Positions 1 to 44,795 of a DNA stretch of 44,795 nucleotides are shown one piece after another. The stretch lies in assembly GCA_937928005.1 (NCBI GenBank), contig CALFVD010000146.1, positions 1 to 44,795 of the forward strand. The letters are read 5' to 3'. This DNA comes from an uncultured Neomegalonema sp. (GTDB lineage Bacteria > Pseudomonadota > Alphaproteobacteria > Rhodobacterales > Rhodobacteraceae). A program made the position numbers and the translations under genes. The notes under the pieces were generated by a model, which ran no database searches, was not told the origin of the DNA, and was given only the letters and a program-made list of their open reading frames with translations. Each line of letters starts with the position of its first letter. Position 1 is the first letter of the stretch.

Positions 1-1085
1 TAGAGGGCGTCTTCGCTCCATCCGAGTGCCTTTCTCTTGACCTTGAGGCTGTCCTTTCCGGGGATTGCCTTGATGATATTGATGGCTGTGTGGCGCATGG
101 TGGCCATGTTGGCGGGTCCGTGCCGGGTTCTCAGGCGCATAAGGTCGTCGTGGAACACGACGTCCATGACCCAGTGTAGTCGGTTCTCGACGCCCCAATG
201 CGCGCGCACGGCGCGGGCGGCCTGTCTGGCAGTCAAGGGGGCCGAGGCGATGTAGAAGCGGCGGGATCGGCTGACCGCGTCCCCCTGCTCGACCTGCGAG
301 CGCACCTCGACGAGGGCGGCCAATCCTTGGAAGTTCGGCTCTCCGGGAGCCTTTCGCTGGTTGGACAACCAGTTCGTAGCATGACAGACGCGGACGGTGC
401 GCGTCTCCACCCTGCCATGGTCGGCATCGGTCGTCTCGTGGGTATCGAGGCCGTGGGCGGCATCGAAGAACAGGGCCACTTCCGCGTGCAGGCTCTTCTG
501 ATTGGATTTGAGCGCCAGAAGGTAGTCCGCCCCCCGTGCACGGATGGCCGACGCGATGGCGTGCTGGCAGCCCATGGCATCGATGGTCACCAAGGCACCC
601 GTAAGTTCCAGCCGCTCCAGCAAGCGCGGGATCGCCCTGATCTCGTTCTCCTTCTCGTCGCAGGCTTCCTGCCCCAGCACCAGACGCTGGCGCGAGGCCC
701 AGGCAGAGACCAGATGCAGCGCGCGGCCATCGGGGCCATGCGCCCGACGCGACGTCTTGCCGTCTATCGACACGATGTCAGGGTCACTCTCCCGCAAGGT
801 CGCGACCCACGAGGCGAAGCAGTCGGCGAACATCTCGCCCGGCAGGGCATTCATCACGTCGTTCAGTGTGTCATGCGAGGGAATGCCATGTTTGTAGGGC
901 AGGAACCGCCGCAGAAAGGGCAGCTTCTGGACGCCCCACTTGCGGATCTCGACGAAGTCGTCCGCTCCAGCCATCGTCCCGCAAAGGATCACCAGCAGCA
1001 CTTCAGGCAGAGGATACAATACCTTCCAGTGCTGGCGAGGATCGTCGAGAGCAGAAAAATGGTCAAGTAACGAGAAGGAGGACAT
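1..1085 (-). CDS. ISAs1-family DDE transposase (C-terminus cut by window edge)
   Basis: Transposase that would cut and join the ends of its own insertion sequence. From ATG at 1085 the minus strand is open for 361 codons to the window edge; the family is usually about 370-380 residues, so only some 10-20 residues are missing. The N-terminus (HFSALDDPRQ, then VILCGTMAGADDFVEI) is the ISAs1/DDE_Tnp_1-associated domain. The catalytic triad is visible: Asp108 in SIDGKTSRR, Asp169 in TIDAMGCQ and Glu300 in HWGVENRLHW, the last being the family hallmark. I checked every codon line and saw no frameshift or stop, so the copy is probably active. It lies convergent or outward to nothing recognisable: the next gene at 1238 is read away from it. 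Large plus-strand open frames over this stretch are shadows. Confidence 0.93.
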   Translation of the reverse strand, partial: MSSFSLLDHFSALDDPRQHWKVLYPLPEVLLVILCGTMAGADDFVEIRKWGVQKLPFLRRFLPYKHGIPSHDTLNDVMNALPGEMFADCFASWVATLRESDPDIVSIDGKTSRRAHGPDGRALHLVSAWASRQRLVLGQEACDEKENEIRAIPRLLERLELTGALVTIDAMGCQHAIASAIRARGADYLLALKSNQKSLHAEVALFFDAAHGLDTHETTDADHGRVETRTVRVCHATNWLSNQRKAPGEPNFQGLAALVEVRSQVEQGDAVSRSRRFYIASAPLTARQAARAVRAHWGVENRLHWVMDVVFHDDLMRLRTRHGPANMATMRHTAINIIKAIPGKDSLKVKRKALGWSEDAL

Positions 1086-1168
1086 CGCAAAACCCCAAGT
1101 GGTGAGGTCTGCTATGAATCACGCAACATCCCGAAAGGGAATCTATCAACTTTCAAGCGATTGCCGTG
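1..1168 (-). mobile_element. ISAs1-family insertion sequence, 5' part (truncated by window edge)
   Basis: The element's transposase-start end lies at about 1168, where the minus strand begins CACGGCAATCGCTTGAAAG. The same sequence forms both tips of the MITE at 1883-2046, which is why this boundary was chosen. The transposase gene begins 83 bases inside that end. The other end of the IS is outside the window, so the terminal inverted repeat pair and target duplication cannot be confirmed. The 10 bases just outside (TATTACTAGC, 1169-1178) should reappear beyond the other end if this is an intact insertion. Confidence 0.7.
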
Positions 1169-1237
1169 TATTACTAGCCTGACGCTGGACATGTGATCGT
1201 GACGTAGCTATCTGGCTTCTGGGGCATCGAGCGGAGA

Positions 1238-1816
1238 ATGGATATGCGCAGATTGCGAAACGGACTTCTCGGAACGGTGGCGCTGACGCTCGCCGCCTGC
1301 GCGACCCCACAACAGCCCGAACCAAAGGCACCGCCCTTGACCGGTACAATCACCCTCGGTTCGGGGCCATGTGCGGGGCTATGTCCGATCTACACGATGA
1401 CGTTGAAAGCGGACGATACCTACACGCTCAATGCGCAGGACAACACGATCACGCCGGGTCGTTCAACCGGATCATTACCCGTAAACTCGTTCCGCCGCGC
1501 AGTTGAGGCGCTGGAACAATACGATCTTCCGACAATGCAGCGTTTCTATACGCCCACAGAGAAGGAAAACTGTCCCGAAGCGATTTCTGGCCTACCCGTG
1601 ACCGATATTAGCCGGGTTGATGAGGACAATGATGTCCGCCGCTTCGTTACGTTCAACACGGGCTGTGTAAATTTCGCGGATCGCGACCGGCTAGACCGGC
1701 TACATGAACGTCTACGCGAAGTTTTCCGCATCAAAGAACTCGTCTCGGTCGGCGAGCCACCACGCCCGCCACGCCCCGAAACGGAGCCGAAGGCAAAGGG
1801 ATTAGGCGGTATATAG
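1238..1816 (+). CDS. DUF6438-domain lipoprotein
   Basis: Probable small envelope lipoprotein of 192 residues, function unknown. A signal peptide ends in the lipobox LTLAAC (Cys near residue 21), so the mature protein should be lipid-anchored in the periplasm or outer membrane. The body carries the DUF6438 signature GPCAGLCPIYTMTLKADDTY, in which two cysteines bracket a short loop, and two further cysteines follow (ENCPEA and NTGCVNF), suggesting disulphides. The C-terminal tail is rich in Pro, Glu and Lys (about residues 172-190). The gene stands alone between the IS and the MITE. The second ATG (MRRLRNG) two codons in is an equally plausible start. DUF6438 proteins have no established biochemical role. 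Confidence 0.85.
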   Translation: MDMRRLRNGLLGTVALTLAACATPQQPEPKAPPLTGTITLGSGPCAGLCPIYTMTLKADDTYTLNAQDNTITPGRSTGSLPVNSFRRAVEALEQYDLPTMQRFYTPTEKENCPEAISGLPVTDISRVDEDNDVRRFVTFNTGCVNFADRDRLDRLHERLREVFRIKELVSVGEPPRPPRPETEPKAKGLGGI

Positions 1817-1882
1817 AATTCCGCCGATCATCATAAAATTTGCTCCGGCAATCCCCCCATTTCAAGGATTCTGGTCACAAAG

Positions 1883-2046
1883 CACGGCAATCGCTTGAAG
1901 AAGAAATCATGCTGTCCCGAACGCAATGCGGCATGAAATGACGCTTTGCAGATGCGGGACCTCCTGTCTTTTGGGGCCAATCCCCTCCACAGGGAGGCCC
2001 CGCATCAAGTGCGGGGCAGCGAAAGTTCTTTCACGCGATTGCCGTG
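1883..2046. mobile_element. 164-bp MITE related to the neighbouring ISAs1 element, with 10-bp target duplication
   Basis: The left tip (CACGGCAATCGCTTGAA, 1883-1899) and the reverse complement of the right tip (CACGGCAATCGCGTGAA) agree at 16 of 17 bases. The element is flanked by a perfect 10-base direct repeat, GGTCACAAAG, at 1873-1882 and 2047-2056, which is the expected footprint of a transposition event and in the size range reported for ISAs1 members. The same tip sequence ends the full IS at 1168. The interior has no gene; it contains a perfect 8-bp hairpin (1997-2017) of the kind found in dispersed REP repeats. The insertion sits in the gap between two convergent genes, so it interrupts nothing obvious. 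Confidence 0.8.
1997..2017. repeat. REP-like palindrome inside the MITE
   Basis: GCCCCGCA and TGCGGGGC form a perfect 8-bp stem around a 5-base loop (TCAAG). Short GC-rich palindromes of this form are dispersed in many alphaproteobacterial genomes. It has no U-tract, so a terminator role is not supported. Confidence 0.5.
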
Positions 2047-2121
2047 GGTCACAAAGCTCTTGGCCAATTGACAAAATATGAGCGTATGGCCTCAGCGCCG
2101 TATCCGCTTATTTGACCGACA

Positions 2122-2976
2122 CTACCGAACCAGTACCACCGGCACGCGGCAGGAGCGCATCATCTCGGTCGTAGTCGAGCCGATAACGAGGCTGCGTATT
2201 CGTGAATGGCCGTATGCGCCCATAACCACGAGGTTAAACCCCTCTTCCTCAACCAGTTTGCCCAACGCCACATCGGGTTGGCCCGTTACCGCATCTGTCG
2301 TCACGGTATAGCCCGCATCGCGCAAGCCTTGCGCGGCGGCGTCCAAACCCTTGCGAATAGATGGGGAATCCGTGGCTACAGTGACAATATGAATTGCCAG
2401 ATCCGCGAACAGCGGCATCTGTGCAATCAGATTGAGGCCCTTCTTTGCGGAGGGACCACCATCATAGGCGACCAGGACTTTATTGATCGGCTGAAATGCG
2501 CGCGAGGCCACGAACACGGTACGGCGACTGGCGCGGGCGATGCGTTCGAGGTTTGACCCGAGATGACCCTTGGCGAAATCGGCATCTTCGCCGCGTTTAC
2601 CGATGATGATGACACCTGCATCGTCTTCGATCTCCGCCACCGTTTCGACGATATCACCATGGCGCATCCGCGTAGTGATCTCGCTGACCCCGGCTTTGGA
2701 GAGGATGGAATGGGCTTCATCCAATAACGCTCGGCCATGCTGGGCAACAAGGCGAGAGCGTTGCTCGTCTAGCGCCGCAAGTTCTTCCATTAGCTTGGTG
2801 CGCGCGCCAAGCTGAATGGCGCCGGAGAGGTCGCGCTTCTGCGGTGCCCCATGCCTGCCGAGAACATGTAAAAGTTCAACAGGCATTCCTGTGCGGGCAG
2901 ATACCCATGCGGCATGTTCACAAACGGAGGCCGAATAGGTCGAGCCGTCGATGAGGGCGACAATGTTCTGTGTCAT
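2122..2976 (-). CDS. tandem-domain universal stress protein
   Basis: Cytoplasmic protein with two UspA domains in one chain (about 284 residues, twice the single-domain length). The first half opens with NIVALIDGSTYSASVCEHA and carries VIIIGKRGEDADFAKGHLGS; the second opens with KVLVAYDGGPSAKKGL and ends with the ATP-binding type motif GAYGHSRIRSLVIGSTT, so the second domain at least keeps the nucleotide-binding G-x2-G-x9-G-S/T pattern. Family members bind ATP or AMP and modulate stress tolerance or partner transporters. It lies 12 bases downstream of the SulP gene on the same strand and is almost certainly cotranscribed with it, suggesting it reports on or regulates anion uptake. An upstream TTG at 2982 is an alternative start; the ATG at 2976 is preferred. 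Confidence 0.9.
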   Translation of the reverse strand: MTQNIVALIDGSTYSASVCEHAAWVSARTGMPVELLHVLGRHGAPQKRDLSGAIQLGARTKLMEELAALDEQRSRLVAQHGRALLDEAHSILSKAGVSEITTRMRHGDIVETVAEIEDDAGVIIIGKRGEDADFAKGHLGSNLERIARASRRTVFVASRAFQPINKVLVAYDGGPSAKKGLNLIAQMPLFADLAIHIVTVATDSPSIRKGLDAAAQGLRDAGYTVTTDAVTGQPDVALGKLVEEEGFNLVVMGAYGHSRIRSLVIGSTTTEMMRSCRVPVVLVR

Positions 2977-2988
2977 AATCAATGCCTA

Positions 2989-4479
2989 TCAATGCGCGAT
3001 CAGATCGTCCATCGCACCCGGCTTGTCATGGGTGGCGAGGCGGTCGACGATGGTTTCAGATGCTTCGTTCAGGCCGATAATCTCAACCTCGGCTCCATCA
3101 CGGCGGAATTTCAACACGGCCATATCGAGAGCCTGCACCGAGCTAATATCCCAGATATGCGCGCCGGAGACGTCAATGATGACCTTGTCCAGTGCCTCAC
3201 GGAAATCGAAGGCAGCCATGAAATCCTCAACAGAAGCGTAGAAAAGTTGCCCCTCCACACGATAGACGCGCTCGCGGCCATCGGCGCTGATCGTGCTGCT
3301 GACGCGGAAAAGCTGGGCAATCTTACCCGCAAAGAAGATGCCAGAGAGCAGGACGCCGGTGAGGACACCATAGGCGAGGTTATGGGTGTAGATCGTCGCC
3401 ACCACGGTCGCCAGCATTACGATAGAGGAGGATTTCGGGTGGGTCCGCAATTGCTGAATCGAAGACCATGAGAACGTACCGATGGATACCATGATCATGA
3501 TTGCGACCAAGGCCGCCATTGGGATGCGGCTTACCAAATCACCCATCACAACGATTAGGAATAATAGGATCACACCGGCGGCGAAGCACGATAACCGCCC
3601 GCGACCACCCGATTTAACGTTAATGATCGATTGGCCGATCATTGCACAACCCGCCATACCACCGATGAAGCCTGTTGCCGTGTTGGCCAGTCCTTGCCCG
3701 ATACATTCCTGATTACGGTCAGAGGACGTATCGGTCAGGTCATCGACGATATTCTGCGTCATTAGACTTTCGAGCAAGCCAACCACGGCAACGGCGACCG
3801 AATAGGGGAAGATGATCTTCAGCGTCTCCAGATTAAACGGAATATCCGGGATCAGGAAGACCGGGAAGGCATCGGGTAATTCGCCCATATCGCCCACATT
3901 GCGCACATCCAAACCAAAGGCCAGCGTCACGATGGTCAGGATAATGATGGTGACAAGGGGGGATGGTATCGCGCTGGTGACGAGGGGGAACAGATAGATG
4001 ATCGCCAACCCCGCCGCCACGAGCACGTAGGTGAGCCATGTCACCGTGCGCGGGTCGAGCTCTGGCAGTTGCGCGATGAAGATAAGGATCGCCAAAGCGT
4101 TAACAAAGCCGGTCATCACCGATTTCGACACGTATCGCATCACAAAACCCAGCTTCAATACCCCCATGCCGATCTGAAGCAATCCCGCCAGCACCGTCGC
4201 GGCGAGTAGGTATTGCAACCCGTGATCCTTCACCAGCGTGACCATTAGGACGGCAGTGGCCGCCGTCGCCGCCGAGATCATGCCGGGGCGTCCGCCTGCT
4301 ATGGCGGTGATGACGGCGATGGAGAAGGAAGCGTAGAGGCCAACCTTTGGGTCAACGCCCGCAATGATCGAGAAGGCGATGGCTTCGGGGATCAAGGCCA
4401 ACGCAACGACAAGGCCGGATAGCAAGTCGCCCCGGACATTATCGAACCATTGGCCTCGGTAAGCATCGATTGAAATCAT
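2989..4479 (-). CDS. SulP-family anion transporter with STAS domain
   Basis: Inner-membrane SLC26/SulP transporter, 496 residues, a usual length for the bacterial family. The N-terminus ([20 protein letters not shown]) is the conserved first transmembrane region, followed by [24 protein letters not shown], about 10-14 hydrophobic spans, and a C-terminal cytoplasmic STAS domain from about residue 385 ([17 protein letters not shown] ... [19 protein letters not shown]). Substrates in the family include sulfate and bicarbonate, and the sequence does not decide between them. It is first gene of a pair with the universal stress protein. A 12-bp inverted repeat about 170 bases upstream (4649-4679) may be its operator. 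Confidence 0.92.
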
Positions 4480-4648
4480 GGGGCAATCCGTTCCTGACCC
4501 GATGGGTCGGTTCTGCTTCGTAGCGCAAGGTATGGGGAGGCGAAGCGAGCGGCTTCTCGTTGCGGTCGCGCATATAGAATAAGTAGCACGATGCCAAGTG
4601 CGACAGGAGGATTGGCATATCGCAGTACAGTTTCATTTTATCGAAACA

Positions 4649-4679
4649 AGATATGAAATACGTGACATATTTCATATCT
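4649..4679. promoter_or_regulatory. perfect 12-bp inverted repeat, candidate operator
   Basis: AGATATGAAATA (4649-4660) and TATTTCATATCT (4668-4679) are exact reverse complements with an 8-bp or shorter AT-rich core and a 7-base spacer. The site sits in an AT-rich pocket between the divergent SulP and glucokinase genes, about 170 bases before the SulP start. Its symmetry and spacing suit a dimeric repressor; it lacks the GC stem and U-run of a terminator. Which regulator binds is unknown. Confidence 0.5.
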
Positions 4680-4988
4680 AGGAAACTTATGACCTCCCTG
4701 CGCATAACTACCCATGGTCAGTGGCGTATGGATATCCTGTGCGCAGTTTCTTTTTTGATGGTTCCACAACGATGCATCACGGCGGGCGCTGTCTCATAAA
4801 TGCGCGGATCATCCGAGAGGCGATGTAGCCCCTGCTCAACAAGCCCGCCCATACCGCGCGATGGCCAAATTGTTGCCGGGGACGACAACCAACGACAGGG
4901 CACCTACGATATTCAGGGGCGAGACATCTTTCGCAGGGTATATCCACATCGCGATCGGCGGCGACATTACCGATGAGGACACTTTCGT
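4680..4988. other. gene-free stretch between the divergent sulP and glk genes
   Basis: No convincing gene is seen on either strand. The minus-strand open frames here are rich in Arg and Pro and overlap the glucokinase start antisense, which marks them as shadows. A GAGGA ribosome-binding sequence at 4975-4979 serves the glucokinase ATG at 4989, and an in-frame stop at 4974 fixes that start. Confidence 0.6.
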
Positions 4989-5792
4989 ATGGCCCGACTG
5001 ATTGCAGATATAGGCGGTACGAATGCGCGATTTGCGCTGGTCGGGGATGATGGTATGATTTCGCCGAGCGTCTCTGCGGTGGCGGATTATGCGACATTTT
5101 TAGAGGCGATGGCCGCTTTTCTGGAAGGATGCACAGTACAGGTGACATCCTGCGCCATTGCCGCTGCGGGGCCACGCGAACGTGACGTGATCGATATGAC
5201 CAATACGCCTTGGCTGATCGATGCAACGGCAGTGAGCGAGGCGCTGGGCATGCCGGTACGCCTATTCAACGATCTTGAAGCGGTGGCCTACGCCCTGCCC
5301 TATCTGGGCGATGATGATCTGGTATCAATTCGGGTGGGCACGCGCCGTGATGCTGCGCCAATGGTGGCCATAAACGTTGGCACGGGCTTTGGCGCGGCGG
5401 TGGCAGTGCCGACCGCTTGGGGCTGGCACCCGCTGGCGACGGAGCCGGGGCATCTACGCCTGCCGGGATCAGAGGGTGGCGAAGTCGAGGATGTGCTGTC
5501 CGGGCCGGGCTACACCCGCCTGCGCAGCACCGATAGGAAAGCAAAGGCGAAATTCTCGTCGCTGCTAGGGCGGATGGTACGCGAGACGGTGCTGGCCACG
5601 GGAGCATGGGGCGGGGTACGATTATGTGGCGGGGTGTTGAATACGTGGGAGGAGAATGTGGATGTTCCTGCCTTCATGCACGCCTATGATTCGCCGAGCA
5701 GGATCCGGGAACAACTGGCCTCCGTGCCACTCGATCGGATTGTGCATCCCTACCCCGGCCTACTGGGCCTGTCGCGCGTGGATATTGCGTAG
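4989..5792 (+). CDS. glk: glucokinase, unusually short
   Basis: ATP-dependent glucokinase (Glk/PF02685 type), which phosphorylates glucose to glucose-6-phosphate in the cytoplasm. Visible motifs in order: phosphate-1 loop ADIGGTNARFAL (6-17), the sugar-binding run NTPWLID and LFNDLEAVAYALP (76-107), phosphate-2 INVGTGFGAAV, the EPGHLRLPG segment with the catalytic-site Glu/His, VEDVLSGPGYTRL, then GGVRLCGGVLN and a final PGLLGLSRV. The protein has 267 residues against about 320 in the family. The missing piece is mainly the helical stretch that normally separates SGPGL from the FxxxLG helix. All active-site motifs survive, so it may work, but this is a real oddity. A start at 4989 is fixed by an upstream in-frame stop. 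Confidence 0.82.
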   Translation: MARLIADIGGTNARFALVGDDGMISPSVSAVADYATFLEAMAAFLEGCTVQVTSCAIAAAGPRERDVIDMTNTPWLIDATAVSEALGMPVRLFNDLEAVAYALPYLGDDDLVSIRVGTRRDAAPMVAINVGTGFGAAVAVPTAWGWHPLATEPGHLRLPGSEGGEVEDVLSGPGYTRLRSTDRKAKAKFSSLLGRMVRETVLATGAWGGVRLCGGVLNTWEENVDVPAFMHAYDSPSRIREQLASVPLDRIVHPYPGLLGLSRVDIA

Positions 5793-5837
5793 GGCCGCGC
5801 GCCCCCTATAGTCAGACACGAAGTAGGGAGCATCGCC

Positions 5838-6617
5838 ATGAACATCTTTCGCCACGAAGACCGCGCAATTTATTTCAGAGACGAAGGACCGCGTGACGGA
5901 GTGGCACTGGTGTTCTCGAACTCACTCGGCACCGACATGCGGGTCTGGGACCCTCTGCTCCCACATCTGCCAAAAGGCTATCGCATTCTACGCTACGATA
6001 CAGCGGGGCATGGATTGAGCGATTTGGCGGGTGAACGACGCATCGAAGACGATGCAGCCGACCTTGCGGCGTTGATGGATCATGTGGGCATTACGCGCGG
6101 GTTCGTAATCGGTCTCAGCGTAGGTGGGTTGATTGCGCAGGGTTTGTGGAAGATGCGCCCTGATTTGATTGAGGGAATCATCTTCTGTGACACGGCCCAT
6201 AAGATTGGCACGGATGCCATCTGGAACGACCGTATCGTGGCCATTGCCAAGGGTGGCATGGAGGCAATAGGCGAACCGACGCTGGAACGCTGGTTTACTG
6301 CCGCGTTTCGTGAAGGGGACACGGCATTCCCCCTATGGCGGTCGATGCTGCTACGCACACCTGTGGACGGGTATTGCGATCTGGGTAAAGCGATTCGTGA
6401 TGCCGATTTCACTAATGATTGCAGCACGATGATCGCCCGTGCCTTATGCGTGTGCGGTGCCGATGATGGCTCAACCCCACCGACATTAATGCGCGATTTC
6501 GCGAATAAACTGCCGAATGCAACCTATGCCGAAATCGCGGATTGCGGGCATCTTCCGTGCATTGAACAACCCGAAAATCTGGCCATCCTACTTACAAAGT
6601 TCATCGATAAAACCTGA
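5838..6617 (+). CDS. alpha/beta hydrolase, 3-oxoadipate enol-lactonase-like
   Basis: Cytoplasmic alpha/beta hydrolase of 259 residues, close in length and motifs to PcaD, which opens 3-oxoadipate enol-lactone in the protocatechuate branch of the beta-ketoadipate pathway. It shows the oxyanion HG-like segment FSNSLGTDMRVWDPLLPHL, the RYDTAGHGLSD strand, the nucleophile elbow GLSVGG (Ser about residue 94), and the late His in DCGHLPCIEQP. A good ribosome-binding site (AGGGAG) precedes the ATG. No other pca gene is nearby, so the substrate is inferred from similarity only; a related lactonase or esterase role is possible. Confidence 0.82.
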   Translation: MNIFRHEDRAIYFRDEGPRDGVALVFSNSLGTDMRVWDPLLPHLPKGYRILRYDTAGHGLSDLAGERRIEDDAADLAALMDHVGITRGFVIGLSVGGLIAQGLWKMRPDLIEGIIFCDTAHKIGTDAIWNDRIVAIAKGGMEAIGEPTLERWFTAAFREGDTAFPLWRSMLLRTPVDGYCDLGKAIRDADFTNDCSTMIARALCVCGADDGSTPPTLMRDFANKLPNATYAEIADCGHLPCIEQPENLAILLTKFIDKT

Positions 6618-6975
6618 TGAAACAAATGCAACTCGGTTAACGACACGGTGGAAGTCACGACAATGTAGCAACAACAATAAACAGGATTCAAAAGTACAAT
6701 AAAGCGCACGTGAAATAAAATTTTGACGGCATACAAATTATTCAACAAGCTAAAATATAGCGAATATTAACGATAAAACTCTAAATTATATAAGTTTATT
6801 AACATAAATACAAATTTTACTCACAATAATTACTCTCAATTAACACCGTATAAATAAAATTTAACACTTATTCACAGAAGTTACTTTATCAAATAAATAT
6901 TTTCGTAATTTTTATACACGATTCTCCTCTCCATACGCAGCAGAAGCTGTGTTCAGTTTCGCACGGAGAGAGAGT
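6618..6975 (+). promoter_or_regulatory. AT-rich leader and presumed promoter region of the DUF11 gene cluster
   Basis: About 358 bases without a gene. From roughly 6650 to 6930 the sequence is far more AT-rich than anything else in the window, with many TAAATA and TTTAT runs. It lies directly upstream of the first of three exported surface-protein genes. The most natural reading is a promoter region that could be bound by a nucleoid or xenogeneic-silencing protein, but I cannot assign a specific -35/-10 pair with confidence. Confidence 0.5.
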
Positions 6976-7479
6976 ATGAAAACTGCATCCGCCCGCCTTG
7001 TTGGCATCATCGCGCTGGTATCGGCGCTTCTTCCTGGCCTTGCCGCTGCTGAACTGCGCAGCGAGATGAGTGCATTCGTCGTGACGCAGGACGCTACCGG
7101 CGTTGAACAATATGCCCCCGCCGACAGCGTCAAGCCCGGCCAGCTCATCGAATATCGTATCAGCCACCGCAACACCTTCGGCAATTCCGTCGATGGCGTC
7201 GCAATCGTTGGTCCGGTGCCTCCTCAGGCAGTTGTCAGCCTCGACACGACCAACAGTTCCTCCGAGGCGCTTCTCGAAGTGCGCGGTGATCTGGACCCCG
7301 ACCAACCCGGCGAGGAATGGTCCACTCTTCCTGCACAGCGCATCGTTATCCTAGCCGATGGTTCGCGTTTGATCGAACAGGCACAGCCTGAAGATTTCAC
7401 CGCCGTGCGCTGGAAACTCTCGGCGCCTCTGGCCAGCCAGGACGTCGTTACCAACAGCTACCGCGTTCGCGTCAAGTAA
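6976..7479 (+). CDS. small exported DUF11-type protein
   Basis: Exported protein of 167 residues with a signal peptide (MKTASARLVGIIALVSALLPGLAAA, cleavage near residue 25). The mature part is essentially one DUF11/conserved-repeat immunoglobulin-like fold: PGQLIEYRISHRNTFGNSVDGVAIVGPVPP, then a region ending in TNSYRVRVK. The start at 6976 is chosen because GGAGAG lies just upstream and the longer frame from 6949 adds residues that spoil the signal peptide. It is first of three same-strand genes sharing the DUF11 theme. A role as a surface-layer or accessory subunit to the giant protein downstream is an inference. Confidence 0.8.
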   Translation: MKTASARLVGIIALVSALLPGLAAAELRSEMSAFVVTQDATGVEQYAPADSVKPGQLIEYRISHRNTFGNSVDGVAIVGPVPPQAVVSLDTTNSSSEALLEVRGDLDPDQPGEEWSTLPAQRIVILADGSRLIEQAQPEDFTAVRWKLSAPLASQDVVTNSYRVRVK

Positions 7480-7585
7480 GCCTCCACCAACCAAAAATCA
7501 CATTTGCAGACGTGCATTCCAGCCTCGGTTACGGGCGCTGCGGAGGGACGTTTGACCGTGTCACATTAGAAAAGGAAGTCATCTC

Positions 7586-10360
7586 ATGATGATTAAACAC
7601 AGGTCGAAACGCTTCGGCCTTCTCGTAACCGCAGCCTCTTTCGCAGGAGCCGCAGCATTCGCCGCTGCCCCACCCGCAGGCGAGCGTATCGGGAACCAAG
7701 CAACAGCGACGTACACCAATTCTTCCGGTGACACCGTCAGCGTTACCTCGAACAAGGTCGAAACGATTGTGCAGCAAATCGCTGCACTCGACCTAGCCAT
7801 TGGCGCGAATGAAACCGCAGCACCGGGTGGTAAGGTCTTTATCCCGCATACCATCACCAACCTCGGTAACGGGACAGACTTCTACAATCTGACCCAGACC
7901 GCGACCTCCGGGAGCTTCACCTTCGATTCTATCAAGATCCTGCCCGACGCGGATCGTGACGGTATCGCAGACTCGACAACACCGATCACGGTGACACCAA
8001 ACCTCGATCCGAATGAAGTATACGGCGTCATCATCGAAGCAGTCGTACCTTCGACCGCTTCTTCGGCAGATGTAGAAACGATCACACTTACGGCGACAAG
8101 TGACTTTGACGGAACTATCTTCGACTCCAACGATGACGTCATCACGGTTTCCGGTGATCCGATTACGGAAGTCCAGAAGGAGATGATCGTTGCTGATACC
8201 GTTGCTGACGGTCTGACCGGTGCTGGCGATATCGTAACCATCAAGCTGACCTATACTTCTACGGGTCTTGCCGATGCCGAAAACCTGATCGTCACAGACG
8301 TTCTGGACAGCCGCCTCGTCTATGTCGCGAACAGCGCAATTTGGTCTGACTCCGCAACTCCACTGACGGATGCAGGCGATGCCGATCCTCTGACCTTTGA
8401 GCTTACGAACGGCTCAAGTCAAAGCATCGACTATCAAGTCACCGGCAACACTGTCGAATTCCACCTCGACGACGTTCCAGTTGGCCGTACCGGTTTCGTG
8501 ACCTTCCAAGCGAAAATTGATGATGTAAACCCAGTTCCGGCTGGTACGATCTCCAACTTCGCGACACAAGCGATCAACGGTCCTACGGGCAACCCGAACC
8601 CGCCCACGGTGATGCCACCATCGAACGTTGCATCTGTCGATGTCGATGAGACATTCCTCGTCACCATCGCTGACTCTGAGGCTGGTTCTTACGTTGCCGG
8701 TACGGACAGCGCCGCCAACCTGCTCACAGCAGGCGCAGGCACCACGTCCTCGACCGCCGATGACGATGGCGCATTGAACGACGTTGTCGACATTGCTGAC
8801 TCTGTCTCTCAGGGCGCAACGTTGGCCTTCGACTTCGTGCTCACGAATAACTCGAATGATGCACAGGCAATCGATGTTACGTTCGCGAACAACGATCCAC
8901 TCGTCGATGGCTTCCCAGCTGGCACCTCGTTCCAGCTTGTCGGTTCCGATGGCGTGACCCCCGTTGCCGGTTCCATTGGTCCGGTTCCGGTCAACAGCGC
9001 AACGGTCGATGGCACGACGAAAGTCACCCTGCTCGCGACCTTGCCCGCAAGTGTCGGCCCGGTCACGGGTGCGGACTACAACGCGACGCTGACCGCAGTA
9101 TCTTCGGGTGGCGGCACGCCGAACACCTCGACCGCCAACTTCACTGGCGATATCACGGCGGCGGCAGTTGACCTGAGCAACAACTCACCGGTTGGCAACG
9201 ACGGTGGTGACGGTACGCTTCCAACTGACCAAGTGAATGGTACAGTCGGCGGTGTTGATCAGCCCTTCGACGTTATCTCAGTCGATCCAGGCACCCCTGC
9301 AACCTTCGTCTTCGACGTGAATAACGAAGGCCCAAGCTCCGATAACTACGATCTGGCGATCACTGGCCTGCCAGCAGGCTACACGGCAGTCTTCACCCTG
9401 CCAGACGGTACTGTTGTCACCAATACTGGCAACATCCCTGGTGGTGGTACGGTTCAGGTGACGGCAACGGTTACGCCACCAGCTAATGCTGATCCGATCA
9501 CGACCCCGTTCACCACCGCTGTGACTTCGGTTGCAACAGGTCAGGGCGATACGATCCTCAACGCTGTAGCGGTCAACCCGATCGTCGGTCTCCGTATCGA
9601 AGCTGATCAGAACCGTCAGGCTGCTCCGTCGGGCGTCATCGATATCCCACACACCATCTTCAACGATGGTAACGTGGATATCACCGGTGGTGCACTGACC
9701 CAGTCGAACACGCTCAGCACGTTCTCCGGAACCCTGTTCTGGGACGTCAACGGTGACCAAATCGCCGATGCAGGTGACGTGATCATTACCGACATTTCGG
9801 ATATCGATGCGGCAAATGGCCCAACCAACGGTATCGAAGCCGGTGACTCGGTCAATCTGATCTTGCGTGTTCAGGTTCCTTCCAGCGCCACGATTGGCGT
9901 CGTCGAGAGTGAGACAATCACGATTGCTACGGCTCTTCAGTCTGGCGCGGCAAACGTAACGGATACGGACGCTACGGACAACGCCGTGACTGATACAATC
10001 ACCGTCGTCTCTGGTGACGTATCGCTCGACAAAGAACAAGCTCTGACGGACTGCACCACTGGTGTTGTCGGCACCTACAGCAGGGGCACCGTCAATGCGA
10101 CGCCAGGCTCGTGCATTACGTACAAGATCACCGCACTCAACAGCGGTACGGCAGATGCCGGTGATGTCGAAGTCACCGACCTGACGCCAACCTGGACCAC
10201 CTACACCGAGTGTGGCGCGGCAAGCTGTGCGGCAACCGCCGTAACCGGCACGCTAACCACCCCGGCAGACGGTAGTGCCGGTCAGGTAAGCGCCGATTTC
10301 GGCACCCTGATCCCAGGTGCAATGGGCGTTCTGACCTTCACCGTCAAGATCGACCAGTAA
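7586..10360 (+). CDS. exported multi-repeat DUF11 surface protein (924 aa)
   Basis: Large secreted protein built of repeated DUF11/immunoglobulin-like beta domains. A signal peptide ends at AFAAAPPAGERIGNQATATYTN. DUF11-type modules follow, recognisable by recurring phrases such as IPHTITNLGNGTDFYNLT (about 92-110), LTYTSTGLADAENLIVTDVL, FVFDVNNEGPSSDNYDL, IPHTIFNDGNVDITGG (near 685-700) and YKITALNSGTADAGDVEVTDL near the C-terminus. Asp-rich calcium-binding-like turns (DADRDGIAD, DVNGDQIADAGD) recur. The composition is acidic, Thr/Asp/Gly rich and nearly lysine-free. There is no transmembrane anchor or LPxTG at the end, so attachment may depend on the neighbouring outer-membrane giant. A strong terminator follows at 10412-10446. 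Function unknown; adhesin or surface coat is the likely class. Confidence 0.82.
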   Translation: MMIKHRSKRFGLLVTAASFAGAAAFAAAPPAGERIGNQATATYTNSSGDTVSVTSNKVETIVQQIAALDLAIGANETAAPGGKVFIPHTITNLGNGTDFYNLTQTATSGSFTFDSIKILPDADRDGIADSTTPITVTPNLDPNEVYGVIIEAVVPSTASSADVETITLTATSDFDGTIFDSNDDVITVSGDPITEVQKEMIVADTVADGLTGAGDIVTIKLTYTSTGLADAENLIVTDVLDSRLVYVANSAIWSDSATPLTDAGDADPLTFELTNGSSQSIDYQVTGNTVEFHLDDVPVGRTGFVTFQAKIDDVNPVPAGTISNFATQAINGPTGNPNPPTVMPPSNVASVDVDETFLVTIADSEAGSYVAGTDSAANLLTAGAGTTSSTADDDGALNDVVDIADSVSQGATLAFDFVLTNNSNDAQAIDVTFANNDPLVDGFPAGTSFQLVGSDGVTPVAGSIGPVPVNSATVDGTTKVTLLATLPASVGPVTGADYNATLTAVSSGGGTPNTSTANFTGDITAAAVDLSNNSPVGNDGGDGTLPTDQVNGTVGGVDQPFDVISVDPGTPATFVFDVNNEGPSSDNYDLAITGLPAGYTAVFTLPDGTVVTNTGNIPGGGTVQVTATVTPPANADPITTPFTTAVTSVATGQGDTILNAVAVNPIVGLRIEADQNRQAAPSGVIDIPHTIFNDGNVDITGGALTQSNTLSTFSGTLFWDVNGDQIADAGDVIITDISDIDAANGPTNGIEAGDSVNLILRVQVPSSATIGVVESETITIATALQSGAANVTDTDATDNAVTDTITVVSGDVSLDKEQALTDCTTGVVGTYSRGTVNATPGSCITYKITALNSGTADAGDVEVTDLTPTWTTYTECGAASCAATAVTGTLTTPADGSAGQVSADFGTLIPGAMGVLTFTVKIDQ

Positions 10361-10377
10361 GCAGTAATCCGCTGCCA

Positions 10378-10398
10378 GCGGGCGCGCATTGCGCCCGC
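10378..10398 (+). terminator. GC-rich hairpin after the 924-aa gene
   Basis: GCGGGCGC and GCGCCCGC form a perfect 8-bp stem with a 5-base loop 18 bases after the stop codon. No U-run follows, so by itself it would be an imperfect terminator or an RNA 3'-end stabiliser preceding the true terminator. Confidence 0.45.
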
Positions 10399-10411
10399 CC
10401 ATCACAAGTCA

Positions 10412-10446
10412 CGGGCGCGAAGCCGAACACGGTTCGCGCCCGTTTT
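10412..10446 (+). terminator. rho-independent terminator
   Basis: CGGGCGCGAA (10412-10421) pairs perfectly with TTCGCGCCCG (10433-10442) around an 11-base loop and is followed by TTTTCCTT. It separates the 924-residue protein gene from the 1927-residue protein gene, so the latter either has its own promoter in 10447-10510 or depends on read-through. Confidence 0.8.
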
Positions 10447-10510
10447 CCTTCCACAAGTCGGATACCATCGCCCGGAGAACCGGCTTGGATCCCTTGATTG
10501 AGGTTACGAG

Positions 10511-13500
10511 ATGATGCGGCTCCCCAAAACAATGAAGGCACTCAGTGCCCTGCTCGTGACGGCGCTATTTAGCACTGCCGTCGTGTCAGAGGCAGCAGCC
10601 CCGCCCGCCGGGACGGCCATCTCTAACCAAGCGAGCGCCACCTATTTCAACGGTACATACGGTGTGATCGAAACGGTCCGCTCGAATATCGTTACGGCTA
10701 CGGTCCTGCCCACACCTGCATTCGAGGTTACGGGCGGTGAAACATTACACCTAACCCGTGCTGTCGAGGGCGCCTATGCGTTCCGCCTTCGCAATAACGG
10801 TAACGTCATGCTAAGCGTTGATGCGAGCATTTCTGAAGATTCAGGCGATGACTTCGATGTTGCGGGCACGCTCTATGTCGATAGCAACGAGAACGGCGCT
10901 ATTGATGCCGGGGAACCGCGCATTACCGACGCAATGCCTGTCGATCTTGCGCCTGGCGACTCTTTACCGGTCATCTACATGTTTACGACCCCCGGCGCCG
11001 TCGCCCAGAACGACCGATCCGCGTCAACCCTGCGCGCCACGGCAATACCGGTAGCTGGTGACACGACTCCGCTGACGGATCAGGTTCAGTCGGTCACTCT
11101 CATCGATGAAGCGAACCTACGGCTGCAAAAACGCGCAACGTATAATCAGTCTTTGGGCGAGATCATCTACACTCTGACGTTGCGCAATAACAGCGACCGG
11201 GCCATCGCCCCATATTCGAGCGTTGGGGGCGAGCCAATCATCATTGATGATCAAGCCCGCAGCATCGTAATGGTGGAAGACGCGATCCCGCTCAACACCG
11301 CATTTTCGAGTATCCGTGATACAGGCGCGTTCGACACGCTCTACCATGTGAATGGTGCTGCCGAATACACCTTCACGACAACCGCCCCTGACGACCTAAC
11401 ACAAATCGATCGTATCGCCTTTTCGACGGACAGCGCCTATGGCGTAAGCCGCTCCACCGATCTGATCTTTGCCGTTAAGGTACAGGAAAATGCGGGCAAC
11501 GCAACGATCACCAACACCGCCACGACCTATGTTGATGATGGTACGGCAGTAACAGCCAATACCTCTAATGAAGTCGAGACACAGATTACCGCCGCAGACG
11601 GCACGCTTACGTTCTTCACCTCCGATTTTAGCAATCAGATCGAATCCACAAATTACGATGAAGACGTCGCCGTCGAATTGGTCGCCGGTCTTTGCAACGC
11701 CACACGCGATATCGATCAAGTCAGCATCACCATTACCACAGCCCTTTCCGGCGACCGCGAAGTCGTCAACGCTTTCGAGACAGGCCCGAACACGGGCATC
11801 TTCCGCACAGCAGGCGTGACAGTGCGCGAGACTGCATTGGCCATTGTCAACAACAACGTGCTGGAACCACAGCAGGATGACGCGGCTTCGGCCAGTGCGA
11901 CCTGTCAGGGTGAAGTCATGGAGGATGTGGTTACGGTCGAGCCGGGTGGCTACGTCTTTGACGCAATCTCGAACGATCCTGTGGCTGGTGCATTGGTACG
12001 GTTGTTCCGTGAAGGCCAGTCTGGTGCGCCGGTCGCCGAAGTAAGTACGGGCCAGAACGGCTTCTTCAGCTTCGCCAATCTCGAACGCGGCACCTACCGC
12101 CTTCAGATCCTACCGCCCGATACCTTTGCCTTCCCATCGGCCTACGTGAACTTCAATGGCTTTGGCCGCACAGTCGATGCCGCCGCTTCTTACGGTACTG
12201 TCTTCACCTTCGATGGTGGCCCGCTGCGCGATATCGACGTGCCACTTGATCCGACGGATATCCTACCGCTGACGCTGGGCAAGATCGCAAGTCGTTCAGA
12301 AGTGCGTCGGGGTGAATATGTTGTCTACACACTGGATGCACAGAACCGCACGGGCCAAGGCCTGACCAAAGCGGTCGTCGAAGATATCTTGCCTCCTGGC
12401 TTCGTCTATATCGCTGGCTCCACCCGTATCAATGGTGCCGTCGCAGCTGATCCGCTGGGCGAGCCGGGCGAGACGCTTACTTTCGAGCTGGGCACCCTGC
12501 CCCCCGAAACGACGAGAAATATCGAATACACCGTGCGCGTTGCACCGACCTCTGGTCAAGGCCGCCGGATCAACACCGCTACACTTTCCGGCATACAGGT
12601 TCGCACCGCACTTCCAATGTCGTCACAACCCGCCCGCGCAATCGTGGAGGTCAATGACCGGGGCAGTGTCTTTGCTGACGAAGCGGTCATCATCGGTCGG
12701 GTCTTCCTTGATGTGAATGGCGATGGCATTCAGGACGACGAAGAGCATGAGCCGGGCATTCCGGGCGTCAAACTTATCACCTCCAACGGCCTGAGCGTCG
12801 TGACGGATGAGCAAGGTAAGTACTCATTGTTCGGTCTGCGCCCCATTACACAAGTGCTTGCGGTTCAGAAATCGACCCTACCCGAAAGCGGCGAAGTCGC
12901 GCTGCTGGAAGTGGACGATGCCATGAAGCCGGGTTCGCGCTTCATCGACCTGAAACGCGGCGAACTGCGTGCTGAAGACTTCCCTGTCGTGTGGTCCGAA
13001 ACAGTCGAACGTATGGTCAAGGCACGTCGTGCCGAATTCCAGCGCCTCGCATTCGATGAATCGCTACTGCGCGACGATCTGCCCCTGACCTTCGATGGTG
13101 GCGTTGAGCGCCTTGGTAGCCGCAACGAAAGCGCCCTAGACACCAAGACAGACGTGGACCGCCGTGTCGTTAAAGGCACCGATGACGAAACCCCAATCGC
13201 CGAGCGCCCAGAGCGGCGCGGTGAGACCGAAGCGGAGCGTAAAGCACGTTTGTCGGCCCTCATACCGGCGCTGAAACCGGGTTTTGGTTTCGTCGGTCTG
13301 CCCGACGAAACGGTCACAGATTACGCCAGCATTGATGTTCTGCTGAAAACGCCCGTCGAGACCGAAACCAAGCTTCTGGTCAACGGCGAGTTGGTTTCCG
13401 CAACGAAGATCGGCGCCAAGCTAATTGACCGTGGGCGTGGTATGCAGTTGTTCGAGTACATCGCCGTACCGCTTCAGCCAGGTGCGAACGAGATCAAAGC

Positions 13501-16294
13501 AACTGTCACCGATCCCTTCGGCAACGAGCGTGCTGGCGAGACGCGGACGGTCTATGCCCCCGGTGCGCCAGCGGGCTTCCAGATCATTGCACCCAAAAAC
13601 GCGACCGCCAATGCAAACGTACGAATTCCCGTGGTCTTGCGTGTGGTCGATGCAAATGGCCGTCTGGTTCGCGCTCCTGTCACCGTGACATTGGATGCAG
13701 AACGTGGCCAGTGGGATGTACGCGATATCCGTACTCAGATTCCGGGTGTCCAGAGCTTCATAGATAATGGCGAAGCGACCGTCGATTTCATTCCACCAAG
13801 TCTCGTGGGCAGCGAAACCCTTCGCGTCTCCGCCGATTTCGGTGAGGGTGAAGCGGTCATCGCGATCACGCCAGACCTTGGCGAGCGTGTGTTCGTCGGG
13901 ATCGTGGAAGGGGCCGTTCGCCTTGATGGCGGTGACAACCTGCTCGGTGTCATGGATAGCGACGACCTGAGCAGCTTCGAGGAAACCACTGAAGGCGTAC
14001 GTGGACAGCTCTATCTCAAGGGCCGCATCTTGGGCGACTCGTTGCTGACCCTACGCTACGACAGCGATCAAGACACGAACGAACGTCTGTTCCGCGACAT
14101 CAATCGTGACGAGTTCTACCCGGTCTACGGCGATAACTCCGAGCGTGGCTTTGATGCGCAGTCTTCCTCCCAGCTGTTTGTTAAGGTCGAGCGGGAACAG
14201 TCTTACATCCTCTACGGTGATATCGCCGTGGAACCAGAAGCCGATGCTATCCGTCTTGGTGCCTTTCGCCGGTCGCTGACCGGGGGTAAAGCGCGCTATC
14301 AAGATGGGCCAGTTTCAATCACCGTGTTCGCCGCCGAGACTGAACTGGGGCAGCGTGTTGTGGAAGTCTCTGGTCGTGGTGTTTCTGGTCCGTATGATAT
14401 CGACCTAGCTGGCCTGCGCGATGGGTCAGAGATTGTCGAAGTCCTCATCCGTGATCGTGACCAGCCTTCGCGCATTCTTGAAGCCATCAAGCAGCAACGG
14501 TTCAGCGACTACTCGCTCGACTATTTCTCAGGTTCGCTGATCTTCAACCGCCCAATCCCGCTGATCGATGACGATTTGAACCCGGTCTCAATCCGTGTGA
14601 CTTATGAAGTCGAAGATGAACGCGGTGATGACTACATCGTCTATGGCGGTGAGGCGAGCTATGCGATTACCGAGAATATCACGGTTGGCTATCGCGAATT
14701 GCGCACCACGGCAGACGATGCCAGTGATGAGCAGCGCACGATCCGCTCGGCTTATGTCGATGCCCAAATCGAAAAATGGGGCGGTGTACAGGTCGAAATC
14801 AGTAATGCGCAAAATGGGGCGGGCGATGACGGGTTTGGCTATCGCGCCAGTTATGATTATCGAGGTGAGGGGACCACGATCCGCGCTGATGCAGCGCATA
14901 CCGATGATGACTTTGACGTACCCGGCTCCTATGTGACCGCCGGACGGGACGAAGCACGCATCACGGCAACGCATCAACTCGATGAACGGACCGATGTTTC
15001 GGCTGATGCGCTCTACTCAAATGACAATGCGGGCGACAACCGCCGATATGGGGTAGAAGCGCGGGTCACACACGCCGTAACCAACTATCTTGACGCCAGC
15101 GTCGGGGTACGCGGTGTCCGTACCGATACGGAAAACGATACCAGCGACGTATTGAGTGGGATAGCGGGTGTTCGCTATCGTCCGCCAGAAGTGCCCGGTG
15201 CAACATTCCACGCGGAGTTCGAGCAGGATTTCGTCGAAGTGGACAACTGGCGCCTAACGACAGGTGGCGAGTATCAGTGGAGACCTGAGGTCCGCCTCTA
15301 CGCGCTGACCGAGTTCTCGACCACCGAAAGCGGGCATTTCGGCATCGGCGACGGACGCAGCACCAACTTCACAACGAAAGCCGGTGTCGAGTTCACCGTG
15401 ATGGAAAACGTCCATGGCTTCAGCGAATACCGCGACGGGGGTACAGGGTCGGGCAATGGCGTAGCAAACGGCGTGCGCACGACCTATGATGTGAACGAGT
15501 ATACCAGCTTGCGGGTTTCGCTCGAACATGTCGAACCGGTTGCGGATGACCATGAGCGGCGCACCGCCTTCGCCTTTGGCACCGATTATGAAGACGATGA
15601 TCGCGGCCTGCTTCTGCGTAGCGATATCGAATGGGATCGCGACGAGAGCGGCTCTGGCGTCTTCTCCAACTTCGCCTTCGGGTACAAGGTGGATGATGAC
15701 TTCACGCTCCTGCTGCGTAACCGTGCTGCGTTCGACGACAAAGGTGCGCGTAACCGTTTCCGTGATCGCCTGCGCTTTGGTGTGGCCTATCGCCCCGTGA
15801 ACGACAACCGGTTGCGGATGCTCGGCTGGTACGAGTATGAGATCGACGAGGAAGAGTTCCGCGAGCAGGCCCATCGCTGGTCGATCGGCGGCATCTGGAC
15901 CCATAGCGACAGGCTGCGCAGCAATGCCCGCTATGCAGGTGAGCATACCGAGTTCCGGTCAAACACCGTGGATGAGGCGAATACACTGCACATGCTGCGC
16001 GTCGGTACGGAATACGAGTTTGCGGAGGACCGCTTTTCCCTTGGCGGAAACGTTGCACTCTTCACGGATGACGATTTCGAGAACTACACGCTGGGCTTCG
16101 GAGCGGAGATCAATGCCGCCGTCACGGAGAACATCCAAGTCGGTATCGGCTATAACCACGTCGAACTGGATGAGGACCGTATTCGACACCTCTACGATGC
16201 AGGGTTCTACATCCGAGCGAGGATCAAGCTAGACGACGATACGTGGAATATATTCGACGATGCAGTCTCGGCATTCACGCCAGAGCGATATTGA
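10511..16294 (+). CDS. giant outer-membrane protein with DUF11, SdrD_B-like and C-terminal beta-barrel regions (1927 aa)
   Basis: Very large envelope protein, probably anchored by a C-terminal beta barrel with the rest exposed. Order seen: signal peptide to about residue 28, then AAPPAGTAISNQASATYFN, almost the same opening as the 924-residue neighbour; DUF11-like domains (about 30-350); a segment DGTLTFFTSDFSN (about 360-450); a carboxypeptidase-regulatory/SdrD_B-like fold with DPVAGALVRLFREGQ (about 480-545); another DUF11 (595-690); a second SdrD_B module GRVFLDVNGDGIQDDEEHEP (about 728-780); an acidic/basic linker; Ig-like domains (920-1120); and from about 1130 long runs of alternating amphipathic strands beginning near YPVYGDNSERGFDAQSSSQL. 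About 20 or more strands are plausible. Function unknown. The related architecture in other Proteobacteria is uncharacterised. Confidence 0.82.
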   Translation: MMRLPKTMKALSALLVTALFSTAVVSEAAAPPAGTAISNQASATYFNGTYGVIETVRSNIVTATVLPTPAFEVTGGETLHLTRAVEGAYAFRLRNNGNVMLSVDASISEDSGDDFDVAGTLYVDSNENGAIDAGEPRITDAMPVDLAPGDSLPVIYMFTTPGAVAQNDRSASTLRATAIPVAGDTTPLTDQVQSVTLIDEANLRLQKRATYNQSLGEIIYTLTLRNNSDRAIAPYSSVGGEPIIIDDQARSIVMVEDAIPLNTAFSSIRDTGAFDTLYHVNGAAEYTFTTTAPDDLTQIDRIAFSTDSAYGVSRSTDLIFAVKVQENAGNATITNTATTYVDDGTAVTANTSNEVETQITAADGTLTFFTSDFSNQIESTNYDEDVAVELVAGLCNATRDIDQVSITITTALSGDREVVNAFETGPNTGIFRTAGVTVRETALAIVNNNVLEPQQDDAASASATCQGEVMEDVVTVEPGGYVFDAISNDPVAGALVRLFREGQSGAPVAEVSTGQNGFFSFANLERGTYRLQILPPDTFAFPSAYVNFNGFGRTVDAAASYGTVFTFDGGPLRDIDVPLDPTDILPLTLGKIASRSEVRRGEYVVYTLDAQNRTGQGLTKAVVEDILPPGFVYIAGSTRINGAVAADPLGEPGETLTFELGTLPPETTRNIEYTVRVAPTSGQGRRINTATLSGIQVRTALPMSSQPARAIVEVNDRGSVFADEAVIIGRVFLDVNGDGIQDDEEHEPGIPGVKLITSNGLSVVTDEQGKYSLFGLRPITQVLAVQKSTLPESGEVALLEVDDAMKPGSRFIDLKRGELRAEDFPVVWSETVERMVKARRAEFQRLAFDESLLRDDLPLTFDGGVERLGSRNESALDTKTDVDRRVVKGTDDETPIAERPERRGETEAERKARLSALIPALKPGFGFVGLPDETVTDYASIDVLLKTPVETETKLLVNGELVSATKIGAKLIDRGRGMQLFEYIAVPLQPGANEIKATVTDPFGNERAGETRTVYAPGAPAGFQIIAPKNATANANVRIPVVLRVVDANGRLVRAPVTVTLDAERGQWDVRDIRTQIPGVQSFIDNGEATVDFIPPSLVGSETLRVSADFGEGEAVIAITPDLGERVFVGIVEGAVRLDGGDNLLGVMDSDDLSSFEETTEGVRGQLYLKGRILGDSLLTLRYDSDQDTNERLFRDINRDEFYPVYGDNSERGFDAQSSSQLFVKVEREQSYILYGDIAVEPEADAIRLGAFRRSLTGGKARYQDGPVSITVFAAETELGQRVVEVSGRGVSGPYDIDLAGLRDGSEIVEVLIRDRDQPSRILEAIKQQRFSDYSLDYFSGSLIFNRPIPLIDDDLNPVSIRVTYEVEDERGDDYIVYGGEASYAITENITVGYRELRTTADDASDEQRTIRSAYVDAQIEKWGGVQVEISNAQNGAGDDGFGYRASYDYRGEGTTIRADAAHTDDDFDVPGSYVTAGRDEARITATHQLDERTDVSADALYSNDNAGDNRRYGVEARVTHAVTNYLDASVGVRGVRTDTENDTSDVLSGIAGVRYRPPEVPGATFHAEFEQDFVEVDNWRLTTGGEYQWRPEVRLYALTEFSTTESGHFGIGDGRSTNFTTKAGVEFTVMENVHGFSEYRDGGTGSGNGVANGVRTTYDVNEYTSLRVSLEHVEPVADDHERRTAFAFGTDYEDDDRGLLLRSDIEWDRDESGSGVFSNFAFGYKVDDDFTLLLRNRAAFDDKGARNRFRDRLRFGVAYRPVNDNRLRMLGWYEYEIDEEEFREQAHRWSIGGIWTHSDRLRSNARYAGEHTEFRSNTVDEANTLHMLRVGTEYEFAEDRFSLGGNVALFTDDDFENYTLGFGAEINAAVTENIQVGIGYNHVELDEDRIRHLYDAGFYIRARIKLDDDTWNIFDDAVSAFTPERY

Positions 16295-16300
16295 GAACGG

Positions 16301-16329
16301 GGCCGGGCATTCAGTTGCCCGGCCTCTTT
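16301..16329 (+). terminator. rho-independent terminator after the giant gene
   Basis: GGCCGGGCA (16301-16309) pairs with TGCCCGGCC (16316-16324) around a 6-base loop and is followed by TCTTTCG. It lies seven bases after the stop codon of the 1927-residue protein. Confidence 0.75.
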
Positions 16330-16402
16330 CGTTTCAGTGGTCTTGCAGTCGATGCCCGTGATGATAGCCTAACCTAAGGGAAGCAATCCAAGGAGGCGGG
16401 AC

Positions 16403-17194
16403 ATGCGAATGTTTTTGGGGGCCGTAGCCCTTTGTATCGCGGGGATGATCGGGACGGCGGCGATGGCAAGCGAGTGTTTCCAGCTCGCCAAAGGTATGGG
16501 TGCCACGCTCTACCGGGCCGCCGATAGCTTGGGCAAAGACGAGGTATTGATCCGGTTCGTGGCCCATTCGACATACCTGTTGGAAAGTGCCGAAGGGCTA
16601 CGCATCGCGACAGATTGGTCAGGAGATTTTGCCGAGCGGATCGAGGGTTTGCCCGATGTGGTAACGATGAACCATGCGCATGAGACGCATTGGACCGCAT
16701 TTCCCGACCCCGAAATCGACCATGCCCTCAAAGGATGGGGTATTAAGGGCAAGCCACGTCGTCATTTCCTGCGCCTCGGCGAGACGCTGATCCGCAACGT
16801 GCCGACGGATATTCGGGGCGGCTATGCGGGGATCGAGCCGTTTGGCAATTCGATCTTCCTATTCGAGATCGGCGATCTATGCGTCGGACATTTGGGGCAT
16901 ATCCACCACGAACCAACCGAGGAGCAATATGCATTATTGGGCCGAATGGATGTGGTAATGGTGCCGGTGGACGGAACGTTCACGCTTGGGATCAAGGAGA
17001 TCATCCCAATGCTAAAGCGGTTGCGGGCGCAGGTGGTACTACCTATGCACGCCTTTGGGCGCTATACGCTGGTCGAGTTCCTCGACGCCATGCGCGGGGA
17101 TTTTGCCGTGGATTTCATGGATGGCGACGAGATTCTACTATCACAGAAGCGCCTACCCGATGTGCCTACTGTTTTCGTGCCCAAAGGATTGTAA
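16403..17194 (+). CDS. exported metallo-beta-lactamase-fold protein with altered metal motif
   Basis: Periplasmic protein of 263 residues with a signal peptide (to AAMA, about residue 21) and a UlaG/ComEC-like metallo-beta-lactamase fold (Lactamase_B_2/3 type). Family landmarks are present but changed: the first metal motif, normally HxHxDH, reads NHAHETH; the strand normally ending LGDLGH reads CVGHLGHIHHEPTEEQ; then VMVPVDGTFTLG and LPMHAFG. A near-perfect AAGGAGG ribosome-binding site fixes the start at 16403. The missing aspartate in motif 1 means either a different metal set or loss of hydrolase activity. It follows a terminator and stands alone; the next gene is convergent. Confidence 0.82.
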   Translation: MRMFLGAVALCIAGMIGTAAMASECFQLAKGMGATLYRAADSLGKDEVLIRFVAHSTYLLESAEGLRIATDWSGDFAERIEGLPDVVTMNHAHETHWTAFPDPEIDHALKGWGIKGKPRRHFLRLGETLIRNVPTDIRGGYAGIEPFGNSIFLFEIGDLCVGHLGHIHHEPTEEQYALLGRMDVVMVPVDGTFTLGIKEIIPMLKRLRAQVVLPMHAFGRYTLVEFLDAMRGDFAVDFMDGDEILLSQKRLPDVPTVFVPKGL

Positions 17195-17255
17195 TAGCGA
17201 TCCCGCGTCCCTGTTTGGCCATGAGTTGCTTTATAGCCATTTGCAATAAACCTGA

Positions 17256-17291
17256 GCCATATTTCACGCCAAGAGCCGCGCAAAATATGGC
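17256..17291. terminator. possible bidirectional hairpin between convergent MBL genes
   Basis: GCCATATTT (17256-17264) and AAATATGGC (17283-17291) are exact reverse complements with an 18-base loop. The position in the 150-base gap between two convergent genes suits a shared terminator, but the long loop and absence of a clear U-run keep this weak. Confidence 0.3.
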
Positions 17292-17344
17292 GCTTGACGA
17301 TTCAGGATAATCGCAATTCGCTTTAAATGGCCGTAAAGCACGGC

Positions 17345-18181
17345 CTACAGGATATGCGTCCAGCCACTACGGGCGAAGGTGACGGCGGCATTTTGGGCGC
17401 GGGCCTCGCGCTCCATCTGCATCACATCATCATCAATGCGATGCGGGTCGTGATGGGTCATCAGCATATGCTGCGCCTGCGCCTCGGCCCCCAGCGCCAA
17501 TCCCTGCTGCCATGTGGAATGGCCCCAACCGCGCCTGCTGTCAATTTCGGCATCGGTATAGGTTGCATCACAAACGAGCAGATCGGTGTGCTTGGCGGCG
17601 GCTATGATCTGGTCGTCGATCTCGGCATCACCGGTTTCATGGTCAGAGGCAATCGTGACGGACTTACCGCCCGTGTCGATACGCCAACCGAAAGCACCAT
17701 CGGGATGGTTGAGGCTGAAAGGCGTTGCCATACCGCCCATGGCCAGCGGGAGCGCGATACCGGGCTGCGCGGTACAAAGACGCACGCCATCCCAGTGACG
17801 GAAATTAGGGAAAATAGGCGGTGACATCACCCGCGCCAATGTCTCGCGAAACGCTTCGTCACGATTAAAGGCGGCGCTCCATATACGCAAGGTCATCGTG
17901 TTGCAAAAGATCGGCTCAAAGAATGGCAAGCCGCAGATATGGTCGAAATGCAAATGGGTAAGCAGCAGATCGATTTCGGTGAATGGGCCAATCTCGCCCG
18001 CACCCATCGCATGACCTAGCGCACGCAGGCCAGAGCCAGCGTCAATGATAGTCAAGCCACCGCCACCCGACACGCTAAAGCATGTCGTGTCGCCCCCAAA
18101 ATGGGTCTTGTCGGTGCCGCCCGTGAAAATCGATCCGCGTGCGCCCCAAACTCTGAAGGTTATATCGGCCATATCTCTCAT
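17345..18181 (-). CDS. MBL-fold metal-dependent hydrolase coupled to the CHASE2 cyclase
   Basis: Cytoplasmic metallo-beta-lactamase-fold hydrolase of 278 residues, without a signal peptide. Metal ligands are all in place: THLHFDH (motif HxHxDH), SDHETGD, CDATYTDAE, GWGHST and MTHHDPHRID, in the order seen in the RNase Z/PhnP/class II phosphodiesterase-like branch of the superfamily. Its ATG lies in an ATGA overlap with the stop codon of the adenylate cyclase, so the two are translationally coupled. That context makes a cyclic-nucleotide phosphodiesterase role attractive, since phosphodiesterases occur in this fold, but the sequence alone does not show the substrate. Confidence 0.86.
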   Translation of the reverse strand: MRDMADITFRVWGARGSIFTGGTDKTHFGGDTTCFSVSGGGGLTIIDAGSGLRALGHAMGAGEIGPFTEIDLLLTHLHFDHICGLPFFEPIFCNTMTLRIWSAAFNRDEAFRETLARVMSPPIFPNFRHWDGVRLCTAQPGIALPLAMGGMATPFSLNHPDGAFGWRIDTGGKSVTIASDHETGDAEIDDQIIAAAKHTDLLVCDATYTDAEIDSRRGWGHSTWQQGLALGAEAQAQHMLMTHHDPHRIDDDVMQMEREARAQNAAVTFARSGWTHIL

Positions 18182-20406
18182 TTACGAGTGGCCCTGTACA
18201 CTGCATCCCAGTCATCACGCAAGGGTTGCATCCCATAATCATCAATCCGGGTAATCATTGTACGGGCAGCGTAGCGTAAGTCGATACAATCTGGTTCGGA
18301 TTCTGCGATTTCAGCAAAGGCAGCACGGGCGGCGCTGAACGCCTGCGCACGATAGGCGGCAAGAGCTTCTGCCCATGTATCATGGGCGTTGCGGAAGGCC
18401 GGGCTAGCCGCCACGGCTTCGTCGCCCGCCACGGCATAGAGCGCGAGCGCAGAACCACTGCGGCCCAGCACCTCGACGCTATCAATCTCGATCAAAGCAA
18501 AATCATGTGCTTGTCTGGCGGTGCCCTCGCCGATGCAAATGTCGAGACCATAGACCTTGGTCAGCCCCTCAAATCGCGAAGCGATGTTCACCGCATCACC
18601 AACGCATGTGTAATCAAGCCGCGACTTCGCGCCAATCCGCCCCACGCTGCACGGCCCGGTATTGATGCCCACACCGATCTTGGCCAGAGGGAACCCACGC
18701 GCCGCGTAACCGGCATTCATCGCTTCCGCCGCCATCACCAGACGAAGGGCGCCGCGCAGGGCACCTCGCGCGTGATTCTCGTCACGCCGGGGCGCGTTCC
18801 AAAAGGCCATGATCGCATCGCCGATAAATTTGTCGATCGTGCCGCGTTCTTCAATGATCGCCTCCGCCATGGGGGTGAGATAGCCGTTGAGCCACTCAAT
18901 CAGTTCTCCCGGTTCTAGCGCGGCAGAAATTTTGGAAAATTGTCGTACATCACAGAAAAGAATCGAAAGATCGCGTTCCTCGCCGCCCGGTGACATGTGG
19001 CGATTCGGATCACTTGCAATTTCTTCGATTACATCCGGGGCGACGAAATGCTCAAACTGGCGGCGGATTTCGCGCCTTTCGCGCCGTGCGCCGAGGTAGT
19101 CCACCGCCGCCGCCGACATCCATGCACCCAACGCAGCGAATATGGGTATGGTTGGGCCGAGAAGCAGGCCGTGGTGATTGAAAGCGAAAAAACTGAGTAG
19201 CGGAATCGTGGTCAGCACGGCGACGGCAGCGATTGCAGCCCATCCATAAGCGGCAACAACGATGATCCCCGCAATTAGCAGACTAACCACCCATGCCGTA
19301 ACCCGCTCGGTCCCTGTGGCCCAATCAGGGCGGGTCAGCACGGTTCCAGCGAGGATTTGCTCCAATATTTCGGCATGGACCTCTACGCCGGGAACATTGG
19401 AACTTATGGGGGTGGCGACGATATCGCCCAATCCGGGGGTGGTCGCACCGATCAAGACGAAATGCCCATCAATCTGACGGCGCAAGAACGGGTCGTCCAT
19501 CACACCATCGAGGATGGTAGCCGCCGATATCGTACGCTCCGCGCGCATTCCGCTATAGCGTATCCAGACCGCCCCATCATGGGTGGTCATCAGCGTATGG
19601 GGACCGACGCGAATGCCTGTCGCGACAATTTCGCTACGCCCAATCTCGCCGCCCCCATCCGAACCACGCAGCAAGTAGCCGGGTGCGCCCTCTCCCACCC
19701 GCAGCACATCAAGCACAAGGGTGGGGACAAGCATATCGCCGACCTGCGAGACGAGGGGGGCGCGGCGGATGATACCGTCTTCGCGGTCACGGGGGTTGAG
19801 CGTTACGGAGGCAATGCCTGCGGCGGCGGCGGCAAGGGCAGGACGATTGATATCGGCCCCCCCAAACATCGGCAGAGCGCCGCGCGGGTCGGACCCCAGA
19901 AACGAGGGCTGCACGGCGGCGGGGCGGCGGTCGTTATGCTCATTCGTCAGGATCGCACCGAGGACGACCGGGCTACCCTGGAGCGCATCGGCAAAAATGC
20001 GGTCATGGGTGCGGCCATCGACATAGGCCCGCGCGGGGGCAATGCCGAAACCTTCGAGGCTGCGGGCGATTTCTTCCGGCGAGGTGCGATCCGGTTCGGA
20101 AAACACCATATCGAACCCGATTGACCGCGCGCCCATATTCGTCAGCCGCTCGGTCAATGCAGCGAGGACAGGGCGGGGCCATGGCCATTGGCCATAGCGT
20201 TCGAGGGCCAGACGGTCGATGGCGACAATACGCACAGGTATCGCGGGGTCGTAAGGGCGGGGCGAGATGCGCTGAAAAGCGTCAAAGACGGCAGTATCGA
20301 GCCGACGGACTAAGGAAGCATTCTCCCATGTTAAAAGGGAGATCAGGGCCGTGACCAATAAAGCGGTGAGGGCCGCTTTGCACCGCCCTCTACGCGCCGC
20401 CGTCAA
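18178..20406 (-). CDS. CHASE2-domain membrane adenylate cyclase (class III)
   Basis: Inner-membrane enzyme of 742 residues that should make cAMP in response to a periplasmic signal. One N-terminal membrane span (TALLVTALISLLTW) is followed by a CHASE2 sensor domain (about 40-340, with PVRIVAIDRLALERYGQWPWPR and a late HFVLIGATTPGLGDIVATP), three transmembrane helices (about 365-450), and a class III cyclase domain (about 470-660). In the catalytic domain the metal aspartates (LFCDVRQFS and IGDAIMAFW), the Lys and Asp that select adenine (DKF and LDYTCVGD) and the NIASR transition-state pair are present, so it is predicted active and ATP-specific. It overlaps the upstream FecR gene and the downstream MBL gene by four bases each. 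Confidence 0.93.
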   Translation of the reverse strand: MTAARRGRCKAALTALLVTALISLLTWENASLVRRLDTAVFDAFQRISPRPYDPAIPVRIVAIDRLALERYGQWPWPRPVLAALTERLTNMGARSIGFDMVFSEPDRTSPEEIARSLEGFGIAPARAYVDGRTHDRIFADALQGSPVVLGAILTNEHNDRRPAAVQPSFLGSDPRGALPMFGGADINRPALAAAAAGIASVTLNPRDREDGIIRRAPLVSQVGDMLVPTLVLDVLRVGEGAPGYLLRGSDGGGEIGRSEIVATGIRVGPHTLMTTHDGAVWIRYSGMRAERTISAATILDGVMDDPFLRRQIDGHFVLIGATTPGLGDIVATPISSNVPGVEVHAEILEQILAGTVLTRPDWATGTERVTAWVVSLLIAGIIVVAAYGWAAIAAVAVLTTIPLLSFFAFNHHGLLLGPTIPIFAALGAWMSAAAVDYLGARRERREIRRQFEHFVAPDVIEEIASDPNRHMSPGGEERDLSILFCDVRQFSKISAALEPGELIEWLNGYLTPMAEAIIEERGTIDKFIGDAIMAFWNAPRRDENHARGALRGALRLVMAAEAMNAGYAARGFPLAKIGVGINTGPCSVGRIGAKSRLDYTCVGDAVNIASRFEGLTKVYGLDICIGEGTARQAHDFALIEIDSVEVLGRSGSALALYAVAGDEAVAASPAFRNAHDTWAEALAAYRAQAFSAARAAFAEIAESEPDCIDLRYAARTMITRIDDYGMQPLRDDWDAVYRATRK

Positions 20407-23396
20407 TTGCTCGAATCGAGGGCATCGCCGCCGAACGTGCCGCTACCGATCAGCGACGTACCATCGGTCGACTGGATGTCGATCTGTCCGGCGGTGGCGC
20501 GCACGCTATCAGCGGCGCTGTCCCCAAAGAATGATCCGGCGATGCCAACATCGATATCGGGCCTGCCATTCGTTCCGGCGACGCCCAAAGCCTCACCAAA
20601 ATAATGCGGGTCGCTCCTGCCGCCGGGTTCATTACCCGATACGCCAACGTCGAAATCATAGCCAGCAACACCCCGGAAATTGGCCTCGCCGAAACCTTCA
20701 TCGAAGTCATAGAGCATCGAGAAACTGCCGCCATCGACGGATTGGCCCGTGGCATCGGCGATGCTGACGATGGCATGACCATCGAATGACGCAGTGCCTT
20801 GGCGGGCAGCGACAATGGAATGATCGAGGCGGTTCCCCGATATCCATGTACCCAGATGCGTGCGCTCACGCCGCCCTGCGAAATCGACGGTGTCATTCTC
20901 AGAAAAGCGGAATTCACCACTCCACCAGCCCCAGCGAAGGTATTGATGATCATCATCGGGCACGACGCCGCCATAGATTGCGTCAGCTGCGGTTCCCGCT
21001 GCATCGTTCGAGATGAGCGCGCCTCGGAAAGCCTGTTGAACACCCGATGGCGCGCGGCCCGTATTACCGTTGATATTGGTGGTGCCAGGGACGAAAGCTG
21101 GAACCTCTCTCGTTCGATCACGCAGGGCGAAATTACGGTCGGAAATCATGGCGGAGCGGGTTTCGGCGCTGCCAAAAATATAAGAAACCGTGTCGATATC
21201 TGCCTCGTTCGGGCCGCTTGTTGGCGGTGAAATGGAGCCATTTCCAAGGCGCGCTCCCTCCACCATCGTCAAAACCGCATTGGCTTCATTCTGGCTGGCA
21301 TCGAAGGAAAACTTTGCCCCATCCGAGCTGTTTGAGCGCAGGATATAGGCGGCACTGTTGACACCATCGCGGTTGCTGACGCCCAGACCCGCCGCATACC
21401 CCCCGGTAAAGGCCGTGTCGTCATTCTGCATATTGAAGCCATCATCGCGTACCGCATTGGCATAAGCGACGCCTAGGGTCAGTCGGTCACTGTCAGCAAT
21501 ACTGGTCTGCATCGCCAGATCACCGCGACCGAGAAAACCGTTTGCCGCAGGGGCCGTACCGCTGAAGGCATCGTAGGTGATGGGCGAAGGCTCGATATTA
21601 TCATCTGCGATAAGATTTCCGGCATCATCAGTGGCATCAGGGCGCAAGAAACGAGAGCCATTGCCGAAGATGATATGCTCGCCATTCGGCCCGAAAACCG
21701 TGCTGCCATCGCCGGATTCGATAACTGTACCATTACCCTCAAAAGTCGTCGGCACCGTGCCTCCAGCGGCCTGCGCTGAGCCATAGATGTTCAGGTCGGG
21801 CAGAGGAGCGCCCTGACTGCTGTTGGTGATCTCGCCCGTACCAACGGATAGGAATGACGATTGGCCCATCGAGCCGTCATCTTGGAAACGCAGCACCACA
21901 TGGGATACTTTTGCCGAACCAACCGTATTTGCTTCATCCCGGAACCCTTCTCCCTGCTGCTCGATCAGAGTGAGGTTGGCGGTTAGGGGGTCGGTGAAGA
22001 TGTTGTCGAAGGTATCGCCCGTTAAGGCATCCACACTGTATCCGCGCAACTCGATTGCGTTGGGGGCGACGGGTGCGCCTAGCTGTCCCGGTGTTCCCGT
22101 GCCGAAGAAGGCCATGCCCGAACGCCCCGTATTGGTCTGGAATGACGAGGTGATGAAACCGGTGGTTGGGTCGATTTCGCTGGTTCCGGCCAGCGTACCC
22201 GTCGGGAACATGCCATCCGTGAAAGTCTCGACATCCCCCGTCTCGGAGATGGGGATGACGTAGCGGTCGCCATTGGCGGCAATGCCGATCCGTTCTGGCG
22301 AGCGCACTTCTGTCAAGCCTATCGGTTGACCGGGGCCGAGGATGACATTCTGCGCTTCGGGGTCAGTAATGATCGTACCATCCGCGCTGATAAACTGAGA
22401 CGGCGATGCAATCGCGATCACGCCGAACACGCCATTCAAGACGGTTTCAGACGGCGGTGGGGGAGCGGGCGGAGGAGAAACCGGCGGAGGAAGAACAGAG
22501 GGAGGGGTAGAGGGCGGCGGAGGGGTGGAGGGAGGCTGAGAGGGAGGTTCAGAAGGGGGTGCCGTCACGGATTCACTATTCGGTGAGACGGTCAGGCCAA
22601 TACCTTCGCGCTCGCGCTCAGGCAATCTGTCGTCGTTATAGGTGCCACCATTCGTTGCGATGACAGGGCGCTTCTGCGCGCCGAGTTCACCAGAACCATA
22701 AGGTGCGAGCGTGCGCCCGGTTAGGCGACCGGCGATCAGGGCGTCTAGACCGGTTTGTAAACCGCCCCCACCCCCCTCAAACGCGCTATATCGCTGGTCA
22801 ATCTCGGCGGCGGAGACGAGGCCAACAATGCGGGGAGCCTTGCCGGGGCGGATAATCGCTTTGGTGGAGGGACGTGTCAGCGAAACCTGTCCCTCAGCCG
22901 TCACGATCACCGTTCGCTCTCCGGCGATATGAATAACGGTCGTCTCACCATCATCATTCACATCGAGATAGGCGGCCCCGCCCCGGATGCCGATGGTGGC
23001 AGCGGGTGTACCGATAACTGCATCGCGCAGCTTTGTAATCCGCCCACCGATAAAGCGCAGGGCACCGCGCGTGAGGCTCAGGCCAATCTGTCCAATGGTC
23101 CGGTCAGGGTCGTAGATATATTTATCAAGGACGATGCGCGAGGAAGGGGCGATGGTCAGGGTCGTCTGATCGAGGAAAAGAAGCTGGCCTGACCCATCCG
23201 ATGATGTTTCGATCAACTCGTTCGCGATCACGCGGCTACCAATGGACAGAACGCGCGTGCCAGAGGTTGCGGCACGGCCTTGCATCAGCGGGTTCGATGC
23301 GGCCACCCCACCGATATCGGTTGCGGCAAAGCCGGGGGAGGCGAAACCGATGGCAAGGGCAACCACGGCGGCGCTCATAGACAGGCGCGAAAGCAT
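20403..23396 (-). CDS. FecR-domain protein with proline-rich linker and TbpB-like C-terminal barrel (997 aa)
   Basis: Exported protein of 997 residues. Signal peptide MLSRLSMSAAVVALAIGFAS with cleavage near residue 25 and no lipobox Cys. A FecR domain follows (about 45-165: GTRVLSIGSRVIANELIETS, LTIAPSSRIVLDKYIYDP, VIGTPAATIGIRGG), then a linker, a strongly proline/serine-rich stretch (about 270-320), and a long Gly/Asp/Thr-rich beta region. The last ~150 residues (HLGTWISGN, GTASFDGHAIVSIADATG, GSFSMLYDFDEGFGEANFRG, IGIAGSF-like and LIGSGTFGG) follow the pattern of transferrin-binding-protein-B-type beta barrels, the fold handled by Slam export proteins. The upstream neighbour is a Slam-like protein 23 bases away. 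AAAGGAG precedes the ATG. Together these suggest a secreted or surface-exposed sensor-like protein. Confidence 0.85.
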   Translation of the reverse strand: MLSRLSMSAAVVALAIGFASPGFAATDIGGVAASNPLMQGRAATSGTRVLSIGSRVIANELIETSSDGSGQLLFLDQTTLTIAPSSRIVLDKYIYDPDRTIGQIGLSLTRGALRFIGGRITKLRDAVIGTPAATIGIRGGAAYLDVNDDGETTVIHIAGERTVIVTAEGQVSLTRPSTKAIIRPGKAPRIVGLVSAAEIDQRYSAFEGGGGGLQTGLDALIAGRLTGRTLAPYGSGELGAQKRPVIATNGGTYNDDRLPEREREGIGLTVSPNSESVTAPPSEPPSQPPSTPPPPSTPPSVLPPPVSPPPAPPPPSETVLNGVFGVIAIASPSQFISADGTIITDPEAQNVILGPGQPIGLTEVRSPERIGIAANGDRYVIPISETGDVETFTDGMFPTGTLAGTSEIDPTTGFITSSFQTNTGRSGMAFFGTGTPGQLGAPVAPNAIELRGYSVDALTGDTFDNIFTDPLTANLTLIEQQGEGFRDEANTVGSAKVSHVVLRFQDDGSMGQSSFLSVGTGEITNSSQGAPLPDLNIYGSAQAAGGTVPTTFEGNGTVIESGDGSTVFGPNGEHIIFGNGSRFLRPDATDDAGNLIADDNIEPSPITYDAFSGTAPAANGFLGRGDLAMQTSIADSDRLTLGVAYANAVRDDGFNMQNDDTAFTGGYAAGLGVSNRDGVNSAAYILRSNSSDGAKFSFDASQNEANAVLTMVEGARLGNGSISPPTSGPNEADIDTVSYIFGSAETRSAMISDRNFALRDRTREVPAFVPGTTNINGNTGRAPSGVQQAFRGALISNDAAGTAADAIYGGVVPDDDHQYLRWGWWSGEFRFSENDTVDFAGRRERTHLGTWISGNRLDHSIVAARQGTASFDGHAIVSIADATGQSVDGGSFSMLYDFDEGFGEANFRGVAGYDFDVGVSGNEPGGRSDPHYFGEALGVAGTNGRPDIDVGIAGSFFGDSAADSVRATAGQIDIQSTDGTSLIGSGTFGGDALDSSN

Positions 23397-23419
23397 GATG
23401 GCAACTCCTTTGACGTCAC

Positions 23420-24820
23420 TCAGAAACTATAGCCGAGGGCGGCGGAAACACCGATATTCTCAAGGTCGAAATTGGAGATATTAGAGCGGCGCTTGATGGC
23501 CGATGCACCAAGCGAGGCGTAGAAGCCGTCCTGAAAGTTGAAGGTATGCTGTATGCCAACCCGGTATTCTGTATCTTCACGCGCTTCGGCCAATGTCACC
23601 ACAGGATCAGGCTCATCATAGAGGCGGTGCGCCACGGAGGCGTAGCTGTGCAAACGCCATTTCTTGCTCGCAATGGCGAGACCCGGATCGTAATCAAACG
23701 AGGCGGTAAGGCGCAGCGAACCTTCCTTATTGCTCTCGTTATCTGCTTTCGCCTCGTCCCAAATGGCCCCGATAGAGGCGGTGAGTGCAAGATCGGGGAT
23801 CGGGGTCCATGCGACGCCGCTACGCAGATCGATGATCGCCCCATCCTCATCAGAGCGATTGGAACGATGCTCGCGAATGCTCGCACGAATGGTGCTGAAC
23901 GTGGACCATTGGTCGCCCAAAATTTCGCGATGTTCGAGCCCTAGACCCCCTTCAGTATAGAGGCGCTCATCATCGGCCCGCACATGGGTAGCATCAATAA
24001 ATGGGCGTAGCTTTGAACCAAAATATTGGTCATCCAATGCCAGTTGTGGCCCCGTGCGTAGAAAAAATGCCTCGGTCGAGCCTGTGCCTTCATCCTTGTA
24101 TCGACGACCAAATATCGCGGCATCGGTCTGCCAGAACTCATTGCCCTGACTACCGAAATCGTAACGATGGGTCACTTCGGCCACGAAACGCCCGCCGATA
24201 TCGCTCTCACCAAGGGATTCGTCTGTGAGCCGGGCGGCGCGACCAAATACGAGGACATCGCGGCCTTCGGGACCAAGATTGGCATTGCTGTCATATACAA
24301 CACCGACCTCGACACGACCACTAAAGCGATGGCGGCGGGTGCGGCGCTCAATCTCCTTGCGGAAGGTGGCGACACGGGCACGCACCGCTTCGGGAATATC
24401 GTCGGCTTGCACAACGGCGGCAAAGTACCGCTCGGCGACCGCGTAGGAACCAATCCTGAAATAAAGCACGCCAAGCTCAAGCCGAACGCGCGGCAGGTTC
24501 TCATTGAAGATCAGCATCCGCTCAAGTGTCGAAATCGCGGCCTCATAATCCTCGATCCGCGCCGATATGCCCGCATACTCGAACATAATATCGAGATTTT
24601 GCGGATCGCGACTCATCGCCTCGAAAAGCGTGGTTTGATAAGTGCGCAAGGCCGCCTTAGAGGTTTGCGCCATCGAAGCGTTATCGCCCGAAAAGACAAG
24701 TATTGCACCCATACATACGGCGCAAAACAGGCGACGGGCGATTACTGGGAACACGTACACTCGGTATCTCCCGCGAATCATACTAATGCGCCAGTATCCC
24801 AAAACGATACAAATACGCAA
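23420..24820 (-). CDS. Slam-like TPR outer-membrane protein (DUF560-type)
   Basis: Outer-membrane protein, predicted translocator. After a hydrophobic export segment (VIARRLFCAVCMGAILVFSG, ending near ASMAQ) come two to three TPR-like helical pairs (about 55-155: YQTTLFEAMSRDPQNLDIMF, YEAAISTLERMLIFNENLPR, YFRIGSYAVAERYF), then a barrel beginning GRVEVGVVYDSNANLGPEG. The DSN motif at the first strand and the TPR-plus-barrel layout match surface lipoprotein assembly modulators (Slam). The protein ends LGYSF, with the C-terminal aromatic expected for BAM insertion. Length 466 is usual for Slam. The start may be the internal Met at 24781 rather than 24820. It is the second gene of a compact run after sseA and precedes its probable cargo. 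Confidence 0.82.
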   Translation of the reverse strand: MRICIVLGYWRISMIRGRYRVYVFPVIARRLFCAVCMGAILVFSGDNASMAQTSKAALRTYQTTLFEAMSRDPQNLDIMFEYAGISARIEDYEAAISTLERMLIFNENLPRVRLELGVLYFRIGSYAVAERYFAAVVQADDIPEAVRARVATFRKEIERRTRRHRFSGRVEVGVVYDSNANLGPEGRDVLVFGRAARLTDESLGESDIGGRFVAEVTHRYDFGSQGNEFWQTDAAIFGRRYKDEGTGSTEAFFLRTGPQLALDDQYFGSKLRPFIDATHVRADDERLYTEGGLGLEHREILGDQWSTFSTIRASIREHRSNRSDEDGAIIDLRSGVAWTPIPDLALTASIGAIWDEAKADNESNKEGSLRLTASFDYDPGLAIASKKWRLHSYASVAHRLYDEPDPVVTLAEAREDTEYRVGIQHTFNFQDGFYASLGASAIKRRSNISNFDLENIGVSAALGYSF

Positions 24821-24844
24821 TGTGCGGTAGAATCTTTGTGGAGT

Positions 24845-25693
24845 TCAGCCTATCGCGACGGGTAATTCTTCAAAGGCACCCCATTCGGTCCAAGAGCCAT
24901 CATAAAGACCCCAGTCACGATGGCCAATGCGATGCAGCGCCAGCCCCAGAACCGCCGCCGTAATGCCCGATCCACAGGTCGTGATGACCGGGCGGCTGAA
25001 ATCAAGACCCGCCTTATCGAAGATCGCGCGCAGCTCCGCTTCGGGCTTCATCACTCCATTATCGAGTAAATCTCGGTAGCATATATTGACCGATCCAGGG
25101 ACATGGCCGGAACGCAAGCCTTCGCGCGGTTCCGGCTCGGACCCGTTGAAACGCCCCGGCGCGCGGGCATCAATAATCTGCTGATCGCCAAGCTTAGAGG
25201 CGCGGGCAACATCGGTGACATCGCGGATCAGCGTGGCATCACGGCGGGGGGTAAAATGGCGCTCGCGCGGAACAGAAGGCATATCATCAAGGGCGCGACC
25301 CTCCGCTTTCCATTTTGCAAGCCCGCCATCGAGCACCGCAACATCCGCATGGCCAAACAAGCGAAACATCCACCAAACCCGCGCCGCGCTCCACAGATCG
25401 GAATTGTCATAGACAATAATGCGATTGCCGTCGCCGAGGCCCAACTTGCGAACGCGGGACGCGAATTTTTCGGAGCTAGGCACCATATGGGGCAGGCTCG
25501 ACGTGGAATCGGCAATATCGTCAATCTCAAAAAACACCGCACCGGGGATGTGTTCCGCCTCATATTCCGCCCGTGCATTGCGGCCCGCATTGCCCAGATG
25601 GTGACTACCATCGACCACGCGCACATCAGGCGCATCAAGATGACGGGCAAGCCATTCGGTGGAGACGAGGCAGGATAGATCTGATTGTGGCAT
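24845..25693 (-). CDS. sseA: 3-mercaptopyruvate sulfurtransferase
   Basis: Two-rhodanese-domain sulfurtransferase of 282 residues that moves sulfur from 3-mercaptopyruvate to an acceptor. The inactive N-terminal rhodanese domain contains VRVVDGSHHLGNAGRNARAEY and HIPGAVFFEIDDIADSTSSLPHM; the C-terminal active domain has QQIIDARAPGRFNGSEPEPREGLRSGHVPG and the active-site loop CGSGITA with Cys240. The CGSG[IT]TA loop distinguishes this enzyme from thiosulfate sulfurtransferase. It lies 24 bases upstream of the Slam-like gene on the same strand, so it may share its transcript. The functional tie to the cyclase operon is not obvious. Confidence 0.93.
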   Translation of the reverse strand: MPQSDLSCLVSTEWLARHLDAPDVRVVDGSHHLGNAGRNARAEYEAEHIPGAVFFEIDDIADSTSSLPHMVPSSEKFASRVRKLGLGDGNRIIVYDNSDLWSAARVWWMFRLFGHADVAVLDGGLAKWKAEGRALDDMPSVPRERHFTPRRDATLIRDVTDVARASKLGDQQIIDARAPGRFNGSEPEPREGLRSGHVPGSVNICYRDLLDNGVMKPEAELRAIFDKAGLDFSRPVITTCGSGITAAVLGLALHRIGHRDWGLYDGSWTEWGAFEELPVAIG

Positions 25694-25848
25694 AGACGGC
25701 CCCGGATGCGAGAGGATTTACTCCCTCACGCTATACGCCGTGATGCAGGGCGCAAGCAAAGCTTTCGATGAGAATGCAGGCAAACGAGGAATGACCCCTC
25801 GACCCAAAACCCCGCTAAAGTAGGCGAAAGTACGACAGCACAAGAAAA

Positions 25849-25864
25849 AATGGTGCCGCATAGG
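25849..25864. repeat. left attachment site (duplicate of tRNA-Thr 3' end)
   Basis: AATGGTGCCGCATAGG is identical to 31779-31794, which covers the 3' end of tRNA-Thr including the encoded CCA. Past the identity the two sequences remain partly alike for some 15 bases (GAACAC in both). This is the far att copy expected when an element integrates into the tRNA 3' end. Confidence 0.85.
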
Positions 25865-26006
25865 AGCACAGAACACGATATTCAGCCATATTCACTGATA
25901 ATCAGATTTCGTCATTTTCCATTGAATTTGCTCAATAAATTCCGCATATCGTTACTCAACGTTAATCATGGATCGTCACTTTTCGTTCCCCCCTATCAAG
26001 ATGTAG

Positions 26007-26018
26007 TGGGGGGACAGA
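26007..26018. repeat. left-end copy of TGGGGGGACAGA motif
   Basis: The 12-mer TGGGGGGACAGA occurs here, 28 bases before the integrase remnant's ATG, and again at 31716-31727 near the opposite end of the island. Paired motifs near both att sites are typical of integrase arm-binding sites. Confidence 0.5.
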
Positions 26019-26034
26019 GATTGGAGCGGGTCGG

Positions 26035-26106
26035 ATGGTGGCACTCAACAGGCTCTCGGCAAAGGCAGTGGAGAACGCCGTTGAAGGGAAGCATTGCGTC
26101 GTCTGA
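26035..26106 (+). pseudogene. N-terminal remnant of a P4-type tyrosine integrase
   Basis: ATG at 26035 opens a 23-codon frame reading MVALNRLSAKAVENAVEGKH and then three unrelated residues before a stop at 26104. The first 20 residues are the classical opening of P4-like/DUF4102 phage integrases (LNRLSAKAVENA...GKH), which bind arm DNA with this region. The family is about 400 residues long, so everything after the first helix has been lost. Its position just inside the left att site is where the integrase of such an element belongs. Confidence 0.68.
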
Positions 26107-26756
26107 GTGAGATAGCTTCACAGGGCATCTCTTACAGGCGTTCACGGACCATGCGTTGCCTGTCGTGGCGGGATAACCATGTGGTCGATGCGGCGATGCG
26201 GGCGGTCTTCGCTACGACGGCAAAGAGCGTGATGGAGGCAAACTATCTGCTGCATCGCGGGTGCAACCGAATCAACGTCATGTTGACGATCAACGCGGGG
26301 CCGATGGCGCGGGATGGAGAAACTGCACAGGCGGTTCTCCGCCGCGTGATGAAGCTGTGCGTCAATCTCTATCGCAACGTGCCCCAGACCTTCGCGGGTG
26401 TATGGCGATACGAGATTGGCACCGACCGATATGGAGGTTGCCACTACCATATCGCCTTTCACGCCCCGCGCGGGATGCGCGACCGTCTGCTTGATGCCCT
26501 GCAAGGATGGTTTGATGAACCGCTCGACCTCAAGCGGTCGTCGCGGTCGTTTCGGAATCCGAAGTGGAAAGCCTATGGCATACGCGGCGGCTGGCAGTTG
26601 TGCCGCATCTATGAACTCGACGGCGCACTCGACTACATCGCCAAGGTGCTAACGGACGGGAACGGTGAACCCCTGTCGCGGGCGGAACGTCTGGGCAATG
26701 CACGGGTGCGGGAATACGCGACTTTCGGGAGACGGAACAAGGACCGGACACCATGA
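26094..26756 (+). CDS. HUH-type replication-initiation-like protein
   Basis: Predicted single-tyrosine HUH endonuclease, 220 residues, resembling Rep proteins of rolling-circle replicons, filamentous phages and phage satellites. Motifs occur in the right order: motif 1 RINVMLTINAGP, the His-hydrophobic-His motif in GGCHYHIAFHAP, and the Tyr motif DYIAKVL with the usual Y-x2-K spacing. Such proteins nick a single-strand origin and hold the 5' end on Tyr. The frame opens at TTG 26094 behind GAAGGGA; ATG 26151 (MRCLSWRDN) is an alternative giving 201 residues and starting nearer to conserved sequence. The stop overlaps the next gene's start (ATGA), coupling it to the terminase subunit gene. Exact family not recognised; function is inferred from motifs. 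Confidence 0.68.
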   Translation: MRRLSEIASQGISYRRSRTMRCLSWRDNHVVDAAMRAVFATTAKSVMEANYLLHRGCNRINVMLTINAGPMARDGETAQAVLRRVMKLCVNLYRNVPQTFAGVWRYEIGTDRYGGCHYHIAFHAPRGMRDRLLDALQGWFDEPLDLKRSSRSFRNPKWKAYGIRGGWQLCRIYELDGALDYIAKVLTDGNGEPLSRAERLGNARVREYATFGRRNKDRTP

Positions 26757-27247
26757 CTGACGAAACGGCAGACCGCGACGACAAGGGACAATTCGCCCCC
26801 GGCAATCAGCTTTGGCGCAGGCGGGCGGTGCATGGGCGTCCCCCCGTCTTTGCAAATGGTGACGATCTGTGGTCCGCCTGTGTCGAGTATTTCGAGTGGA
26901 GCGCGGCGAACCCGCTTTACGAATACAGGGCTTTCGCCAACGGTGCCGTGGTGCCAGTGCCGAAGATGCGGGCGATGACGCTCAAGGCGCTGTGGCTGCA
27001 TCTCGGCATCGACCGGACGACGTGGAGCGAGTGGCGGGCGCGATCCGATTTATCCCCCGTCACGTCCCGCGTGGATAGCATCATTCACATCCAGAAATTC
27101 GAGGGCGCGGCGGCGGGTCTGCTGTCCCCCAACATCATCGCCCGCGACCTCGGCCTTGCGGAGAAGTCGGAGCATACCGCCGATGCGGGCGGGAACACGC
27201 TGGCGGCATTGCTGGAGCGGGTCGCGAAGGATGGGGAGCGTCTGTAA
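26753..27247 (+). CDS. phage DNA-packaging protein, terminase small subunit (P22 gp3-like)
   Basis: Phage terminase small subunit, the protein that recognises packaging sites and hands DNA to the large terminase. At 164 residues it follows the P22 gp3-like package pattern: GNQLWRRRAVHGRPPVFANG, then a helical CVEYFEWSAANPLYEYRAFANGAVVPVPKMRAMTLKALWLHLGI, then DRTTWSEWRA, and the C-terminal EGAAAGLLSPNIIARDLGLAEK. No large subunit accompanies it, so alone it could act only by redirecting a helper phage's motor, as in PICI-type satellites. It overlaps the Rep-like gene by four bases and is followed by a hairpin at 27331-27361. Confidence 0.85.
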   Translation: MTDETADRDDKGQFAPGNQLWRRRAVHGRPPVFANGDDLWSACVEYFEWSAANPLYEYRAFANGAVVPVPKMRAMTLKALWLHLGIDRTTWSEWRARSDLSPVTSRVDSIIHIQKFEGAAAGLLSPNIIARDLGLAEKSEHTADAGGNTLAALLERVAKDGERL

Positions 27248-27330
27248 AAGGGGCGTGACCCGCACCTTGACCGCATACGACCGATGCGCGACACCGTTAA
27301 CGGAATGTGTGGAAAGCGATCCAGTTGCAT

Positions 27331-27370
27331 AGGGAATTGCCCCAAGAGTGGGCATTTCCCTATTGTTTTC
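27331..27370 (+). terminator. hairpin terminator between terS and mod
   Basis: AGGGAATTGCCC (27331-27342) pairs with GGGCATTTCCCT (27350-27361) with a single mismatch and a 7-base loop, followed by ATTGTTTTC. It should end the rep-terS transcript and leave the restriction system under its own promoter, which would lie in the short AT-richer stretch around 27360-27400. Confidence 0.55.
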
Positions 27371-27412
27371 GGTCTGTTGGTCGCTTTTCACACTGGTTGC
27401 GAGGGGATACGG

Positions 27413-28942
27413 ATGCCGACGCTACGCTGGTTGACGCGGGACGAGGATGTGCGGGCGGCGGAGGGGGTTCCGTATCGCCTGCTCGAAGAGGACGCGGCGC
27501 TGGGCTATGGCGATCCGGCGGCGGGCAACATGCTCATTCAGGGCGACAATCTGGAGGCGTTGAAAGCCCTGCTCCCCTATTATGCGGGGCAGGTGAAATG
27601 CATCTATATCGACCCGCCCTATAACACCGGCTCAGCCTTTGAGCATTACGACGACAACCTCGAACATTCCCGCTGGCTGGCCATGATGTGGCCCCGGCTC
27701 GAACTGCTGCGCGAGTTGCTGGCGGAGGACGGGTCGATCTGGGTGAGTATCGATGACCGGGAGGCGCATTATCTCAAGGTCATTATGGATGAAGTTTTAG
27801 GACGAAATTCATTTCTAAATTCAATTTGCTGGCAGAGCCGATACTCCGTATCTAGCGATGCGATTTTTTCAAATTCTCACAACACCATACATGTTTATGC
27901 GCAAGATGTATCGAAGTGGAAAGGTGTAAGAAATAGAATTACTCGTACTGAGAAGCAAGCGAAGCAGTACAATAATCCAGACAATGATCCAAGGGGGCCT
28001 TGGCGCTCTATCCCTTGGGATGCACCTAATATTCGTGAGAATTTATCTTATGAGATTGTAACTCCCAAGGGGTCAATTAAGCGTCCACCTAAAGGGCGTT
28101 GCTGGTCAAGAACAGAGGCGCAATGGCTTAGGTTAGTTGAAGATGGGCTGGCTTATTTTGGTAAGAATGAAGATGGCGCACCTGCATTCAAAAGGTTCTT
28201 GAAGGACGATCCCGGTGTAGTGCCGAATACGTGGTGGCAACACGAGGATGCAGGTCACACCGACGAAGCGAAAAAAGAGGCGTATGCCCTCCTTGGCGAA
28301 GAGCCTTTTGATACGCCTAAACCAGAGAGGCTAATTCAGCGCATATTACAAATCGCCACAAACCCCGGCGACCTCGTTCTCGACTCCTTCCTCGGCTCCG
28401 GTACGACGGCGGCGGTGGCGCAGAAGATGGGGCGGCGGTATATCGGCATCGAAATGGGCGACCATGCCGTCACCCATTGCGTCCCGCGCCTGCAAAAGGT
28501 CATCGACGGGGAACAGGGCGGGATTTCCAAGGCGCAGGACTGGCAAGGGGGCGGGGGCTATCGCTTCTATCGCCTCGGCCCGCCGGTCTTCGATGAAGAC
28601 GGACGCCTGCAACCCGATATCCGCTTTCCCGTATTGGCCGCGCATGTGTGGTTTGCGGAGACGGGCGCGCCCCTGACCGTACCTGATAGCCCATCGCTTT
28701 TTCTGGGCATCCAAGACGGCCATGGCTATGCCTTACTCTATAACGGTATTCTGGGCGATAAATCCGTCAATGGCGGCAATGTCCTGACCCGCAAAACGCT
28801 GGGCATTATCCGCGATGCTGCGGGCGATTTCGATGGCCCACTCACGGTCTATGGCGAACGCACGGCCCTGTCAGACACAACGCTCAAGGCGGAGCGCATC
28901 ACTTTCAAACAGACCCCTTATGATGTGAGGGCCAGAGCATGA
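27413..28942 (+). CDS. mod: type III restriction-modification methyltransferase (Mod)
   Basis: Site-specific adenine-N6 DNA methyltransferase, modification subunit of a type III system, 509 residues. It has the beta-class motif order: DPPYNTG (67-73, catalytic) early, and the SAM-binding DSFLGSGTTA (about 323-332) late. Between them, residues about 123-310 form the target recognition domain, whose DNA is visibly AT-richer than the flanks and uses different codons, suggesting a swapped cassette. The ATG at 27413 is chosen for its GAGGGG ribosome-binding site; the frame is open back to 27284 but the extra residues are not family-like. It is followed by the res gene 24 bases on, separated by a short tandem repeat. 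Confidence 0.93.
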   Translation: MPTLRWLTRDEDVRAAEGVPYRLLEEDAALGYGDPAAGNMLIQGDNLEALKALLPYYAGQVKCIYIDPPYNTGSAFEHYDDNLEHSRWLAMMWPRLELLRELLAEDGSIWVSIDDREAHYLKVIMDEVLGRNSFLNSICWQSRYSVSSDAIFSNSHNTIHVYAQDVSKWKGVRNRITRTEKQAKQYNNPDNDPRGPWRSIPWDAPNIRENLSYEIVTPKGSIKRPPKGRCWSRTEAQWLRLVEDGLAYFGKNEDGAPAFKRFLKDDPGVVPNTWWQHEDAGHTDEAKKEAYALLGEEPFDTPKPERLIQRILQIATNPGDLVLDSFLGSGTTAAVAQKMGRRYIGIEMGDHAVTHCVPRLQKVIDGEQGGISKAQDWQGGGGYRFYRLGPPVFDEDGRLQPDIRFPVLAAHVWFAETGAPLTVPDSPSLFLGIQDGHGYALLYNGILGDKSVNGGNVLTRKTLGIIRDAAGDFDGPLTVYGERTALSDTTLKAERITFKQTPYDVRARA

Positions 28943-28964
28943 GGATATGGGCATGAGGATATGG
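28937..28964 (+). repeat. two tandem 14-bp repeats at the mod-res junction
   Basis: GCATGAGGATATGG occurs twice in direct contact (28937-28950, 28951-28964), with GCATGA starting a third copy. The first copy includes the mod stop codon and the second supplies the GAGG ribosome-binding sequence for res. Copy-number change would alter the spacing but not the reading frame of either gene. Confidence 0.8.
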
Positions 28965-28966
28965 GC

Positions 28967-31642
28967 ATGATCCTCAAGGATTATCAGACCGCAACGCTCG
29001 CAACCCTGCGCCGCTATCTGGAGGATGCACGGGTCAGTGGCCCCGCAACCGCCTATGAGGCGATCACGACGGACCCCGAACAGGCCGCGCGCCTGCATGG
29101 CTATGGCGGGAAGTACAAGCCGCTCAAGTGGCGCGAGGGCGTGCCCTATGTCTGCCTGCGTCTGCCCACGGGGGGCGGCAAGACGATCCTCGCCGCGCAT
29201 TCGATCACGGTCGCCAAGGACGCATGGATCGAAAAGGATTACCCGCTGGTCCTGTGGCTAGTACCGACGAACACGATCCGGCGGCAAACCGTCGATGCGC
29301 TCAAGAACACTCGCCATGCCTATCGTAAGGTGCTGGACGAGGCATTCGACGGACGGGTGCGCGTGTTTGACATTGGCGACTTTACACAGATTGCGCCCCA
29401 TGACCTGCGCTCGAATTGCTGCATCGTGGTCGGTACGATCCAGACCTTGCGCGTCTCGAACACCGATGGCCGCAAGGTCTATGCCCATCACGAAATGCTG
29501 GAACCGCATTTCTCGGCTGTCTCGCCCAATACGGCGGGGCTGGAGCGCAACGATGACGGCCCACATAAGGGCGATATCCGTTTCAGTTTCGTGAACCTGA
29601 TGCACCTGCATCGCCCGCTGGTCATCATGGACGAGGCGCATAAGGCAGGCTCGAAGCTCTCTAAGGAAGTGTATGACCGCACGAACCCTTGCGCCTTGCT
29701 CGAATTCACGGCAACGCCCAAGGGCTTCAACAACATCCTGCATTCCGTCTCCGCTCAGGAATTGAAAGCGGAGGAAATGATAAAGATGCCGGTCGTTCTG
29801 GCGGAGCATCAAACATGGCAATCCGCAGTGAATGGCGCGATAGCCAAACGGGCGGAATTGCAGGAATACGCCGATAACGACCGTAAAGGCTATATCCGCC
29901 CCATCGTTCTGTTTCAGGCGGAGAGCAAGGGGAACGAGGTCACGGTCGATGTGCTCAAAAGCCATTTAATCGAACAGGAAAACATCGACCCGGCAAAGAT
30001 TGCCGTGGCCACGGGCGAACAGCGCGAACTCGATGGCCTAAATCTGTTCGATGCCGATTGTCCCGTCGAATTCATCATTACGATGGAGGCACTGAAAGAG
30101 GGGTGGGATTGCAGCTTTGCTTACGTCTTCTGCTCGGTCGCCAATATCCGTAGCGCGACCGATGCAGAGCAACTGCTGGGCCGCGTGCTGCGGATGCCCT
30201 ACGCCCAGAAGCGCAAGAATCCAAAGCTGAACAAATCCTATGCCGCGCTTATCTCGAAATCCTTCATGGAAGCGGCCCACGCCCTGCGCGACAAGCTGGT
30301 CGATATGGGCTTCAACGAAACCGAAGCCGAACAGAATATCGAAGCGGAAAACCCCGAAATGGGCGAAGGTCTGTTCGGTCGCCAGACCCGCCCCAAACCT
30401 TCTGTCTCGGTGGAGGTGGATATCGACCCGCAAGAGGTTGTGGGTATCGAAAAGGTGGCCCCCGGTAAGATCACCCTCGGTAAGTCGGACGAAGGGCGCA
30501 CCATCGTTAAGATCACGGGCTTTCTGAAAGCACGCGAGAAAGAACGCCTCTTCGAGAACACACCCGTTAAGGCGCATGGCGTGCTGCGCGAACGGATCGA
30601 AACCTATGAAGCGGAGAACCTACACGTCGCGACTCCCGCCGAACGGGGCGAGACGTTCATCGTTCCGCGCCTCATGGCATCGGTGCAGGGGGAAATGGTT
30701 TTCGCGGATACAGACATTCTCATGGAGCATCACGACTGGTCCCTGCGCGATCATCCCGCGCGGCTGGATAAATCCGAATTCAATGTGGTGGAGACGGCGG
30801 ATATCTTTGAGATACGGCTGGACGGCGATAAAGTGACGATCTCCGCAGCCGATATGACCGAACAGCTATTGCTCGAAGTCGATGTAGAGGGCTGGAGCGA
30901 CGCACATCTTGTTCGCTGGCTGGATAAGAAGATACGTGACCCGCGCATTGGCCAAGGCGAGTTGCTGGCGTGGCTGGGCGATGTCGTGACCTATCTGACC
31001 CGCGACCGCGCCCTACCCATCGCGCAGTTGATGCGCTGCAAATTTATCCTCGCCCGCAAGCTGGCCGATAAGTTGAACGCGATCCGGGCGGCGGAGCAAA
31101 ACACGGTCTATCAGCTTCACCTCTTCGCACCCGATGCCAAACCAGAAGTCAGTTTCGAGACGGGCTTTGAATTCTTTGATGGCATGTATGACGGCGTGCC
31201 GAAACATCGCGGCACGGTCTACGGCTTCAACAAGCATTTCGCAGGACCGGACGAGATACCCGCTTTCGACGGCAAGGACGGAGGCGAAGAACAGAAATGC
31301 GCGGTCATTCTGGACGGTATCCCGGAAATCGAATTCTGGTCGCGCAATGTCTCAAGGCATCCGAACTCGTTCCGCCTGCCAACGGCGACGGGCAATTTCT
31401 ATCCTGATTTCGTGGCCAAGCTGAACGACGGGCGCATCCTCGTGGTCGAATACAAGGGCCAACAACACGCCGATGAACAGGAAACCGCCGATACCCGCGC
31501 CAAGCGCATCATCGGTGAACACTGGCAATCGGTATCCGGTGGGCAGGGTGTGTTCGTGCTGGCAACAATGAAAACCGGCGACGCGGGCGAAATCCGTCAA
31601 CAGGTGAACGACGCTTTGGCGAGTGCAAAGCAACTATCCTGA
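28967..31642 (+). CDS. res: type III restriction enzyme (Res), ATP-dependent helicase-nuclease
   Basis: Restriction subunit of the type III system, 891 residues, which with Mod cuts unmethylated foreign DNA after ATP-driven movement. SF2 helicase motifs are clear: Walker A LPTGGGKT (about 66-73), DEAH box IMDEAHKAGSKL (about 220-230), LEFTATPKGF, and in the second RecA fold TMEALKEGWDCSFAYVFCSV and QLLGRVLRMP. The C-terminal PD-(D/E)XK nuclease is present as PDFVAKLNDGRILVVEYKG (about 814-832). No stop or frameshift was seen. The ATG at 28967 lies eight bases behind GAGG; 28961 adds two residues and is less likely. Confidence 0.94.
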   Translation: MILKDYQTATLATLRRYLEDARVSGPATAYEAITTDPEQAARLHGYGGKYKPLKWREGVPYVCLRLPTGGGKTILAAHSITVAKDAWIEKDYPLVLWLVPTNTIRRQTVDALKNTRHAYRKVLDEAFDGRVRVFDIGDFTQIAPHDLRSNCCIVVGTIQTLRVSNTDGRKVYAHHEMLEPHFSAVSPNTAGLERNDDGPHKGDIRFSFVNLMHLHRPLVIMDEAHKAGSKLSKEVYDRTNPCALLEFTATPKGFNNILHSVSAQELKAEEMIKMPVVLAEHQTWQSAVNGAIAKRAELQEYADNDRKGYIRPIVLFQAESKGNEVTVDVLKSHLIEQENIDPAKIAVATGEQRELDGLNLFDADCPVEFIITMEALKEGWDCSFAYVFCSVANIRSATDAEQLLGRVLRMPYAQKRKNPKLNKSYAALISKSFMEAAHALRDKLVDMGFNETEAEQNIEAENPEMGEGLFGRQTRPKPSVSVEVDIDPQEVVGIEKVAPGKITLGKSDEGRTIVKITGFLKAREKERLFENTPVKAHGVLRERIETYEAENLHVATPAERGETFIVPRLMASVQGEMVFADTDILMEHHDWSLRDHPARLDKSEFNVVETADIFEIRLDGDKVTISAADMTEQLLLEVDVEGWSDAHLVRWLDKKIRDPRIGQGELLAWLGDVVTYLTRDRALPIAQLMRCKFILARKLADKLNAIRAAEQNTVYQLHLFAPDAKPEVSFETGFEFFDGMYDGVPKHRGTVYGFNKHFAGPDEIPAFDGKDGGEEQKCAVILDGIPEIEFWSRNVSRHPNSFRLPTATGNFYPDFVAKLNDGRILVVEYKGQQHADEQETADTRAKRIIGEHWQSVSGGQGVFVLATMKTGDAGEIRQQVNDALASAKQLS

Positions 31643-31703
31643 TTTCTGGCGCTGTATCGCAGGCTATCGGATGCAGAAAATGCGATGCCCTACCGCGCGC
31701 AGA

Positions 31704-31730
31704 TGGGGGGACAAATGGGGGGACAGAAAA
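31704..31730. repeat. right-end copies of the TGGGGGGACA motif
   Basis: TGGGGGGACA occurs at 31704-31713 and again, extended to TGGGGGGACAGAAAA, at 31716-31730. The extended copy matches the left-end site at 26007 over 12 bases. Two copies at one end and one at the other suits an integrase arm-site arrangement. Confidence 0.5.
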
Positions 31731-31778
31731 CCTCCCCAAATGAGATTTCTCATTAACATCAGTCATTTAGCAATGAGT

Positions 31779-31794
31779 AATGGTGCCGCATAGG
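31779..31794. repeat. right attachment site within tRNA-Thr 3' end
   Basis: Identical to 25849-25864. Here it forms the acceptor stem 3' strand and CCA end of the intact tRNA gene, so integration restored a complete tRNA. Confidence 0.85.
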
Positions 31795-31856
31795 TGACTC
31801 GAACACCTGACCCCATCATTACGAATGATGTGCTCTACCAACTGAGCTAATGCGGC
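31781..31856 (-). tRNA. tRNA-Thr, anticodon CGT
   Basis: On the minus strand the 76 bases fold as a standard cloverleaf. Acceptor GCCGCAT pairs with ATGCGGC; the D arm GCTC...GAGC is followed by the anticodon stem CATCA/TGATG with loop TTCGTAA, giving anticodon CGT, which reads ACG (Thr). The T arm is AGGTG/CACCT with loop TTCGAGT, and A-CCA is encoded. It is the integration target of the island to its left. Confidence 0.95.
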
Positions 31857-31898
31857 GTAGGACGGGTGATACGGGCCATCCGTCAATAAGACGTTTCT

Positions 31899-32627
31899 CT
31901 AGCGACGATTTACGGGCGGGGCAACGGGATTTTTCGGTATTTTATCCAGAAGCGCAAGCATCGCGTCTTCGGAAGGGTGACTGGCTGCGCGTAAGCTGGC
32001 GGTGATGGGGTTGCCTTGCAGGGGCGCGAGGGCAGCGGAGCTAATGGCGATGATGTGGAGGGCGGGGAGTGTACCCGCTGGCAGGGATGCCGCCGCATCC
32101 GCCAATCGGCGCGCACTGCCGGGGGAATAGACGAGCGCGGTCGTGGTGGTGGCGAGGTGGGGGAGGATATCCGGCTCGAATCGCGGCAAAGTGACTGTGC
32201 GGTAGAGAATGGTCTCGCCTGTGTCGAAGCCCGCCGCGCGCAGGGGGTCGAGTGGGGAGCGCGTTATGGTTTCGCCGCGTGCATGGATTACCCGGCCCTT
32301 GGCGGGGGCGAGGGTTGAGAGAGCGAGGGCGGCGAGGGCGGCGGCATCACCATCGGCGGATAGGACAGAGCGAAACCCCGCTTTACGCAGGGTAGCGGCG
32401 GTGCGCTCGCCTACGGCAAGAATGGGTGTGGAATGGTCGATATCCTTGCCCGCCAATGCAGCGGCACCATTGGGGCTGGTGACGAGAATGGCTTGCGCGG
32501 GACCAACGACACCCTCTACCACCTCGATCTGAACCAGTGGCGCAATTACAGAACGGTATCCCCGTTGCAGCAGGCGGGCGGCGGTCGCCGTGGCCTGTGG
32601 GCGGGCGCGGGTTAGGAGGATTGTCAA
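31899..32627 (-). CDS. hemD: uroporphyrinogen-III synthase
   Basis: Cytoplasmic enzyme that closes hydroxymethylbilane with inversion of ring D to give uroporphyrinogen III, the branch point for haem, sirohaem and cobalamin. At 242 residues, with poor overall conservation as usual, it still shows ILLTRARPQATATAARL, LVTSPNGAAAL, TPILAVGERTAATLRKAGF and a late LVYSPGSARRLADAA. The start overlaps the hemC stop by four bases (ATGA), which supports both the call and the start. It ends just before the tRNA gene. Confidence 0.92.
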   Translation of the reverse strand: MTILLTRARPQATATAARLLQRGYRSVIAPLVQIEVVEGVVGPAQAILVTSPNGAAALAGKDIDHSTPILAVGERTAATLRKAGFRSVLSADGDAAALAALALSTLAPAKGRVIHARGETITRSPLDPLRAAGFDTGETILYRTVTLPRFEPDILPHLATTTTALVYSPGSARRLADAAASLPAGTLPALHIIAISSAALAPLQGNPITASLRAASHPSEDAMLALLDKIPKNPVAPPVNRR

Positions 32628-33565
32628 TGCTCGACGAAGAAGCCCGGACCCGCAAGCTGCTTGAGTTCAGCGCCCGCATCGAGGCCCATCGCGACGGCAT
32701 CGGATAGCGCCCCTTCGCGGCTGGTTTCGTGTCGCTCGGAGCCATCGGGGCGCAGGACTTCGCCCTTGAAGAGGAGCCGGTCGCCCTCGATCACCGCCAG
32801 CCCACCGATGGGTGTGCGGCAGGAGCCGTCTAGCGCGCCGAGGAACGCCCGCTCGGCGGCAAGGCGGGTGCCGCAAACCTCGCAATGCAAGGGGGCCAGA
32901 GCGGCGCGGATATCGTCGTCATCGCTGCGCGTTTCGATCCCGACGGCGCCCTGCGCTACCGCAGGCAGCATGGTGTCGGTTTCGATTACCATCGTGGCAA
33001 CATCGAGCATATCGAGGCGCGACAGACCCGCCATCGCGAGGAAGGTTGCATCGGCCTCGCCCGCGTCGAGTTTCTTGAGGCGCGTTTGTACATTGCCCCG
33101 GAACAGGCCGACTTTGAGGTCAGGGCGGCGGTGCAGGAGTTGGGCCTGACGGCGTAGGGAGGCCGTGCCGACCACCGCGCCCGCTGGCATGGCGTCGATG
33201 CTGGCATGGCGAGGGCTGACGAAAGCATCGCGCACATCTTCACGGGGCAGGAGCGCGACGATCTCCAGACCATCGGGCAGAGTCGTGGGCATGTCCTTCA
33301 TCGAATGGACGGCTAGATCGATGGTCTTGTCGTAGAGCGCCTCCTCCACCTCCTTAGTGAACAGACCCTTGCCGCCGATATCGCCAAGCTTTTTCTCCAA
33401 ACGTTTGTCGCCGGTCGTGATGATCTTGACGATGTCGATGGAATCATCGCCGAGGCCATGTGCCTCCTTCAGCCTTGCAGCGGTGTCATAGGCTTGGGCA
33501 AGGGCCAGCGGGCTGGCACGGGTGCCGATGCGGAAGGGGCGGTCAGGACCGTAAGGGACGCTCAT
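32624..33565 (-). CDS. hemC: hydroxymethylbilane synthase (porphobilinogen deaminase)
   Basis: Condenses four porphobilinogen molecules into hydroxymethylbilane. Full length (313 residues). Visible motifs: [14 protein letters not shown] at the start, [51 protein letters not shown] and the dipyrromethane-cofactor Cys249 in [11 protein letters not shown]. It pairs with hemD and diverges from tsaD across about 70 bases, the arrangement seen in many Rhodobacterales. Confidence 0.96.
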
Positions 33566-33636
33566 GCGGTTGCGTTCTCCGTCGAAAGGCGTATGCGATT
33601 AACCATCGCGTAGCATGGCGCGAAGCAACAGGGAAG

Positions 33637-34731
33637 ATGTGCGTGACGACGGTGCTGGGGATCGAATCGAGTTGTGACGAGACGGCGGCGGCGGTCGTGC
33701 GCGGAGATGCGCGTATCGGGCGGGGCGAAATCCTATCGAATATCGTCTTTGATCAGATGGATTTGCACGCGGCCTATGGCGGCGTGGTGCCAGAGATTGC
33801 CGCCCGCGCCCATGCGGAAAAGCTGGATATAGCGGTGAGCCGCGCGCTCGATGAAGCAAAGGTCGCGCTGGACGCAGTAGATGCCATCGCGGTGACGGTC
33901 GGGCCGGGGTTGATCGGGGGACTGATATCAGCGGTCGCTTGCGCGCAGGGATTGGCGTTGGGGTCGGGTAAACCATTGGTGCCGGTCAATCATCTGGAAG
34001 GGCATGCGCTGACACCGCGCCTGACGGATGGGCTGGCCTATCCATATCTGATGCTACTGGTATCGGGGGGGCATTGCCTGTTTTTGATCGTACGCGGCCC
34101 CGGCGACCATGAGCGCATCGGCACCACCATAGACGATGCACCGGGGGAGGCGTTCGACAAAACCGCAAAGATGCTGGATCTGGGTATTCCCGGTGGGCCG
34201 AAGGTCGAGGCAAAAGCGATGGGCGGAGATGCGGGGCGCTTTGCCCTGCCTCGCCCGCTGATGGATCGCCCCGGATGTGATGTCTCGTTTTCAGGGTTAA
34301 AAACCGCCGTTCGGATGGTGCGCGATGGGCTGATTGCAGAGAGCGGGATGAGCGAACAGGATGTGGCCGACCTCTGCGCCGGGTTTCAAGCCGCGAGCCG
34401 CGACGTGCTGGTTGGTAAGTCTCGGCGGGCAATGGCGCGGTTTCGGGAGGAGTTTCCGGCGGTGGATGCGCCGGGGTTTGCCGTGGCGGGGGGCGTGGCG
34501 GCGAATACGGTGCTGCGGGCTGGCCTGAAAGATATGACGCAAGGTGAGGGATTCGCCTTTACTGCACCGCCCTTGGCGCTGTGTACCGATAACGGCGCGA
34601 TGATCGCTTGGGCGGGGTTGGAGCGGTTTGAGGCGGGGCTGACTGGCGACATGGTTCCCAAACCACGCTTTCCCATCGCGAGCAACCCGATGACGAGCAT
34701 CTGGTCAGGCAAGCGAGGGGCAAAAGTATGA
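33637..34731 (+). CDS. tsaD: tRNA N6-threonylcarbamoyladenosine transferase
   Basis: Transfers the threonylcarbamoyl group onto A37 of tRNAs that read ANN codons, acting with TsaB, TsaC and TsaE. Length 364. The ASKHA fold shows [16 protein letters not shown] at the start, the metal-binding [12 protein letters not shown] and NHLEGHAL histidines, [29 protein letters not shown] and [13 protein letters not shown]. The open frame extends back to 33460, but the extra N-terminus runs antisense into hemC and is rejected. ATG 33637 or GTG 33643 are both possible. It overlaps gpsA by four bases. Confidence 0.95.
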
Positions 34732-35690
34732 TTGGTGTCTTGGGTGGCGGCGCATGGGGATTGGCGCTGGCACAGCTTTATGCCGCGCAGGGCAATGATA
34801 TCCGACTCTGGGCGCGACGGGCGGAGACAGTGGCGGAGATCAAGGCGGGCGCATCCGCCGCTTTGCCGGGGGTGGCGCTCGATCCTCGGATCATTGCATC
34901 GACTGATCCAGCGAGGCTGCACGAGGCGGATATCATCTTATCTGTCATCCCTGCACAGGCGGCGCGCATGGTGTTGATGGCGGTTGCGCCAGTGCTGATG
35001 CCGGACGCAACGATCATTTTGTGCCAGAAAGGCGTCGAGCGCGGCAGTCTTGCGCTACCCCATGAAGTCGCGGGCGAGGCGGCACCGGGCCATCCCATCG
35101 CCGTATTGACCGGGCCAAGCTTTGCCGCCGATGTGGCGCAGGGTCTACCGACCGCCGTGACGATTGCAGCAGAAACGATGGATGTGGCCACCGCTTTGCG
35201 TGATCGGCTGGCGACACCGACCTTTCGGCCCTATCCCAGCGATGACCTGACTGGCGCGCAAATTGGCGGGGCAATCAAGAATGTGCTGGCGATTGCCTGT
35301 GGCATCATCGTTGCGCGCGGCCTTGGCGAAAGTGCGCGGGCGGCGACCATCGCAAGGGGTTTTGCCGAGATGAACCGGCTGGCGCAGGCAATGGGCGGAC
35401 GGGCGGAGACGATGGCCGGATTATCCGGGCTTGGCGATCTGGCGCTGACCTGCGCCTCCGCCCAATCACGCAATTTCGCGCATGGTCTGGCATTGGGAAA
35501 AGCTGGGGATACCGAAATGGGCAAGACGGTCGAGGGTGCCGCAAGCGCAGAGGCCGTTGTTGCCTTGGGGGAAAAATGGGGCGTCGATCTACCGATTTCT
35601 AAGACCGTGGAAGGAATCATCACAGGCAACATCGCGGTTTCCGATGCAGTCATGGCGTTACTACAGCGCCCGCTCGCCTCGCGCGAATAA
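34728..35690 (+). CDS. gpsA: NAD(P)H-dependent glycerol-3-phosphate dehydrogenase
   Basis: Makes sn-glycerol-3-phosphate for membrane phospholipids. Length 320. The nucleotide-binding [16 protein letters not shown] opens the protein; [38 protein letters not shown] (with the catalytic Lys) and [17 protein letters not shown] follow, with the C-terminal [11 protein letters not shown] and [10 protein letters not shown]. Translationally coupled to tsaD through an ATGA overlap. Confidence 0.95.
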
Positions 35691-35695
35691 GCCTA

Positions 35696-35851
35696 TTAGC
35701 TAGGCATTATAGCGACGAAGCAGGCCAGAGCCACTGCCGCGAGAAGAATGCTGACACCGATAATGATGCCCGCATCACGCTGCCCCCGCACGGGCCTGTC
35801 GCTCTGGATGGTTTCGTGGCCATTTTCTGAGATAGCTTTTCTGGTTTCCAT
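35696..35851 (-). CDS. 51-residue single-span membrane protein
   Basis: A short minus-strand frame, ATG at 35851 to TAA at 35696. A charged, polar N-terminal half (METRKAISENGHETIQSDRP) leads into one hydrophobic span (AGIIIGVSILLAAVALACFVAIM) and a two-residue tail, so it should sit in the inner membrane with the N-terminus in the cytoplasm. It ends five bases past the convergent gpsA stop and starts about 50 bases from the asparaginase start. No clear Shine-Dalgarno is seen. Composition is protein-like, but family is not recognised. Confidence 0.55.
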   Translation of the reverse strand: METRKAISENGHETIQSDRPVRGQRDAGIIIGVSILLAAVALACFVAIMPS

Positions 35852-35901
35852 ACGATTTCAATGCATTTTAAGCTGAATGGTTCCATGCGGAGGAAATAAA
35901 A

Positions 35902-36885
35902 ATGAAAAACTTAAATCGGTTGCTTGTAGCCACCACTCGCGGACCGATTATCGAGAACCGTCACGCAGGGATTTTGGCGATAGCGGATGCCTCTGGAGTG
36001 ATCCGAGAAGCATGGGGAGACATCGAGCAGGCCATGCTACCCCGGTCGGCGATTAAGATGATTCAAGCATTACCTTTGATTGAATCAGGGGCAGCAGATT
36101 CAGCGAAGTTGAACGATGAGCATCTAGCACTGGCCTGTGCATCCCATGAGGGCGCGATGATCCATACCAAGCGGGTTAGAGCATGGCTGGAGGCGCTGGG
36201 ATTGGATGAGAACGCGCTACGCTGCGGGCCACAACCACCGCGTGACGCAGCGATGAAAGAAGAGAGGGTGCCCGCAAGCCGCATCCTGAACAATTGTTCG
36301 GGCAAACATACCGGCTTTTTGACCTATGCCCGGCATATCGGTGCGCCCATCGACACCTATCTCGATCCGACGGCACGGGTACAATCCGATGTCGCAGCGG
36401 CTTTTGCGGAGACAACCGGGGAGAGCGCGCCGCTTGCCTATGGGATCGATGGATGCTCGGCCCCAAACTTCGTGGCCAGCACGGCGGGTGTTGCACGGTC
36501 GATGGCACAATTTGCGGCCCCCCCGACCGGCGCACGCGGGGCGGCAATGGCGCGGCTACGCAATGCCATGCGGGCGCATCCGCTGTTAATGTCGGGCGAA
36601 GGACGGGCCTGTGCGGCGCTGATCGAGGCAACCGAACGGCGGGCGGTGGTTAAAACCGGCGCAGATGGCGTGTTTACAGGCATCGTGCCCGAACACGGCC
36701 TCGGCTTCTGCCTCAAGATCGAGGATGGCAATCGGGCGGCGGCAGAAGCACTATGTGCGGCGGTGCTTGTACGAATAGGTGTGCTGGTGGCGGATCACCC
36801 AGTCGCTCTTGCTTTGATGAATACAAAAATCCGCAACTTCAACGGCGAGGTCGTCGGCGAGCGCCGGGTGATGCTGGGTGACTGA
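35902..36885 (+). CDS. asparaginase of the thermolabile/AnsA-II-like family (PF06089)
   Basis: Predicted L-asparaginase of the cytoplasmic type described from Rhizobium etli, distinct from the E. coli enzymes. Length 327. Motifs: TRGPIIENRHAG, SAIKMIQALPLIESGAAD (with the serine-lysine pair), LACASHEGAMIHTKRV, NNCSGKHTGFL, YGIDGCSAPNF and a C-terminal KIEDGNRAAAEA. GGAGGAAAT stands eight bases before the ATG. No transporter or regulator is linked. The 5'-flanking stretch is AT-richer than the gene. Confidence 0.9.
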   Translation: MKNLNRLLVATTRGPIIENRHAGILAIADASGVIREAWGDIEQAMLPRSAIKMIQALPLIESGAADSAKLNDEHLALACASHEGAMIHTKRVRAWLEALGLDENALRCGPQPPRDAAMKEERVPASRILNNCSGKHTGFLTYARHIGAPIDTYLDPTARVQSDVAAAFAETTGESAPLAYGIDGCSAPNFVASTAGVARSMAQFAAPPTGARGAAMARLRNAMRAHPLLMSGEGRACAALIEATERRAVVKTGADGVFTGIVPEHGLGFCLKIEDGNRAAAEALCAAVLVRIGVLVADHPVALALMNTKIRNFNGEVVGERRVMLGD

Positions 36886-36949
36886 CGGAAAGTGACGCAC
36901 GGTTGATCTTTCCTGTATACCCGCCCCGACTCATCACCGGAGGCTGACC

Positions 36950-38665
36950 ATGCAGCGCATTCTTATCACATCCGCGATTCCCTATATTAATGGGGTCAAG
37001 CATCTGGGCAATCTCGTCGGCTCGATGCTGCCCGCCGATGCTTATGCGCGATTTATGCGCCTGCGTGGGCATGAAGTGATGTTTATTTGTGCCACCGACG
37101 AACACGGCACCCCCGCCGAGTTAGCCGCTGCCGCCGCTGGCGAACCAGTCGCAGAGTTCTGCGCGCGGATGTATCATGTGCAGAAGGGTCTTTATGACGG
37201 CTTTCGCCTCAGCTTCGATCATTTCGGGCGGTCTTCATCCGAGCGCAACCACAAGCTAACCCAGCATTTCGCAGGCGCATTGGCCGATGCGGGCCTGATC
37301 TATGAGGTTGAGCAGGAGCAGATGTGGTCCGAAGCCGATGGCCGCTTTCTGCCCGACCGTTACATCGAAGGCACATGCCCGAACTGCGGCGCGACCAACG
37401 CACGCGGAGACCAATGCGAAACTTGCACGAAACAGCTTGATCCCACGGACTTAATTGATCCGCGTTCCGTTATTTCAGGCAGTACAGACGTGCATCCGCG
37501 CAAGACAAAACACCTGTTCATGAAACAATCGGCCCTCGCAGACGATATCCGCGCATGGATCGATACCAAGACCGATTGGCCCGTTCTCGCCACTTCCATC
37601 GCCCGCAAATGGCTTGATGACGGCGATGGGCTACAGGATCGCGGCATCACTCGCGATCTCGATTGGGGTGTGCCAGTCAAGCGCGGTGACGAGGATTGGC
37701 CCGGCATGAAGGGCAAGGTCTTCTACGTCTGGTTTGACGCCCCCATCGAATACATCGCCGCCACCGCCGAATGGGCCGATGCCAATGGCAAGACCGAGGC
37801 CGACTGGCGGCGCTGGTGGCGCAAGGACGAGGGGGCGCAGGACGTGCGCTATCTTCAGTTCCTCGCGAAAGACAACATCCCCTTCCACACCATCACCTTC
37901 CCGGCAACGATCATGGGGTCGGGCGAGCCTTGGAAGATGGTTGATTACCTCAAGGGTTTCAACTGGTTAACCTATCAGGGTGGTAAATTTTCGACGTCAT
38001 CTGGGCGCGGCGTCTTCATGGATCAGGCGCTCGACATCCTGCCGCCCGATTACTGGCGCTGGTGGCTGCTGTCAAATGCCCCCGAAAGCGCCGATAGCGA
38101 CTTTACGTGGGAAGCGTTTCAGGGAGGCGTGAACAAGGATTTGGCAGATGTGTTGGGCAATTTTGCCAGCCGCGTGACCAAATTCTGCCGCTCGAAATTC
38201 GGCGAAGTCATCCCCGATGGCGGCACCCCCGGCGAAGCAGAGGCGGCACTGACGGTAGAGGTGCAAAAACGCCTTGATGCCTATGCCAACGCGATGGAAG
38301 CCGTCGAGATGCGCAAGGCCACCGCCGAACTGCGCGCGCTGTGGGTCGCGGGGAACGAATACCTACAACACGCCGCCCCGTGGAGCGTCTTCAAGACCGA
38401 CCCCGAACAAGCCGCCATGCAGGTGCGCACCGCCCTGAACCTCGCCGCGCTCTACGCCAATGTCTCGCGCCCGTTCATTCCCGATTCCTGCGACACGCTG
38501 GCAACTGCGCTCAATACAGCAACCAATGCACCATGGCCCGATTCCGCAGAAGAGGCGCTAACTGCCTTACCACCCGGACACACCTTCACTGTGCCCGAAA
38601 ATCTGTTTCGCAAGATCGAGGATGCCGAACGCGAAGGGTGGGAAGCGCAATTCGCGGGGGCGTGA
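36950..38665 (+). CDS. metG: methionine--tRNA ligase
   Basis: Charges tRNA-Met. At 571 residues it is a compact MetG without the C-terminal dimerisation domain. The HIGH-box variant sits in [11 protein letters not shown] (about 11-21). A zinc knuckle [17 protein letters not shown] is at about 143-159. The KMSKS loop appears as KFSTSSGRG (about residue 345), an accepted variant in one MetG clade. The C-terminal anticodon-binding helices begin near 395. GGAGGCTGACC provides the ribosome-binding site. Confidence 0.95.
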
Positions 38666-38689
38666 GGACCACCACGCCCGACATGAAAA

Positions 38690-38713
38690 CGCCGGAGGTA
38701 TAAACCCCCGGCG
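38690..38713. terminator. possible shared hairpin between convergent metG and sga
   Basis: CGCCGG (38690-38695) and CCGGCG (38708-38713) form a 6-bp GC stem around a 12-base loop in the 75-base gap between two convergent genes. No strong U-run is visible on either strand. Confidence 0.4.
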
Positions 38714-38739
38714 CGTAGCATCTTCACCCGCTGTTGCGA

Positions 38740-39939
38740 TTACTCGGCGGCAATTTTTAGTTCTTGCTGCATGTCGCCACGATACCAAGCCTGCGCCGCC
38801 GCAATGCCGGAACCAAGTTCAATCCGCGCCCCAGCATCCGCCAAGGCCATTTCCGCCGAGCCGATGCCCGCAATGCACATCACTTCGTTCAGGCTGCCGA
38901 GATGGCCGATGCGGAAGACCTTGCCTGCAAGCTGTGACAGACCAGAGCCGAAGGACGTGCTGTAGCGGCTATAGCCGTGGGAAATCACATCCCGTGCATC
39001 GACATTTTTCGGTACACGGATAGCCGAAACCGTATCCGAATACCATTTCGGGTCAGTCGCGCAGAGTTCGCACCCATCCCAAGCGGCAACCGCGCGGCGC
39101 ACGCCTTCGCCGAGGCGATAGTGACGGGCGATGACGTTATCCAGCCCCTCCTCGAAGATCATCCCCAGCGATTCGCGCATCCCGTGGAATAGCTGCGTCG
39201 GGGGCGTATACGGGAAATACCCATCTGCATTCATCTTCATCATATCGGCAAAATCGAAGAAGCAGCGGTCCATCGTGCCCGTCTTCGACGCCTCGATCGC
39301 CTTCTGGCTGGCCGCGAGGATACCCAAACCAGCGGGCAGCATCAGACCTTTCTGTGACCCGGAAACCGCCAAATCGACACCCCAATCATCGAAGCGGAAA
39401 TCGACTGAGCCAAGACCCGAAACCGTGTCGACATAGAGCATCGCGTCGTGGTCCGCCTCGTCCAGTGCCGCGCGCACGGCAGCGATATCCGAGGTCACGC
39501 CTGTCGCCGTCTCATTATGGGTGACAAAGACGGCCTTGATCCGGCCTTCTGTGTCGGCTTTCAGCTTCTCGGCATATTGTTCGACCGGCACACCCTTGCC
39601 CCACTCGACGTCGATACAATCCACGTCAAGGCCCAGGCGCTCGGCCATATCGACCCAAAGGTGCGAGAACTGGCCAAAACGGCTCATCAGAACGCGGTCG
39701 CCATTGTTCAGCGTGTTGGTGATCGCCGCTTCCCATGCGCCCGTGCCGGAACCGGGATACATGAAGACTTCAGCCGATTTGGTGCGGAACACTTTCTTTA
39801 GGCCCGCGAATAGTGGCAGTGTCAAATCACCAAAATCAGGAGCGCGCATATCCTGCATGGGCACATTCATCGCCATGCGTACACGCTCTGGCACATTGGT
39901 CGGGCCGGGGATGAAGAGATGGTTCTGACCGGTTTTCAT
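38740..39939 (-). CDS. serine--glyoxylate aminotransferase
   Basis: PLP-dependent class V aminotransferase of 399 residues that converts glyoxylate and serine to glycine and hydroxypyruvate, serving the serine cycle, photorespiration-like salvage or glyoxylate detoxification. The N-terminus FIPGPTNVPERVRMAM is typical; the PLP lysine is Lys197 in VSGSQKGLMLPAGL; PTQLFHGMRESLGMIFEEGL and YSTSFGSGLSQLAGKVFRIGHLGSLNE mark the C-terminal domain. ATG 39939 is chosen behind AAAGGAG; the longer frame to 40011 is not family-like. It diverges from the regulator at 40096 with palindromes between the two. Confidence 0.93.
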   Translation of the reverse strand: MKTGQNHLFIPGPTNVPERVRMAMNVPMQDMRAPDFGDLTLPLFAGLKKVFRTKSAEVFMYPGSGTGAWEAAITNTLNNGDRVLMSRFGQFSHLWVDMAERLGLDVDCIDVEWGKGVPVEQYAEKLKADTEGRIKAVFVTHNETATGVTSDIAAVRAALDEADHDAMLYVDTVSGLGSVDFRFDDWGVDLAVSGSQKGLMLPAGLGILAASQKAIEASKTGTMDRCFFDFADMMKMNADGYFPYTPPTQLFHGMRESLGMIFEEGLDNVIARHYRLGEGVRRAVAAWDGCELCATDPKWYSDTVSAIRVPKNVDARDVISHGYSRYSTSFGSGLSQLAGKVFRIGHLGSLNEVMCIAGIGSAEMALADAGARIELGSGIAAAQAWYRGDMQQELKIAAE

Positions 39940-40035
39940 GGCGACGCTCCTTTGGGTGATTTTGTGTGTTTTCGATGAGCGAGGCCTAACGTCACAAAGG
40001 CACAGGAACAAACTTAACCGGGTTCGCGAGATAAA

Positions 40036-40074
40036 CTTGTAATTTACAAGCCACTGATCTGTAATGTTGTAAAC
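40036..40074. promoter_or_regulatory. candidate operator with TTGTAA/TTACAA half-sites
   Basis: CTTGTAA and TTACAAG (40036-40050) form a 7-bp inverted repeat with one central base. About 11 bases further lies GTAATGTTGTAAAC (40061-40074), which repeats the TGTAA theme. The sites fall between the divergent aminotransferase and ScfR/RamB-like genes. RamB/ScfR/PccR relatives recognise short A/T-rich TTTGCAAA-like boxes, so an autoregulatory operator is plausible. Confidence 0.55.
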
Positions 40075-40095
40075 ACTGCAATCGGAGCGTTATCC

Positions 40096-41505
40096 ATGGG
40101 CACACAGAAAACCTTCGTTGGCCCCAAGCTGCGCCAGCTTCGTAAGGGGCGTGGCCAGACGCAGGCCCAGATGGCCGAAACGCTGGGGTTGAGCGCCACC
40201 TACATCAACTTATTGGAAAACAACCAGCGTAGCCTATCGGTACAGGTGCTCATGCGCCTCGCCGAAGGCTATGGTGTCGATTGGCGCGAGCTGATCGAGG
40301 ATGACGCCCCGACCCACCTCGCCGATCTGCGTAATGCGCTGCAAGATCCAATCTTTGGCGACACCCGCGCCGACCTACACGAACTGCGCGGTGCGCTCGA
40401 CCATTCCCCGACGTTGGTGCAGAATTTCCTGTCGCTCCACCGCAGTTATCGAACCTTATCGGAACGGATGCTCGCACTCGATGAACAGGGCGGCGAAGGC
40501 ATTGTCAGCGCCAGCCCTGAATCGACCGTGCATGACCTTTTCCGCAGCAACCGCAATTATTTTGACGGTATCGAGCGGGCGGCGGAAACTTTTCGCGCAT
40601 CCGGCCCCGCTGCGACCGACGAAATCTACGCTTTTCTCAAGACCCACCTGCGCGACGAACTCGGCATCGCAGTCGAGACTGTCAGCGTCCGCGACCTGCC
40701 CGATACCCTGCGCTACTATAATGAAGACGAGAATCGGCTGCTGCTCTCAGAGGGTCTTGATCACCTCAACCGCGTATTCCAGCTCTGCCACATGATCGGC
40801 CTAATCGGCTTTGGCGAGGATTTCGATGCAATTATCCGCAACGGAGGTATCGATGATCCGCGCGGCCATGCCCGTGCCCGAGTGGAACTCGCCAATTATT
40901 TCGCCGCCGCCGTGTTGATGCCCTATGCAGCCTTCCGCGAGGAGGCAATAGACTGTCGCTATGACCTCGATTATCTCGCTGCCCGTTTTGGTGTCTCCTT
41001 CGAGCAGGTTTGTCACCGTGTCACGACGCTTCAGCGTGATGGGGCGCAAGGAGTGCCCCTATTCTTCATGCGCATCGACAAAGCGGGTAACGTGACCAAG
41101 CGGTTCAACGCGACCAGCTTCAACCTCGCAGAACATGGCGGCGCCTGTCCCCGGCTCGATGCTCATATGGTCTTTCGGATGCCGGGCCGCATCTTGCCAC
41201 AGCTCGTCGAGATGCCCGACGGGTCGCGCTATTTCACGATCAATCGCACGGTCGACCGGCCTGCGCTGGGCTATCGTACGCAGGATCAGCGCCTTGGCGT
41301 CACAATCGGCTGCGCGGTCGAACATGCCGACGCGATCCTCTACGCTTCGCATATGTCCGTAAAGGACGAGGCGCTGGTAACGCCCATCGGCATCAACTGC
41401 CGCCTCTGCCCCCGCGCCCATTGTGCCCAACGCGCACAACAACCCATTCACCTCGACCTGCCGATGGACGAAAAGCGGCGAGGAACCACGAGATTCGAAA
41501 GCTGA
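40096..41505 (+). CDS. XRE-family regulator with IrrE/DUF955 and DUF2083 domains (ScfR/RamB/PccR type)
   Basis: Transcription factor of 469 residues. An N-terminal Xre helix-turn-helix (GPKLRQLRKGRGQTQAQMAETLGLSATYINLLENNQRSLS, about 8-48) is followed by a linker, a DUF955 domain (about 180-310) in which the peptidase HExxH is replaced by LCHMIGL, and a DUF2083 C-terminus with GINCRLCPRAHCAQRAQ, the conserved Cys triad. Relatives RamB, PccR and ScfR sense acyl-CoA or related metabolites and control acetate, propionate and glyoxylate-linked genes. Loss of HExxH argues for ligand binding without proteolysis. It is divergent from the aminotransferase gene, its likely target. Confidence 0.9.
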   Translation: MGTQKTFVGPKLRQLRKGRGQTQAQMAETLGLSATYINLLENNQRSLSVQVLMRLAEGYGVDWRELIEDDAPTHLADLRNALQDPIFGDTRADLHELRGALDHSPTLVQNFLSLHRSYRTLSERMLALDEQGGEGIVSASPESTVHDLFRSNRNYFDGIERAAETFRASGPAATDEIYAFLKTHLRDELGIAVETVSVRDLPDTLRYYNEDENRLLLSEGLDHLNRVFQLCHMIGLIGFGEDFDAIIRNGGIDDPRGHARARVELANYFAAAVLMPYAAFREEAIDCRYDLDYLAARFGVSFEQVCHRVTTLQRDGAQGVPLFFMRIDKAGNVTKRFNATSFNLAEHGGACPRLDAHMVFRMPGRILPQLVEMPDGSRYFTINRTVDRPALGYRTQDQRLGVTIGCAVEHADAILYASHMSVKDEALVTPIGINCRLCPRAHCAQRAQQPIHLDLPMDEKRRGTTRFES

Positions 41506-41649
41506 GCGTGACACCGCCTATCCGACGTATTACCCCCAGCTTAGAGCGATGCACGATCAAGCTGAGTCAGGCATTGTGCTTAGAATACGCATTTCCCAAC
41601 ACTCTATGGCTTAACCTGAGCACGTTTCATTATAGCAAGAGGGACCGAC

Positions 41650-41943
41650 ATGGACGACGCCACCCGCACCGAACTCGAAGCCGCCGCGTTCCGCCGCCTG
41701 CGCGACCACCTGCGCGAGCGGACGGACGTACAGAACATCGACATGATGAACCTGACCGGCATGTGTCGGAACTGCTTGAGCCGCTGGTACGACGAAGCCG
41801 CCGCTGAACGCGGCATCGAAATTGGCAAGGAAAAAGCCCGCGAGATCGTCTACGGGATGCCCTATGGCGAATGGCGCGATAAGCATCAGACCGAAGCAAC
41901 CGCCGAACAACAGGCTACGTTTGCGAAACAGAACCACGACTGA
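41650..41943 (+). CDS. DUF1244 family protein
   Basis: Small cytoplasmic protein of 97 residues, function unknown. It matches DUF1244 across its length: FRRLRDHLRERTDVQNIDMM, then NLTGMCRNCLSRWYDEAAAE with two conserved cysteines, and EIVYGMPYGEWRDKHQTEAT. GAGGGACCGAC precedes the ATG. The gene stands between the regulator and a dispersed repeat. Confidence 0.92.
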   Translation: MDDATRTELEAAAFRRLRDHLRERTDVQNIDMMNLTGMCRNCLSRWYDEAAAERGIEIGKEKAREIVYGMPYGEWRDKHQTEATAEQQATFAKQNHD

Positions 41944-41952
41944 CGACTGATC

Positions 41953-42020
41953 GTGTCATCCCCGCGCGTGCGGGAATCTCCATCAACCCGGACAGATCCC
42001 CGCTTACGCGAGAATGACAC
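41953..42020. repeat. REP-like palindromic repeat
   Basis: GTGTCAT (41953-41959) and ATGACAC (42014-42020) close a 68-base stretch with an inner hairpin, CCCGCGCGTGCGGG, at 41961-41974 and a second GC box CCCGCTTACGCG near 42000. It resembles the GTCATTCCCGCG...GCGGGAAT family of dispersed repeats. It sits just upstream of the EamA gene and could affect its mRNA, but no other copy is in the window. Confidence 0.6.
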
Positions 42021-42032
42021 AGGACGCACCCC

Positions 42033-42938
42033 ATGAACCACGGTGGCGATATTTGGAACTGGGTGCGCCTTGCCGCCCTTGGCATCATCTGGGGTAGCTC
42101 GTTCATGCTGGTCGAGATTGCGTTGGAAGATGTCGGGCCGTTCACCCTCGTCGCCGCGCGCATCGCCATGTCCGCCTTGATCCTCTGGCCCCTCAGCTAC
42201 CCTTTGTGCGGCGGCCTACCGAAGCGCCCTGTCGTTTGGTTGTTTGCGTTGGGGGCGGCAATCCTGTCTAACGCCCTGCCCTTCACCCTGCTCACATGGG
42301 CGCAGACCTACCTACCCAGCGGCGTCACCGGCGTCTTCATGGCGATTATACCCTTTATCGCCTTGGCCATGAGCCATTTTCTCGTCGTGGGCGAGAGGAT
42401 GACAGCGCGCAACACACTTGGCCTCGCCATTGGCTTTACTGGTATCCTTATCCTGTTTGGCTTTGACGCCATTCAACAGCTTGCCAACGGCGAAGGCACC
42501 GCGCTGGCACAGGTCGCCTGCCTCGCCGCGACCATCTGTTATGCCAGCGGCTCTATCGTGATGAAGCGCAAGCCCGACTCACGCCCCATCGCTTTCGGAG
42601 CCGCAACCATGATCCTCGCCGCTATCCTCTCTACCATTATCGCGCTACTGCAGGAGGGCGTGCCCACCACATTACCATCCACCAGCAGTGCTCTTGCTCT
42701 AATCATCCTCGCCGTTTTCCCCACGGCGGGCGCATTGCTGCTGATGCTCCGCATTCTGGAGACGGCTGGCCCGCCCTTCCTGTCGCTGGTCAATTATCAG
42801 GTGCCGATTTGGGCGGTAATTTGCGGGGCTGTCTTCCTCGGTGAAGACATCTCCGTCAGCCTTGGCATTGCGCTCGTTCTGATCCTCTTTGGTCTCGCTA
42901 TCAGCAATGGTGCCTTCACACGTAGGAAACCCGTATGA
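42033..42938 (+). CDS. EamA/DMT-superfamily transporter 1
   Basis: Inner-membrane transporter of 301 residues with ten predicted spans as two EamA repeats. Visible: LGIIWGSSFMLVEIALEDVGPFTLVAARIAMSAL, then LLTWAQTYLPSGVTGVFMAIIPF and, in the second half, YQVPIWAVICGAVFLGEDISVSLGIALVLI. Substrate cannot be told; family members export amino acids or metabolites. It overlaps the following paralogue by four bases (ATGA), so the two may form a heterodimer or be a recent duplication. Confidence 0.9.
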   Translation: MNHGGDIWNWVRLAALGIIWGSSFMLVEIALEDVGPFTLVAARIAMSALILWPLSYPLCGGLPKRPVVWLFALGAAILSNALPFTLLTWAQTYLPSGVTGVFMAIIPFIALAMSHFLVVGERMTARNTLGLAIGFTGILILFGFDAIQQLANGEGTALAQVACLAATICYASGSIVMKRKPDSRPIAFGAATMILAAILSTIIALLQEGVPTTLPSTSSALALIILAVFPTAGALLLMLRILETAGPPFLSLVNYQVPIWAVICGAVFLGEDISVSLGIALVLILFGLAISNGAFTRRKPV

Positions 42939-43834
42939 GCGAAATCACCGCCCTACGCGCCCCCACCATCGCCTCCTACATTATGGTCGCCGCGCTCGTA
43001 CTCATCTGGGGCAATACCTTCCTGATGGTGAAATTCGCCCTCGCCGAAGCATCCGCACTACAGGTCGCCTGTGCGCGCATCCTCGTCGGCGCAATGGCCG
43101 TCATTCCCTTCGCCATCCTGAGCGGAAGAGCGATGCCGCGCGGTGCATGGCGCTGGATCGGCGCCGGTTCCATTGGCATCTTTACGCTCGCCTTGCCCAT
43201 GACCCTGCTATCATGGGCGCAGCAAACCGTACCCAGCGGCATTACGGGCGTTTATATGGCGGTCATCCCTCTCCTCGTCTTGCCGCTTGCCCATGTCTTC
43301 TCTCCCGGCGAAGTGATGACACGAACCAAGACTACCGGTTTCGCTATTGGTTTCATCGGCGTGCTGATGTTGCTGGGGTGGGATACATTGACGAGCATCG
43401 GCTCGGCCAGCGCCGCAGGGCAACTCGCCTGCCTCGGCGCGGCGCTGTCCTACGCTATCGGCTCGATTATGACGCGGCGTACGCCCACAACGGACCCCAT
43501 CGCTCTCTCGGCATTGGGTTTCGCCTTCGCCGCCATTCTGATGCTTCCCTATGGTATCCGCGAATGGCCCGAACCGGGGTCGCTCTCGATGACGACATGG
43601 GCAATCCTTATCGGGATCGGCGTTGTCTCTAGCGGGATTGCGATGATCTTGCGCACGACGATCATTACGAGCGTCGGTTCGGTCTTTATGTCGAGCGTCG
43701 GTTATCTGGTGCCAATCACCGCGTTGATTGCAGGCATCACGTTCGGCGGCGAAACCCTTGGTTGGACAGATGCCCTCGCTTGCGGTTTGATTCTCAGCGG
43801 TTTGGCGATTGCGTCGCGTCGAAAAAGCCCCTGA
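42935..43834 (+). CDS. EamA/DMT-superfamily transporter 2
   Basis: Paralogue of the preceding gene (299 residues), sharing phrases such as LIWGNTFLMVKFALAEASAL, TLLSWAQQTVPSGITGVYMAVIPLL and VGYLVPITALIAGITFGGETLGWTDALACGLILSG. Ten spans are predicted. Its 3' end overlaps the convergent DUF389 gene by 41 bases. Expression is probably coupled to its partner. Confidence 0.9.
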   Translation: MSEITALRAPTIASYIMVAALVLIWGNTFLMVKFALAEASALQVACARILVGAMAVIPFAILSGRAMPRGAWRWIGAGSIGIFTLALPMTLLSWAQQTVPSGITGVYMAVIPLLVLPLAHVFSPGEVMTRTKTTGFAIGFIGVLMLLGWDTLTSIGSASAAGQLACLGAALSYAIGSIMTRRTPTTDPIALSALGFAFAAILMLPYGIREWPEPGSLSMTTWAILIGIGVVSSGIAMILRTTIITSVGSVFMSSVGYLVPITALIAGITFGGETLGWTDALACGLILSGLAIASRRKSP

Positions 43835-44795
43835 AATCCGCGAAATACCCTTGCGAAATAATTGCACCAGCCAGCAATACTAACAACGCACCCAGCACGA
43901 TGAATGCATTACGTTGTGATTGCTGAGCCTCAAATTTCTGAAGCCATCGGCGCGGCTCGATCCCTCGGAACCGGAACACCGCCAGCGCGGTAAGGTTTAC
44001 GCTTGCAACGTTTACCGCGAATAATTCCGCCGCCCCCAGCGCCGCCATCCCCTCGCCCGCGCCCAGCATAATCCCCATCGCCACGGCGGGCGGCAGCAGG
44101 GCGACAGCAACCATCACGCCGACAAGCGATGCGCTCGCCCCGCTGGTCAGTGCCAACGCAGCACATGCCCCAGATGCCAGCGCAACCGCCATCCCATCCA
44201 GCCCAATCCGCGTGCGGTCGAGCAATTCCTTCGCTTCGAGATCAATGGGCATCGCAGCACCGGCAAAGATCGACAATCCAACAGCGAGCGCAAATCCTAG
44301 CGCCAACGTCTTCGCCGCCTCCGCCATCAATGCCCGATCACCAAGCGCCACTCCAAAGGCAAACCCCAGATTCGGGCCTAGAAACGGCGCAATCACCATC
44401 GCCCCAACCAGTACCGCCACGTTGTTTGTGACCAACGCGGCCCCCGCCACCACGGTCGAAAGCGCCACGAACAGCAGGTAATCCTGTGTCGTCCGTGCGC
44501 CCTTCTCAATCTGCCAGTACAACACCTCACGGGTCGAGGCACGGCGATGCGCTTCGCGCGCCACACGCGCTTCCTCATCCGGCTCGGGCTTTGGAATCGC
44601 CGCATCAACCGGGTGCAGCACGATGCGCCATCCCTCCGAGCCGGTTAGGGCATCCTGCAAGGCATCGAGCGTCGATTGCTGATAATCGGGATCGACCAAT
44701 GCCCGGATCACAACCCGCCGCCCGCCTTCCTCCTGCTCCGCCACCGACCATGAATCGATGGGGCGGTGTTCGGTGAAGACCTTGCGGATTGTGCC
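43794..44795 (-). CDS. DUF389-family membrane protein (N-terminus beyond window edge)
   Basis: Inner-membrane protein of the DUF389/TIGR00341 family, function not established. The hydrophobic core begins with QDYLLFVALSTVVAGAALVTNNVAVLVGAMVIAPFLGPNLGFAFGVALGD, the family signature, and continues with LVGVMVAVALLPPAVAMGI and FAVNVASVNLTALAVFRFRG. An internal GTG at 44744 is a possible start, but the frame stays open and protein-like to the window edge (GTIRKVFTEHRPIDSWS), so the true start probably lies outside. The 3' end overlaps the convergent transporter gene. Confidence 0.88.
   Translation of the reverse strand, partial: GTIRKVFTEHRPIDSWSVAEQEEGGRRVVIRALVDPDYQQSTLDALQDALTGSEGWRIVLHPVDAAIPKPEPDEEARVAREAHRRASTREVLYWQIEKGARTTQDYLLFVALSTVVAGAALVTNNVAVLVGAMVIAPFLGPNLGFAFGVALGDRALMAEAAKTLALGFALAVGLSIFAGAAMPIDLEAKELLDRTRIGLDGMAVALASGACAALALTSGASASLVGVMVAVALLPPAVAMGIMLGAGEGMAALGAAELFAVNVASVNLTALAVFRFRGIEPRRWLQKFEAQQSQRNAFIVLGALLVLLAGAIISQGYFADFRGFFDATQSPNR

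What the first reader, a model, noticed from the sequence alone, without database searches (positions are those of the whole stretch)
25849..31794. Compact tRNA-Thr island carrying Rep-TerS plus a type III restriction system
Seen directly: a 16-bp copy of the tRNA-Thr 3' end at 25849 and the intact tRNA at 31781-31856 bracket about 5.9 kb. Inside are an HUH Rep-like gene, a terminase small subunit, complete mod and res, and nothing structural. Established: phage-inducible chromosomal islands and other satellites carry terS without capsid genes and often carry defence cargo. Inference: this is a minimal satellite, or a prophage pared to rep, terS and a restriction system. The near absence of other genes would put it among the smallest such islands, and a type III system as its only cargo is notable.
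Basis: partly seen in the sequence, partly recalled or inferred. Interest (0 to 1): 0.85.

Follow-up and report, generated by a model that had tools for sequence, protein, structure and literature searches.

The report
Satellite-like island with deleted integrase
A 5.9-kb island at a tRNA-Thr gene carries a predicted replication gene, a phage DNA-packaging gene and a type III restriction system, but only the first 19 codons of the integrase-type gene start seen in a related genome remain, so it is likely a phage satellite grounded in the chromosome that would now serve its host mainly as a defence locus.

Summary
In detail: a 16-bp copy of the tRNA-Thr end and the tRNA bracket about 5.9 kb with a predicted HUH Rep, a P22 gp3-type TerS, Mod and Res, and no structural gene.

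Just inside the left repeat lie an arm-site-like repeat and the first 57 bases of an Arm-DNA-bind_3 integrase gene, identical to a same-genus integrase start that stays open to its contig end. At about 26092 the match stops and runs into a rep gene lacking the N-terminus that five of 11 homologues have. The integrase was probably lost by deletion.

Rep is very rare (11 other proteins found). TerS belongs to an isolated six-member clade, two other members of which probably sit beside Rep. This favours a satellite-type lineage over a pared-down prophage. No helper or activity was shown.

Mod-res recurs beside a tRNA-Thr-like gene in a same-genus genome bin, with a different specificity region.

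The terS-mod spacer holds a nested palindrome that is dispersed in the genus, strongly covarying, and without an Rfam match.

Verdict: real, partly as interpreted; a new variant of a known kind.

The parts
25849..25876 (+). left att-like copy of the tRNA-Thr 3' end (first 16 bases exact)
26007..26018 (+). arm-site-like repeat TGGGGGGACAGA, left end (two tandem copies in G003, one here)
26035..26091 (+). integrase 5' remnant, 19 codons; then 4 other codons and a stop; deletion junction at about 26092
   Evidence: 57 of 57 bases identical to G003:C81, then 19 of 53; translations; G003 fragment P0131 is PF13356 Arm-DNA-bind_3, 30.7 bits against cut-off 27
26094..26756 (+). predicted HUH Rep (REP_ORF2/G2P-like), N-terminus shortened at the junction (an alternative ATG start lies at 26151)
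26753..27247 (+). terminase small subunit, P22 gp3 type (PF16677, phrog_606)
27309..27398 (+). nested palindrome (approximate limits), one copy of a repeat dispersed in the genus
   Evidence: no Rfam match to the copies in 8 loci
27413..28942 (+). type III Mod methyltransferase; the region 27815-28339 differs strongly from the G001 relative (specificity region)
28961..31642 (+). type III Res, full-length match to PADLOC PDLC03650
31704..31727 (+). two tandem arm-site-like repeats (TGGGGGGACAAA, TGGGGGGACAGA) at the right end
   Evidence: also in the G001 relative at L119 3850-3868
31781..31856 (-). tRNA-Thr(CGU), the target gene; its 3' end is the right att-like copy (31779-31794)

Best explanation
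This is a tRNA-Thr island whose integrase gene is reduced to its first 19 codons, likely the grounded remnant of a phage satellite that would have replicated through Rep and been packaged through TerS, and now likely held by the host for its type III restriction system. Shown by sequence: the att-like repeats, the arm-like repeats near both ends, the integrase start identical to G003 followed by loss of identity, and the complete mod and res. Inferred: (1) the ancestor entered the tRNA-Thr gene with a P4-type integrase; (2) a deletion removed the integrase body and the first roughly 25 codons of rep; (3) Rep nicks an origin and makes rolling-circle multimers; (4) TerS marks that DNA for a helper phage's large terminase and capsid by the pac/headful route of P22 gp3; (5) without its own integrase the island stays put, while Mod methylates and Res cuts unmethylated invading DNA. 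Exchange of the Mod specificity region between species would change the target sequence.
For: Att repeats. The left end (window 25848-26101) is 90% identical over 266 nt in same-genus G003:C81, at another chromosomal place, and continues there into an open integrase N-terminus with PF13356; 57 of 57 bases of its start match the window, then 19 of 53. Five of 11 Rep homologues (P0003, P0006, P0007, P0009, P0132) have about 24-26 residues before the LSE(I/V)AS(Q/R)GI stretch with which the window Rep begins. HUH-type residues H117, H119, Y181 and K184 are invariant in 10 sequences; homologue P0006 passes the PF23343 cut-off. TerS: PF16677 79.2 bits; in a 76-row tree the window and P0012-P0016 form one clade, SH-aLRT 100, stem 1.05 changes per column. 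P0002/P0012 and P0006/P0016 share longest-contig lengths 2244 and 3861, so the rep-terS pair probably recurs. Same-genus G006 has the locus without the island. mod-res plus right arms recur at a tRNA-Thr-like gene in G001, with the Mod specificity region 78 of 175 residues identical against 183 of 200 beyond it. The own genome shows no other integrase of this N-terminal type and none like the G001 integrase.
Against: No function was tested. The window Rep itself is below the PF23343 cut-off (20.1 against 27.8), and its model has no PDB match at E <= 0.001; of the 11 BFVD matches at E <= 0.001 the only named one is a replication protein, with low TM-scores. The rep-terS recurrence rests on equal contig lengths, not on DNA seen. 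A further equal length, P0005/P0067 (2635), links Rep to a TerS outside the clade. Arm-like motifs are not specific outside the genus: the spaced pattern is in 6 of 14 genus genomes with no control hit, but in 6 of 133 others against 9 with a reversed-pattern control hit. The genome is a fragmented assembly (209 contigs, 86.9% complete), so a mis-join at 26092 is not excluded. The own genome has 9 other PF00589 recombinases and 2 terminase large subunits, so mobilisation in trans or a resident helper is not excluded.
Confidence: 0.6

Rival explanations
1. The island is still a working satellite that is moved in trans: a related integrase from another element recognises its arm and att sites, like a cis-mobilisable element or a MITE.
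For: Att and arm-like repeats are kept at both ends; rep and terS are open; a related integrase start with the same left end exists in the genus; such integrase-type genes are common there (11 of 14 genus genomes match P0131, the own genome only by the remnant). Loss of a recombinase with trans mobilisation is an established route for MITEs and CALINs (PMC11389934, passages).
Against: No integrase of this type in the own genome (86.9% complete); one of two left arm repeats is missing compared with G003; the rep 5' end is gone as well.
Confidence: 0.15
2. Remnant of an ordinary P22-like prophage pared down to rep, terS and a restriction system.
For: The TerS family is a phage family (913 of 50,697 phage records match), and in IMG/VR and GTDB loci it is mostly followed by one large-gene cluster (43 of 63 loci; taken as TerL by position, not annotated).
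Against: No Rep match in the phage records or in the IMG/VR pattern scans; no Rep among 961 ORFs of the 63 TerS loci; the TerS is outside the phage TerS sampled in the tree; no relative among 40 carries it.
Confidence: 0.12
3. A plasmid-derived or mobilisable integrative element: Rep comes from a small rolling-circle plasmid and TerS is a chance passenger.
For: The one distant Rep relative among 394 family genomes (E 7.5e-9) lies on a 7.66-kb contig with a 127-bp terminal overlap and ORFs that look like ParA and a plasmid initiator (names by inspection).
Against: Probable recurrence of rep-terS in two further contigs, and no Rep match in 72,556 plasmid records.
Confidence: 0.1
4. The integrase-rep junction is an assembly chimera, so the island is larger than it looks.
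For: Metagenome-type assembly of 209 contigs; several same-genus contigs end near this tRNA (5 of 13 within 1.3 kb on the island side).
Against: The contig runs on through both flanks with matching att repeats, and each gene on the right is complete.
Confidence: 0.07

Closest known systems
PICI, phage-inducible chromosomal islands (PMC6092414, passages seen)
   Same: Small, att-bounded, no structural genes; some carry terS beside a replication module
   Different: PICIs have int, a regulator (stl or alpA) and a primase/Rep module; here int is a 19-codon remnant, no regulator was found and the replication gene is a predicted HUH Rep
PICMI (PMC10803314, passages seen)
   Same: Very small island; that paper reports rolling-circle replication, headful-like packaging and defence genes
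   Different: PICMI has int, alpA and a primase, and no terS homologue was found there; it lies at fis in Vibrionaceae
MITE and CALIN, elements that lost their recombinase (PMC11389934, passages seen)
   Same: Recombination sites kept, recombinase lost
   Different: This element keeps replication, packaging and defence genes
Type III restriction-modification systems (EcoP1I/EcoP15I type; names recalled)
   Same: mod-res operon; Mod with N6/N4 methylase domain and a variable specificity region; Res with a helicase domain
   Different: Carried on a tRNA island beside rep and terS; the Res endonuclease domain is only a weak Pfam match

Membership tests
PICI / phage satellite | att-bounded island without structural genes | tested here: met
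PICI / phage satellite | own integrase | tested here: not met
   19-codon remnant only; a same-genus element with this left end has an integrase start, cut by the contig end
PICI / phage satellite | AlpA- or Stl-type regulator | tested here: not met
   no such ORF in the ORF list (60 aa or longer) or in the family scans of the island proteins
PICI / phage satellite | own replication module | tested here: inconclusive
   predicted HUH Rep instead of primase-Rep; activity not tested
PICI / phage satellite | packaging redirection (terS, or a pac or cos site) | tested here: met
   terS present; use not tested
PICI / phage satellite | induction and packaging by a helper phage | not testable with these tools
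   needs culture; two TerL genes in the genome, helper unknown
PICMI | int, alpA and primase at fis, no terS | tested here: not met
   features from passages of PMC10803314
Tyrosine-integrase (Arm-DNA-bind_3) tRNA island | insertion at a tRNA 3' end with direct repeat, arm-type repeats and int near an end | tested here: inconclusive
   repeats present; integrase only as a remnant; arm function not tested
HUH Rep, REP_ORF2/G2P (PF23343) | profile match over cut-off and HxH plus Tyr motifs | tested here: inconclusive
   window 20.1 against 27.8; homologue P0006 30.3 over the cut-off; motif residues invariant in 10 rows
P22 gp3-type TerS (PF16677) | profile match over cut-off | tested here: met
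   79.2 against 29.4; phrog_606 E 2e-41
Type III restriction-modification | full-length Mod and Res | tested here: met
   PDLC03644 positions 1-541/542 and PDLC03650 positions 4-895/898
Type III restriction-modification | Res endonuclease domain | tested here: inconclusive
   PF19778 at 11.9 bits against 23.4

The most novel reading that the evidence does not exclude
An undescribed satellite family of uncultivated bacteria pairs a microvirus/filamentous-phage-like HUH Rep (rolling circle) with its own divergent P22 gp3-type TerS (headful). The copy here lost its integrase and became grounded: on helper infection Rep and TerS would still start replication and packaging in place, sending host DNA next to the tRNA out in phage particles (lateral-transduction-like) while its restriction system protects the host.
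Probability: 0.2. Interest if true: 0.7.

Novelty: new variant of a known kind. Interest (0 to 1): 0.45.

Why it matters
It shows a concrete step by which a mobile satellite-like island can turn into a fixed host defence locus: the integrase is deleted, while replication, packaging and restriction genes stay open. If the rep-terS pair defines a family, it would add a satellite type built on an HUH Rep and a gp3-type TerS, to my recall not among the described families. It also makes testable whether an integrase-less satellite can still be packaged in place.

Tried and rejected
Tried without gain: Rep in IMG/VR, GTDB contigs, phages and plasmids, no relatives; these IMG/VR and GTDB scans need a peptide pattern first. 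TerS profile in GTDB contigs gave 14 loci, none over 60% identity. The arm 20-mer in IMG/VR hit two contigs with transposase-like ORFs of another kind of phage (L121, L122; by inspection), taken as chance. The exact arm pattern was in 1 of 248 family genomes, the own one. The rest of the G003 integrase was not found in that genome. Arm hits in G008 and G013 lie near tRNA-Leu and tRNA-Thr(TGT); their islands were not worked out.

Considered and rejected: the spacer palindrome as the specific Rep origin, because copies occur in genus genomes where neither Rep nor TerS was found. One of 13 palindrome copies (L177) was left out of the alignment because its core did not fit my search expression. 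The palindrome structure was drawn from these sequences, which favours it against the slid controls.

Literature: searches found nothing; others gave lists. Passages only were seen of PMC10803314, PMC11389934 and PMC6092414; other papers only as listing. No described HUH-Rep plus TerS satellite was found with these searches, which is weak evidence.
Full report
Observation. The window's only tRNA is tRNA-Thr(CGU), 31781-31856, minus strand. A 16-bp exact copy of its 3' end lies at 25849-25864 (0 of 100 shuffles reach two copies), and the match extends to 28 nt at 82%. Between them are rep, terS, mod and res, and no structural gene was found. TerS matches PF16677 with 79.2 bits and phrog_606 with E 2e-41. 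Mod and Res match PADLOC type III models over nearly their whole length. Rep matches PF23343 only below the cut-off (20.1 against 27.8), but homologue P0006 passes it, and H117, H119, Y181 and K184 are invariant in ten sequences. The Rep model (pLDDT 80, pTM 0.78) has 11 BFVD matches at E <= 0.001, of which one is named (replication protein of a Vibrio cholerae phage); named microvirus replication initiators follow at 1.4e-3 and above. It has none in PDB at that level; the best is an AAV2 origin-binding domain at 0.026.

The missed integrase. A search of same-genus genomes for the spaced repeat GGGGACA-N5-GGGGACA led to contig G003:C81. There the island's left end (window 25848-26101) recurs at 90% over 266 nt at a different chromosomal place and continues into an open reading frame, MVALNRLSAKAVENAVEGKYYDGGGLFLRV..., which matches Arm-DNA-bind_3 (PF13356, 30.7 bits, cut-off 27). 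The contig ends after 46 codons of it. In the window the same frame starts at 26035 and is identical for 57 of 57 bases; after that only 19 of 53 bases agree and the frame stops four codons later. Exactly there the rep frame begins, and it lacks the 24-26 residues that five of 11 homologues (P0003, P0006, P0007, P0009, P0132) have upstream of the LSE(I/V)AS(Q/R)GI stretch. The simplest reading is one deletion that took the integrase body and the start of rep. A third genome, G010, keeps only a bare left end of about 139 bp. In all, 3 of 14 genus genomes show the left end.

Ends. Arm-like repeats TGGGGGGACA(A/G)A lie at 26007-26018 and, in tandem, at 31704-31727. G003 has two tandem copies at the left where the window has one. 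The tandem pattern, up to three mismatches, occurs once in the window; 5 of 100 shuffles had at least one. In 14 genus genomes the spaced pattern occurs in 6, with no reversed-pattern control hit; in the other 133 genomes it occurs in 6 against 9 with a control hit. So it means something inside the genus only.

Site. Same-genus G006 has the sseA-like gene (80.9% over 849 nt), a BLUF gene (PF04940) and tRNA-Thr without the island; it is therefore an unoccupied but not a base-for-base empty site. In 5 of 13 same-genus genomes the contig ends within 1.3 kb of this tRNA on the island side, as expected of a variable site. In G001 a 4,091-bp contig carries the C-terminal half of mod, all of res (86% over 3.3 kb) and the right arm repeats directly beside a tRNA-Thr-like gene (85.5%, by blastn). 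Mod there is 78 of 175 identical over residues 135-309 and 183 of 200 over 310-509: the specificity region differs, the rest is conserved. G001 has another tRNA-Thr copy on another contig, so that contig may belong to a different organism.

Lineage of Rep and TerS. Rep: 10 proteins including the window's own at E <= 0.001 and 12 with the profile at E <= 1e-5 (only the 7,994 best candidates scored), so 11 others in all. No relatives came from phages, plasmids, IMG/VR or GTDB contigs, the last two searched by peptide patterns. In 394 family genomes the only other match is a distant one (E 7.5e-9) on a small contig with overlapping ends. TerS: 2,411 relatives, but a 76-row tree puts the window with P0012-P0016 alone on a long stem (SH-aLRT 100, quick method). 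P0012 and P0016 have the same longest-contig lengths as Rep homologues P0002 and P0006 (2,244 and 3,861 bp), which suggests recurrence of the pair; P0005 and P0067 (2,635 bp) also agree although P0067 is outside the clade, so length agreement is not proof. In 63 TerS loci, 43 hold one common large-gene cluster, usually next to TerS (taken as TerL by position), and none of 961 ORFs matched the Rep profile. The window's TerS was not found in 40 relatives. rep-terS DNA was found only in the own genome among 14 (capped at 24 scored candidates per genome).

Mobility now. The own genome has no other match to the integrase start or to the G001 integrase, but nine PF00589 hits and two terminase large subunits. 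It is 86.9% complete in 209 contigs. So lack of mobility is likely, not proven, and a helper cannot be named.

Spacer palindrome. The terS-mod spacer folds far better than its shuffles (z -4.24). Part of it matches intergenic stretches in G009, G013, G010 and G006. Twelve of 13 copies align. Of 32 pairs, 15 have changes on both sides; 92.9% of cells pair, against at most 45.7% when slid by 1-3 columns; the covariation score is 0.394, against at most 0.112 slid and 0.163 shuffled. Three of the copies are near-identical and come from one genome (G013), and the structure was drawn from these sequences. Rfam gave no match to the copies in 8 loci, and the exact core is absent from IMG/VR. It is a separate, possibly more novel, feature of the genus.

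Verdict. The island is best read as a satellite-type element grounded by an integrase deletion and carrying a restriction system as cargo. The integrase deletion is well supported; the satellite nature is an inference from Rep, TerS and the lack of structural genes; packaging, replication and restriction are untested.

Noticed in passing
window 27309-27398; L175, L176, L178, L179, L180, L183-L188: Dispersed nested palindrome of about 90 nt with an invariant TTGCCCCAAGAG.GGGC core and strong compensatory changes in both stems; no Rfam match to the copies in 8 loci. Could be a REP- or MITE-like repeat or a structured RNA.
   Followed up: partly
L110 4519-6762 (G003:C1): tRNA-Thr with a 49-bp exact partial copy about 2.1 kb away, bracketing a 543-aa ORF with a weak Astacin match (22.3 against 22.5 bits) and no integrase.
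   Followed up: partly
L196 1364-7001 (G001:C109) and L195 7146-12287 (G010:C8): A helix-turn-helix-like ORF plus a 341-343 aa tyrosine-recombinase-like ORF (PF00589) stands beside a type III mod-res in one island and beside a 1,157-aa ORF that looks like a type I restriction subunit in another (ORF readings partly by inspection).
   Followed up: no
L193 1-3933 (G001:C10): Integrase C-terminus, AlpA/HTH_17-like ORF, Prim-Pol and DUF927 protein in a row: another island with a satellite-like replication module.
   Followed up: partly
L150 1440-1578 (G010:C45): Bare left end of this element family, without the integrase start, downstream of a gene that looks like moaA and beside a sulfatase-like gene (gene names by inspection).
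   Followed up: partly
L121 10265-10284, L122 14-33: Tandem GGGGGGACAAAT repeats near transposase-like genes in two viral contigs, perhaps transposase-binding ends of Mu-like phages; probably unrelated (by inspection).
   Followed up: no
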